A DNA stretch of 45,982 nucleotides, taken from NCBI GenBank assembly GCA_005790565.1, contig SXUJ01000128.1, forward strand, positions 1 through 45,982, in the 5' to 3' direction. Below the pieces are notes generated by a model. That model was given only the letters and a program-made list of their open reading frames with translations. It was not told the origin of the DNA and searched no databases. Numbering within the stretch: the stretch's first letter is position 1; the number at the start of each line of letters is the position of its first letter. Made by a program: the position numbers and the translations under genes. The stretch comes from Planctomycetia bacterium (GTDB lineage Bacteria; Planctomycetota; Phycisphaerae; Phycisphaerales; SM1A02). Positions 1-45,982 of this stretch are shown here, in pieces.

Positions 1-1008
1 GCGATCAATGTCGTGGATGAACTCCTTGCGGTTTGCCCCGGCGAACCGATCTATGTCTACCACGAGATCGTCCACAATCGGCATGTCGTCGAACGGTTTC
101 GCCAACAGGGAGTGCAGTTCATTGAAGCGATCGAGGAAGTCCCGACGGGCTCCATTGTCGTTTTCTCAGCGCACGGCGTCAGTCCTCTCGTTCGGGCGCA
201 AGCGCGAGCGCGCAATCTCTTGGCGATCGACGCGACCTGCCCACTCGTGACGAAGGTGCACGCCGAAGCGATTCGATTTGCGAAGCGCGGTTGGCAGATT
301 CTGCTCGTCGGCCACCGAGAACACCGGGAGGTTGTCGGCACACGAGGCGAGGCGCCCGAGTCCATTCAGGTCGTGGAGTCCCCCGCGGACATTCCGCATC
401 TCCACATCAAGGATCCTTCGAAGCTCATCTATCTCACACAGACCACGCTCAGTCTCGATGACGCGGCACTCGTCATTCGCGCACTCAAGCAGGCGTTCCC
501 CGAGATTAAAGAGCCGCCCACGAGCGACATTTGCTACGCGACGACCAATCGGCAGACGGCGGTGCGCGCGATCGCTCCGCAAGCGCAACTCGTGCTCGTC
601 GTGGGGAGCAAGAACAGTTCAAACTCCGTCCGGCTCACGGAGATTGCCCAGAACGACGGGACCCAAGCTCGACTCATCGACGACGCGAGCGAACTGCAAG
701 CCGCATGGTTTGAGGGCGTCGAAACACTACTCCTGACCGCCGGTGCCTCGGCCCCTGAAGACCTCGTCCACGCGGTCATCGCGGAACTCATCACGCGGTT
801 TGGAGGCGAAGTCGAGCAAGTCGATGTCTTTGACGAGCGCGTCGAGTTTGGATTGCCCGCGTCTCTCCGCAACCTGCTGCGTGCTCGCGGTCGCGAGACG
901 GAAGGACGCCGCATCACGCTCGATCGTGAACGCGACACGGCGGAGTTCCTCGCGGCCAACAACATTCCACATCACACGGTGGCATTGACCATCGGACAGT
1001 CGAAGTAA
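1..1008 (+). CDS. ispH: 4-hydroxy-3-methylbut-2-enyl diphosphate reductase (5' partial)
   Basis: IspH catalyses the last step of the MEP isoprenoid pathway, reducing HMBPP to IPP and DMAPP with a 4Fe-4S cluster. The frame is open to the first base of the window, so the N-terminus with the first cluster cysteine lies outside. Visible family motifs in order are HEIVHNRHVV, SAHGVSP, DATCPLVTKVH (second cluster cysteine), TQTTLS, ICYATTNRQ (third cluster cysteine), VGSKNSSNS and TAGASAPE. The GTG at 13 is internal to the conserved domain and should not be taken as the start. The protein has a C-terminal tail after the conserved core. rlmN follows 30 bases later on the same strand, so the two may be co-transcribed. 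Confidence 0.96.
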   Translation, partial: AINVVDELLAVCPGEPIYVYHEIVHNRHVVERFRQQGVQFIEAIEEVPTGSIVVFSAHGVSPLVRAQARARNLLAIDATCPLVTKVHAEAIRFAKRGWQILLVGHREHREVVGTRGEAPESIQVVESPADIPHLHIKDPSKLIYLTQTTLSLDDAALVIRALKQAFPEIKEPPTSDICYATTNRQTAVRAIAPQAQLVLVVGSKNSSNSVRLTEIAQNDGTQARLIDDASELQAAWFEGVETLLLTAGASAPEDLVHAVIAELITRFGGEVEQVDVFDERVEFGLPASLRNLLRARGRETEGRRITLDRERDTAEFLAANNIPHHTVALTIGQSK

Positions 1009-1038
1009 CCGCCCGCTCTCTCCCTTTGCATCGTTCCC

Positions 1039-2136
1039 ATGACGCACGACCGCGCATCCATCTTCGACTTTCACCCCGCAACGCTTGAACAACGATTCGA
1101 GGCGATCGGACTTCCAAAGTTCGCAAGCCAACAAGTGCTCGAGTGGGTGTACGCGAAGGGCGTCACCGACTTCGAGCAGATGACCAATCTCTCGAAGCTC
1201 GCGCGCGCGAAACTGGCGGAGACCTTTACGGTGCTACAGGGCGAAGTCATCCGACACCAAGTGGCCACCGACGGAACTCAGAAGTTACTCGTCGGCTGGC
1301 GCACCGCGCAGGAACGCGCAGCACAGCGCACGGGCGACATTCGCCTCGCGGGCGGCGAACCGTCGAAGCAAACGGAAACGGTCATGATTCCGACGGAGGA
1401 TCGCAAGACCGCCTGTGTCTCAAGTCAGGTTGGATGTCCCGTCGGGTGTGCATTCTGCGCGAGCGGTATTGGGGGACTCGATGGAAATCTCACCTCGGGT
1501 CAGATTGTGGAACAGGTGTGGCGACTCGCCCGACTCGAAGGCGTCGACCGCATCTCCAATGTTGTCTTCATGGGGATGGGCGAACCGCTCGCAAACTTTT
1601 CGAGTGTGATGGATGCGATTCGCACGCTCAATGCGCCGTGGGGCATGGGGATCGGCGCGCGCAAGATCACCGTTTCGACGGTCGGACTCCCCGCCGCGAT
1701 TCGGAAGCTGTGTACCTTCGAGATACCAATCACGCTTGCGCTCTCCCTCCATGCGCCCAACGATGAGTTGCGCCGCCAGATCATTCCGTGGGCGGAGTAC
1801 TCCACCATCAAGGAACTCCTCGAAGCCTGCGAGGAGTGGTTCCGCAAGACCGGTCGCGAGATCACGCTCGAGTACATCATGCTCGGAGGATTCAATGATC
1901 GCCGCGAGCACGCGGTCGAACTCGCGGCGCTTGCGAACTCACTGCGAGCGAATGTCAATCTCATTCGGTACAACGAAGTGAAGGGCATGCCCTTCTCGCG
2001 ACCAGAAGACGGCATTGTGCAACGATTCCAAGAACTCCTGCGCGACCTCGGCGTGAATGTCCACATTCGCGCGAGTCGCGGTCGTGACATTGCAGCCGCG
2101 TGCGGCCAACTTCGACACGAGTCCATCGCCTCCTAA
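1039..2136 (+). CDS. rlmN: 23S rRNA (adenine-C2)-methyltransferase RlmN
   Basis: This 365-residue radical-SAM enzyme methylates C2 of A2503 in 23S rRNA, and in E. coli also A37 of some tRNAs. The SAM-cluster cysteines are seen in GCPVGCAFC (about residues 132-140: Cys133, Cys137, Cys140). The methyl-carrying cysteine of the family fits Cys355 in AAACGQL, and Cys126 in TACVSSQ is the second conserved one. MGMGEPLAN and RYNEVKGM are also present. Residues about 87-110 form a charged insertion of roughly 18-20 residues compared with E. coli, between the N-terminal accessory domain and the radical-SAM barrel. The gene converges with the minus-strand gene ending at 2148, only 11 bases away. Confidence 0.95.
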   Translation: MTHDRASIFDFHPATLEQRFEAIGLPKFASQQVLEWVYAKGVTDFEQMTNLSKLARAKLAETFTVLQGEVIRHQVATDGTQKLLVGWRTAQERAAQRTGDIRLAGGEPSKQTETVMIPTEDRKTACVSSQVGCPVGCAFCASGIGGLDGNLTSGQIVEQVWRLARLEGVDRISNVVFMGMGEPLANFSSVMDAIRTLNAPWGMGIGARKITVSTVGLPAAIRKLCTFEIPITLALSLHAPNDELRRQIIPWAEYSTIKELLEACEEWFRKTGREITLEYIMLGGFNDRREHAVELAALANSLRANVNLIRYNEVKGMPFSRPEDGIVQRFQELLRDLGVNVHIRASRGRDIAAACGQLRHESIAS

Positions 2137-2147
2137 CGGGACAGGCC

Positions 2148-5100
2148 TCACAATCCCTCAACCGCGATCCGAAGTTCGATCGGATCCATGCCTCGGAGTC
2201 CGCCGTCTCGCGCAAGCGCTTCGAACTGCTCCATGCGCGCGAGCCAAAGTCTTGCATCACCCTTGAAGTTTGCGGCGGCGCGGCGCGCGAAGTCGATCGA
2301 CCACGCCCGAATGGCGCGATCGCGTGAGTCGCCGCGGACGGACCACGGAATCAACGGGCGCAGCAGTCGCACGATTTCCGCTGGCCAGTCGTTGGAACGG
2401 AAGTCGAGTCGGTAGCGCCGAGTGGACATCGCGAGATCGATGCGATTCAAGTAGCGGCGCTCCATGAGATCGCCGTTACTGCCGCGCACGACGAGTCGTT
2501 CGCGAATCCTGCGGCGCTGCTCAAGGCTCGTCGTCATCGACAGCACATAGAAAATGTCGCGCGGCAAAAACGCCTCGGCGAGCGGCTCCGCCGCGGCACA
2601 CGCCAGGCGCCCATCCGGATCGGCGTCAATGAGTGCGCCGAGGAGTTCCTCGTACTGAAACAACGCGCGCGATCCACCCCAGACGAGCGTGCGATGCATC
2701 GCCGTCACTGCCAACCGCAGCGTTGCTTCATCGAGTGCCCCCGCACGGGTCGCCTTCAATCGATTGACGAGTTCCGTCGCGTGGCTGCGAAATCGCTTCG
2801 CACGACGGCGACCGCCAAATCGCTCACGAACAAGTTCAAAAGTCAAGCGACTGATGACGCCAGTGACGCTCTCGCGTTCCTCGGTGATGCGGCGCGTCGT
2901 CGTCGTGTCCTCGGCAAGACTGCGACCGAAGCAGAATGCTTCGTAACTCCGTCCATAGCCGCGCGCCTCAAAGGCGCGAATCGCGCTCTCAATCGCCTCA
3001 ATGGTGACAGGGACGAACCCGCGCTGGTAAGCGAGGCCCAAGAGCGCAACATCAAGCAATCGTTCCGAGAGCAACTCGTTGCGCGCACGCGAGGCGAGGT
3101 CGCCGATCACTCGGCGCGCCTGCATACAAGATATCTGCGCGGCGTTGAAAAGGAGTGCGCAGCGCCGGATCGACTCTTGATCGAGTTGATCTTCGAGCGC
3201 TCCGTCATTCGCCACAATCGCCGTGCGCTGCGAATCCGCCACGCGCAAGAAGGGATCTGGTCCGAGCGCGCGCAGTGTTTCCACCGCATCGACGCCGACG
3301 ACGAGATCCGCTTCCCCATAGGGAATCGTGCCCGCGCAGGGTGGCCGCGTGTCGGTCGCGCGGAATCGCGTAAATGTCACTTGGGCCCACGCCATACGCC
3401 CGATGCCGACGAATGCGCGATCCCACCCAATCTCCACGCGATATCCCATCTTCAATCCAGCATCCGCGAGAATGTCCGCGACTCCCGATTCGCCAATCGC
3501 TCGAATGCCTGCGAGGTGGGCGCGCCAGATGCCTTGCTCCGCATGCAGTGGCCGCGGTGTCGGAAGCCTTCCTCCGAGTCGCGCGATTTCCGACCACGGC
3601 GCTTTGGTCCGCACCACCTCAACCTGCTCAAGCAGCGTTTGCATCGTCAAGCGAACGAATCCCGCAACGCGCGGAATGTCGCTCTTCGTAAACTCTCCTT
3701 GCAACGGGGTTGCTCCACGCTCAAGGCCGCTCTCAATGCGATGAAGCGCGAGCGGCGGACGAAGTTCGCAGGCGAGTTCCGCATTCCACACGAGCCTCTG
3801 CTGCGGCGGATAGCCCAGCCGATCAGCCTCCGCGGTTGCCGCGCCACCGCGCGAGTCGAGGCCATGAAACAAGAGCACGGATAGCCCATTGCGAAAGGCG
3901 GCAGTTCGCAAACGATCAAGCACCGCCGCTGGATCACGAAGGCTCACGCGCTCGATGGTCACGCGCTCTGCAGCAATCGCCGGAACCGCGGCACTCGCGA
4001 GTCGCTCAAGATCTGGATCGAGCACACCGCCAATGTCGAGCACCGCGAGAATGCGCGGCGCCGGATCACGCGAAGCCTGCAACATCGTTGCCGCGCCTTC
4101 TTCGACAAACCGCGCGCGCTTCCACACTTCGCAGATCACCGTGCGTGCTGCGGCTCCAAGTGCGGGAAGTTCATCGATTGCAAGGACGGTTGGTGGCTCA
4201 TCGGTGTCTTGCGAGGCGACTTCTGAGCGCAGTTCCTGGTCAAGCGCGGCGAACCGCTCGCGCAGCAGCGTCTCCGCATCACTTCCCTCTGCTGTACGCG
4301 GCGGGAGTTTGATCGACTCAAGCATGCCCCGTTGCGATGCAAGTCGTTGACCAAGTTGCGCATTGGGCCTTGCTTGATGCAGCAGATGCAGGATCTTGCG
4401 CACCAGGAGCGACGGATGGAGTGCGTCTTCAGGGCGAAGATCAAGCACTTCACCATCGTCGAGCGGCGGCATATCCGCCCACCAGAGTTTCGCAGTCTTG
4501 TTTCCTCTTCGTCGAATGACCTCCGCGACTTCGATGACGCTCGGGACCACGCTCCCAGGCCTGGGCTCAAGCACCACCGCGTGCTGCACGCGGTCGAGGA
4601 ATCTGGTGAGCGTCGAATCATCCACAGGACTTATCAATCCCAGTCGCAATACCGGCACGCGCAGGGCGAGCCCAAACTCATCGAGGAGATGCATCAACGC
4701 ACGATCGCATGGACCGACCGTGAGAAATCCAACGAGTTCCCGTTCCCCTGGACTTGGCAGCGCGCTCAGTTGATCGATTTCCAATCGACGCGCCATGCGG
4801 ACGAGGTCAAGTGCCTCTCCTGCGCGAGGACCATGCCGCTGCTTACGAGAGAGAATCATCTCATCGACGCTTCCATGCACGCGATTTGGCCTCGCCTCGA
4901 TCGTGTCTGCGCTTTGCAGGATGCCGCGGTGCATGATGACGGCGGTTGGTTTGCCGGCCGCTCGGGAGAGTCGCAGTGCCCATTCGATGCTATTGCGAAG
5001 GCTCGTAATGTCCGTGGGTTCAATCGTCGGCAATCCCGCACCCACCACGATGCGACGCGGACAGCAACCCATCACACCGCGCGGGTCATCCTCAAACAAC

Positions 5101-5498
5101 AACGCGAGTCCGGCGTCTGGATTCACAAAGCAATCACTCGCGCGAAGCACCGCGTCCGCACCGCGCACCAGTTCGTCGTTCGGAACCAACGCGATTGCGC
5201 TTCTCCCACCCCGTACACCGGCGCAGGCCAGCGAAATCGCCCGCGCCGCATCGCCTCCGATCAAAAGTTCGATCTGATGCCGGGCCAGCACGCGCGCATG
5301 CTCCGATTCGCTCGCAACTCGTTGCAGTCGTTCGAACGGCGCGCGCCGAGGTGCCGCAACAACACTCACGGGGACCTGTGATTCGAGGACCCCCTTCAGA
5401 ATTGCTTCATAGGCATCGAGAAAGACGGGACCCTCCGCACGGGCGAGCCGAGCGGGACTAGAGGTTGTCGCGGATGCGCCCGTCGTCGCTGATTGCAC
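2148..5498 (-). CDS. Divergent 2-oxoacid (indolepyruvate) ferredoxin oxidoreductase-like protein
   Basis: This 1116-residue protein follows the domain order of long indolepyruvate ferredoxin oxidoreductases. Residues about 20-215 resemble the pyrimidine-binding TPP domain. Residues about 235-370 resemble the transketolase-C-like domain (VGFLTVGPCDRAL, LRLGLISPVDD). About 440-610 sit where the pyrophosphate-binding TPP domain should be. About 660-860 resemble the gamma subunit (ILADAGLKMGYRVE, GEADLVVGVDAVETLRALG). The rest resembles the C-terminal helical domain of the long forms (DUF6537-like). No ferredoxin-type Cys cluster is visible. The GDG-N motif that holds Mg-TPP is not recognisable; the matching place reads LDIGGVLDPDLE. 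It may therefore be inactive or act on something else. The start is GTG with no clear ribosome-binding site, 37 bases after the HAD gene, probably in one transcript. The family call is from remembered motif patterns, not a search. Confidence 0.6.
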   Translation of the reverse strand: MQSATTGASATTSSPARLARAEGPVFLDAYEAILKGVLESQVPVSVVAAPRRAPFERLQRVASESEHARVLARHQIELLIGGDAARAISLACAGVRGGRSAIALVPNDELVRGADAVLRASDCFVNPDAGLALLFEDDPRGVMGCCPRRIVVGAGLPTIEPTDITSLRNSIEWALRLSRAAGKPTAVIMHRGILQSADTIEARPNRVHGSVDEMILSRKQRHGPRAGEALDLVRMARRLEIDQLSALPSPGERELVGFLTVGPCDRALMHLLDEFGLALRVPVLRLGLISPVDDSTLTRFLDRVQHAVVLEPRPGSVVPSVIEVAEVIRRRGNKTAKLWWADMPPLDDGEVLDLRPEDALHPSLLVRKILHLLHQARPNAQLGQRLASQRGMLESIKLPPRTAEGSDAETLLRERFAALDQELRSEVASQDTDEPPTVLAIDELPALGAAARTVICEVWKRARFVEEGAATMLQASRDPAPRILAVLDIGGVLDPDLERLASAAVPAIAAERVTIERVSLRDPAAVLDRLRTAAFRNGLSVLLFHGLDSRGGAATAEADRLGYPPQQRLVWNAELACELRPPLALHRIESGLERGATPLQGEFTKSDIPRVAGFVRLTMQTLLEQVEVVRTKAPWSEIARLGGRLPTPRPLHAEQGIWRAHLAGIRAIGESGVADILADAGLKMGYRVEIGWDRAFVGIGRMAWAQVTFTRFRATDTRPPCAGTIPYGEADLVVGVDAVETLRALGPDPFLRVADSQRTAIVANDGALEDQLDQESIRRCALLFNAAQISCMQARRVIGDLASRARNELLSERLLDVALLGLAYQRGFVPVTIEAIESAIRAFEARGYGRSYEAFCFGRSLAEDTTTTRRITEERESVTGVISRLTFELVRERFGGRRRAKRFRSHATELVNRLKATRAGALDEATLRLAVTAMHRTLVWGGSRALFQYEELLGALIDADPDGRLACAAAEPLAEAFLPRDIFYVLSMTTSLEQRRRIRERLVVRGSNGDLMERRYLNRIDLAMSTRRYRLDFRSNDWPAEIVRLLRPLIPWSVRGDSRDRAIRAWSIDFARRAAANFKGDARLWLARMEQFEALARDGGLRGMDPIELRIAVEGL

Positions 5499-5535
5499 GC
5501 GCGAATACTACGGGATGGAAGGACGACGCTCCGCT

Positions 5536-6393
5536 TCACGCATCGAGTGCGCGATCGACCGCCTCCGCGAATCCTTCGGCTGAGTTGGCCGCAACTCGAA
5601 CGCGCGCGACCGCTGCGATGCGCGGATCCGCATTCCCCATGGCCATGCCCAGGCCGGCCTCGCGGATGAGTTCAAAGTCATTGAGGCCGTCCCCGACCGC
5701 TGCAATCTCCGCTCGACAGATCCCTTCGAGTGCCGCGAGCGCTGCAATGCTCGTCCACTTGCTCACGCCTGCCGCAAATGTCTCGAGCAGATGGGTTTTC
5801 GTCGCAGTCGCCTTCTCGGCGGTGAGCGCAGGCCAGTGCTGGACGGTGATCGCATCCCCGAGCGAGGTGGAGACATCCTGCGCCACAACCCCGAGTTCAT
5901 CTCCGAGCGCAACCGTTCCAACTCGCACCGTGTGATGCAAGGCATCGACCTCGAGCAAACTGCCGATGCGCTGAAATGTGACGGGCAGCGTGTCAAACCA
6001 CCACGCCGTCGCCGGATCAAACGGTTGTTCACCAATCATGAGGTAGTCATGAGGCGACTCGGTGTGATCCTGCAACAGGTGCACAAGATGCCCGTGTCGA
6101 CTCACAACTTCCACCAACCGAGCAACCAAAGATGCCTCAATCGGACGACGGAGCACAACACTGCCTCGGCGCGTTTCATGCACGAGCGCTCCTCCGGCGG
6201 CAATCATCAGCCCGACATGCCCGATCTTTTCCATCACATGCTGACACTCCGGCAACGAGCGGCCAGTGGCTGGAATGAACTGAATGCCGCGCCCGCGCAA
6301 CCGTTCGATGGCCCCCAAACTAACCGCAGAAACCTCCCCACACTCATCGAGCAGCGTCCCGTCAAGATCAGCGACGAACATTCGGATCGGCAT
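5536..6393 (-). CDS. HAD-superfamily phosphatase, Cof type
   Basis: This 285-residue protein has all four HAD motifs. Motif I is DLDGTLLD (residues 9-16, nucleophile Asp9 and acid/base Asp11). Motif II is in PATGRS. Motif III Lys is in the TAEKATATK segment before the core resumes. Motif IV is VGDGLNDFELI near residue 225. The large cap inserted between motifs II and III is the C2 type of the Cof/YbiV group, which dephosphorylate small sugar or cofactor phosphates; the substrate cannot be read from sequence. The ATG start at 6393 lies in a 144-base divergent gap facing the gene at 6538. The oxidoreductase-like gene follows downstream on the same strand. Confidence 0.9.
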   Translation of the reverse strand: MPIRMFVADLDGTLLDECGEVSAVSLGAIERLRGRGIQFIPATGRSLPECQHVMEKIGHVGLMIAAGGALVHETRRGSVVLRRPIEASLVARLVEVVSRHGHLVHLLQDHTESPHDYLMIGEQPFDPATAWWFDTLPVTFQRIGSLLEVDALHHTVRVGTVALGDELGVVAQDVSTSLGDAITVQHWPALTAEKATATKTHLLETFAAGVSKWTSIAALAALEGICRAEIAAVGDGLNDFELIREAGLGMAMGNADPRIAAVARVRVAANSAEGFAEAVDRALDA

Positions 6394-6537
6394 GGGGAGG
6401 GCAATCGGTATTGACCGATAGGGGTTTGTGACAAAGCAAAGGAACCAAGGTGGACTCTACCAATGCTCTGAATCTCTGCCCGTTCCCGTGTCAGTGACTT
6501 CCTCCCGAAGCCCAAACCCCGTATCCTCTTCCCTCCC

Positions 6538-7332
6538 ATGGCTGACAAGACACGCCTCTCCCAAGTGCAAAGTACCGACCTCTCTGAGAGCCGCCTCAAT
6601 GAGGATCTCGTCTATTGGCTCAAGACGAAGGGATCGAACTACCTTCTCGTCGTCTTGCTCGCCGTCTGCGCGTTCCTCGGTTGGAATCTCTGGCGCGAGA
6701 AGCAAGCTGACGCGGTGAAACTCGGGTGGACCGACCTAGGGGAAGCCTTGACCCCCGAGGACCTCGAAGCGGTCGCGAAGGCGCAAGCACATGTTCCGCA
6801 AATCGCGATGCTCGCCTACCTCAGCGCGGGAGATATGCGACTGCAACAGCTGCAGAGCGGTTTTCTCACGCGGCCTGTCGAAGGGCAGCCGCAGCAACCG
6901 CTCGATGAAGCGTCGCGCAAAGTCGTGCAGGATGCCGCGGATGACGATTACGCGCGAGTCGTTGACCTCGCGTCGAAGGTCGCGCAGGGTGGAAGCAGCG
7001 CCCCTGTCATTGTGCCCGCGCTCATCGGCCGCGCCGCCGTCGCTGAGAGCCGAGGCGATTTCGCGCAGGCACGCGCGATGCTCGAACAAGCAACGACCGC
7101 GACCGGCGCCTACGCACCGCTCGCGAAAGTGACCGCCGCGCGCCTCGCATCACTGCATTCCGTCGAGCGCGGCCTCGCACTTCCACCCAAGGCTGCACTG
7201 CCGGTGAAAGCGGTTGTCGATCCCGTCGCACCGGACACCACCGGTGATATTCTTCGATCGCTTGAGATGCCGGTGACCGCGCCGAGTGCGGTTCCCAACG
7301 CCGCTCCTGTCGCTGTGCCTCCGGGCGGCTGA
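6538..7332 (+). CDS. Membrane-anchored TPR-like protein
   Basis: I cannot assign a precise function. The 264-residue product begins with a charged cytoplasmic segment of about 32 residues. One hydrophobic stretch follows (about 34-52, core YLLVVLLAVCAFLGWNLW). The rest is a long alanine-rich helical region with TPR-like periodicity (LIGRAAVAESRGDFAQARAM). This architecture (N-in anchor, periplasmic helical repeats) resembles YfgM-type ancillary translocon proteins, but the match is structural rather than motif-based. The last 50 residues are Pro/Ala-rich and probably disordered. The ATG at 6538 is the first start before the conserved-looking part. The RluD gene starts 12 bases after its stop, so the two are probably one operon. 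Confidence 0.75.
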   Translation: MADKTRLSQVQSTDLSESRLNEDLVYWLKTKGSNYLLVVLLAVCAFLGWNLWREKQADAVKLGWTDLGEALTPEDLEAVAKAQAHVPQIAMLAYLSAGDMRLQQLQSGFLTRPVEGQPQQPLDEASRKVVQDAADDDYARVVDLASKVAQGGSSAPVIVPALIGRAAVAESRGDFAQARAMLEQATTATGAYAPLAKVTAARLASLHSVERGLALPPKAALPVKAVVDPVAPDTTGDILRSLEMPVTAPSAVPNAAPVAVPPGG

Positions 7333-7344
7333 TCGCGAGGAGCG

Positions 7345-8547
7345 ATGCACGACGAGCAATCTTCAGAACTCCAACCTCGCGTCCCTGACGCGGGCGCATC
7401 TGCACCGTCGGATGCAACGGAGATTGAACTCATTGGACCGAGTGGCACGGTTGACCGCGACGCGCTGTTTGCGCTGTATGAACGGCAGAGCGCGGGAGAT
7501 GACGAGACCGCGCCGCGCGTGGAATTCACGCTGCTGAAGGATTTGGAAAAGCGCCTCGACCGCTACCTGGTCGACCGCGTTCCATTCCTCTCGCGCACGC
7601 AGATTCAGCGCTTGATTGAAGAGTCTGCAGTCACCGTCAACGGTCGCGTTCCGAAATCCTCGACCAAGCTTCGCATCGGTGATCACATCGTCGCGACGCT
7701 TCCGCCGCCGCCATCGGGAGCGATCGCGCCCGAAGAAATCCCGCTCGATGTGCTCTTCGAAGATGATTCGATCATCGTGGTCAACAAGCCCGCTGGCCTG
7801 ATCGTCCATCCGGCGCGGAGCCACAAGACCGGGACGCTCATCAACGCGCTCGCGTGGCGCTTCAAGAATCTCACAGGCGGTGCGCTCAGTTCCGTGGGCG
7901 AAGAGTTCGCGCGGCCTGGCGTTGTCCATCGACTCGACAAATGGACCTCCGGTGCAATCGTCGCAGCCAAGAACGACACCGCGCACTGGCGGTTGGGCAA
8001 GCAGTTCGAAATGCGGCGAACAGACAAGCGTTACCTCGCGCTGGTGCATGGAGAGGTCCCGGACCTCATTACGCAAATCGATGCGCCGCTTGGCAAGCAC
8101 CCGACCATCAAAGAAAAGTACGCCGTTCGGCACGACGAAACTGGCAAGGCATCGCTGACGATTTGCCGCGTGCGCGAGCGACTCACAAGCGCGAGCGGCG
8201 AGAAGTTCACGCTTGTCGAGCTCGAGCTCAAGACGGGGCGCACGCATCAGATTCGCGTGCACATGTCATGGCGCGGCTATCCCGTTGTGGGTGACGACAT
8301 GTATGGCGGCAAACATGTGACCGAACGGGATTTCGGCGGAGTTTCGACGAGTGCGTTGCTCAATCATCAAGCGCTGCATGCGACAACGCTCGGCATTCGA
8401 CACCCCATGACCGAGGCGCCAATGTCGTTCACCGCCCCGCTTGCGACTGACATCCGACGCGCGCTTGAACTTCTGCGCGCAGGTCGTGCAAGTGCATTCC
8501 TGGCGCCTCCGGGCTCGACGATCGATCTTGCAAGCGCTGGAGCGTGA
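7345..8547 (+). CDS. rluD: RluD-type 23S rRNA pseudouridine synthase
   Basis: This 400-residue enzyme converts uridines to pseudouridine in rRNA. After a roughly 55-residue acidic N-terminal extension there is an S4 RNA-binding domain (LDRYLVDRVPFLSRTQIQRL). The RsuA/RluA catalytic domain then carries GVVHRLDKWTSGAIVAAK, whose Asp in HRLDKWTSG is the catalytic residue. LKTGRTHQIRVHM is the family's late motif. The usual DxTSG reads KWTSG, a tolerated variation. The ATG is preceded by GAGGAGCG, an acceptable ribosome-binding site. RluD, RluC and paralogues are hard to separate by sequence alone, so the exact target (1911/1915/1917 loop in E. coli RluD) is inference. The gene converges on the RND gene with a 6-base gap. 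Confidence 0.88.
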   Translation: MHDEQSSELQPRVPDAGASAPSDATEIELIGPSGTVDRDALFALYERQSAGDDETAPRVEFTLLKDLEKRLDRYLVDRVPFLSRTQIQRLIEESAVTVNGRVPKSSTKLRIGDHIVATLPPPPSGAIAPEEIPLDVLFEDDSIIVVNKPAGLIVHPARSHKTGTLINALAWRFKNLTGGALSSVGEEFARPGVVHRLDKWTSGAIVAAKNDTAHWRLGKQFEMRRTDKRYLALVHGEVPDLITQIDAPLGKHPTIKEKYAVRHDETGKASLTICRVRERLTSASGEKFTLVELELKTGRTHQIRVHMSWRGYPVVGDDMYGGKHVTERDFGGVSTSALLNHQALHATTLGIRHPMTEAPMSFTAPLATDIRRALELLRAGRASAFLAPPGSTIDLASAGA

Positions 8548-8553
8548 GCGTGC

Positions 8554-11500
8554 TCAGCCTCTCGCGCGAACGGGTACGAGAATCGCCATCACCAATGGCA
8601 CGAGCACGATCGTGAAGATCGTGGACACGATCAGTCCCCCGCCCATCACCGCGCCAAGGCCTCGGTAGAGTTCGCTTCCGGCGCCAGGCGCGAAAATCAA
8701 CGGCAGCATGCCCGCGACGCTCGTGATCGCGCTCATGAGAATGGGGCGGATGCGCGTGCGAACACTCTCCGCAATCGCCGCGCGCAGTGGAAGTGCACCG
8801 CCCGCGATGACGGCCGGCGCGCCCGCGAGACCTCGGAACGAGGCATCGGATGGTGTTTCGTCGGCCGTCCCACGCTGAAAGTTGATTGCCTGATGGACGA
8901 TCAAGATCGCGTTGTTCACCACGACTCCAATGAGGATCACGAACCCAAGCATCGTGAGCACATCGAGCGATTGCATGGGTAGCGTCGGACTTGTCAGGCT
9001 CACGATGAATACCGCAAAGAGCGCTGCCACTCCGCCCACTGCCGCGAGTGGAACGCTGAACATGATGACGAATGGCAGGAGGAAGCTCTGAAAGAGCACC
9101 GCCATCACGAGGTAGCAGACGAGAAGTGCCAGAAAGACCGTGCTCGCCATCACGCCAAGCAGCGTGCCGTCACCAATGAGTTCCTTTCTCACTTCGGCTA
9201 GCGCGCTTGCGGTTCCCGCAACATCACTCACCACGCCGGGAGCAATCACGCCATCGCTCCGCGCCTGCGCGAGCGCGGCGTGGATCGTGACAACAGCATC
9301 TTCGAGCGCGGTGGTTGGAGGAGGCGTCACTTGGAGGCGCACGGATCGCTGGCGATCAATATGGTTGATTTGCGTGGGCGCGGTTCCCCGTTCCACGATC
9401 GCAAGTTGCCCGAGCGACACAAGACGGCCACTCGGCAGTGCCACGGGGATGTCCGCGACCGCATCCACGCTCATCGAACTCTGCGACTGACCTGCGAGTG
9501 CGCTCGCGCGATCGATGAGCACGAGGTCAATCGAATCTCCGCCCGCGTTGTATTCCCCCACAAGTGCGCCATCGCCCGCCACAGCAACGGAGAGCGCGAC
9601 ATCCGCAGGCGTGAGCTGTGCATCATTCAGTCGACGCTGATCGGCACGAACCCGAACCTCGACGCCCGGTGTGGCGAAGTTAGAAGGGTCCGGCTGCACG
9701 CTCCGTGGACCAAAGAGTGCAGAGAATCTCCCGAGCATGACTTCTGCGGCACGCTGCACTGCGTCAAGATCATCACCCCGCAAGTCGACAGCCACGGCGC
9801 TGCCTGAAGAGCCACTCGTTCGAAAGAGCGGCACTTGGAACGCGAAAGCATTCGTGCCTGGCAGCACTTCACTCCGTGTGGCATGTCCAAGGAGGTGCTC
9901 GTTGTAGCTCGCACGCGCGCTGTCGGCCGCGATGCCGCCGTGAAACATCATGCTTCCGAAGCCCACCACGAAATAGTTCGCGAGCGGCGCGGGCTGCACA
10001 GACGGGCCGTACTTGAATGCCATCCACGGACTCACTGGAACTTGCGCGAGACTTGCTTCTGCCGCTGCGCGTTCAGGAGAGCCGCGGACAGGAAGTGTTC
10101 GTTCCCAATACGGCGCGACCGTTGCTTCGACCCGCCGCGCGATCGATTCTTGCATCGCAGTTGAGGTACCGGGAGGCGGAATGATCAGACCGAACACTAG
10201 ATTTCGATTGCCTGCGGGAAGGTAATCTGCCGGAGGCAGCAGCATCACGGTTCCAATGATCGACGCGGCTGTCATCAACAGGACGATCGCCAAACTCACG
10301 AGTTTTCGACGGGAAACACGGAACACGAGTCGGGCAACGAACGTCGCGAATCGTTCACCTAGCCCGGGGCGAGTCGCCGCACCGCTCGCATCGGAAGGCG
10401 CACGGGAGCGCAGGAGGAACGCACACGCGCATGGCGTCACGGTGATCGACACGACCATGGAGAGCAGATTGGAAATGAGAATCGCGAGCGCAATGTCGCG
10501 GAACAATTGACCTACCTCATCACCAATGAGAAACACGGGGATGAAGACGACGCAGGTTGCGAGGGTCGAGCCAAGGATTGCGCCCGCAACTTCTTGCGTA
10601 CCAAGGAGCGCGGCGCGGCGCGGATCCTTCCCCATCTCCATGTGTCGAATGACATTCTCAAGCACGACGATGGAGTTATCGATGAGCGTTCCAATCGCAA
10701 ACGCGAGGCCCGCGAGGCTGACGACATTGATAGTTCGGCCCATCGCAAGCATGACGACGACCGTGGCAACCACAGCCAACGGCACACTGGTGCCAACAAT
10801 CACGATGCTGCGCCACGAACGAAGGAACACGACGAGTGTGAGGATCGCGAGCAACCCGCCCTGCCAGATGTTTTCAAGCACGAGATTGAGTGCGTCGTCG
10901 ATGTAGACCGTTTGGTCATAGACCAATTCAGCCGTGAGCGCCTCCGTGAGTCCAAGTCCCCGCGTCTTGGCATCGAGGACACCACCATCAATCGCGAGAT
11001 TTGCGATCGCGAGGTTGACCCCTTCCATCACTTCGATGACATTCGTGCCGACCTCCTTCTGCACATTGATCGCGAGGACCGGCACACCCTGTGAGCGCAC
11101 GAAGCTGCCCGCCTCTGACCAAGTTTCGACGACCTCCGCGACATCAGCGATCAGAATCGGACCAGCACTGCTCTGCGCGATGGCAACCCGCGCGACATCC
11201 TCGCTCGACTCAAACTGTCCGGTCGCGCGCAGCACAATCTCCCGCTTGCCCTCCCGCAAGGATCCGCCCGGAACATTCTTGTTCGCGAGCGTAAGCGCGT
11301 CGGCAACTTTCGCCAACGTGATCCCGCGCGCCGCAAGTGCGGTCGGCTCGACACGAACTTGAAAGACTCGTTCACGACCTCCAAGCACATTGACTTCCGC
11401 CACACCTTTGACGCGCTCAATCTGGGGCTGCACGCGATCTTTCACGAAATCCTGGAGCGTCCGGACATCGAACTCCGTCCCATCGACGTTGCGCGCTCCG

Positions 11501-11937
11501 TTTGCGGAGACAACAATCCACGCGATGTAATCCTTGTTCTCAGGGTCGCTCGCTTCGACGATCGGCTCGTCGACACCAAACGGATACTCCGAAACCTGCC
11601 GAAGTCGATCACTGACCTCGCGCATTGCGGCTTCGGGATCCGTTCCCGGTGCGAACTCCAATCGAACACTCCCGGCGCCCTGCGAAGCACTACTCGTGGC
11701 GTGCCGAACACCCGCCACGCCCTGCAACTTCTCCTCCTGCTTCTCAATGATCGATTGCTCGACTTCCTCCGGTGACGCGCCAGGCCACACCGTTGAGATA
11801 CTCACAATCGTGTCATCCACATCCGGTGTGAGTTGCACCGGAACTTGCCGGACCGCGACGAGCGCCGCGAGCAGGACGAGGACCACACCGACGAGCACGC
11901 TCACCGGTTGACGAATCGACCCTTCGACAATCTTCAC
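8554..11937 (-). CDS. RND-family efflux transporter, inner-membrane pump
   Basis: This 1127-residue protein is an AcrB/HAE-type proton-driven exporter. It has the duplicated RND layout: a first membrane helix at about 12-30, a large periplasmic loop, a block of helices, a second periplasmic loop and a second block. The opening (VRQVPVQLTPDVDD, WPGASPEEVEQSI) is typical of the family. In the TM4 region the proton-relay pair reads TLIDNSIVVLENV: the first Asp is kept and the second is Asn, as in several non-AcrB branches. Substrates cannot be predicted. The start is GTG, overlapping the adaptor stop by 4 bases (GTGA), so the two are translationally coupled. No outer-membrane channel gene lies nearby. 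Confidence 0.93.
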   Translation of the reverse strand: MKIVEGSIRQPVSVLVGVVLVLLAALVAVRQVPVQLTPDVDDTIVSISTVWPGASPEEVEQSIIEKQEEKLQGVAGVRHATSSASQGAGSVRLEFAPGTDPEAAMREVSDRLRQVSEYPFGVDEPIVEASDPENKDYIAWIVVSANGARNVDGTEFDVRTLQDFVKDRVQPQIERVKGVAEVNVLGGRERVFQVRVEPTALAARGITLAKVADALTLANKNVPGGSLREGKREIVLRATGQFESSEDVARVAIAQSSAGPILIADVAEVVETWSEAGSFVRSQGVPVLAINVQKEVGTNVIEVMEGVNLAIANLAIDGGVLDAKTRGLGLTEALTAELVYDQTVYIDDALNLVLENIWQGGLLAILTLVVFLRSWRSIVIVGTSVPLAVVATVVVMLAMGRTINVVSLAGLAFAIGTLIDNSIVVLENVIRHMEMGKDPRRAALLGTQEVAGAILGSTLATCVVFIPVFLIGDEVGQLFRDIALAILISNLLSMVVSITVTPCACAFLLRSRAPSDASGAATRPGLGERFATFVARLVFRVSRRKLVSLAIVLLMTAASIIGTVMLLPPADYLPAGNRNLVFGLIIPPPGTSTAMQESIARRVEATVAPYWERTLPVRGSPERAAAEASLAQVPVSPWMAFKYGPSVQPAPLANYFVVGFGSMMFHGGIAADSARASYNEHLLGHATRSEVLPGTNAFAFQVPLFRTSGSSGSAVAVDLRGDDLDAVQRAAEVMLGRFSALFGPRSVQPDPSNFATPGVEVRVRADQRRLNDAQLTPADVALSVAVAGDGALVGEYNAGGDSIDLVLIDRASALAGQSQSSMSVDAVADIPVALPSGRLVSLGQLAIVERGTAPTQINHIDRQRSVRLQVTPPPTTALEDAVVTIHAALAQARSDGVIAPGVVSDVAGTASALAEVRKELIGDGTLLGVMASTVFLALLVCYLVMAVLFQSFLLPFVIMFSVPLAAVGGVAALFAVFIVSLTSPTLPMQSLDVLTMLGFVILIGVVVNNAILIVHQAINFQRGTADETPSDASFRGLAGAPAVIAGGALPLRAAIAESVRTRIRPILMSAITSVAGMLPLIFAPGAGSELYRGLGAVMGGGLIVSTIFTIVLVPLVMAILVPVRARG

Positions 11938-13151
11938 TTCGAGCCTTCCGATGAAATGGATGACGCATCCGAGATCGGGGCAACGCGCGCCATGGGCGAC
12001 AGTCGTTCGTTTCCTTCGCTCACCACGCTACTCCCGACGGTCAAACCAGGGGCCACGATTGCCACATCCTCTCCGACCGGAAAGTCAATGCGCACTTGAA
12101 GGGGCACGGCGAGGCCTTCACGCACGACAAACAGAAATGGCCCCGCATCGCCATACAGGATCGCGTCGCGTGAGACGACGAGTCGTTGCGCAGCGATGCC
12201 GCTTGGGATGAATCCCGTCAATGCGAGTCCAGCGGCGATCGGGGCGTCGCTTGTCGCGACATCAAGAATCACCGAAAAACTGCGCGAGCGTGGATCGACC
12301 GCGGGGACGACTCGCAGGGAAGTCGCGACGAGTGCTTGGTCAAGGGAGTCCCGCATCTCGATGGCCCCCACCCACGCTGCCTCAGTGATCGAACAACCCG
12401 TTGCGGCCTTTGTGAGCGACATCTCTCGCTGCATGAGGATTGGTGCGAAGAGTTCCTGCGGAACTTCAAACCACGCTTCGAAGGCATCCGTCGCCTGCAG
12501 ATCAACGATCGCCCCGCCTTCCCCAATCCACGCACCTGCCTCGGAATGCCTCTTCGTCACCACACCGTCGAAGGGCGCACGAAGCGCATGATCGCGCAGT
12601 CGCTCCTGCAGCAACGCACCCGTCGCGCTGAAGATGACGAGGTTGGCGCGCGCTGCTTCGATCTTCGCTTGCGCAATCGAAAGGTCGCTCTGCGCATCCG
12701 CAACCTCGCGCAGATTCGTTCCCCCCACTGCCTCCGCCTTCTGAAGCAGTGCCAAGTCTCGCTCGGCACGCGTCCAGATCGCCTGTTGCTCAAGCAGCGC
12801 CGCCGCCGCGGCTGCTTGGTTTGCAGCGTGAACTCCAAGTTCAAGTTCCATGCGCGTTGGGTCGAGGAGCGCGATGACTTCTCCCTTTCGAACCGCCTGT
12901 CCCTCGCGCACCATGACTTCTTTCACCACCCCAGACTCCTCGAGCGCGAGCACGGATTGTCGCGCCGCACGAAGCTCGCCGAACACCCGCTTGCGAGGAG
13001 CGAGCATGACCTCTCGAACCGCCTCGACTCGGATCGGCGTGGGTGGAGGGGCATCCGACGCGCCCTCTTGTGCAAGGCTCCGCGCCGAAAGAAAGGCGAC
13101 CATCGCGACGGCGCAGGAACATGACTTCAAACCGGCAGCGAAAGAGAGCAT
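11934..13151 (-). CDS. RND efflux periplasmic adaptor (membrane fusion protein)
   Basis: This HlyD/AcrA-type adaptor connects the RND pump to an outer-membrane channel. I chose the ATG at 13151, giving 405 residues. It opens with a hydrophobic signal-like segment (FAAGLKSCSCAVAMVAFLSA) ending near AQEGA. A longer open frame to 13298 would run into ychF on the other strand. The lipoyl half-motifs (GVVKEVMVREGQAVRKGEVI and APFDGVVTKRHSEAGAWIGE) flank an alanine-rich coiled-coil hairpin (roughly residues 100-175). A beta-barrel and membrane-proximal domain follow. The gene is upstream of, and overlaps, the pump gene. It is divergent from ychF across an 85-base gap that must hold both promoters. 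Confidence 0.9.
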   Translation of the reverse strand: MLSFAAGLKSCSCAVAMVAFLSARSLAQEGASDAPPPTPIRVEAVREVMLAPRKRVFGELRAARQSVLALEESGVVKEVMVREGQAVRKGEVIALLDPTRMELELGVHAANQAAAAAALLEQQAIWTRAERDLALLQKAEAVGGTNLREVADAQSDLSIAQAKIEAARANLVIFSATGALLQERLRDHALRAPFDGVVTKRHSEAGAWIGEGGAIVDLQATDAFEAWFEVPQELFAPILMQREMSLTKAATGCSITEAAWVGAIEMRDSLDQALVATSLRVVPAVDPRSRSFSVILDVATSDAPIAAGLALTGFIPSGIAAQRLVVSRDAILYGDAGPFLFVVREGLAVPLQVRIDFPVGEDVAIVAPGLTVGSSVVSEGNERLSPMARVAPISDASSISSEGSK

Positions 13152-13236
13152 GCCGTAAATGGTAAGGGACTTTGGCGTAACTTCTCGACTACCATCTCCG
13201 CCCCCGCAAGCTTGACCATCGAGACAGAGGAACACC

Positions 13237-14325
13237 ATGGAAGCAGGAATCGTCGGACTCCCGAATGTTGGCAAGAGCACACTTTTCAACGCGCTCACGG
13301 CGGCGGGGATCGAAGCCTCAAACTATCCATTTTGCACCATCGAACCGAATGTCGGCGTTGTCATGGTTCCGGATGACCGCCTTGAGCGGATCCAGGCGCA
13401 TATCAAGACGAAAAAGGTAATTCCGGCGGCAGTGCGACTCGTGGATATTGCGGGCATCGTGAAGGGGGCATCCGCGGGAGAAGGGCTTGGAAACAAGTTC
13501 CTTTCACACATCCGCGAGGTCGATGCGATCCTCCATGTCGTGCGTTGCTTTACCGATCCTGATGTGACACATGTCGAAGGCGGCGTCGATCCGATTCGAG
13601 ACATGGGCATCATTGAAACCGAGTTACTCCTCGCCGACCTGCAAGTGATCGAAGGCACGATTGAGAAGTCTCGACGCACTGCACGCAGTGGAGATAAGGA
13701 AGCGATCGCACGACTCGCGGTCCTCGAGCGATGCGCCGCAGTGGTTGTGAAGGGCGATCCGATTCGATCTATTGCCTTCGATCCTGAGGAGGCTAAGTTG
13801 TTGCAATCGATGGGGATGATGACGGCGAAGCCCACGCTGTATGTCGCAAATGTCGACGAAACACAACTCGAAAACGAAGGCCCGCTGGTCGCCAAGGTTC
13901 GCGCACATGCGAAAACTACCGGCGGACAAGTCGTGGTGGTCTGCGCCAAGATCGAATCGGAACTCGCTGAGCTCACGCCAGAAGACCGAAAGGAGATGCT
14001 TGAGAGTCTCGGTATGCAAGAGCCGGCGCTCCACGCTGTCGTGCGTGCGTCCTACGACTTGCTCGGGCTTCAGAGCTATTTCACCGCCGGAGAAAAGGAA
14101 GTCCGCGCGTGGACGATTCATCGCGGATTCACCGCACCACAGGCGGCGGGCGTGATTCACACAGACTTTGAACGGGGATTCATTCGTGCCGAAATCTTCA
14201 CGCTTGAGGATCTCGAAAAACACGGGACGGAAAAATCCGTCCGCGAAGCCGGGAAACTACGAAGTGAAGGAAAGTCCTACGTCATGCAGGACGGCGACAT
14301 CACGCACTTCTTGTTCAATGTCTAG
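13237..14325 (+). CDS. ychF: Ribosome-binding ATPase YchF (Obg/OLA1 family)
   Basis: This 362-residue protein has normal length for YchF, a universal P-loop protein that binds ribosomes and prefers ATP over GTP. The Walker A motif [14 protein letters not shown] begins at residue 6, the switch II region is [18 protein letters not shown], and the G4 position reads VANVDE instead of the canonical NKxD, as expected for YchF. The C-terminal TGS domain is seen in REVR-type residues from about 275 on, with [29 protein letters not shown] and the end [10 protein letters not shown]. The ATG is preceded by GAGG. Transcription is divergent from the efflux adaptor. Confidence 0.96.
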
Positions 14326-14352
14326 CATCCGCCAAACAAAGTGCGCCTGCGC

Positions 14353-14970
14353 TTAGCGTGAACGGCGGCGACCGCCGAGTCCAGCGAGTCCAGCGAGCCC
14401 AAACAGCACGAGCGCGCCCGGCGCTGGCACAACCCCGAAGATCATGCGATCCACGGTTGGGAAGAGATCTGCATTCACCGGAAGCGAGAGCGAGATCGAC
14501 GAGATCGAAGCGGTGGTCGACACAAAACCGACGAACGACTGCTCGATTGTGGTCAGGTTGACATACGAAGTTCCGTCATCGAGCGCGACAACGACGACTG
14601 CGGGCATCGGCGTGAAGGAATCGTCCGTCGCGAAGAAGTTTCCGCCGATCGCTTGAATATCGAGCCCTGGCGCGCTGAAGTTGAATGTCAACATCTGACC
14701 AGGCGCGTTCGTGGAGAAGAAACCCCCATCGACAAACAGACCACCGGGCGCGGTCGCGGACCAGTTCGCCGGACCCGTCGACGATGAGTATCCGCTCGCG
14801 AGGAAACCATTCGGCGTTGAGCCGAATGTCTCAACATAACGCGCGCACCCGATCGAACCGACGAGCGTGTCAAAGATCGGGTTGCTTGCTGTCACATAGA
14901 GCGCAGCAGGTGCGCGGGCGGAAAGGGAAACGGCGGCGACGAAGGAGAGCGCGGAGACGCGAAGCAACAT
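14353..14970 (-). CDS. PEP-CTERM-like secreted protein
   Basis: This 205-residue product has an N-terminal signal peptide (LRVSALSFVAAVSLSARAPA) and a C-terminal sorting tail. The tail reads VPAPGA at about residue 181, followed by a hydrophobic helix (LVLFGLAGLAGLGG) and ends in basic RRRSR. This is the VPAPG variant of the PEP-CTERM signal, which is processed by exosortase. The middle is beta-rich and Ser/Thr/Gly-rich, with a single short cysteine-containing segment (IGCARYVETFG) and FNFSAPGLDIQAIGGNFFAT. It resembles small exported surface or matrix proteins of planctomycetes. No exosortase gene is in the window. Function is unknown. Confidence 0.82.
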   Translation of the reverse strand: MLLRVSALSFVAAVSLSARAPAALYVTASNPIFDTLVGSIGCARYVETFGSTPNGFLASGYSSSTGPANWSATAPGGLFVDGGFFSTNAPGQMLTFNFSAPGLDIQAIGGNFFATDDSFTPMPAVVVVALDDGTSYVNLTTIEQSFVGFVSTTASISSISLSLPVNADLFPTVDRMIFGVVPAPGALVLFGLAGLAGLGGRRRSR

Positions 14971-15228
14971 GGGAACCCTTTGCGAATGAATTCACAAACA
15001 GTTGCTCCCACCCCGGAAGCAGCTCCCTTTATGTGGAGACCCCAGAACTCCATGATCAAGGTGGCGCAGAATCATGGACTTGCCATGACAGCAGCGCGTT
15101 TTCCGCGAGATGTCGTGAAAGCCACACGATTTCGCTTGCCTTCATCCAATCGTCGATCGGTACGGAATACGCAGCCGCCGCTTGTGCTCAGGAAAACTCT
15201 GGAGCTTGCGAAGTGCTTCGGAGCCTTG

Positions 15229-15861
15229 TTAGCCCGCCGAAACCCAAGCGCATGGTTGCGCGACCGCATCATCGAGCCGATCGAGATACTCCTCGATCGG
15301 AATCTCAACGCCTCCGAATTGCAACATGTGATCATTCGCTTCCTGACTATCGAGAAGCGTGAATCCACGAAGTCGGAGTACGCGCACAAGTTCAAGCAAG
15401 CAGAGCTTCGAACTGTTGGAACCACCGAGTTCTCGCCGCGAAAACATGCTCTCGCCGAAAAACGCCGCGCCGATGCTGACGCCATACAAGCCCCCCACGA
15501 GCACGCCGCGATGGAACGCTTCCACGGAATGCGCAAATCCGATGGCGTGGAGTCTTTCGTAAGCCGTGATCATGCGCGGCGAGATCCAATTCGGATTGTG
15601 ATCATGGCGATCTTCCGCACACGCGCGAATGACGCGGCCAAACGCGGTGTCGATTCGGATCTCAAACGGCACTTGCTTTGCCAGCCGCGCAAGTGATTTG
15701 GACACCTTCAACTGACCGAGGGGGAGGATGAATCTTGGAGTGGATGTGAGCCAGTAGATGAGATCCGTTTCCGGCTCCGCCATCGGAAACGCGCCCGAAC
15801 GATACGCATCGAGAATCGTCTCCGTGTCGAATCGGTGTGCAACGCCAAGAACTTGAAACAC
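15229..15861 (-). CDS. aat: Leucyl/phenylalanyl-tRNA--protein transferase
   Basis: Aat adds Leu or Phe to N-terminal Arg or Lys of proteins, creating N-degrons for ClpS/ClpAP. The 210-residue product has the family signatures AYRSGAFPMAEP, ISPRMITAYERLHAIGFAHS, VGGLYGVSIGAAFFGESMFS (residues about 128-147) and LLDSQEANDHMLQFGGVEIP. The N-terminus is short compared with E. coli Aat, lacking the first 25 or so residues. The GTG at 15861 sits 19 bases after the aldehyde dehydrogenase stop, so there is little room for a longer version. It is probably the second gene of a minus-strand pair with that dehydrogenase, which would be a chance pairing in functional terms. Confidence 0.92.
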   Translation of the reverse strand: MFQVLGVAHRFDTETILDAYRSGAFPMAEPETDLIYWLTSTPRFILPLGQLKVSKSLARLAKQVPFEIRIDTAFGRVIRACAEDRHDHNPNWISPRMITAYERLHAIGFAHSVEAFHRGVLVGGLYGVSIGAAFFGESMFSRRELGGSNSSKLCLLELVRVLRLRGFTLLDSQEANDHMLQFGGVEIPIEEYLDRLDDAVAQPCAWVSAG

Positions 15862-15880
15862 GGCGCTCAGGATAGGAGGT

Positions 15881-17251
15881 TCAGGACTTCGGTTTCTTGC
15901 GCGTCAAGACCCGGAGTTGCGCAAACTGACGATGCCCTTCCGGGCCAGAGTGAAAACCAAGCCCGGACTGCCTCGCGCCGACCCAGGGACACTCAGACGC
16001 GCCGCCACATCCTTGGTTCACGCCCACCATCCCGGCAGTCAGGCGTTGCGCGACCCGCATCGCGCGATCCTCATCAGCACCGAACACCGCCGCGCCGAGT
16101 CCAAACGGCGAGTCGTTCGCGAGCGCCACCGCTTCATCGATGGAGCCAAACGCCATCACGCAGGCCACGGGACCGAATGTTTCCTCACGCATAATGTCCA
16201 TGGAATGGTCGACGCCCGCAAGCACTGTCGGTTCGACGAAGTTCCCTGCCTGCTTGCGCGCGCCGTAGAGCACCCGCGCGCCGCGCGCGATCGCGTCGGC
16301 AATGTGCGATTCGACAATCGCCTTCTGACGCGCGGATGACATTGGCCCAATCGTCGTGGTCGGGTCTGCCGGATCGCCCATTTTCAAGGTCGCCGCGCGC
16401 TCCACAAGCGCATTCTCAAACTCCGCTGCGATGCTGTGATCCACATAGATACGCTCTGTGGAAACACAGACTTGCCCGGCATTTCGAAAACTATTCCGCG
16501 AAGCAAAGTCCGCGGCCTTGCCCACATCAGCGTCGGCAAGCACGATCATGGGGTCCTTCCCACCAAGCTCAAGTATGACGCGGGCAAGGCGCTTGCCAGC
16601 CTCCGCGGCGATGTGCGCGCCTGTGTTTCGACTGCCGGTAAACACGACGAGGTCGACGCTCGAAGCAACGAGCGCCCTGCCCTGCGCCCCGTCTCCGATC
16701 ACGATGGCAAGAAGATCCACGGGGAGAAACTCGTTCAGAATGCCGTAATACGCTTCAGCAACGCGAGGCGTCACTTCACTCGGCTTCGCGACAACCGCAT
16801 TGCCGGCGATGAGCGCGGGTAGCACGGACTGCTGGAGCATGAGGATTGGAAAGTTCCACGTCGTGATGGCCGCGACGACGCCGAACGGATCGAAGCAAAT
16901 CGTCGAACTCACTCGTTCATCTTCACGCTTGATTGGCGCGAGCGCACTCGCCACGGATCGCAAATCTTCAACGAACGAACTCGCGCAGTGCTTGGCTTCA
17001 CCAACCGCCTCCCCGAGCGGCTTCCCCATCTCGGAACTCGCGATCGCGCCCAATCGAGATGCCTCCTCTTGCAATCGTGCCGCCGCGCCCTCCAACCTCT
17101 CCACGCGCTCGCTCACCGAAAGCGCCATCCACTGTGCGCCGGCCACTCGTGCGCGGGCGACGATCGCATCCATATTCGCGATTGGAGTCACCGGAAGGGT
17201 TGGGTTTGCGTCCCGCGTGAAGGGATTGACGGTTTGAAGGCAGGTGACCAT
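15881..17251 (-). CDS. NAD(P)-dependent aldehyde dehydrogenase, succinate-semialdehyde type
   Basis: This 456-residue enzyme oxidises an aldehyde to its acid. The general base Glu is in LELGGKDPMIV and the nucleophilic Cys in NAGQVCVSTERIYV. TTWNFPILM and PSEVTPRVAE are cofactor-site motifs. The overall pattern (REETFGPVACVM, NDSPFGLGAAVF, GARQSGLGF) is closest to succinate-semialdehyde and related dehydrogenases, but substrate assignment within this superfamily from sequence is weak. I chose the ATG at 17251 (MVTCLQTVNPFT), which matches where family members begin, over a frame that stays open to 17350. Upstream is the hairpin-rich intergenic stretch. Confidence 0.85.
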   Translation of the reverse strand: MVTCLQTVNPFTRDANPTLPVTPIANMDAIVARARVAGAQWMALSVSERVERLEGAAARLQEEASRLGAIASSEMGKPLGEAVGEAKHCASSFVEDLRSVASALAPIKREDERVSSTICFDPFGVVAAITTWNFPILMLQQSVLPALIAGNAVVAKPSEVTPRVAEAYYGILNEFLPVDLLAIVIGDGAQGRALVASSVDLVVFTGSRNTGAHIAAEAGKRLARVILELGGKDPMIVLADADVGKAADFASRNSFRNAGQVCVSTERIYVDHSIAAEFENALVERAATLKMGDPADPTTTIGPMSSARQKAIVESHIADAIARGARVLYGARKQAGNFVEPTVLAGVDHSMDIMREETFGPVACVMAFGSIDEAVALANDSPFGLGAAVFGADEDRAMRVAQRLTAGMVGVNQGCGGASECPWVGARQSGLGFHSGPEGHRQFAQLRVLTRKKPKS

Positions 17252-17316
17252 GGCGAGACGGTAACGCGTTCTGGGATTCCTTCCGCAAAATTGCCGCTTT
17301 CGAGCGCCCCGTCCGC

Positions 17317-17344
17317 TTGAAGATCCCGATGCGCCTGCTAAACT
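17317..17344 (+). promoter_or_regulatory. Possible sigma-70-like promoter
   Basis: TTGAAG (17317-17322) and TAAACT (17339-17344) are separated by 16 bases and could be -35 and -10 boxes. Transcription from here would start near 17352 and run through the hairpin-rich stretch towards tRNA-Gln. The match is modest and this is inference. Confidence 0.3.
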
Positions 17345-17351
17345 CTCCACC

Positions 17352-17625
17352 CCTTCACCGAGGGCCGTCGACGACTTTCGAAATCGAAAGGAGTCGCATG
17401 GGGCGCCGATGCGGCCAGCAGGCGCGCCAGCCTTGAAGGAGTTTGTGGCCGCGGAAAGCGATTCCGATGGAAGGAATCACGCCGCGGACTCCCACTGAGG
17501 TCGTTCCTCCGTGGGCCGTGTTTGGGTACAGGCGTGATTCTCCGCTGCGAACGCACTCTTGCAGGATGCACTGCAGGTTGATTTGCAGAGGATGCGTCGG
17601 AACACTTTTCGGAGAAATTGTCAAG
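17352..17625. ncRNA. Candidate structured RNA in the 17.25-17.69 kb intergenic region
   Basis: The 442 bases between the aldehyde dehydrogenase start and tRNA-Gln hold no convincing gene but a chain of inverted repeats. These are: GACTTTCGA / TCGAAAGGAGTC at 17373-17395 with a 2-base bulge; GGAGT and CCGCGG pairing with CCGCGG and ACTCC over 17438-17492, enclosing GATTCC/GGAATC; CCACTGAGG/CCTCCGTGG at 17492-17514 with one mismatch; and TTCTCCG (17538-17544) with CGGAGAA (17610-17616) closing a further structured arm. I recognise no RNase P, tmRNA, SRP or 6S consensus. A minus-strand frame of 89 codons (17355-17624) also covers the region, so a small protein gene is the alternative. Strand is not determined. 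Confidence 0.3.
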
Positions 17626-17693
17626 GACAGATTGCCAAGCGCGCGAGCGATGCCCTCACCGCGACGAACGACTTCCGCTTCAACTCAATTCAT

Positions 17694-17764
17694 TGGCCCG
17701 TAGTGTAACGGTAGCACACGAGTTTTTGGTACTTAGAGTCATGGTTCGAATCCATGCGGGCCAA
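17694..17764 (+). tRNA. tRNA-Gln (anticodon TTG)
   Basis: The acceptor stem TGGCCCG (17694-17700) pairs perfectly with CGGGCCA (17757-17763), and A17764 is the discriminator. A D-arm (GTGT...GCAC) is present. The anticodon loop TTTTGGT (17724-17730) has anticodon TTG at 17726-17728, reading CAA and CAG. The T-arm CATGG TTCGAAT CCATG is perfect. The anticodon stem is weaker: CGAGT against ACTTA leaves one G-T and one C-A at its base. CCA is not encoded. The glmU-prs operon begins about 180 bases downstream. Confidence 0.93.
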
Positions 17765-17942
17765 TTGAGTGGACGCTGAGAGTCTCGCCCCCACGCGCGC
17801 GGCGCAATGCAAACTTCATCCACGCACGGAAAACTCCGTCGCCGTTTCGCAAGATCCTTCGTGACGAGGATGCGCGTTCAACGCACCACGCAGCCCTCGA
17901 TTCAACTTCACTCTTCACACTTCACACTTCATTCTTCCCCCC

Positions 17943-18827
17943 GTGACCGACTCCGCTTCATTTCACGCGCATAGCACTCCGACGATCTCGAATCGTCCGT
18001 TGATCGCGATCGTTCTTGCCGCTGGCAAGGGCACGCGAATGCAAAGCGACCTCCCAAAGGTGATGCACCCTGTCGCGGGTCGACCGATGGTCCGTTGGGT
18101 CGTCGACGCCGCTCGCGCCATCGGTTGCGAGCGCATCGTGCTCGTGGTTGGCTACGGCGCGTCGGTGCTTGAAGCGGAGTTCGCGAACGATCGCGATGTG
18201 GAATTCGCAACGCAATCCCAACAACTCGGCACTGGGCACGCGGTCTCGATGACGAAGGCGCTGTTGGAATCGTCTGCGGAGGGACGGGATTTCTTCGTGC
18301 TCTGCGGCGATGGCCCACTGCTTCGCAGCGCGACGCTCCAGGCGTTGCTTTCGGCACATCGCACGCACGCAGCCTCTGCGACGCTCGCGACGAGCGTGAT
18401 CGAAGCACCTCACGGTTACGGACGCATCGTGCGAAACGCTCAAGGGGCGTTCTCTCGCATCGTCGAGCAGAAGGATGCGAGTGCGCGCGAATGCGAGATT
18501 CGCGAAATCAATCCGAGTTACTACTGCGTGCGCGGCGAAGAGTTGTTTGCGACCCTCGCGCAGATCGGCAACGACAACCGCAGCGGCGAGTACTACTTCA
18601 CCGACCTCTTTGGCCTTCTCGCAAGCCAAGGTCACACCGTCCATGCCGTCGCGGCCGTGCCTTCGGAGGATGTGTTGTCCATCAACGATCCCGCGCAGCT
18701 CGCAACGGTCGACGCGATCTTGCGAAATCGAACCGCAACTTCTCCGCAAGCGAGGACTGCCCCTTCGTGCTGCGGGACTTCCTCAACACCACCCACCGCA
18801 CAACCCTCACAGGGAATCTCCACATGA
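17943..18827 (+). CDS. glmU: GlmU-like N-acetylglucosamine-1-phosphate uridylyltransferase (single domain)
   Basis: This 294-residue protein matches the N-terminal uridylyltransferase domain of GlmU, which makes UDP-GlcNAc for peptidoglycan and LPS. The nucleotide-binding loop LAAGKGTRM with SDLPKVMHPVAG, the QLGTGHAV segment, LCGDGPLL, GYGRIVR and GEYYFTDLF are all present. Bifunctional GlmU is about 450 residues; the left-handed beta-helix acetyltransferase half is missing, and the last 30 residues are Ser/Thr/Pro-rich. Acetylation of GlcN-1-P must come from another gene. The start is GTG behind a pyrimidine-rich tract with no Shine-Dalgarno sequence. The stop overlaps the prs start by 4 bases (ATGA). 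The order glmU-prs-rplY-pth is conserved in many bacteria. Confidence 0.88.
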   Translation: MTDSASFHAHSTPTISNRPLIAIVLAAGKGTRMQSDLPKVMHPVAGRPMVRWVVDAARAIGCERIVLVVGYGASVLEAEFANDRDVEFATQSQQLGTGHAVSMTKALLESSAEGRDFFVLCGDGPLLRSATLQALLSAHRTHAASATLATSVIEAPHGYGRIVRNAQGAFSRIVEQKDASARECEIREINPSYYCVRGEELFATLAQIGNDNRSGEYYFTDLFGLLASQGHTVHAVAAVPSEDVLSINDPAQLATVDAILRNRTATSPQARTAPSCCGTSSTPPTAQPSQGIST

Positions 18828-19807
18828 GCGCCTCCGACCGCGACACATTGAAGATCTTCGCTGGCACCGCATCGCGCGAACTTGCGCTCAAGACCTGCGC
18901 GCATCTCGCGCTGCCGTTAGGCGAAGGGCAAACCCTTCGATTCCCCGACGGCGAAACGCTCGTCAAAGTCGACGAAGATGTTCGTGGGCGCGACTGCTAT
19001 GTGATGCTCTCGACCTGCGAGCCGGTCAACGACAACCTGATGGAGTTGCTCATTTGGATCGACTGCCTGCGGCGCGCGAGTGCCAAGCGGATCACCGCCG
19101 TGATGCCCTACTTCGGATACGCCAGGCAGGATCGCAAGGATGAGGGTCGCGTCCCAATCACTGCCAAGCTCGTCGCCAACCTCATCACGCAGTCCGGCGC
19201 GGATCGCGTGCTCTGCCTCGATCTTCATGCCGCGCAAATCCAAGGGTTTTTCGACATCCCGGTGGATCACATGAGCGCGGCGCCTGTGCTCGCCGACTAC
19301 TTCCTCTCGCGGCGCAGCACGCTTGGCGAGATCGTGGTGGTGAGCCCTGATGTTGGCAATGTCAAGGTCGCCAACATGTACGCCAATGTGTTGCAGTGCG
19401 ACCTCGCGATCATCGACAAGCGACGACAATCGGGCTCGCAGGTGGTCATGAAGAATCTCATCGGCGAGGTCGAAGGACGCACCGTTCTGATGTTCGACGA
19501 CATGATCTCGACCGCAGGTACGGTGTGCGAAGCGGCCAAGCTCGTCATGGAGAAGGGCGCGAAGGATGTCATCGCGGCCTGCACGCACCCCGTCTTCGTC
19601 GGGCTCGCCATGGAACGACTTCGCGAGAGCCTCATCAGTCGAGTCGTGACAACCGACACGATTCCGGGGGGCACGCGAACGAAACCGATCGCCGACAAGC
19701 TCGAAGTCCTCTCCGTCGCCGTCCTCATCGGCGAGGCAATCCACCGCATTCATCACGATCAGTCCATTTCCGCGCTCTTCCGTGGAGGCGTTGCCATCAA
19801 GCGTTGA
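18824..19807 (+). CDS. prs: Ribose-phosphate pyrophosphokinase (PRPP synthase)
   Basis: Prs makes PRPP from ribose-5-phosphate and ATP for purine, pyrimidine, His, Trp and NAD synthesis. The 327-residue product has normal length. Key segments are RFPDGETLVKVDEDVRG, the ATP-binding PYFGYARQDRKDEGR, the metal-binding LCLDLHAAQIQGFFDIPVDH, and the PRPP loop MFDDMISTAGTV. The flexible-loop region reads SPDVGNVKVANMYA, a variant of the more usual SPDxGGVxRA. I chose the ATG at 18824 because homologues begin with the LKIFAGTASREL strand and because it overlaps the glmU stop, indicating translational coupling. A frame open further upstream is a shadow of glmU. Confidence 0.96.
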   Translation: MSASDRDTLKIFAGTASRELALKTCAHLALPLGEGQTLRFPDGETLVKVDEDVRGRDCYVMLSTCEPVNDNLMELLIWIDCLRRASAKRITAVMPYFGYARQDRKDEGRVPITAKLVANLITQSGADRVLCLDLHAAQIQGFFDIPVDHMSAAPVLADYFLSRRSTLGEIVVVSPDVGNVKVANMYANVLQCDLAIIDKRRQSGSQVVMKNLIGEVEGRTVLMFDDMISTAGTVCEAAKLVMEKGAKDVIAACTHPVFVGLAMERLRESLISRVVTTDTIPGGTRTKPIADKLEVLSVAVLIGEAIHRIHHDQSISALFRGGVAIKR

Positions 19808-19880
19808 TGGCGAACTCGATCGAAAGCGCTTCATTACCAAGCTCATACAAGTTCGCAACTCATTTAGGAGGTCTCCAGTC

Positions 19881-20555
19881 ATGGCCAAAGAAGTTCCAGT
19901 TCTCAAGGCGGTCCCCCGCGATCGCATCGGGAGTCGTTACGCAAAGCGACTCCGCACCGCAGGTCGCCTTCCTGCCGTCGTCTATGGGCACGGCTCGCAA
20001 CCCATGTCCGTCTCGCTCTGCGAGCACGAAACACTGTTGCACTTGAAGAAGGGTGAAAAGGTGTTCACGATTGACATCGAGGGCCAGTCCGCCGAGACCT
20101 GTCTCGTGAAGGACCTGCAATTCGGTTACCTCGGTGACAATGTGATCCATGTCGATCTCACCCGCGTCAATCTTGACGAAGTCGTGACGGCGCGTATTCA
20201 CCTTGAGTTCGCAGGATCGCCCGAAGGGGCAAAGAAGGCTGGCACGATCGTCGTGCATATGACCTCGGAAATCGTGATCCGCTGCAAAGTGCGCGATATC
20301 CCCGAGCACATCCGCGTCGATGTTTCCTCGATGGGCGATGTGCTCACCGTCGGACAGATCAAGCTTCCTGCGGGCATCGAAGCAGTCACGCCAGCATCCA
20401 CAATGCTCGTGCAACTGCAAACCATGGCCGAAGAAGTCGTTGCTGAGGCGGCCACCGCAGCCACTGCGACTGCGCCGGAAGTCCTCACCGCCAAGAAGGA
20501 TGACGACGCCGCGGGCAAGGATGCGAAGGCACCTGCTGGCGACAAGAAGAAGTAA
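19881..20555 (+). CDS. rplY: 50S ribosomal protein L25, general stress (CTC) form
   Basis: L25/CTC binds 5S rRNA in the large subunit. The 224-residue product is the two-domain CTC form. The 5S-binding beta-barrel spans about 1-95 (GSRYAKRLRTAGRLPAVVYG) and the TL5-like C-terminal domain about 96-185 (VIHVDLTRVNLDE, IRVDVSSMGDVLTV). Beyond that is an Ala/Lys/Asp-rich tail of about 40 residues ending in DKKK, which looks disordered. The ATG at 19881 follows a strong AGGAGGT ribosome-binding site. Upstream codons in frame are open but lie partly in prs. The gene follows prs by 73 bases and precedes pth by 50 in the usual prs-ctc-pth order. Confidence 0.95.
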   Translation: MAKEVPVLKAVPRDRIGSRYAKRLRTAGRLPAVVYGHGSQPMSVSLCEHETLLHLKKGEKVFTIDIEGQSAETCLVKDLQFGYLGDNVIHVDLTRVNLDEVVTARIHLEFAGSPEGAKKAGTIVVHMTSEIVIRCKVRDIPEHIRVDVSSMGDVLTVGQIKLPAGIEAVTPASTMLVQLQTMAEEVVAEAATAATATAPEVLTAKKDDDAAGKDAKAPAGDKKK

Positions 20556-20605
20556 ATCAGTTTGAAAGCACTGCGAAATCAACACGCATCTGGCGTGAGA
20601 GAACC

Positions 20606-21217
20606 ATGAAACTCGTTGTTGGACTAGGCAATCCCGGACCTCAGTACTTGCGAACGCGACACAATGTCGGGTTCGACGCTGTGGATCGGATTGCTCGGCG
20701 ACTGGTGCCCCCCACCGCGAGTGTGCCGAAGGGTCGATTCGGAGGACTCCTCCTCGAAGCCGACTTCTGCGGCGAAAAGGTGCTGCTGCTCAAGCCGCTC
20801 ACCTTCATGAATCTCACAGGCCAATCCGTTGTTGAAGCCACACGCTTCTTCAAACTTGACGCACAAACGCAACTGTTCGTGCTTGTGGATGACATCGCGC
20901 TTCCGTGCGGATCCATTCGGATTCGCGGGGAAGGCGGCGCTGGCGGCCACAACGGACTGTCGGACATCGAGTCCAAGCTCGGAACCGCGAGATACGCCCG
21001 ATGCAGAATTGGCATCGACGCGCCTGGTCGCATTCCGCAGGCGGACTATGTCCTCGGCAGGTTCGCCGAGCACCAACTCGCGCCCGTTGACGAGGCCATT
21101 GACGCCTCGGTCGACGCGACGCTGTGCTGGCTGCAATCGGGCCTTTCAGAAGCAATGAACCGTTTCAACCGCCGCAGCGCCGACGAGACGCCGCGGAGCG
21201 CAGAACTCAATTCCTAA
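20606..21217 (+). CDS. pth: Peptidyl-tRNA hydrolase
   Basis: Pth releases peptides from peptidyl-tRNAs dropped by ribosomes, recycling the tRNA. The 203-residue protein has normal length and all signatures: GLGNPGPQYLRTRHNVGFDA (residues 6-25, with Asn, Tyr and the catalytic His in RHNVGFD), KPLTFMNLTGQSV, VDDIALPCGSIRIR with the conserved Asp, and GGHNGLSDIESKLGT. It sits between rplY and rpsF on the same strand with short gaps, so it should be part of the glmU-prs-rplY-pth-rpsF transcription unit. Confidence 0.96.
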   Translation: MKLVVGLGNPGPQYLRTRHNVGFDAVDRIARRLVPPTASVPKGRFGGLLLEADFCGEKVLLLKPLTFMNLTGQSVVEATRFFKLDAQTQLFVLVDDIALPCGSIRIRGEGGAGGHNGLSDIESKLGTARYARCRIGIDAPGRIPQADYVLGRFAEHQLAPVDEAIDASVDATLCWLQSGLSEAMNRFNRRSADETPRSAELNS

Positions 21218-21244
21218 ACGCGAAAGAAAGCGAGATAGAAACCT

Positions 21245-21697
21245 ATGTCCGAAACTCGAATCTGCACCTATGAGGGACTCTTCCTCTTCCCGCAGGCGGC
21301 AACCGCTGACCTGCAATCCGCCCTCGACCATGTGTCGGAGATCCTCCACCGCGCCCATGCGGAAGTGATCAGCATGTCCAAGTGGGACGAGCGCAAGCTC
21401 GCCTACGACATCGATGGAAACAAGCGCGGCGTCTACTTCCTCGCGTACTTCAAGTGCGACACGAAGAATGTCATCTCGATCGAACGCGATACGCGCCTGT
21501 CGGAGCGCATGCTCCGAGCACTCGTCACCCGCGCGGATCATGTGCTTCCTGAAGAAATGGCTGCGAACGAAGGCCGGCAGCAGCTCGCCGACGAAATCGT
21601 CCTTCGCGGTACGGAAGCCGCGGCCGCAGCGTCTGCTGCGGCGGCAGCAGCAGCGGCGACTGCGGCAGGCGCGCCTGCAGCCAGCGTCGATGCGTGA
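21245..21697 (+). CDS. rpsF: 30S ribosomal protein S6
   Basis: S6 is a primary-binding partner of S18 on the platform of the small subunit. The 150-residue product has the ferredoxin-like S6 fold in the first 105 residues (YEGLFLFPQAA, DERKLAYDIDGNKRGVYFLA, LSERMLRALVTR). An unusual low-complexity tail of about 45 residues, almost all Ala, follows. Normally ssb and rpsR follow rpsF on the same strand. Here neither does: ssb is inverted 437 bases away and rpsR is not in the window. A strong terminator lies at 21856-21891. Confidence 0.95.
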   Translation: MSETRICTYEGLFLFPQAATADLQSALDHVSEILHRAHAEVISMSKWDERKLAYDIDGNKRGVYFLAYFKCDTKNVISIERDTRLSERMLRALVTRADHVLPEEMAANEGRQQLADEIVLRGTEAAAAASAAAAAAAATAAGAPAASVDA

Positions 21698-21855
21698 ATT
21701 CGTCTGTCACTTCGCAGGCAGGCAGTAGACGAGAGAGGCACTCTCTCGAGTGCTGCTCGCCCTCACGCGGACGGCCACTCGCAACGGCGGGAGTTCGTGC
21801 GAAGAGGCAACAATTCCTGCGTACCGTCGAAGGCACGCATAGTGAAGTCATCCCA
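21698..21855. other. rpsF 3' untranslated stretch, no gene seen
   Basis: Together with 21892-22134 this is the gene-free gap between rpsF and the end of ssb. Short hairpins such as GAGAG-AGGCA-CTCTC occur. I see no reading frame resembling S18, the protein that usually lies in this neighbourhood. In 21985-22035 the word CTGCTGC occurs four times with irregular spacing, which I cannot interpret. Confidence 0.5.
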
Positions 21856-21891
21856 CCCTGCTCGCGGTCACTCGACCGCGGGCAGGGTTTT
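21856..21891 (+). terminator. Rho-independent terminator after rpsF
   Basis: CCCTGC, T, CGCGGTC (21856-21869), loop ACTC, then GACCGCG, G, GCAGGG (21874-21887) form a 14-pair stem with one T-G pair, followed by TTTT CC TTT. It ends the plus-strand unit that includes rpsF, 158 bases after the stop codon. Confidence 0.85.
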
Positions 21892-22134
21892 CCTTTGTTG
21901 AACGCTCAAGACATTCACGCCAAGCCTCAAGTCGCCAGCTTGAACGCGCGTGGTCGACTCCGCGGCGTTGATGCTGCAAGATCACTGCTGCAACATCGCC
22001 TCTGACAGATTGACCCTGCTGCATGGATCCTGCTGCGTTCCGCCTCCGCATGCGACCACGCGTCGAGCCTAGAGCACAAACACACCACCGCGCCACGTGC
22101 GCTGAAGTGACGCTCGATCTGCGTGCGTTCTGCG

Positions 22135-22623
22135 TTAGAACGGAATGTCTTCTTCGCTGATCCCGCGATGATTTCCTTGTTGAGCGCCGCCCTGACTTGA
22201 GGCGCGGCCGCCCCCGGAGTTACCTCCAGCATGGGCAGGCGCGTAAGAGCCTTCCCCGCGCGAGGACTCACCACCGCCACCGTTCGCTCCACCGCGGGAG
22301 TCGATGAACTGGAACTCTTCGACAACAACGCGCATCTTCGATCGCTTCTGCCCATCCTTGTCTTCCCAAGAATCGAGCTTGAGCCGACCTTCAACATAGA
22401 GCGGTCGACCTTTGGAGACATACTTCGCGATGATCTCGCCAGTCTTTCCCCACGCTTCACAGTCCACAAAGGTTGTCTCTTCACGATCTTCGCCGTCCTT
22501 TGTGCGGAACTTGCGATTGATCGCCAGGCTAAACGACGCGACGGCTTGATTCCCAGCGGTCGTCTTGGTTTCGACATCACGGGTGAGATTTCCCATGAGC
22601 ATGACTTTGTTCAGATTCGGCAT
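22135..22623 (-). CDS. ssb: Single-stranded DNA-binding protein
   Basis: SSB coats single-stranded DNA during replication and repair. The 162-residue protein has the OB fold in residues 1-110 (NKVMLMGNLTRDVE, FSLAINRKF, FVDCEAWGKTGEIIAKYVSK, GRPLYVEGRLKLDSWED). A Gly/Ser-rich linker follows, then the acidic tip EEDIPF that recruits partner proteins. The ATG at 22623 is preceded by AAGGAG at 8 bases and matches the usual N-terminus MPNLNK. Unlike the common rpsF-ssb-rpsR-rplI operon, it is transcribed opposite to both rpsF and rplI. It faces rplI across 500 bases. Confidence 0.96.
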   Translation of the reverse strand: MPNLNKVMLMGNLTRDVETKTTAGNQAVASFSLAINRKFRTKDGEDREETTFVDCEAWGKTGEIIAKYVSKGRPLYVEGRLKLDSWEDKDGQKRSKMRVVVEEFQFIDSRGGANGGGGESSRGEGSYAPAHAGGNSGGGRASSQGGAQQGNHRGISEEDIPF

Positions 22624-22724
22624 GTTGCTTGTCTCCTTGACTTTCTGCAGTCCTTCAGCGATGCGCAAGAGCGCGTGCTCGTCGGGGGGCGGTTTTATCA
22701 GTTTCCCACATCACGCAGTGTCCG

Positions 22725-22754
22725 TGCGGAATTGCACCCGACAGCAATTCCGCA
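22725..22754. repeat. Perfect 11-bp inverted repeat in the ssb leader
   Basis: TGCGGAATTGC (22725-22735) and GCAATTCCGCA (22744-22754) are exact complements around the loop ACCCGACA. Neither side is followed by a T-run, so it is not an intrinsic terminator. It could be an operator for a dimeric regulator or an RNA hairpin in the ssb leader. Confidence 0.7.
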
Positions 22755-23019
22755 GGCGGATCGTTGATTGGTCCCTGAATCGAATTCCAAGCTCCTGCTG
22801 AGAGTCGCCCAAAGCCCGAATCAACGCGCTGCGTCACACCACTCCAAGGGCGTGAAGTCGCAGCATAGCGATGTTCGGCTTTCGTTCGGTATCTGCCGCC
22901 CGAAATTCTCGAAAAATCTGTAATCTCTGGTGCTCCTGACATCCGCAAAGGCCACCCACCGACTCTCGAGCCCCCAAGTTCATAGCCGTACCGGACTTCG
23001 GACTTTTGTTGCGGGCGAA

Positions 23020-23049
23020 TTGCTTCGAACCGTCTTCATGGGGTAGAGT
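23020..23049 (+). promoter_or_regulatory. Possible rplI promoter
   Basis: TTGCTT (23020-23025) and TAGAGT (23044-23049), 18 bases apart, resemble a sigma-70-type promoter. They lie about 75 bases upstream of the rplI start. Weak consensus match; inference only. Confidence 0.3.
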
Positions 23050-23123
23050 GTTCGGCTCGCAAATCGCTGAGGCGACACACCAATTCTGGTGCTTTCGCTT
23101 CTAACTGCAAAGGACAGCGACCT

Positions 23124-23741
23124 ATGGCACGACCAATCGAACTTCTCCTCCTCCGTACGATCGAAAACCTCGGCATCGTGGGAGACATCGTCAAAGTCCG
23201 CGCGGGATTCGCGCGCAACTATCTCCTCCCGCACGGCATCGCAGAGAGTCCTTCACCCGAGAAGGTCGAAGCGCTCAAAGAAGCTCGCGCGAAGGCGCAG
23301 GCAGGGCTCGCCGCGCAACGCGCAACTCGCGAAGCAACCATCGCAAAGCTCGAAGGCTACACACTCAAGCTCATCCGAAGTTGCAATGATCAAGGGCTCC
23401 TCTATGGATCCACGACGCAGCGCGACATTTCAGATGCGCTCGTTGCCGTCGGATTTCCAGTGGATATGCGCGCGGTTCGCCTCGCGGCACCCTTCCGCCG
23501 CATCGGTGGCTACCACTGCACCATTCAGTTCGATCGCGATCTAAAGGCCGACATCAACATCGAGGTCGTTCCCGATCGCCAACTCGAGTCGCTCATGCGC
23601 GCTCAGGATGCCGACGCCGCAGCGATCGCCGCCGCGGAAGAAGAAGCCAAGGCCGCGAAGTCCGAGGATGCCGCAGACGGCGATGCCAGCAAGAAGGCCG
23701 GCAAGCCCAAGAAGGGAAAGAAGGCCGCGGCGACCGCGTGA
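23124..23741 (+). CDS. rplI: 50S ribosomal protein L9
   Basis: L9 sits at the base of the L1 stalk and affects reading-frame maintenance. The N-terminal domain is clear (LLLRTIENLGIVGDIVKV, RAGFARNYLLPHGIAESPS), followed by the long connecting helix (about 45-80) and the C-terminal domain ending near residue 150 (INIEVVPD). The protein is 205 residues rather than about 150. The extra roughly 50 residues are Ala/Glu/Lys-rich (KKAGKPKKGKKAAATA at the end) and probably disordered. AAAGGA precedes the ATG. A hairpin terminator follows at 23805. Confidence 0.95.
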   Translation: MARPIELLLLRTIENLGIVGDIVKVRAGFARNYLLPHGIAESPSPEKVEALKEARAKAQAGLAAQRATREATIAKLEGYTLKLIRSCNDQGLLYGSTTQRDISDALVAVGFPVDMRAVRLAAPFRRIGGYHCTIQFDRDLKADINIEVVPDRQLESLMRAQDADAAAIAAAEEEAKAAKSEDAADGDASKKAGKPKKGKKAAATA

Positions 23742-23804
23742 TCTCACGCGTCCCCTCGCGGTGCTCGCAGCGCGCCTCTCGAAAGCCACCGTGTTCAACA
23801 CAAG

Positions 23805-23833
23805 CAGCGGCAGTCGCAAGACTGCCGCTGTTT
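23805..23833 (+). terminator. Rho-independent terminator after rplI
   Basis: CAGCGGCAGTC (23805-23815), tetraloop GCAA (GNRA type), and GACTGCCGCTG (23820-23830) form a perfect 11-pair stem followed by TTTCGTTC. The T-tract is short but position and stem make a terminator likely. It also separates rplI from the convergent gene ending at 23874. Confidence 0.75.
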
Positions 23834-23873
23834 CGTTCTACACATTGGGTTTAGCCGCCGAGGCGCTCATGCA

Positions 23874-24251
23874 TCACGCGCGCGACGGACGCTCGATGAA
23901 TTCCACTTCGAGATATCGCGCGACATAGTCGAGAATGCTCGAGCACTCGGGAACATCTGGGTTGCTTGTCGGACCAAGCGGTTCGAATCGCATGCCCTTG
24001 AATCGCGCAATCGCATCCCCTAACCCAAGTCCATGCTGCAGACACAGGCTAAACGCTCGGCAAAACCCTTGAATCAAGCCCGAAAGCGTCGAGCCTTCCT
24101 TCGACATCTTGATGAAGATCTCGCCCGGCCTTCCGTCAGGAAACAGTCCAATCGTGAGGTATCCCTCATGACCGCCAATCGCAAACTTGTGCGTGACTGA
24201 ACTGCGAGTTTCCGGGAGAACTTCGCGTCGTGGGAAAGTCGTAGCGTTCAT
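23874..24251 (-). CDS. Stand-alone TSCPD domain (NrdJ C-terminal module)
   Basis: This 125-residue protein corresponds to the extreme C-terminal domain of the adenosylcobalamin-dependent class II ribonucleotide reductase NrdJ. Matching segments are THKFAIGGHEGYLTIGLFPD, GRPGEIFIKMSKEGSTLSGL, LQHGLGL, RFEPLGPTSNPDV and SSILDYVARYLEVEF. In NrdJ this domain follows the barrel and is named TSCPD after its motif, which is absent here. Pseudomonas has a comparable split (NrdJa/NrdJb), but no catalytic NrdJ gene is in this window. I chose the ATG at 24251, which has AAGGA 8 bases upstream; an ATG at 24260 is the alternative, and the frame stays open to 24452. Its role may be as a subunit or regulator of a reductase encoded elsewhere. 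Confidence 0.8.
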   Translation of the reverse strand: MNATTFPRREVLPETRSSVTHKFAIGGHEGYLTIGLFPDGRPGEIFIKMSKEGSTLSGLIQGFCRAFSLCLQHGLGLGDAIARFKGMRFEPLGPTSNPDVPECSSILDYVARYLEVEFIERPSRA

Positions 24252-24466
24252 GTCGTCCATCCTTGCACTTCGATTCTTACACTTCGACACCTGCACATCG
24301 ATCTTGAAACCACAATGCTGCGCGGCGGAAAAGTCTTCGACTCCTGCACCGCGCGGAAGACTTCGAATGTATCGGATATGTCGCGCCTCGCGAATGACTT
24401 CCTCTGAATCCGGAGTGGCCAAAAAGGATCTTCGGCGGATTGGGATTGGCACGAAGTCGGTATGAC

Positions 24467-27400
24467 TCAGACCGTCAGTCGTTTTCGCAGCACCGTCACG
24501 AGCGTGGCGACCTCAAGAAATCCCTTCGGCGGCCGGAGCCAGACCTCTGCGAGACCGTCGGCAGACTTGCCGGTCGGAACGCGGACCGTCCCTTGGATGC
24601 CCGCGAGCCGAGTTTCGAGTTCGTGTGGTCGACTCGTGCGAAAAATCACATCCGTTCCGCGCCGGAGGATGACTCTCACGCCTAGGAGCGTCGCGCGCAG
24701 ACGAATCTCTGCGAAGTCAAGGAGCGCGGCAACCTGCGGCGGCGCCTGCCCATAGGCACTGGTGAGATCGTCGGCGGTCTTGCGGAGCGCCTCGAGCGTG
24801 GTCGCACCGCCGATCCGGCGGTACGCATCAAGCCGGCGAGCGTCGGATGGGATGTACGCGCGCGGCACGCTCCCTGCAAGCCCTATGTCAAGCACCGTAT
24901 CGATTGGAACCACCCGTTCTTCATTGCGCAACGCCCCAACTGCATCCTCGAGCAACTGACAGTACATCTCGTACCCCACCGCAGCGATGTGTCCCGACTG
25001 CTCGGCGCCAAGCAGATTCCCTGCACCCCGCAGTTCAAGATCACGCATGGCGATCTTGAATCCAGCGCCGAGCATTGAAAAATCTTCCACGGCGCGAAGC
25101 CGCTTGAGGGCGTCTTGCGTCGGAGGCTTGGCCTCCGGCAGGCAGAGATAGCAGTACGCACGATGCTTCCAACGCCCAACCCGCCCGCGAAGTTGATGCA
25201 ATTCCGCAAGGCCGAACATGTGCGCATTGGAAATGACGATTGTGTTCGCGGTCGGAATGTCCAATCCACTTTCGATGATCGTGGTCGAAACCAAGATGTC
25301 CGCCTCGCGCCGCATGAACCTGAGCATGACCGCCTCAAGTTCCTTCGGTTCCATCTGCCCATGCCCCACGGCAATGCGGGCATCGGGAACGAGCGCTTGC
25401 ACCTCATCGGCCTTGCGCTGCAGATCGGTGATGCGATTGTGCACGATGAACGCCTGCCCTTCGCGCGCGAGTTCTCGCCGGAGCGCCTGCTGAATGCGCC
25501 GCTCGTTCCACGGAATAACTTCCGTCACGATCGCTCGGCGATCCGCGGGCGGGGTCGTCAAGGACGAGATATCTCGCAGTCCGAGCATCGCCATGTGCAA
25601 TGTGCGCGGAATCGGGGTCGCGCTCAGTGTGAGCACATCGGCGGTGACGCGAAACTCCAGCAAACGCTGCTTGTGCTCGACACCAAAGCGCTGCTCTTCG
25701 TCGACCACAATCAGTCCGAGGTTTTTGAAACGAACATCCTTCGAAAGAATGCGGTGCGTGCCGATGAGTATGTCCACACTCCCGACAGCCACCGCCTCGA
25801 GAATCGCTCGCTGCTCGGCGTCGGTCTTGAATCGACTCAGCGACGCAATGCGAAACGGGTATGCGCGGAATCGATCGTGAAAACTCTGCTCGTGCTGCTC
25901 CGCAAGCACCGTGGTCGGCACCAAGACTGCAGTCTGACGACCGCTCTCGGCCACCTTGAATGCCGCACGAATCGCGATTTCGGTTTTCCCAAATCCAACA
26001 TCTCCACAAATCAGCCGGTCCATGGGGCGCGGTCGTTCCATGTCGCGCTTGGTGGAAGTGATCGCCGTGAGTTGATCCTCGGTTTCGTCGTAGGGAAACT
26101 CTGCCTCAAAGTGCTTCTGCCACTCGGTGTCTGCAGGAAATGCGATACCCGGCATCGCGCCGCGCGCCGCTTGGACGCGAAGCATTTCCCCCGCCAGATC
26201 TCGCACGGAATCTTCCGCCTCCTCCTTCGACCGCTTCCAGCGTTTCCCGCCAAGCGTCGACAACTTCGGCTTTGCGGCACCCGCTCCGATGTAACGCTGC
26301 ACAAGCTCGATGCGCGCCGCCGGAACAAAGATGTTTGCGCCAGCGTCAAACTCAAGTTTGAGAAACTCGACCTCGATGGCCTTGCCTCCTGCCTCGGTCG
26401 GCTCCTGCATCGACAGCGTCAATCCGAGAAATCGCGCGATGCCGTGATCGCGGTGCACCACGAAGTCCCCTGGCTCAAACGAAAGAAACACATCCTTCGC
26501 GCGCGCCGCACCGAGTCCCCTCCCTCGTCGACGCATGACGGCGCGGTGCAGGACTTCGTGCATCGGTACGAAGGCGAGGTGCGCCCCGTGCGCGGGTTCC
26601 CAGAGGAATCCACGCTGAAGGTGGAGAAGCCGAACATCCGCGCCTGCCGTTGGCGCATGACGACGAAGCAAATCGCGCGTCCGAGCGAGCTCGCCCTCGT
26701 TCTCACAGCAAAGGACGAGCGCGTGCGTCGAAGCAAGTTCGAGCAGTTCTCGACACGCGCTCTCGATCTCCTCGCAAAACGGAGCAAGCGACTGTGCGGG
26801 CAACAGTACGTTGCTCGTCGAGCTTTGCATGGCGCCATGCAACTCGAGTGTCGCGAACGCGCGCTTCGTCACGCCTGCAATCGTCGCCGGCGGTCCGTAG
26901 ACGCCGCGACCATCACGCACTCGATCCCAGTACGCGCGCGCCTGCTCTACGATTTCCGCAAGATCGACGAAGACCGCGAGCGTACTTGCCGGTATCCACT
27001 CATGGAACGGCCGTGTCCCCACCTCAACTGCGCGGTCTTTCGTCTGCTCACCAAGGACAGAAGTCATCGACGCGCTCAGCAGCAGAACGCGCTCGATCTT
27101 TCGATCGCTCGCTTGCGTGGCGAGATCAATCTCAAACATCCTCTCGACTTCGTCACCAAAGAAATCGATGCGCACCGGCGCGCCTCCGGAGGTCGGGAAG
27201 AGGTCAATCAATCCCCCCCGCACCGCGAAGTCGCCGGGTTTCTCGACGCTCTCAACTCGCTCATACGCGCCTGCGACAAGCCACGCGATGAGGTGAGCCT
27301 GCGAAGTGCGTTCGCCGACGCGAAGGTCGCGAACCATCGACGCAAGTCGCTCCTCCGTGGGCACCGCTTGCATCAGGGCCGCGATCGGCGCCACGATGAC

Positions 27401-27760
27401 CTGCGCAGTTTCCCCCACAGCGATCGCGCGAAGGATGCCCAATCGGGACGCGATCAGTTCTGCGCTCGGATTCGACTCTCCCGGAAGCACCTCGACGGCT
27501 GGGAATCCGATGGCATCGATGCCGAGCCCTCGAAGTTCTTCGATGCACTCGTCCGCCTCATCAAGGTGCGCGACGATTGCGAGAACCGGACGGGCATCCA
27601 TCGCGATCGCCCCGAGTACAAAACTCGCGAGGCTCCCAGTCAGTCCGCTCGCGGCAACATGCGCGCGTTCGACGAGCGACTTGCGCAGGCTCACGACGTC
27701 CGGCGCGTTGAAAAACGCGGCGAGCGACGGAGCCTGCTTCGCGGCTTCACCAGCGTTCAT
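24467..27760 (-). CDS. mfd: Transcription-repair coupling factor Mfd
   Basis: Mfd removes stalled RNA polymerase from damaged template and recruits UvrA. The 1097-residue protein has the full layout. A UvrB-like N-terminal part (VEVLPGESNPSAELIASRLG, PGDFAVRGGLIDLFP) is followed by the RNA-polymerase-interacting domain (FVVHRDHGIARFLGL, about 430-500). The translocase has Walker A GDVGFGKTEIAIRAA at about 585, DEEQRFGV at about 688, SATPIPRTLHMAMLG, and QLRGRVGRWKHRAYCYL. The C-terminal UvrA-masking domain closes it. The ATG overlaps the stop of the comEA-like gene by 4 bases, so three minus-strand genes are coupled. In Bacillus, mfd lies near prs-ctc-pth; it is close to them here too, but on the opposite strand. 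Confidence 0.97.
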   Translation of the reverse strand: MNAGEAAKQAPSLAAFFNAPDVVSLRKSLVERAHVAASGLTGSLASFVLGAIAMDARPVLAIVAHLDEADECIEELRGLGIDAIGFPAVEVLPGESNPSAELIASRLGILRAIAVGETAQVIVAPIAALMQAVPTEERLASMVRDLRVGERTSQAHLIAWLVAGAYERVESVEKPGDFAVRGGLIDLFPTSGGAPVRIDFFGDEVERMFEIDLATQASDRKIERVLLLSASMTSVLGEQTKDRAVEVGTRPFHEWIPASTLAVFVDLAEIVEQARAYWDRVRDGRGVYGPPATIAGVTKRAFATLELHGAMQSSTSNVLLPAQSLAPFCEEIESACRELLELASTHALVLCCENEGELARTRDLLRRHAPTAGADVRLLHLQRGFLWEPAHGAHLAFVPMHEVLHRAVMRRRGRGLGAARAKDVFLSFEPGDFVVHRDHGIARFLGLTLSMQEPTEAGGKAIEVEFLKLEFDAGANIFVPAARIELVQRYIGAGAAKPKLSTLGGKRWKRSKEEAEDSVRDLAGEMLRVQAARGAMPGIAFPADTEWQKHFEAEFPYDETEDQLTAITSTKRDMERPRPMDRLICGDVGFGKTEIAIRAAFKVAESGRQTAVLVPTTVLAEQHEQSFHDRFRAYPFRIASLSRFKTDAEQRAILEAVAVGSVDILIGTHRILSKDVRFKNLGLIVVDEEQRFGVEHKQRLLEFRVTADVLTLSATPIPRTLHMAMLGLRDISSLTTPPADRRAIVTEVIPWNERRIQQALRRELAREGQAFIVHNRITDLQRKADEVQALVPDARIAVGHGQMEPKELEAVMLRFMRREADILVSTTIIESGLDIPTANTIVISNAHMFGLAELHQLRGRVGRWKHRAYCYLCLPEAKPPTQDALKRLRAVEDFSMLGAGFKIAMRDLELRGAGNLLGAEQSGHIAAVGYEMYCQLLEDAVGALRNEERVVPIDTVLDIGLAGSVPRAYIPSDARRLDAYRRIGGATTLEALRKTADDLTSAYGQAPPQVAALLDFAEIRLRATLLGVRVILRRGTDVIFRTSRPHELETRLAGIQGTVRVPTGKSADGLAEVWLRPPKGFLEVATLVTVLRKRLTV

Positions 27761-28182
27761 CGAAGTGGGGCCACCGGTGCATCGACCCCCAGGAATGCAC
27801 GCGCGGGTTCGCCCGCCGATCGCTCCCGTACACGGGTGCGTACTTCTTCCTCGAGCGCTGCAGCAGTCTTGGGGCCAATGCCTTCGACTTCCTGCAGTTG
27901 CTCAAGCGATAGGAGGCCTCCACGCGACTCTCGGAACGCCGCGATGCGAGCAGCAAGCGCCGGACCGATTCCCGAGAGCAACGCGAGTTCTTGCACACTC
28001 GCGGTTGCGAGGTCGATGCGGTGCTGCGGAATCAGAAGGGGTTCGCGCACGACAGGCGCGCCTGGCTCCATCCACGAAAGTAAGGTCGCGAAAGAAGCGA
28101 GCAGACTTGCGGCAACGAGAATCCCCGCCCGCTGCTGCCTGTTTCGCGCAATCGTTGGATCGCTGGTGGCCGTTGGAGTCAC
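27757..28182 (-). CDS. ComEA-like helix-hairpin-helix protein
   Basis: This 141-residue protein has one membrane segment (about 20-38, ILVAASLLASFATLLSW). A double helix-hairpin-helix module follows: IDLATASVQELALLSGIGPA, with LAARIAAFRESRGG, then LEQLQEVEGIGPKTAAALEE. This is the ComEA pattern, a membrane-anchored DNA receptor in transformation, but the module also occurs in proteins of other function. It starts with GTG overlapping the preceding stop (GTGA), and its own stop overlaps the mfd ATG. No other competence genes are in the window, so a role in uptake is only inferred. Confidence 0.82.
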   Translation of the reverse strand: MTPTATSDPTIARNRQQRAGILVAASLLASFATLLSWMEPGAPVVREPLLIPQHRIDLATASVQELALLSGIGPALAARIAAFRESRGGLLSLEQLQEVEGIGPKTAAALEEEVRTRVRERSAGEPARAFLGVDAPVAPLR

Positions 28183-29702
28183 GTTGGCAATTCCTCCGAA
28201 TCATCCTCGGCAACCTCTGCCGCCTGCCCCCTCGTTCCCAAAGGCGCGCGCATCGAGTTTCGCCACGCGAGTAGTTTTCCCAACACCGGTTTCGGCTTGC
28301 CCTGCACATCCAGGACGCCATCAGTCGCGATTGAAGTGTCCATCAATCGTGACCACCACAGTCCTTCGACGAATGGCTTCGACATCGCAATGCGCGCCAC
28401 GCGAGTCGCCCAACTTCCCTGTGTTGCTTCGCTTGCGGCACCGCGCCATGAACCACACTGTGAGACATCGCCGCCCGACGGTGTTCCAAATCCCGAGATG
28501 AAAACTGGAAGTTGCCGTCCGATGTAGCGATCGAGGTCGCTTGAGATCATCAGGAGGTCTCGCAGTGCGAGACGATCGGGAACAAAATCCAATCGGAGTC
28601 CCACCGCATTGACTCCCACGCCATCCGACGCGAGTCGTTCAAGCAGCCCCGTCGGCGCAACGGCACCGAGTCGGTTCGAGGTTCGTTCGTGAAACGGGTG
28701 ATCGATCTCCACCATCGTGCGCGCGTTGCGTTGATGTGTCCGAAGCGCGAAGGCGATCTTGCGAACAAACTCGCTCATGTGCGAGGCGCTCATTTCGCAC
28801 ACCACATTGGAACCCACGCCGCACACGGCATTCCAGAATATGTTGACCTTCTGATAGCGCTCCGCGAGCACGCACGCGTGATCCCAGCACGCCTCGCGAA
28901 ACCGTTCCAAGTCCTTCGTGAGCCCGAGGACCTCATCGGGAAGCGCGTCGGCGCGAAGGTCCACGATCGGCCCGAGCACGACCTGCTTCTGCTCCTTCGA
29001 CGCGAAGGCAACCCAACGATCAAGCGCGGCGAAGTCGTAAACCACTTCACCCTTACGCCCCTTGCCGCGCGCCATCGCGCGCCAAGGAACCCGAATAGCG
29101 AGCACATCAAAGGTCCGCGCGGCCGCCGCGACGAGCCCCACGGGCGGCGCAGTGGTTGGGTCAACGACGATGCCTAACAGCGCGCTGCTCGCTGCATGCG
29201 ATCGGTAGCGCCGCCGTAAAAAGATCTCCGCATGCTTGAGCGCGAGGGCCTCACCAGCATCCATCCCGTGCGCCACGGCATCCCTCGCCGCGCGCTCTGC
29301 GTCGAGCGAACGAGACGCCACGATCGCGCTACGAAAAAAACTGCGCGCTCGCTCCCACCGATCAAGTGCATCTCCCGCGCGCGACGGATCCCACATCTGC
29401 CAATCTTCTGTCTTTTCGATGTACTGCTTGATCCGATGCCGAGCGACTTCGAGGAAGAAATCATATGCCTCCGCACGCGCCGGAAGGACGCAGGTTTGGA
29501 CAAGCATCCTTCCCATTTCGCCAACTGGCGCGAGACACGCATACGCCGCCTCTTGTGCTCGTTCAGGCTGAAACTGCAGGTTCAATCCGTCACGGACGGA
29601 GGCCCCTCGCACTGCGCGATCTTCGCCCGCAAGTCCGTGCCCGAGCGCTCCAAGCGCCTCGTCGTGGCACAAGTTTTTATCATGGACTCTGAATCGAAGC
29701 AT
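28179..29702 (-). CDS. GH10-fold (xylanase-like) protein lacking the catalytic glutamates
   Basis: This 507-residue protein starts with MLRFRVHD, as do related planctomycete proteins I recall annotated as endo-1,4-beta-xylanase. The N-terminal 120 residues form a separate module. Then comes a (beta/alpha)8-like region with the GH10 order of segments. In GH10 the acid/base Glu is in a WDVVNE motif; the matching place here reads FWNAVCG. The nucleophile Glu is normally in an ITELD-type motif; here it reads VFISGFG. Both catalytic Glu appear lost, so hydrolase activity is doubtful. SKPFVEGLWW and GKPKPVLGKLLAW near the end are also family-like. Its stop overlaps the comEA-like start by 4 bases. 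The start faces the purC-folD gene across 53 bases. No signal peptide is visible, which also argues against a secreted xylanase. Confidence 0.65.
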   Translation of the reverse strand: MLRFRVHDKNLCHDEALGALGHGLAGEDRAVRGASVRDGLNLQFQPERAQEAAYACLAPVGEMGRMLVQTCVLPARAEAYDFFLEVARHRIKQYIEKTEDWQMWDPSRAGDALDRWERARSFFRSAIVASRSLDAERAARDAVAHGMDAGEALALKHAEIFLRRRYRSHAASSALLGIVVDPTTAPPVGLVAAAARTFDVLAIRVPWRAMARGKGRKGEVVYDFAALDRWVAFASKEQKQVVLGPIVDLRADALPDEVLGLTKDLERFREACWDHACVLAERYQKVNIFWNAVCGVGSNVVCEMSASHMSEFVRKIAFALRTHQRNARTMVEIDHPFHERTSNRLGAVAPTGLLERLASDGVGVNAVGLRLDFVPDRLALRDLLMISSDLDRYIGRQLPVFISGFGTPSGGDVSQCGSWRGAASEATQGSWATRVARIAMSKPFVEGLWWSRLMDTSIATDGVLDVQGKPKPVLGKLLAWRNSMRAPLGTRGQAAEVAEDDSEELPT

Positions 29703-29755
29703 GCGCAATTCTCGCGTCCCATGCGTGGGGCGTGCGAGTGTACCCTCCACTCCCC

Positions 29756-31642
29756 ATGATCTCCGGATTTGCCGCCATTCCTCCGGTCTTTCAAACGAAC
29801 CTGCCGCTTGCGGGTCGTCGGCAAGGCAAAGTTCGCGACCTCTATCAGCTTGCCCCTGACTCGGATGGTCGTGCGCGATTGCTCGTCGTCGCCACGGATC
29901 GCATCAGCGCGTTCGATGTGGTCATGCCGACGCCCGTTGGCGGAAAGGGAGCGCTCCTGACCGCGCTGAGCCTTGGTTGGTTCGCGTTCCTTCGCGCTCG
30001 CGGCATTGTGCAGGATCATGTGCTGCAAGCTGGAATTGGCGGCGTTCCTGAACTCGACGCGCTCCCTCCTGACATGCGCGCCTCGCTCACCGGACGAACG
30101 ATGGTGTGCCGAGCGGCGAAAGTCATTCCAATTGAGTGTGTCGCGCGCGGCTATCTCGCGGGAAGCGGCTGGAATGAATACCAAGCGTCGGGGACGGTCT
30201 GCGGAATTCGGCTCCCCTCAGGCCTGCGACAGTGCGAGCAATTGCCTGAACCCATTTTTACCCCCGCAATCAAGGCAGAAACGGGGCACGATGAGAACGT
30301 CACCTTTGACGGCGCTGCGGCACTCGTGGGTGGCGAAACAATGGAGCGACTCCGCGCGCTGACACTCGCGATCTACGGTCAAGCGGCCCAGCATGCACGC
30401 GACCGTGGTGTGCTTCTCGCGGACACCAAGTTTGAGTTTGGATTTGCGCTCGACCCCGATGGACGAACGAGCGCCGAGTTGCTGCTCGTCGACGAAGTGC
30501 TCACCCCCGATTCGAGCCGGTACTGGCCCGCGGATCTCTACGCTGCAGGCCGCGATCAACCGAGTTTTGACAAGCAGTTTCTTCGCAATTGGTTGCTCGA
30601 ACTCGTCGCGGCGAGAAAGTGGAACAAGGAGGCGCCAGGGCCTCAACTGCCGTCCGAACTCGTCCAACAGACGCTCGGACGGTACCTCGAAGCGCTCGAT
30701 CGATTGGGGCTCGAACAAGTGCGACGCGACACCTTTCGCGAGCGCGTGACGCGAGCGCAGGTTGCGGGTCGACCCGCTGCGCCCTCCCTTCCGTCAACCG
30801 GCGCGACGATCATCGATGGCCGCCTTCTCTCCAACGCACTCCGCGCATCGACAAAGGCACGAATTCTCGCGAGTACCTGTGGTGTTCGACTCGACGCGAT
30901 CATGGTTGGCGAAGACCCCGCGAGCGCCGTGTACGCGGAGAATCAAGCCAAGACCTGTCGCGAAGTGGGAATTGACTATCGCCTCCATCGCATCGCGAAG
31001 GGCGCGGGATTCGAGGAGATCGCGGGTCGTATCCTCCTCCTCAACCGAGACGACGCCGTGCGCGCGATCATGCTCCACCTCCCACTTCCGGAGGGGATCG
31101 AAACGGAACGCATGCAATCGCTGATCGCGCCAGAAAAGGATGTCGAAGGCGTCAACCCTGCAAACATTGGCAATGTGGTGTACGGTCGCCGCAGTCTCGT
31201 GCCTTGCACCGCGCTCGCGGCTCTCGAGATGATCGAATCGACCGGCATCGTGCTGCGCGGCGCGCGCTGCGTCATCGTTGGTGCGAGCAACATCGTGGGC
31301 AAGCCCATCGCCGTCCTTCTGATGCGAGCGGAAGCAACTGTTCTCTCCACGAACAAGTACACAACAAATCTCGCCGAACTCACGCGGGGGGCGGATGTGA
31401 TCGTGGCTGCCGCCGGTGTGCCAAGCCTCATCACCAAGGACATGGTGAAGCCAGGCGCGGTCGTGATCGATGTTGGCATCAATCGAGTCCGCGATGCGGG
31501 CGGAAAGCTCACGACGGTCGGCGATGTCGATTTCAGTGGAGTCCGCGAAGTTGCCGGATTTCTTTCACCCGTTCCGGGCGGCGTTGGGCCAATGACAGTC
31601 GCGATGCTGCTCCGCAATGTCGTCGACGCCACGCTGCGATAA
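29756..31642 (+). CDS. PurC-FolD fusion: SAICAR synthetase with methylenetetrahydrofolate dehydrogenase/cyclohydrolase-like domain
   Basis: One uninterrupted 628-residue frame joins two enzymes. Residues 1 to about 325 are SAICAR synthetase (purine synthesis): GKVRDLYQL, VVATDRISAFDVVMP, IECVARGYLAGSGWNEY, AETGHDENVTFD, LADTKFEFGF, LLVDEVLTPDSSRYWP, DKQFLRNWL. After a linker, residues about 350-628 are FolD: IIDGRLLS, VGEDPASAVYAENQAKTCRE, PEKDVEGVNPANIG, the NADP loop VGASNIVGKP, and PVPGGVGPMTVAMLL. FolD makes 10-formyl-THF, which purine synthesis consumes. The catalytic Tyr393 and Asp462 are kept. The Lys four residues after the Tyr is Gln397, and the Gln of the VQLPLP motif is His441 (LHLPLP). 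The ATG at 29756 is the start that matches PurC. Confidence 0.93.
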   Translation: MISGFAAIPPVFQTNLPLAGRRQGKVRDLYQLAPDSDGRARLLVVATDRISAFDVVMPTPVGGKGALLTALSLGWFAFLRARGIVQDHVLQAGIGGVPELDALPPDMRASLTGRTMVCRAAKVIPIECVARGYLAGSGWNEYQASGTVCGIRLPSGLRQCEQLPEPIFTPAIKAETGHDENVTFDGAAALVGGETMERLRALTLAIYGQAAQHARDRGVLLADTKFEFGFALDPDGRTSAELLLVDEVLTPDSSRYWPADLYAAGRDQPSFDKQFLRNWLLELVAARKWNKEAPGPQLPSELVQQTLGRYLEALDRLGLEQVRRDTFRERVTRAQVAGRPAAPSLPSTGATIIDGRLLSNALRASTKARILASTCGVRLDAIMVGEDPASAVYAENQAKTCREVGIDYRLHRIAKGAGFEEIAGRILLLNRDDAVRAIMLHLPLPEGIETERMQSLIAPEKDVEGVNPANIGNVVYGRRSLVPCTALAALEMIESTGIVLRGARCVIVGASNIVGKPIAVLLMRAEATVLSTNKYTTNLAELTRGADVIVAAAGVPSLITKDMVKPGAVVIDVGINRVRDAGGKLTTVGDVDFSGVREVAGFLSPVPGGVGPMTVAMLLRNVVDATLR

Positions 31643-31693
31643 AGTCTCCGGTCAGGCCCTGTAGCCACCATTCATCTTCAGAAGGAATTCCCC

Positions 31694-32866
31694 ATGATTC
31701 GTCAAGCGCTCCTCCTCACGCTGTCATCACTGGCGCTCACCTCGACCGCGTTGTTCGCGCAAGACGCTGCGAAGGAAGCGCCCAAGGCGATTCCCGCAGT
31801 CAAACTTGTCCCCGCACCTCCATCCGCTCCGGCGGCGGAGGTTGCAACGACACTGCACCTTGGCGATCTCGCACCGGCCTTCGCGGTAGACGCATGGGTC
31901 AAGGGCGACTCCTTCAGCGCACTTGAGGAGGGTCATGTGTATGTCCTCGAATTCTGGGCGACCTGGTGTGGGCCGTGCATTGCTGCGATGCCCCACCTCA
32001 CCGCGCTTCAAGCGAAGTACCCGGATGTCCGATTTGTCGGCGTTGCGGCAAGCGAACATGGCGAGGATGCGGCGGCGGATCTCGCGAAGGTCGCTGCGTT
32101 CGTCGAGAAAAAGGGCGATGGCATTGGCTATCGAGTCGTCTTTGCGAGCGATCAGGCGAAGATGAACACGCCTTACATGAAGGCGGCGGGACAAAGCGGT
32201 ATTCCCTGCACCTTCATCGTCGATCAGAAGAAGCGAGTCGCGTGGATCGGTCACCCATCGTCGATGGACGAACCCCTCGCCAAGATCATCGCCGGTGATT
32301 GGGATCTCGCGGCTGCCGCGAAAGCGTTCGATGCATCGCAAGCCGCTGAAACTCTCTTTCGAAAGCTGAATGCGGCAAAGCGAGCGGCGCAGAGGAATGG
32401 TGATTGGGCACCAGTGCTCACGCTGCTCGATCAGGCGATGGCGGTGGATCCCTCCTCGGCGTCTGCGCGGATTCAGGCGATGAAGATTCTCGCGGGCCCA
32501 GGCAACAATCCCGAACGCGCCTGGAAACTCGGTCGCGAAGCGCTCGTCCTTGCGAAGGATCAACCCGCGCTTCTCAACGAACTCGCGTGGGCGATTTGCG
32601 CGAGCAACGCGTTTGAGACTCGCGACATGCCACTCGCGCTCGCCGCCGCGGAGCTGATGGTCGCGGCTTCAAAGGACAATCCAAATCCGGCCTTCCTCGA
32701 CACCTGCGCCCGCTGCTTGTGGATGAGTGGGAAGAAGGACGCCGCGATCGCGATGCAGGCGACGGCTGCGAAACTCGCGGAAGGAACGCCGATGGGCGAA
32801 TCGATCGCAGAGACCCTCGCCGCCTATGAAGCCGACGAGGACCCGCAACCAGAGTTCATTCCCTGA
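31694..32866 (+). CDS. TlpA-like thioredoxin-domain protein, exported
   Basis: The 390-residue protein has a signal peptide (LLLTLSSLALTSTALFA, cleavage near residue 22), a Pro/Ala-rich spacer to about residue 50, and a TlpA/ResA-type thioredoxin domain. The active site is WATWCGPC with Cys92 and Cys95, and the cis-Pro region reads SGIPCTFIVD. The C-terminal half (about 210-390) is helical with TPR-like spacing (LLDQAMAVDPSSASARIQAM, AIAMQATAAKLAEG). It is probably a periplasmic thiol-disulfide reductase or scaffold. AGAAGGAA precedes the ATG at good spacing. It follows the purC-folD gene by 51 bases and precedes the flavoprotein gene by 17. Confidence 0.88.
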   Translation: MIRQALLLTLSSLALTSTALFAQDAAKEAPKAIPAVKLVPAPPSAPAAEVATTLHLGDLAPAFAVDAWVKGDSFSALEEGHVYVLEFWATWCGPCIAAMPHLTALQAKYPDVRFVGVAASEHGEDAAADLAKVAAFVEKKGDGIGYRVVFASDQAKMNTPYMKAAGQSGIPCTFIVDQKKRVAWIGHPSSMDEPLAKIIAGDWDLAAAAKAFDASQAAETLFRKLNAAKRAAQRNGDWAPVLTLLDQAMAVDPSSASARIQAMKILAGPGNNPERAWKLGREALVLAKDQPALLNELAWAICASNAFETRDMPLALAAAELMVAASKDNPNPAFLDTCARCLWMSGKKDAAIAMQATAAKLAEGTPMGESIAETLAAYEADEDPQPEFIP

Positions 32867-32883
32867 CGCAGGTTTCGCTCGGC

Positions 32884-34164
32884 ATGACACGAACGGCGAT
32901 CGTTGTAGGCGCAGGCATCGTTGGTGCATCGACCGCTTGGTACCTCGCAAAGCGCGGGTATCAAGTGACGGTTGTTGAGCGCGATGCGGTCGGCGCAATC
33001 GGCGCGAGCGCAAGCGGCGGAAATGCGGGCCTGCTCTCGATCGGCCACTTTCCGCTGACGCGTCCCGGCGCGTCGTGGCGTGGTTTGCGATGGATGTTCT
33101 CGCAGACCGCGCCGCTTTACATTCGCCCGAGATTCGATGGTGAACTCATTGCTTGGCTCTGGAACTTTCATCTCCATTGCACGCAGCGACACCTTGATCG
33201 ATCGATGGCGGTGCTGGGCGACATGGGTTTCAAGTCGCTCGCGAGCCTCGAATCGATGATGGAAGAGGCCCGCATCGAATGCGATTATCAGCGTGATGGC
33301 TGGCTCGATGTCGTACTCAGCGCGGAAAAACTCGCTGATGCTGAACGCGAAGCAAGAAGCATCGAACGCTATGGTTACAAGTGGGAGCGCGTTGAAAAGG
33401 AGCAACTTCTTCGGCAGGACCCCTGCTTTCGACCGGAAGTCGCCGGCGCGATTCACCTCAAGGACAGCGCGCATTGCGCACCGCACCTTCTGATCGCGGG
33501 CCTTGTCGCCGCACTGACGAATCTCGGCGCAGTCGTTCGAGATCGCGCCGAGGTGCGCGCTTTGAAAGTTGGTCGCGGCGGCCGCGTCACTGGCGTGCAT
33601 CTCACCAATGGGGAAGAGTTGCACGCCGACGCCGTGGTTCTGACAGCGGGCATTTGGAGCGACCCACTCGCGAGACTCGCCGGTGTTCGCATTCCGATGC
33701 AGCCCGCGCGCGGGTATCACCTGCAGTTTGCGTATCCAGCCAACGCCGAGTGTGCCATGCCCTCCACCGGCATGGTCCTCCATGAGTCCTTCGTTGCGGT
33801 CACTCCTATGCAAACGGCAACCGGACCACAGTTGCGACTCGCAGGAACGCTCGAGATCGGCCCTCTCGGCGCAGCGTGGATGCGCGAGCGCGTCGCGATG
33901 CTGCTCAAGGGCGGCAATGCGTATCTCAAGAACCTCGACACGCTCAAACCAATCAGCGAGTGGGCGGGCTACCGGCCCTGTACGAGCGATGGACTCCCCG
34001 CCGTCGGCGGCGTGTCAGGCAGAGACGGCCTCTTTGTGGCAACGGGTCACGCCATGATGGGAATGACCCTTGGTCCGGTGACCGGTCGCGCCCTCGCGGA
34101 GATCATCGACGGCGAAAAACCGTGCATTGATTGCAGCATGCTCAATCCTGATCGCTTCGCGTGA
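32884..34164 (+). CDS. FAD-dependent D-amino acid dehydrogenase-like oxidoreductase (DadA family)
   Basis: This 426-residue flavoprotein opens with the Rossmann dinucleotide motif VVGAGIVGASTAWYLAKRG (residues 7-25) and VVERD. ASGGNAGLLSIGHFPLTRPG resembles the flavin-contacting loop of DadA. HADAVVLTAGIWSDPLARLA and YRPCTSDGLPAVGGVSGRDG complete the DAO-fold pattern, with GHAMMGMTLGPVTGRALAE near the end. Family members deaminate D-alanine, other D-amino acids or D-hydroxyproline; the substrate is not clear here. The start is ATG with no obvious ribosome-binding site, 17 bases after the thioredoxin gene. The gene converges with the ROK kinase gene over 7 bases. The nearby amino-acid catabolic genes are on the other strand. 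Confidence 0.85.
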   Translation: MTRTAIVVGAGIVGASTAWYLAKRGYQVTVVERDAVGAIGASASGGNAGLLSIGHFPLTRPGASWRGLRWMFSQTAPLYIRPRFDGELIAWLWNFHLHCTQRHLDRSMAVLGDMGFKSLASLESMMEEARIECDYQRDGWLDVVLSAEKLADAEREARSIERYGYKWERVEKEQLLRQDPCFRPEVAGAIHLKDSAHCAPHLLIAGLVAALTNLGAVVRDRAEVRALKVGRGGRVTGVHLTNGEELHADAVVLTAGIWSDPLARLAGVRIPMQPARGYHLQFAYPANAECAMPSTGMVLHESFVAVTPMQTATGPQLRLAGTLEIGPLGAAWMRERVAMLLKGGNAYLKNLDTLKPISEWAGYRPCTSDGLPAVGGVSGRDGLFVATGHAMMGMTLGPVTGRALAEIIDGEKPCIDCSMLNPDRFA

Positions 34165-34171
34165 GGCGACT

Positions 34172-35104
34172 TCAGCCATGCGCATACAAGCAGGCTGCGC
34201 CAAGCACGCCGCTACTGTCGCCGAGTTCTGCGCGCACGATGCGCGTGGCGAATGCATCGCTAAACACCAACCGCGCGACACGCTCGGGAACTTCGTCGAT
34301 GGCGGCGCGCAGGTTTGAGACCCCACCACCAAGGACAATCGTGTCAGGATCAAGCAGATTGCAGACACTCGCGAGGCTCTGCGCGAGCCCCGTTGCGAAA
34401 AAATCGAGCGTCGCCTTCGCCTCGACATCCCCTTGCGCAGCGGAGGACTCGATGAGACTGAGCGGGAGCGACTGGCCGCTCTGCTTGGCATAGCGCGCCT
34501 CGAGCGATGGGCCAGAAAGGAACTGCTCTCGGCAACCACGCTGACCGCAATAGCACAGGGTTTCGCGCAGTGTCGCTTGATCGATCGTCGGCATGATCGA
34601 ATGCCCCCACTCGCCGCCAATTCCATTCGCGCCATCCCACGCCTTGCCATGGAGCACGATGCCGCCGCCCACGCCGGTTCCAAGAATGACGCCGAAGACT
34701 ACGCGCGCACCGCGCGCGGCACCGAAGGTTGCTTCGGAGAGCGCGAGACAATTCGCGTCGTTCGTGATGCGGATCGAGCGGCCCAATTCGCGTGCGAGAT
34801 CCTCACGAAAACTCCGCCCATTGATGCAGGTGGAATTCGAGTTGCGGTGCAAACCGGTGGAAGGCGAGACACTTCCTGGTGCGCCAATGCCGACCGAACC
34901 AATGATGCCGGTCTCCCGTTCAAGCCTTCGCACAATGTCGCCGACCGCTCGCACGGTTGCGTCGTAATCCCCCTTTGGCGTTGCCACGCGCTCGCGCCAA
35001 AGGAATGAAACTGGTTCGCGGCCCTCGATCGCTGCGCGCGCAATCAACGCCGCCTCGATTTTTGTCCCACCGATGTCCACACCGATGCAATGCGACGAAC
35101 TCAC
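34172..35104 (-). CDS. ROK-family sugar kinase
   Basis: This 310-residue protein has the ROK layout. The N-terminal phosphate loop is GVDIGGTKIEAAL. NDANCLALSEATFGAARG carries the catalytic Asp region, and GTGVGGGIVLHGK follows. The Zn-binding motif is CYCGQRGCREQFLSG at about residues 183-198. VLGGGVSNL is the second nucleotide motif. ROK kinases of this type phosphorylate glucose, fructose, allose or N-acetylhexosamines; the EWGH segment before the Zn motif fits a hexose kinase, but specificity is open. The start is GTG at 35104, overlapping the formimidoylglutamase stop by 4 bases (GTGA), so the two are translationally coupled despite having no obvious metabolic link. Confidence 0.88.
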   Translation of the reverse strand: MSSSHCIGVDIGGTKIEAALIARAAIEGREPVSFLWRERVATPKGDYDATVRAVGDIVRRLERETGIIGSVGIGAPGSVSPSTGLHRNSNSTCINGRSFREDLARELGRSIRITNDANCLALSEATFGAARGARVVFGVILGTGVGGGIVLHGKAWDGANGIGGEWGHSIMPTIDQATLRETLCYCGQRGCREQFLSGPSLEARYAKQSGQSLPLSLIESSAAQGDVEAKATLDFFATGLAQSLASVCNLLDPDTIVLGGGVSNLRAAIDEVPERVARLVFSDAFATRIVRAELGDSSGVLGAACLYAHG

Positions 35105-36102
35105 GCGGGGGACCTCGACTGCGCGTAGGCGGACAGTAAGGTGAAGAGGAGAGCAGCGCCAAGGCGCGCCGTGTGTCCGTCGACATCGAGCGCGGGGCAA
35201 AGTTCCGCAATCTCGATTCCGCGAATGTCCGCTCCGTGCGGGGCGAACAATTCACGAAGCATTACGGTGAAGGCTGCATCCGGCACGATGCCGAGTGCCG
35301 TAGGCGCACTCACCCCAGGCGCGTAGGCTGCCGCGAAGACATCGAGATCGATGGAGAGCGCGATAGGCAAGCCAGAAAACGAATCCGTCACTTGTTTGAC
35401 GCGCTCACGATCCACCTCGGACGCTGCAACGCTCAAGACGCCCCGTTCCTTCGCGCGAGTTGTGAGCAGTTGGGTGTTGGCGCAATCCTGCCAACCGACG
35501 ATGGCGTACCGGAATTGCTCGCCATTCGCCGAGCACCACTCAGACGCTTGGGTGAATGGCGTGCCTGAGTTCGGGCCACTCGCGGGAATCGGACGAAGGT
35601 CCGCATGCGCGTCGAAATTGAGACACGCAGGCGCGTGACCCAGCGCACGCGCGAGCCCCAGAAAGTGTCCAAATGCTTGATCATGCCCTCCGCCGAGAAT
35701 GATTGGCAGCGCACCCGACTTCGCGATTCGCTCGACCGCCCACGCGAGCGCTTCTTGGGTTGCGAGAACAGAGTCCGAGGCCACGATGTCGCCACAGTCG
35801 ACCAAGCGTAACCCCGTGATCGAGGGAAGATTCGACATGCGTTCGCGTAGGGCATGCGGTCCATCCGCCGCTCCCGCGCGGCCTTGATTCATGCGCACGC
35901 CAAGGTCGCTCGCGTAACCGATGAAACACGCAGTCGATTGTGTGCATGGTGGCACTGCGTCGGCGAGATCGGCGAAACACACGCGCTGGTGCCAACGGGC
36001 AACCTCGGGTGCGCCACCGTCATCCCGCCCTATCCAACGCGGTCCGTCGATCACATTCGCGCGGTGATACGCTCGGGGTGGGCTACTCGAAGTGCGTTCC
36101 AT
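35101..36102 (-). CDS. Formimidoylglutamase-like ureohydrolase
   Basis: This 333-residue arginase-superfamily protein matches HutG, which cuts formimidoyl-glutamate to glutamate and formamide in histidine degradation. The opening WIGRDDGGAPEVARWHQRV, ASDLGVRMNQGRAGAADGP and the C-terminal SIDLDVFAAAYAPGVSAPTA are HutG-type. The Mn-binding set is present: GGGHDQAFG, NFDAHADLR and DLDVF. I chose the ATG at 36102, just before the conserved part; the frame stays open to 36468 but would cross folE. No other hut genes are near, so another guanidino or formimino substrate is possible. The ROK kinase gene is coupled to its stop. folE is divergent across 75 bases. Confidence 0.83.
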   Translation of the reverse strand: MERTSSSPPRAYHRANVIDGPRWIGRDDGGAPEVARWHQRVCFADLADAVPPCTQSTACFIGYASDLGVRMNQGRAGAADGPHALRERMSNLPSITGLRLVDCGDIVASDSVLATQEALAWAVERIAKSGALPIILGGGHDQAFGHFLGLARALGHAPACLNFDAHADLRPIPASGPNSGTPFTQASEWCSANGEQFRYAIVGWQDCANTQLLTTRAKERGVLSVAASEVDRERVKQVTDSFSGLPIALSIDLDVFAAAYAPGVSAPTALGIVPDAAFTVMLRELFAPHGADIRGIEIAELCPALDVDGHTARLGAALLFTLLSAYAQSRSPA

Positions 36103-36177
36103 ACGCGCACCATACGGGCTTTTCCAGCGAGAGAGCGAACCGCGTGCGCTCCCGCGCCTTGCTACGATCTCCCCCCC

Positions 36178-36771
36178 ATGAAGGAACCTGATCTCACGAC
36201 ACCCGAAGCGAAACAGGCGATGGCGCATGTTCGTTCCCTGCTCGGCTTCATCGGCGAGGATCCCAATCGCGAGGGACTGCTCGACACACCTTCTCGGGTT
36301 GTCCGGGCGATGCATGAGCACTTCTGGGGCTACAGCGCCGACCCTTTTGAACCACTGCAACGGACTTTCACAGAGATCGAAGGTTATGACGAACTCGTCC
36401 TCTTGAAGGACATCGAAATCCACAGCCACTGCGAACATCACATGGTGCCGTTCGTGGGGAAAGCACATGTCGCGTACATCCCCAATGGACGCGTCGTTGG
36501 ACTATCGAAACTGGTCCGAGTCGTGGACATCTTTTCCAAACGACTTCAAGTCCAAGAAAAGCTGACGGCTCAAATCGCCAACGCGATCAATGAGACGCTC
36601 CGCCCCCACGGCGTTGCCGTCATTATTCACGCGCGTCATTTCTGCATGTGCTACCGAGGGGTTCGGCAGTCCGGAGCCACAACGACCACTTCGAAGTTGC
36701 ATGGTTCCTTCCTCACGAACCCGGCCTCCCGCATGGAACTCTTCACGCTCATCGGAAACAGCAACGCCTAG
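36178..36771 (+). CDS. folE: GTP cyclohydrolase I
   Basis: FolE converts GTP to dihydroneopterin triphosphate, the entry into folate synthesis. The 197-residue protein has normal length. The Zn site is seen in IEIHSHCEHHMVPFVGKAHV, and the third ligand is in HFCMCYRGVRQ, one Cys richer than usual. Substrate-binding segments are GRVVGLSKLVRVVDIFSKR and RLQVQEKLTAQIANAI. The ATG at 36178 is the one that matches family N-termini; a longer frame to 35854 overlaps the opposite gene. It is followed by the candidate RNA gene and terminator, and shares the folate theme with the FolD domain 4.5 kb upstream. Confidence 0.96.
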   Translation: MKEPDLTTPEAKQAMAHVRSLLGFIGEDPNREGLLDTPSRVVRAMHEHFWGYSADPFEPLQRTFTEIEGYDELVLLKDIEIHSHCEHHMVPFVGKAHVAYIPNGRVVGLSKLVRVVDIFSKRLQVQEKLTAQIANAINETLRPHGVAVIIHARHFCMCYRGVRQSGATTTTSKLHGSFLTNPASRMELFTLIGNSNA

Positions 36772-36820
36772 CTGGTTGAGGCCTCCGGCAGAACCTGCAA
36801 CGCCTGCACCGCGTACGCAT

Positions 36821-36848
36821 TTGAGAACTGGGGAATCCGCCGTATAGC
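36821..36848 (+). promoter_or_regulatory. Possible promoter of the candidate small RNA
   Basis: TTGAGA (36821-36826) and TATAGC (36843-36848), 16 bases apart, fit a sigma-70-type promoter with predicted start near 36855. It lies 50 bases after the folE stop. Inference from consensus only. Confidence 0.35.
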
Positions 36849-36854
36849 GATCTC

Positions 36855-37054
36855 CGAACTTCACGCCGATCATCTCTTCGTCACGCAACCGCGTGAGGAA
36901 GTCAGCCGCCGCGTGGGACCTTTCCGGGATCCCACTGCAGGAGACGACTTTCGACTTGGGTCCAGGACACACTGCCTCCTCACATTGTGTCCAACGAATG
37001 GGTCCGGTCTAGGGACGAGCCACAGGCGGTCGCGAGACCGCCTGTGGTTTTTTT
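36855..37054 (+). ncRNA. Candidate small RNA, about 200 nt, ending in an intrinsic terminator
   Basis: Between folE and the convergent ureohydrolase gene there is no plausible reading frame but an ordered set of hairpins. These are: CTTCGTCACGC / GCGTGAGGAAG (36876-36901, 10 of 11 pairs, loop AACC); GTGGGA / TCCCAC (36913-36935); and GGACACA / TGTGTCC (36965-36992). The terminator hairpin follows at 37020. With the promoter-like boxes at 36821-36848 this would give a transcript of about 200 nt. I do not recognise a known RNA family. The alternative is a long structured 3' untranslated end of folE. Confidence 0.4.
37020..37054 (+). terminator. Strong Rho-independent terminator
   Basis: CCACAGGCGGTC (37020-37031), loop GCGA, GACCGCCTGTGG (37036-37047) is a perfect 12-pair stem followed by seven Ts. 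The T-run is only on the plus-strand side, so it ends rightward transcription before the convergent ureohydrolase gene at 37057. Confidence 0.92.
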
Positions 37055-37056
37055 GT

Positions 37057-38037
37057 TCAAGCATTCCGCACACACGCATCGAGCGCAAGAATCTCCGCAA
37101 GGCAATGTGCGGCAGCGAGCGCGGTGATGCCCGCCGTGTCGCGATCCGGAAGGACTTCGACCACATCCGCCCCAACGCAGTGCATGCCCTTGGCTGCGCG
37201 AAGATGCTCGAACAGCCTCGCGGTCGTAAGTCCGCCCGGCACGGGTGTGCCCGTTCCCGGCGCGAATGCAGGGTCAAGTACATCGATGTCAATCGAAAGG
37301 TAAACGGGCCGTTGTGCCTCGCGAGTGACGAAGCGTGCAACCGCCTCGAGTCCAACGATCGAATTGATCGCGTCCTGCGACGAGACCACCTCAATCCCCT
37401 GCGCCTTGCACCACGCGAGATCTTCCGCCATGGTCAATGGACCGCGCGTGCCAATCGAGAGCATCTTGGATGGAGCGATGATCCCTTCCTCGATCGCACG
37501 ACGAAACGGTGAAGCGTGGCTATACGCTTCACCCCAAACGCGATCGACCGTGTCGAGGTGCGCGTCAAAGTGCAGCACCGCAAGCCCACCCTGCGGCCGA
37601 CCTGCTCTCTCAAATGCCACTCGCATGTTCGCGAGCGCGATCGAATGATCACCACCAACCGCGAGCAACTTCGTGCTCACGCCGCCGATCGTTCGCGCGT
37701 ACTCGGTGAGCATCTGCGCGTTGGCTTCGCACGAAAAGGGCGCGGTCGGCGCGTCGCCCGCGTCGACAACGCTCATCGACTTCGCCCAATCGACAGCGAG
37801 TTCAAGGTGATACGCCTTGACATACTGGCTTGCGTCGCGAATCGCGCGCGGACCGAATCGAGCACCGGGGCGATAGGTCGTCCCGCCATCAAACGGTGCA
37901 CCGTAAATCGCCCAGTCTGCGGGCGAGTTTTCTGCGAGCAAGTCTTGCAGGCGTGGAACGCGCAAGAAGGAGAGTAGTCCAGCGAAGCGCGGGTGCAGGC
38001 GTCCGTTCGGAAGAGGCGTCGACTTGTGTTCCTTCAT
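37057..38037 (-). CDS. Arginase/agmatinase-family ureohydrolase
   Basis: This 326-residue enzyme belongs to the SpeB/arginase superfamily, which hydrolyses guanidino groups to urea. The Mn ligands are all present: GGDHSIALANMR, LHFDAHLDTVD and LSIDIDVLDPAFAPGTGTP. PFDGGTTYRPGARFGPRAIR is the typical N-terminal substrate loop of agmatinase-like members. Whether it takes arginine, agmatine, guanidinobutyrate or succinylarginine cannot be read from sequence. The ATG at 38037 overlaps the astD stop by 4 bases. It is the last gene of the minus-strand operon that holds astD and astA, which is the main hint that it acts on arginine or a derivative. Confidence 0.88.
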   Translation of the reverse strand: MKEHKSTPLPNGRLHPRFAGLLSFLRVPRLQDLLAENSPADWAIYGAPFDGGTTYRPGARFGPRAIRDASQYVKAYHLELAVDWAKSMSVVDAGDAPTAPFSCEANAQMLTEYARTIGGVSTKLLAVGGDHSIALANMRVAFERAGRPQGGLAVLHFDAHLDTVDRVWGEAYSHASPFRRAIEEGIIAPSKMLSIGTRGPLTMAEDLAWCKAQGIEVVSSQDAINSIVGLEAVARFVTREAQRPVYLSIDIDVLDPAFAPGTGTPVPGGLTTARLFEHLRAAKGMHCVGADVVEVLPDRDTAGITALAAAHCLAEILALDACVRNA

Positions 38038-39527
38038 GAAAACCACCCTTCGTCCGCGCGCATGCCCACAGGTACGGGTGCCGCGTGCGACTGTTCGATG
38101 AGGCTCGAGATAGGAAACGCACAGAAATCCATCGCAAACGCGGCGGCAGGCCGATGATTTCCGCTCTTGCCAACTCCACCAAAGGGGAGCCGACTCGACG
38201 CGCCGGCGGTCCCGGTGTTGCGATTGATGCATCCTACGCGGAGGCGCGAAAAGCACTCCTGCCAAACAGCGTCATCGGCGGTGAATACGCTCGCCGCGAG
38301 GCCATAGTCGCTCGCATTCGCTTGCGTGATCGCATCCTCGAGCGTCGCGACCGTTGCGATCCGCACAAGCGGCGCGAATGTCTCGCGATCCTCGGCACAG
38401 ATGAATCGGTCGACTGCACACACACTCGCGGTGACGAAGGCCCCCGCTCGTTCGAGTCGCCGACCCTTCACGAGAATGCGCGCACCGCTCTGCGCGAGTC
38501 GCTCTTGCTCGAGCAGAAATGCCGTCACCGCATCCTCACTCACGAGCGGCCCCATGAACACTGGGTCCGTTGTGCACGCGGGGCCGATGGCGAGGTTGGA
38601 TGCAACCTCACAGAACGCCTTGATGAATCGCGCCGCGACGCGTTGGTCAACGAGTATGCGTCGCGTGCAAGTGCAACGCTGACCGGTCGTCGCAAACGCC
38701 GCGCGCGCACATTCAACGACCGCTTGCCGCAAATCACAATCGCCCCAGACGATGCTCGCGTTGGAACCGCCCATCTCGAGCGCGACGATACGGCCCGGTC
38801 GATCCAGATTCGATTCCAAAATCGCGCGACCAACCTGAAAGGAGCCCGTAAAGAGAATTCCATCGATCCCGTCGTGGCGTGTGAGTGCGCGCGCAATCTC
38901 CGCACCCCCGTGCACGACATTGAATGCGCCCTTTGGCAAGCCCGCCTGCGCCATGCACTCCGCAAGAATCTCCGCCACCCCGGGTGCCTTTTCGCTCGGT
39001 TTGAAGACGACGGTGTTACCGGCAAGCAGCGCAGGAACGAACTGTCCGTTCGGTAAGTGCGCGGGAAAATTGAATGGACCGAGCACGACCATCACGCCGT
39101 GCGGCCGAAACGCGCATGCACCCACACGGGTTGCATTGATCGCGATCTCGTACCCACGAGTACGCGCAAGCGAATGCTCTTCGAGCGTGATTGCGACTTT
39201 CTCCGCAATGAGTTTCGCTTCCAGCACAGCCTCGCTGCGAAGTTTCCCCATCTCGCGAGCGACGCACTCCGCGATTTCCTCCACTCGCGAAGCCGCAAGC
39301 TCTGCATAGCGACGCAGCATCGCCGCGCGCGCGTCAAATCCTTGTTGGGACCAATCACGCTGCGCCTCGCGAGCAGCCGCAACCGCATCGTGGACATGCG
39401 CCACAACTGGCGTTGCTCGCCAAACGATGGTCGCTCCATCCGACGGATCTCGCACCGCGAGCGCGTCTCCATGCAAGGCGCGAAACGCTCCCGCGATGAA
39501 GTCCCGTCCAACGCGAGCCTCAGTCAC
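38034..39527 (-). CDS. astD: N-succinylglutamate 5-semialdehyde dehydrogenase-like enzyme
   Basis: AstD oxidises succinylglutamate semialdehyde in the arginine succinyltransferase pathway. The 497-residue protein has the AstD-type segments GPFNFPAHLPNGQFVPALLA and GNTVVFKPSEKAPG. The catalytic Glu is in ALEMGGSNASIVW and the nucleophilic Cys in TTGQRCTCTRRILV. GRDFIAGAF at the N-terminus replaces the usual INGxW start. I chose the GTG at 39527, which overlaps the astA stop (GTGA); the frame is open to 39644 inside astA. The catalytic neighbourhood and the adjacent astA make the assignment fairly firm. Confidence 0.9.
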   Translation of the reverse strand: MTEARVGRDFIAGAFRALHGDALAVRDPSDGATIVWRATPVVAHVHDAVAAAREAQRDWSQQGFDARAAMLRRYAELAASRVEEIAECVAREMGKLRSEAVLEAKLIAEKVAITLEEHSLARTRGYEIAINATRVGACAFRPHGVMVVLGPFNFPAHLPNGQFVPALLAGNTVVFKPSEKAPGVAEILAECMAQAGLPKGAFNVVHGGAEIARALTRHDGIDGILFTGSFQVGRAILESNLDRPGRIVALEMGGSNASIVWGDCDLRQAVVECARAAFATTGQRCTCTRRILVDQRVAARFIKAFCEVASNLAIGPACTTDPVFMGPLVSEDAVTAFLLEQERLAQSGARILVKGRRLERAGAFVTASVCAVDRFICAEDRETFAPLVRIATVATLEDAITQANASDYGLAASVFTADDAVWQECFSRLRVGCINRNTGTAGASSRLPFGGVGKSGNHRPAAAFAMDFCAFPISSLIEQSHAAPVPVGMRADEGWFS

Positions 39528-40588
39528 GGAGTTCCCTTCCGCGGCTTCCTCCGCGATGCTTCGCGGGAGGTCGGAAGCGGCGTCACGCCGACCATCGCGC
39601 CCTGCTTGAGATGCAATGCGGCAACCACTGCATCCGGAAGCCAAATGCCCTCGGCGCTCGCGTCGAACGCACTTCGCATCGCTCGAAACCCCGTGGGTCC
39701 GGGATTCGAAACAAACGCTTCCGGACTCGCGGTCCCCAACTCCTTCGTTCCGAGCAGTACCACGCGCTCTGTCGCTCTCACCAGCGGGATCGCATCCCGT
39801 TCAGCCTCGAGGCACGGACCCCCATCAAACGGATCGACTTGGCCATCGAAGCGAAATCCCTGCTTTTCGAGCAATCTCCGCGCGGGCTCGGTCTCCTCGC
39901 CGACGCGACCGATGAGCGCGCGCGCTTCTGGAGGAAGCATCGATACATAGATCTCGCCTTTGGGAAAAAGCGAGAGCATGAACTCTTTGGAACGCGAGCT
40001 GAAGAGATCCGCTTCGCGATAACTAAGATTGATGAACCTTCGTCCAAAGTACTCCCACAGGGGCGTGAGAGAATCCGGCGTGAGTGGGCCCATCATCTCC
40101 GCAAGAATGCGGGGCGCAAAGAGTTCGCGATGCAGGCCGATGAAATGAAATCGGACCAGTGAGAGGAGCGCGCCCAAGTGATCTGCGCGACCGCGGAACC
40201 CCGGTGCAAGAATGAGCCCGCCGACTTCGCTCGGTCCGGTTTCGTCCGTGCACATCTCGACCGTCGTGTGTACTTGGCCACCCCGAAGATCTTCGCTGAA
40301 ATGCTCGCGGCGACGCACCTTCAGGGTGATTTGCGGATGGCCCGGCCACGACACACTCGAGAGCACACCGCAGGTGCCAATCACCTCATTCGTCTCTTGG
40401 TCTTCAAGCACGAACATGAACTCTCGCTCGCGCGCGTCCTCCGCGTGCAACATGAAACTGCGACGACTCCGCGCAACCTTCGCGCTCAGCAGATCACGAT
40501 CCGCGGGCAGGTTGATGAAGTGCACCATCTTCGCGAACTTCAGAAGTGTCGCGAGATCATCTTGAATGGCGGGGCGAATGACGAACAT
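39524..40588 (-). CDS. astA: Arginine/ornithine N-succinyltransferase
   Basis: AstA transfers succinyl from succinyl-CoA to the alpha-amino group of arginine; Pseudomonas homologues also accept ornithine. The 354-residue protein has normal length. The N-terminus VIRPAIQDDLATLLKFAK is GNAT-like, and EVGGLILAPGFRGRADHLGA is the CoA-binding region. EMMGPLTPDSLTPLWEYFGR, FMLSLFPKGEIYVSMLP and VDPFDGGPCLEAERD are strong family signatures. It follows the aminotransferase by 18 bases and overlaps astD by 4. No second subunit gene (the AruF/AruG arrangement) is present. Confidence 0.92.
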   Translation of the reverse strand: MFVIRPAIQDDLATLLKFAKMVHFINLPADRDLLSAKVARSRRSFMLHAEDAREREFMFVLEDQETNEVIGTCGVLSSVSWPGHPQITLKVRRREHFSEDLRGGQVHTTVEMCTDETGPSEVGGLILAPGFRGRADHLGALLSLVRFHFIGLHRELFAPRILAEMMGPLTPDSLTPLWEYFGRRFINLSYREADLFSSRSKEFMLSLFPKGEIYVSMLPPEARALIGRVGEETEPARRLLEKQGFRFDGQVDPFDGGPCLEAERDAIPLVRATERVVLLGTKELGTASPEAFVSNPGPTGFRAMRSAFDASAEGIWLPDAVVAALHLKQGAMVGVTPLPTSREASRRKPRKGTP

Positions 40589-40606
40589 GATCGGTCTCGA
40601 AAACTG

Positions 40607-42058
40607 TCAGGTCGTGCGAGCGAACGAGCGCTCCATGATCTCAAAGACACTCTTGAATTGCGCAGGTTGCATCACACCGATGGGCGGAAGGAATCGCAGG
40701 TGGTAGGGTCCGTGCCCGCAACTGAAGGCGATCACGCCGTCCTCGAAAAGATTGTTGAGAAGCCGCCCGATCTTCTCCTTGCTCCCGCCAAACGGCGAGA
40801 GACGCATCATGCCACCCGTGCCCGCGACAAATCGTCGACTCTGTCCGCCCGCCGCCGTCGGCAACGCCGGAAACCATTGTGGGTGCGAGCGAACGAACGA
40901 CTCCGCATGCTGGCGGAATGCTTCGAAAAGTTGCGCGTTCAATCCCGTCTCGCCGTAGAACCCCCCACTCTTGAGTCTGCGGAGAATGGCAAGCCCGGTG
41001 GCGAACGCACTTGACGAGGCGCTAAAGGTTCCCGACAGGAGCCCCGCCCTCGGATTGAAGTCAGCGGTGAAGAGGCACGCACACGCTTGGGTAATCTTGC
41101 CAACCGTCACCACATCGAGGTACGAACCAAGGTCGAGTTGTTCGAAGCAGAACATACTTTGCGTGCGACCAAAGGTCTGAATCTCATCATCCCAGATCGG
41201 AATGCCAGCTGCCTTCGCACGCTCAAACAGCGCCACGAAAAACTCACGCGGGGCGGTGTTGAATCCACCCTCACCCTGGATCAACTCCGCCACCAAGGCG
41301 CAATGTTGACCGGGATAGCGATGGATGCACTGCTCAAGTTGCCAGAGCGCGAGATCAACTGAGCGCTCGCCGAGGTCTGGGTCGTAAAACGGGAGGTAAT
41401 CCACCTGCACATTCAACGCGACACCTTGCCGATAGGCGGCGGTGTCGCCAATCTGCGACATCGTTGTCGACCGACCCATGAAGCAATCCGCGAACGCAAT
41501 GATGCGCGGCGCGCCGTTGGTTTTCTGTTGACAGACTTTCAGCGCTGCCTCGTTCGCCATGCAACCGCTATTGGTGACGAAGCAGTGGGCAAGACGAGAG
41601 TGTGCGGCGGCTTCATCGCGCAAGAACTCGGCGAACGCGATGGACTCTTCGTTGTATTGCAGATTCCCCTGCATCACCAGATCGGTGAGCGACGCGCGAA
41701 TCATCGCCTCGACCAACATTGGATCGGAGTGTCCAAACATATGGACCCCAATGCCGTTGATGAGATCCCACTTCACGCTTCCATCCGCGAGTTCGACGAG
41801 CGCGCCATGACCGAAGCCCGACCCGACATACGGATAGAGTCCGCCGCGCCCGCGCACATCGGCCGCTCGCCGGAGCCAAGCGTCAAGCGTGTCTTGCAAC
41901 TCGCTTGTCGCAGGCTGGGCGCCGGTCAGTTTTTCTTGCCGCGCACGCAGATCCGCGAGGATGGATTGAATCGCCGCTTCAACGGTGGGGCTTCCGCGGA
42001 GCGCGGAGCCGTGGGTCTGTGTGGTGTTGAGCGCGGTGGACTTCGAAATCGTGGACAT
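40607..42058 (-). CDS. PLP-dependent class III aminotransferase (possible AstC role)
   Basis: This 483-residue fold-type I enzyme belongs to the acetylornithine/omega-aminotransferase group. The PLP Lys is near residue 320 in VTVGKITQACACLF, and the cofactor Asp is in IWDDEIQTFGRTQ. VTNSGCMANEAALKVCQQKT and GEGGFNTAPREFFVALF are further motifs. It is longer than AstC/ArgD (about 400) and has an extended N-terminal region with YPYVGSGFGHGALVELADGS, so it is a distinct subgroup. From context it may act on N2-succinylornithine. The ATG at 42058 has GGAG about 9 bases upstream; an ATG at 42151 is open in frame but has no such signal. Confidence 0.85.
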   Translation of the reverse strand: MSTISKSTALNTTQTHGSALRGSPTVEAAIQSILADLRARQEKLTGAQPATSELQDTLDAWLRRAADVRGRGGLYPYVGSGFGHGALVELADGSVKWDLINGIGVHMFGHSDPMLVEAMIRASLTDLVMQGNLQYNEESIAFAEFLRDEAAAHSRLAHCFVTNSGCMANEAALKVCQQKTNGAPRIIAFADCFMGRSTTMSQIGDTAAYRQGVALNVQVDYLPFYDPDLGERSVDLALWQLEQCIHRYPGQHCALVAELIQGEGGFNTAPREFFVALFERAKAAGIPIWDDEIQTFGRTQSMFCFEQLDLGSYLDVVTVGKITQACACLFTADFNPRAGLLSGTFSASSSAFATGLAILRRLKSGGFYGETGLNAQLFEAFRQHAESFVRSHPQWFPALPTAAGGQSRRFVAGTGGMMRLSPFGGSKEKIGRLLNNLFEDGVIAFSCGHGPYHLRFLPPIGVMQPAQFKSVFEIMERSFARTT

Positions 42059-42162
42059 AGGGCGTGGCTCCGAGCAGAGCACGGTAGGGCTCGTGGGGAA
42101 ACCATTCTTCGTCCGTTCCTCCAGCCCCTCTGTAGGAGGCACGAGGATCATGCGAGATCCGA

Positions 42163-43404
42163 TTATCGGTCGAGACCTGCGACACCGTCCCGGCTGCGTA
42201 AGAGCGTCAGCGCGAGAATCGCCGCGCGGGGCGCCATGGAATCGAGCTCGATGAACTCATCGACGCGGTGGAGGTTGCCGCCGCGGGGACCGAGCGTGTC
42301 GATTGTCGTGAGACCTTCCGCCTGCATCAAGTTCCCATCGCTCACTCCTCCCGATTTTCCAAGTCCAAACTTTTCGCCCACAAGCGCTCCAATGGACTGA
42401 ATCCGCGCGGCGAGCGCTTGCACCGTTGGTGTCTTGGGCTTCGCTGGTCGATTCGATTCGTAATGAAGGCGAGTGTGCGGAAGCGGCGCGTCCGGTGCGG
42501 TCTCAAGCGCGCGAAGTCCGTGGAGAAGTTTCTCCTCTTCCACCGAGTCGCGAAACCGCGCGTTGCCCCATGCCCGAGCACGCTCAGCAACGATATTGGT
42601 TGCGCTCGCGCCATCCAGTGGCCCGATGTTCACGACCGTTCCTCGTGCGAGATCAACGAGGTTCGCCGCTTCGAGAATACGCCCCGCGAGCGCATTGACA
42701 GCGCTGATGCCTTGCGCGAAATCACGGCCGGCGTGCGCGGCACGCCCTGCACATTCGAGGAGGAATGTCGCGCTTCCAAGCCGTTCGACGACAATCGATC
42801 CATCCGTCAGCGAAGGCTCCATGGCGAACCCAAGTCCGCCCATCGCGGCATGTTCACGGCTCACTTCGCGCACGACGCGCGCGCTGTGCAAACTACCGGC
42901 CTCTTCGTCGCTGTTGAGTAAGACAGTCCAGCCGACTTGCGCGTCGCATTCGTGGAGAACCTCGAGCGCGTGAAGCATCGTCACCAGACCGCCCTTCATG
43001 TCGATCGCGCCGGGACCCTCCGCGCGCGTCAGGGAGATGCGCCGCAGTGACTGAAACGAGCCAAACGGATCGTGGACGGTGTCTAAATGTCCAGTGACCA
43101 AGTGGCGCGAAGGGCCTGAAGTCGCAGAAACGGCTTGGAAACAAGGCGGCGGCGCTGCATCGGCGATTTGGCCAGGCAAGGTAATCCACGCCGGCTTTGG
43201 GTCTCCTGGATGGCATCGCACGTTCGCGCCCAGTCGCGTGAACCGTTCGCTGAGCAGGGCGCGAAACTTCGCGAGCCCGATTTCATGCCCAGTCCCAGTG
43301 GGGATTGCGACGAACGCATCGAGGTCGGATTCCATTGCGCTCTGTCGCGCATGAAGCCGTTCGACGATCTGACGCTCGAGCGCCGTCAATGCATCAACCG
43401 TCAC
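42163..43404 (-). CDS. M20-family metallopeptidase/deacylase
   Basis: This 413-residue enzyme has the M20 di-zinc site: VTGHLDTVHDP, GAIDMKGGLVTML, NSDEEAGSLHSARVV with the general base Glu, FAMEPSLTDGSIV, and GGNLHRVDEF at the end. The pattern is closest to glutamate carboxypeptidase (CPG2-like), which removes C-terminal Glu or N-acyl groups. In this operon it could replace AstE by cutting N-succinylglutamate to succinate and glutamate; that is inference. The GTG at 43404 has AAAGGAG 5 bases upstream. It overlaps the dapF end by 11 bases. A frame open to 43731 lies inside dapF and is rejected. Confidence 0.9.
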   Translation of the reverse strand: MTVDALTALERQIVERLHARQSAMESDLDAFVAIPTGTGHEIGLAKFRALLSERFTRLGANVRCHPGDPKPAWITLPGQIADAAPPPCFQAVSATSGPSRHLVTGHLDTVHDPFGSFQSLRRISLTRAEGPGAIDMKGGLVTMLHALEVLHECDAQVGWTVLLNSDEEAGSLHSARVVREVSREHAAMGGLGFAMEPSLTDGSIVVERLGSATFLLECAGRAAHAGRDFAQGISAVNALAGRILEAANLVDLARGTVVNIGPLDGASATNIVAERARAWGNARFRDSVEEEKLLHGLRALETAPDAPLPHTRLHYESNRPAKPKTPTVQALAARIQSIGALVGEKFGLGKSGGVSDGNLMQAEGLTTIDTLGPRGGNLHRVDEFIELDSMAPRAAILALTLLRSRDGVAGLDR

Positions 43405-44344
43405 GGCGACTCCTTTCCAGCGTAGCGCGATCGAACTCTCCAGCAAAAACTTCGGTCGCTCCACCCGACATGAAAACCGGCGCACCTTCACCCTCCCAAG
43501 AGAGTGCGAGCGATCCCCCAGGCAGGTGCGCCACAATGTCGTGACTGCGACCACCGAGGACTCCTGCGACACACACGGCACTCGCACCGGTGCCACACGC
43601 GAGCGTGATGCCGCTTCCGCGCTCCCATGTCCGAACGATGCACTCCCTTGGCGACTGCCATGCAACGAAGTGCACATTGATGCGATCGGGAAACCAAGCG
43701 CAGCGTTCGATCGACGGTCCGATTGACGCAAGATCGATCTTCCAAGGATCGTTGCAATCGAACACCGCGTGCGGATTTCCCATGGAAACCAAGGTCATGC
43801 TCGATCGCACCACCGCCTCCGTTGCCCAACCACGCTCGCCGAATCGGTCGAGGTCGAGAGGGTGCTCCACGCACCTGGCCGTTGGTGCAAGGCCCTCAAT
43901 CTGAGCAGGAATGCCTCTGCACTCCAAGATCGGCGTCCCCATGTTCACCGTCGCCTCCGCCACCATTCCGTCAACTCCGCGAGTCCATGCGACTGACAAG
44001 ACCCCGCGGTTTGTCTCGACGAGTAACGGGTACGCCGTCGCAAGTCCGCGGTCAATCGCGAACTTCGCGACGCATCGGATACCGTTGCCGCACATGCCGC
44101 CCTCGCTCCCGTCGGCGTTGAACATGCGCATGCGAACGGCGGCCCCCTTCGCGCGTGCCGGGGCACTTGCGGGTGCAACGAGGATCAAGCCATCGCCGCC
44201 GATGCCAAACTGACGATCAGCGACCAATCGTGCAAGGCCGGCGGGATCCTCGATCGTGTGCGCGAACGCATCCAGATACACATAGTCATTCCCGATGCCA
44301 TGCATCTTGACGAACGGAATGCGTTGCGGTTCGGGAATCGACAT
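43394..44344 (-). CDS. dapF: Diaminopimelate epimerase
   Basis: DapF converts LL- to meso-diaminopimelate for lysine and peptidoglycan. The 316-residue protein begins FVKMHGIGNDYVYLD, the DapF signature. Its two active-site cysteines are Cys85 in MFNADGSEGGMCGNGIRC and Cys250 in GITLACGTGASA. VSMGNPHAVFDC and DRINVHF are further family motifs. Proline/hydroxyproline racemases share the fold but not this N-terminus. It lies 10 bases after the M48 gene and overlaps the M20 gene, inside what otherwise looks like an arginine catabolic operon. The insert around residues 56-70 (alanine-rich) is a little longer than usual. Confidence 0.95.
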   Translation of the reverse strand: MSIPEPQRIPFVKMHGIGNDYVYLDAFAHTIEDPAGLARLVADRQFGIGGDGLILVAPASAPARAKGAAVRMRMFNADGSEGGMCGNGIRCVAKFAIDRGLATAYPLLVETNRGVLSVAWTRGVDGMVAEATVNMGTPILECRGIPAQIEGLAPTARCVEHPLDLDRFGERGWATEAVVRSSMTLVSMGNPHAVFDCNDPWKIDLASIGPSIERCAWFPDRINVHFVAWQSPRECIVRTWERGSGITLACGTGASAVCVAGVLGGRSHDIVAHLPGGSLALSWEGEGAPVFMSGGATEVFAGEFDRATLERSRRDG

Positions 44345-44354
44345 GGGCCTTCCG

Positions 44355-45764
44355 TCAGCGTACTCCGAGCGCGTCCACGACGCCGAGCGTCGCAACGATG
44401 AGCGCGACGACCTTCACTCCAACGACCACTTGGTCGATTCGAAATCCTGTGAGGAGCACGCCTTCAAGCCGCACGACTGCGTTGATGCGCGATTGAATCG
44501 ACCCATGCCTCCAACTGTGCCGACTCGGCGCCACACCACTGACATCGCAAACCCGCGCGAGTGCTCCCGACACGGCCGAAATCGCCTCTTTCGTAGGCGT
44601 TGCGGTGCGTTCGCCCGCCGAGAGCAGCTGCACAGCGAAGGCATCTGCTTGTCGCTCAAATCGTCGGCTCGCGAACCCAAAAATCCACAGGCCGATCGCG
44701 AACGAAATGCCGAACCTGATCAGTTCCTGCGAGCTCGCAAGCGTTCCGAGGGGCAGCAACTCGAGCAAGAGCGACCACAGGGGTTCGACGAGGAGCCCAC
44801 CGAGTGTGAATGACGCGAGAATCACCACGATGAACCACAACAGATGATTCCGTTTGATGTGCCCGATCTCATGTGCGACAACCGCGTCAAGTTCATCGTC
44901 GCGCAGAGTCTCAAGCAGGCGATCCGTGAGGATGACTGCACGCGTTCCTGGAATCACGCCGAGCACCATCGCGTTGGCCACGACTCCGCCGGTCGGCCAG
45001 ATGTAGACAGAGCGGATGTTCGTGCCGGCCCTCTTCGCAAGTTCCTGCAATCGCGATCGAAGGTCGCCAGACTCAAGCGCGCGTAAGCCAAGCGCCGTTC
45101 CCACCAAAAGCGGCGCAAGCATGAACAGGAGCAGCGCGCTGACGAGCGTCGCCATCTCCATGCATGGTTCTCCCGATCCCTGCTGCATGCGTTCTGCAAT
45201 CTCGCCCACAACGCCACCAACACAAACCGGAATAGCAATCGGCGCAAGCGTCAGGAGCACAGTCATGCGCAATCGGGCGACGACGAATCCACCTCGGGTG
45301 AGCATGGGCTGAACGGACGAGCCGTCATCGAGACGCCGGATCGTGCTCGCGGCGAGCATGCGCTGCTCGAGCGGATACCAAACAGCCAGCGCTCCGATGG
45401 CGGAAATCATCGGTATTCCTAGGCAAACGAGTGGCATCACCCATCGGCGCACGCTGCCGTCTGGAAGCGAGGCGATGGCGGGACTCCCAAGCACGAGAAT
45501 TCCCATTCCGAGGAGCCCGAGCCACGGCGAGAGTTCTCGCACACGCGCGGCTCGGAGATAGCCCTGTGATCGACCACGATCGAATGCGAAGAGCGTGCGT
45601 CGCACAAGGAGCCAGAGGACAACCGTGGTGATCAAGGGCATCGCGCCTGCAACGGCGATAGCCCACGCCGTCGAAATCAACTGGATCGATTGCAGCTCAC
45701 TTCGCAACGATGGCTCGCCGACAAGCGCGCCCAGTCCGATCGCGATGATCAAGACCAGTTGCAT
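44355..45764 (-). CDS. M48-family integral membrane metalloprotease
   Basis: This 469-residue protein carries the zinc motif VVAHEIGHIKRNHLLW near residue 296 and the third ligand region in RRFERQADAFAVQLL about 75 residues later, as in HtpX and CAAX-prenyl protease Ste24. About six to seven hydrophobic segments occur: four before the protease core and two after HEIGH, placing the active site at the membrane. It is a quality-control or processing protease; the Ste24-like length suggests the M48 subgroup with an N-terminal membrane domain. The ATG at 45764 is 3 bases after the stop of the partial gene at 45768, so they are co-transcribed. Confidence 0.88.
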   Translation of the reverse strand: MQLVLIIAIGLGALVGEPSLRSELQSIQLISTAWAIAVAGAMPLITTVVLWLLVRRTLFAFDRGRSQGYLRAARVRELSPWLGLLGMGILVLGSPAIASLPDGSVRRWVMPLVCLGIPMISAIGALAVWYPLEQRMLAASTIRRLDDGSSVQPMLTRGGFVVARLRMTVLLTLAPIAIPVCVGGVVGEIAERMQQGSGEPCMEMATLVSALLLFMLAPLLVGTALGLRALESGDLRSRLQELAKRAGTNIRSVYIWPTGGVVANAMVLGVIPGTRAVILTDRLLETLRDDELDAVVAHEIGHIKRNHLLWFIVVILASFTLGGLLVEPLWSLLLELLPLGTLASSQELIRFGISFAIGLWIFGFASRRFERQADAFAVQLLSAGERTATPTKEAISAVSGALARVCDVSGVAPSRHSWRHGSIQSRINAVVRLEGVLLTGFRIDQVVVGVKVVALIVATLGVVDALGVR

Positions 45765-45767
45765 GCG

Positions 45768-45977
45768 TTACCCCTCCGGGCGCGTGATTGCGCCAAGGTC
45801 CACGACCAACGGGCCATACCTGTAGTAATCGACACCCAATTCGTCCGGTGTCAGGAAGGTAAACACCAAGCAGTTCGCTCGAGAGGCAAGCGCGAACTGA
45901 AAGTCACCGAGGTGTGGTCCGGCATACTTATCTTTGTCGTAGGACTGCGCGTGATTGTGAAAGTGAAAGAGACCTTC
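45768..45977 (-). CDS. C-terminal part of a possible JAMM-like protein, cut by the window edge
   Basis: The last 69 codons before the TAA at 45768-45770 look coding: LFHFHNHAQSYDKDKYAGPH, GDFQFALASRANCLVFTFL and GVDYYRYGPLVVDLGAI. The HFHNH segment followed by GD at a distance recalls JAMM/Mov34 metallopeptidase geometry, but I cannot confirm the family. No ATG, and no good start, is visible. Directly upstream in frame is a TAA (45978-45980), 2 bases from the window edge. Either the start is a non-standard codon just inside, the gene is frameshifted or interrupted here, or the frame is not as I read it. Confidence 0.45.
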   Translation of the reverse strand, partial: EGLFHFHNHAQSYDKDKYAGPHLGDFQFALASRANCLVFTFLTPDELGVDYYRYGPLVVDLGAITRPEG

Positions 45978-45982
45978 TTAGA

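Follow-up and report, generated by a model that had tools for sequence, protein, structure and literature searches.

A fused purC–folD gene in one genus of the Phycisphaerales, and the co-occurrence of FolD residue 54 with FchA in the class Phycisphaerae

The window analyzed here, the whole stretch of 45,982 nucleotides of Planctomycetia bacterium contig SXUJ01000128.1 (order Phycisphaerales), belongs to a 2.66-Mb genome in 177 contigs that is estimated to be 100% complete, with 2.89% contamination. On its forward strand, SAICAR synthetase (PurC) and a FolD-type protein are encoded by one gene (Table 1). The stop-free passage from purC into folD that the first-pass annotation had read holds: translation of the plus strand gives 628 residues and a single, terminal stop, and all four genomes of the genus (g1) examined, this one included, have the same frame. 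Translation might also begin further upstream, at in-frame GTG codons at -18 or -24.

Table 1. Positions in the window of the fused gene and of the features within and beside it.
Feature	Position	Strand	Remarks
15-base block just upstream of ATG	29734..29748	+	identical in 4/4 genus genomes examined
purC–folD fused gene	29756..31642	+	628 residues + stop; translation, Pfam, NCBIfam; same frame in 4/4 genus genomes
SAICAR synthetase (PurC) domain	29822..30613	+	residues 23–286; NCBIfam PurC model extends to residue 319; Pfam, NCBIfam, PDB
Linker	30710..30802	+	residues 319–349; no SD-like motif shared by all 4 genomes; no conserved in-frame start codon
FolD-type methylene-THF dehydrogenase domain	30803..31639	+	residues 350–628; Pfam, NCBIfam, alignment to E. 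coli FolD
Gln397 codon	30944..30946	+	at place of E. coli FolD Lys54 (alignment)
His441 codon	31076..31078	+	at place of E. coli FolD Gln98 (alignment)
Glu464 codon	31145..31147	+	at place of E. coli FolD Asp121 (alignment)

The synthetase is complete, as first read: Pfam recognized SAICAR_synt at residues 23–286 with 226.3 bits (cut-off 20), and the NCBIfam PurC equivalog gave a full-length match to residues 18–319 with 364.5 bits (cut-off 251). Among PDB structures, a chain of 1a48 matched this half (E-value = 7.4 × 10-69). It is the only purC match of the genome and, judging from its sequence, is expected to be an active SAICAR synthetase. The second half carries THF_DHG_CYH (residues 353–464, 86.8 bits; cut-off 32.8) and THF_DHG_CYH_C (PF02882; residues 468–626, 195.6 bits; cut-off 27). 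The "complete FolD" of the first-pass annotation therefore stands with regard to length and to both Pfam domains, but not with regard to the cyclohydrolase site, where the residues corresponding to Lys54, Gln98 and Asp121 of the E. coli enzyme are replaced. None of the FolD models among the NCBIfam matches listed (25 of 36) reached its own cut-off on the fusion, the best equivalog or subfamily score being 286.3 bits against 421. No second match to PF01259 or PF02882 was found by profile search in the 2.66-Mb genome outside the fusion. Because the PurC model ends at residue 319 and the NCBIfam FolD models start at about residue 350, the linker measures about 30 residues; it is short, as had been noted, but longer than the 25 or so residues given then. 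The AlphaFold2 model of the fusion had a mean pLDDT of 57.9 overall; the FolD half was confident (73–94 in most 10-residue blocks) and the PurC half was modeled poorly, so that the model says nothing on the arrangement of the halves.

The 15-base block upstream of the ATG is a possible promoter or leader element. The divergent neighbor gene (28179–29750, minus strand) had no Pfam match; it stays beside purC in the loci compared, with 26–41% identity outside the genus. A tRNA gene (17694–17764, plus strand) was the sole Rfam match at the gathering score in the window.

The other three genomes of the genus contain the 628-residue frame, 93, 89 and 85% identical to that of the window, without any insertion or deletion. 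In the four genomes, change at third versus second codon positions was 0.485 versus 0.054 in the PurC part, 0.611 versus 0.217 in the linker and 0.512 versus 0.042 in the FolD part. The linker is the fastest-changing part (dN 0.16–0.52), yet its frame and length are kept. Within residues 251–460, no start-type codon is shared by all four genomes before that of residue 383, which lies inside FolD; production of a full-length FolD from an internal start is therefore unlikely.

Full-length fusion matches were confined to genus g1. Among the matches listed, they were found in 4 of 81 relatives, 4 of 181 family genomes and 4 of 400 order genomes, all of this genus, and in the sample of 392 phylum genomes the only one was in the sole member of the genus (G000). 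The scans together covered 772 distinct genomes, four of g1 and 768 others of the phylum, and no fusion was found in those 768; the order and phylum scans scored at most three candidates per genome, and full-length matches rank first in the lists. Among the best 80 of 591 related loci, only L043 was fused; it is labeled "Phycisphaerales bacterium isolate Baikal-deep-G172" and is very probably the record of G001. The best-matching named loci were labeled planctomycetes, many of them Phycisphaerae or Phycisphaerales. No relative was found in the viral contigs searched. The first-pass annotation did not know the fusion as a described architecture, and a literature search, in part of which the results were mostly noise as "FolD" also matches the word "fold", gave no description of it.

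In the alignment with E. coli FolD, the second half retains Tyr50 (E. coli numbering) and the nucleotide-binding GASNIVG motif, which we take to be the glycine-rich motif of the NAD(P)-binding Rossmann domain. The catalytic lysine (Lys54) is not present, Gln397 being found instead, and all of the five solved FolD-family chains aligned have Lys, Gln and Asp at positions 54, 98 and 121. Asp121 is likewise a residue of the cyclohydrolase site, and Sundararajan and MacKenzie in 2002 reportedly dealt with the human residues Lys56 and Gln100. A K56Q change met in the literature belongs to another protein. The three replacements are not peculiar to the fused protein; most of the FolDs read in the family have them. 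According to passages of one study (PMC5688156), E. coli FolD with K54N has undetectable cyclohydrolase and about 19% dehydrogenase activity, and with Q98H an estimated 1% and about 8%, respectively; the K54N strain is viable with very slow growth, and the conversion of methenyl-THF to 10-formyl-THF also occurs spontaneously. Since the cyclohydrolase site differs at three of its residues and the genome also encodes a separate FchA-like protein, the FolD half is expected to go no further than 5,10-methenyl-THF. By analogy with the E. coli mutants it is most likely a dehydrogenase with little or no cyclohydrolase activity, and the earlier claim that it supplies 10-formyl-THF is not upheld. The E. 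coli single mutants may be a poor guide to a naturally evolved enzyme that has all three replacements. The natural FolDs here differ at Lys54, or carry Q98H, the change that gives E. coli FolD resistance to carolacton.

If cyclohydrolase activity has been lost, a replacement enzyme might be expected, and a separate cyclohydrolase (FchA) was predicted from the FolD residues before any search for it was made. Such an enzyme would not be strictly needed, since, according to the same passages of PMC5688156, the conversion also proceeds spontaneously and the K54N mutant is viable. An FchA-like gene is located on contig C19 (L200:4800–5444, minus strand), where it adjoins pheT. Its product of 214 residues belongs to the FTCD_C family (PF04961; 118.8 bits, cut-off 24.5) and lies below the cut-off of the NCBIfam FchA equivalog (71.7 bits against 275). 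The best PDB chain is that of 7vg4, a methenyl-THF cyclohydrolase (E-value = 6.9 × 10-13), and formimino-THF cyclodeaminases are also among the PDB matches. The protein probably acts as a cyclohydrolase. The likely users of 10-formyl-THF in the genome are a PurH match and three Formyl_trans_N matches. In a profile search of 81 relatives, FTHFS had a match in ten genomes (over the cut-off in nine) and none in G000–G003.

The type of FolD and the presence of FchA go together well beyond the genus. Of the 81 relatives, 65 have FchA (PF04961); the remaining 16 make up the whole of families f5 and f6 in this set, and all of these have Lys-type FolD (Lys54). Gln-type FolD was read in 54 of the 81, each with FchA, three of which (G022, G050 and G063) have both FolD types. 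Two genomes of family f1 (G011 and G034) have Lys-type FolD only and keep FchA. As for the other relatives, the site was cut off in G026 and G045; G006, G014 and G030 were left out; and G013, G017, G020 and G048 had no match. The sample of the class comprised 160 genomes. Of these, 135 lie outside the order, and 128 of the 135 had a FolD match; 95 loci from 91 of the 128, chosen to span the families, were read, so that the large families f104, f106 and f109 are covered by only some of their members. In this set outside the order, FchA accompanied Gln-type FolD in 62 of 63 genomes (the exception, G642, is 79% complete). With Lys-type FolD only, 27 genomes were without FchA and one, G684 of family f112, had it; genomes outside the 118 FchA matches were counted as being without FchA, and 22 of these were unnamed in the search result. 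An additional, Lys-type second copy of FolD was found in G598, G622, G650 and G694. Altogether, FchA exists in 116 of 117 Gln-type genomes versus 3 of 46 with the Lys type only, counts that are not independent along the tree. Wherever both sites were readable, Glu121 goes with Gln54 and Asp121 with Lys54; position 98 is variable in Gln-type FolDs (His, Gln, Asn, Leu, Met or Phe). In f106 (G637) and f115 (G687), both the FolD type and FchA differ from those of the other members read; in f1 (G011 and G034) and f112 (G684), the FolD residue differs and FchA is kept.

Two further observations concern this set. In G687 (L292), the FchA gene lies directly beside the Gln-type folD, and the five other f115 genomes read have the Lys type without an FchA match; this looks like a joint replacement. 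In families f109 and f117 (L302, L303 and L318–L323), the listed FolD matches end near query residue 208 and each genome has two matches, pointing to an insertion or to rearrangement of the C-terminal part.

It seems somewhat probable to us that FolDs throughout the class Phycisphaerae are of two kinds, a bifunctional one with Lys54 and a dehydrogenase-only one with Gln54 and Glu121, FchA doing the cyclohydrolase step in the latter case; that the two states have been switched together more than once; and that one genus has further joined a dehydrogenase-only FolD to PurC, linking the start of one-carbon oxidation to a purine enzyme in a fixed 1:1 ratio. The link between residue 54 and FchA, which was not found in a literature search on FolD residues and FchA, may be a more general result than the fusion. 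The annotation "bifunctional FolD" is questionable for many Phycisphaerae, and residue 54, which largely predicts FchA among the genomes read, provides a simple, sequence-based rule open to bench testing. A different reading, which we regard as unlikely but worth weighing, is that the FolD half keeps both activities, with Gln397, His441 and Glu464 forming a different working site, and that the FchA-like protein serves otherwise, for example as a cyclodeaminase. The FchA-like protein does lie far below the NCBIfam FchA cut-off and matches cyclodeaminase structures, and the three Lys-type-only genomes with FchA are in keeping with such a reading. However, K54N and Q98H almost abolish the cyclohydrolase of E. 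coli in the data given in PMC5688156, only one of the 117 Gln-type genomes read is without an FchA match, and FolD type and FchA vary together between genomes in f106 and f115.

The orientation of purC and folD was counted by hand in the 39 family genomes outside g1 in which both genes were located among the matches listed. In 27 of them, the two are convergent neighbors at most 6 kb apart, and the closeness of purC and folD therefore predates the fusion. In the other 12, they are tandem in one (G047), on the same strand with tlpA between them in one (G008), far apart in one (G012) and on different contigs in nine, some of which have the genes at contig ends. In genus g45, purC and folD are tandem, and all of the 15 junctions read from its 16 genomes, G497 being left out, have a four-base overlap between the TGA of purC and the start of folD (12 ATGA and three GTGA); the start was listed by script in 12 and seen in the printed sequence in G493, G496 and G498. 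The state of the two genes in the relatives, which the first-pass annotation had proposed to look up, is thus fused in four of four genomes of the genus, tandem and overlapping in g45, and mostly convergent in the family. Separate purC and folD with an intervening stop, which it had named as refuting the fusion if found in the closest relatives, are absent within the genus and present in g45, where they look like the state before fusion.

The order mfd (-), X (-), purC (+), folD (+), tlpA (+), dadA (+) is common to the g1 and g45 loci compared, and convergent relatives such as G044, G442 and G018 have folD (-) at the corresponding place. From this comparison, folD alone seems to have been inverted in place. 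A gene, F6, lies between tlpA and dadA in G044, G442 and G018; no F6 was seen in the stretches of g1 and g45 examined, and G005 is also without it. A tree of Mfd unites g1 and g45 (SH-aLRT 99, by a quick method with several rows partial). A tree of purC and folD places g1 away from g45, among convergent genera (95/91), and the first tree likewise separates the two genera; a g1 + g45 clade imposed on the purC and folD data was not rejected (p-AU 0.167). A second inversion of folD in g1 is possible, and a single inversion followed by fusion would be the simplest reading. The fusion probably arose from a tandem purC–folD pair with a four-base stop/start overlap, the stop being lost and the frames joined within one genus. 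If so, a likely intermediate of an enzyme fusion is still visible in living relatives, from convergent genes through tandem genes with a four-base overlap to the fused gene. In genus g6 (G008 and G504; L150 and L151), folD lies on the strand of purC and the tlpA in between is inverted, which probably reflects a separate inversion of two genes.

We therefore favor, with a probability of roughly 0.8, the reading that SAICAR synthetase and a dehydrogenase-only FolD were fused from an overlapping tandem pair, that the FchA-like protein makes 10-formyl-THF and that the effect of the fusion is co-production. The PurC half would convert CAIR, aspartate and ATP to SAICAR, the FolD half would convert 5,10-methylene-THF to 5,10-methenyl-THF, and the separate FchA-like protein would then yield 10-formyl-THF for PurH and the formyltransferases. 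Both enzymes would be produced in equal amounts (1:1) and co-localized, with no transfer of an intermediate. Folates take no part in the PurC reaction, nor purine intermediates in that of FolD, so that the two reactions have no intermediate in common; channeling between the halves, which the first-pass annotation had considered, is accordingly unlikely, and co-regulation of one-carbon supply with purine synthesis, its other proposal, is plausible. That the fusion couples the two with a benefit beyond co-production is compatible with the favored reading, and we consider it quite unlikely. Both halves serve purine synthesis and their genes were close before the fusion; against this, the reactions lack a common intermediate, the final one-carbon step is predicted to be carried out by a third protein outside the fusion, and the data are explained by the neutral joining of two overlapping genes. 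Indeed, the fusion may be neutral, resulting from loss of the stop between overlapping genes. The idea that a sequencing or assembly error joined neighboring genes, or that the halves are produced separately, has a negligible probability in spite of the two genes with a stop in between in g45, because the presence of the same indel-free frame in four genomes, at 85–93% identity, and its codon-like substitution rule out an error, and no in-frame start is conserved anywhere in residues 251–382 for a free FolD.

Compared with known systems, the FolD half has the same two Pfam domains as E. coli FolD over its whole length, with Tyr50 and GASNIVG kept, and differs from it in the replacement of Lys54, Gln98 and Asp121, in the attached PurC and in scores below the cut-offs of the FolD models among the NCBIfam matches listed. 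As in MTHFD1 (C1-THF synthase), a FolD-type domain is joined to a second enzyme; however, the partner there is FTHFS and here PurC, and an FTHFS domain is absent from the protein and has no match in the genome. FolD–FTHFS is described as a fusion, and further FolD fusions are said to be possible, in a portion of PMC11064299. Sections of PMC3261824 call the PurCE fusion common in eukaryotes and report an archaeal protein in which a CofG-like radical SAM domain precedes a PurC-like domain. In both of these, PurC is linked to a second enzyme, as it is here; in the present protein, however, that enzyme is a C-terminal folate enzyme, and PurE and radical SAM domains are absent from the Pfam matches. 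FolD alongside a separate cyclohydrolase, FchA, is mentioned for some microorganisms in part of PMC7219735. The genome described here likewise has an FchA-type protein, of predicted function, beside a FolD-type protein, but its FolD is fused to PurC, and the residues were compared within the phylum. In short, as far as these portions of the literature go, FolD fusions, PurC fusions and a separate FchA are already known, and the pairing of PurC with FolD is new.
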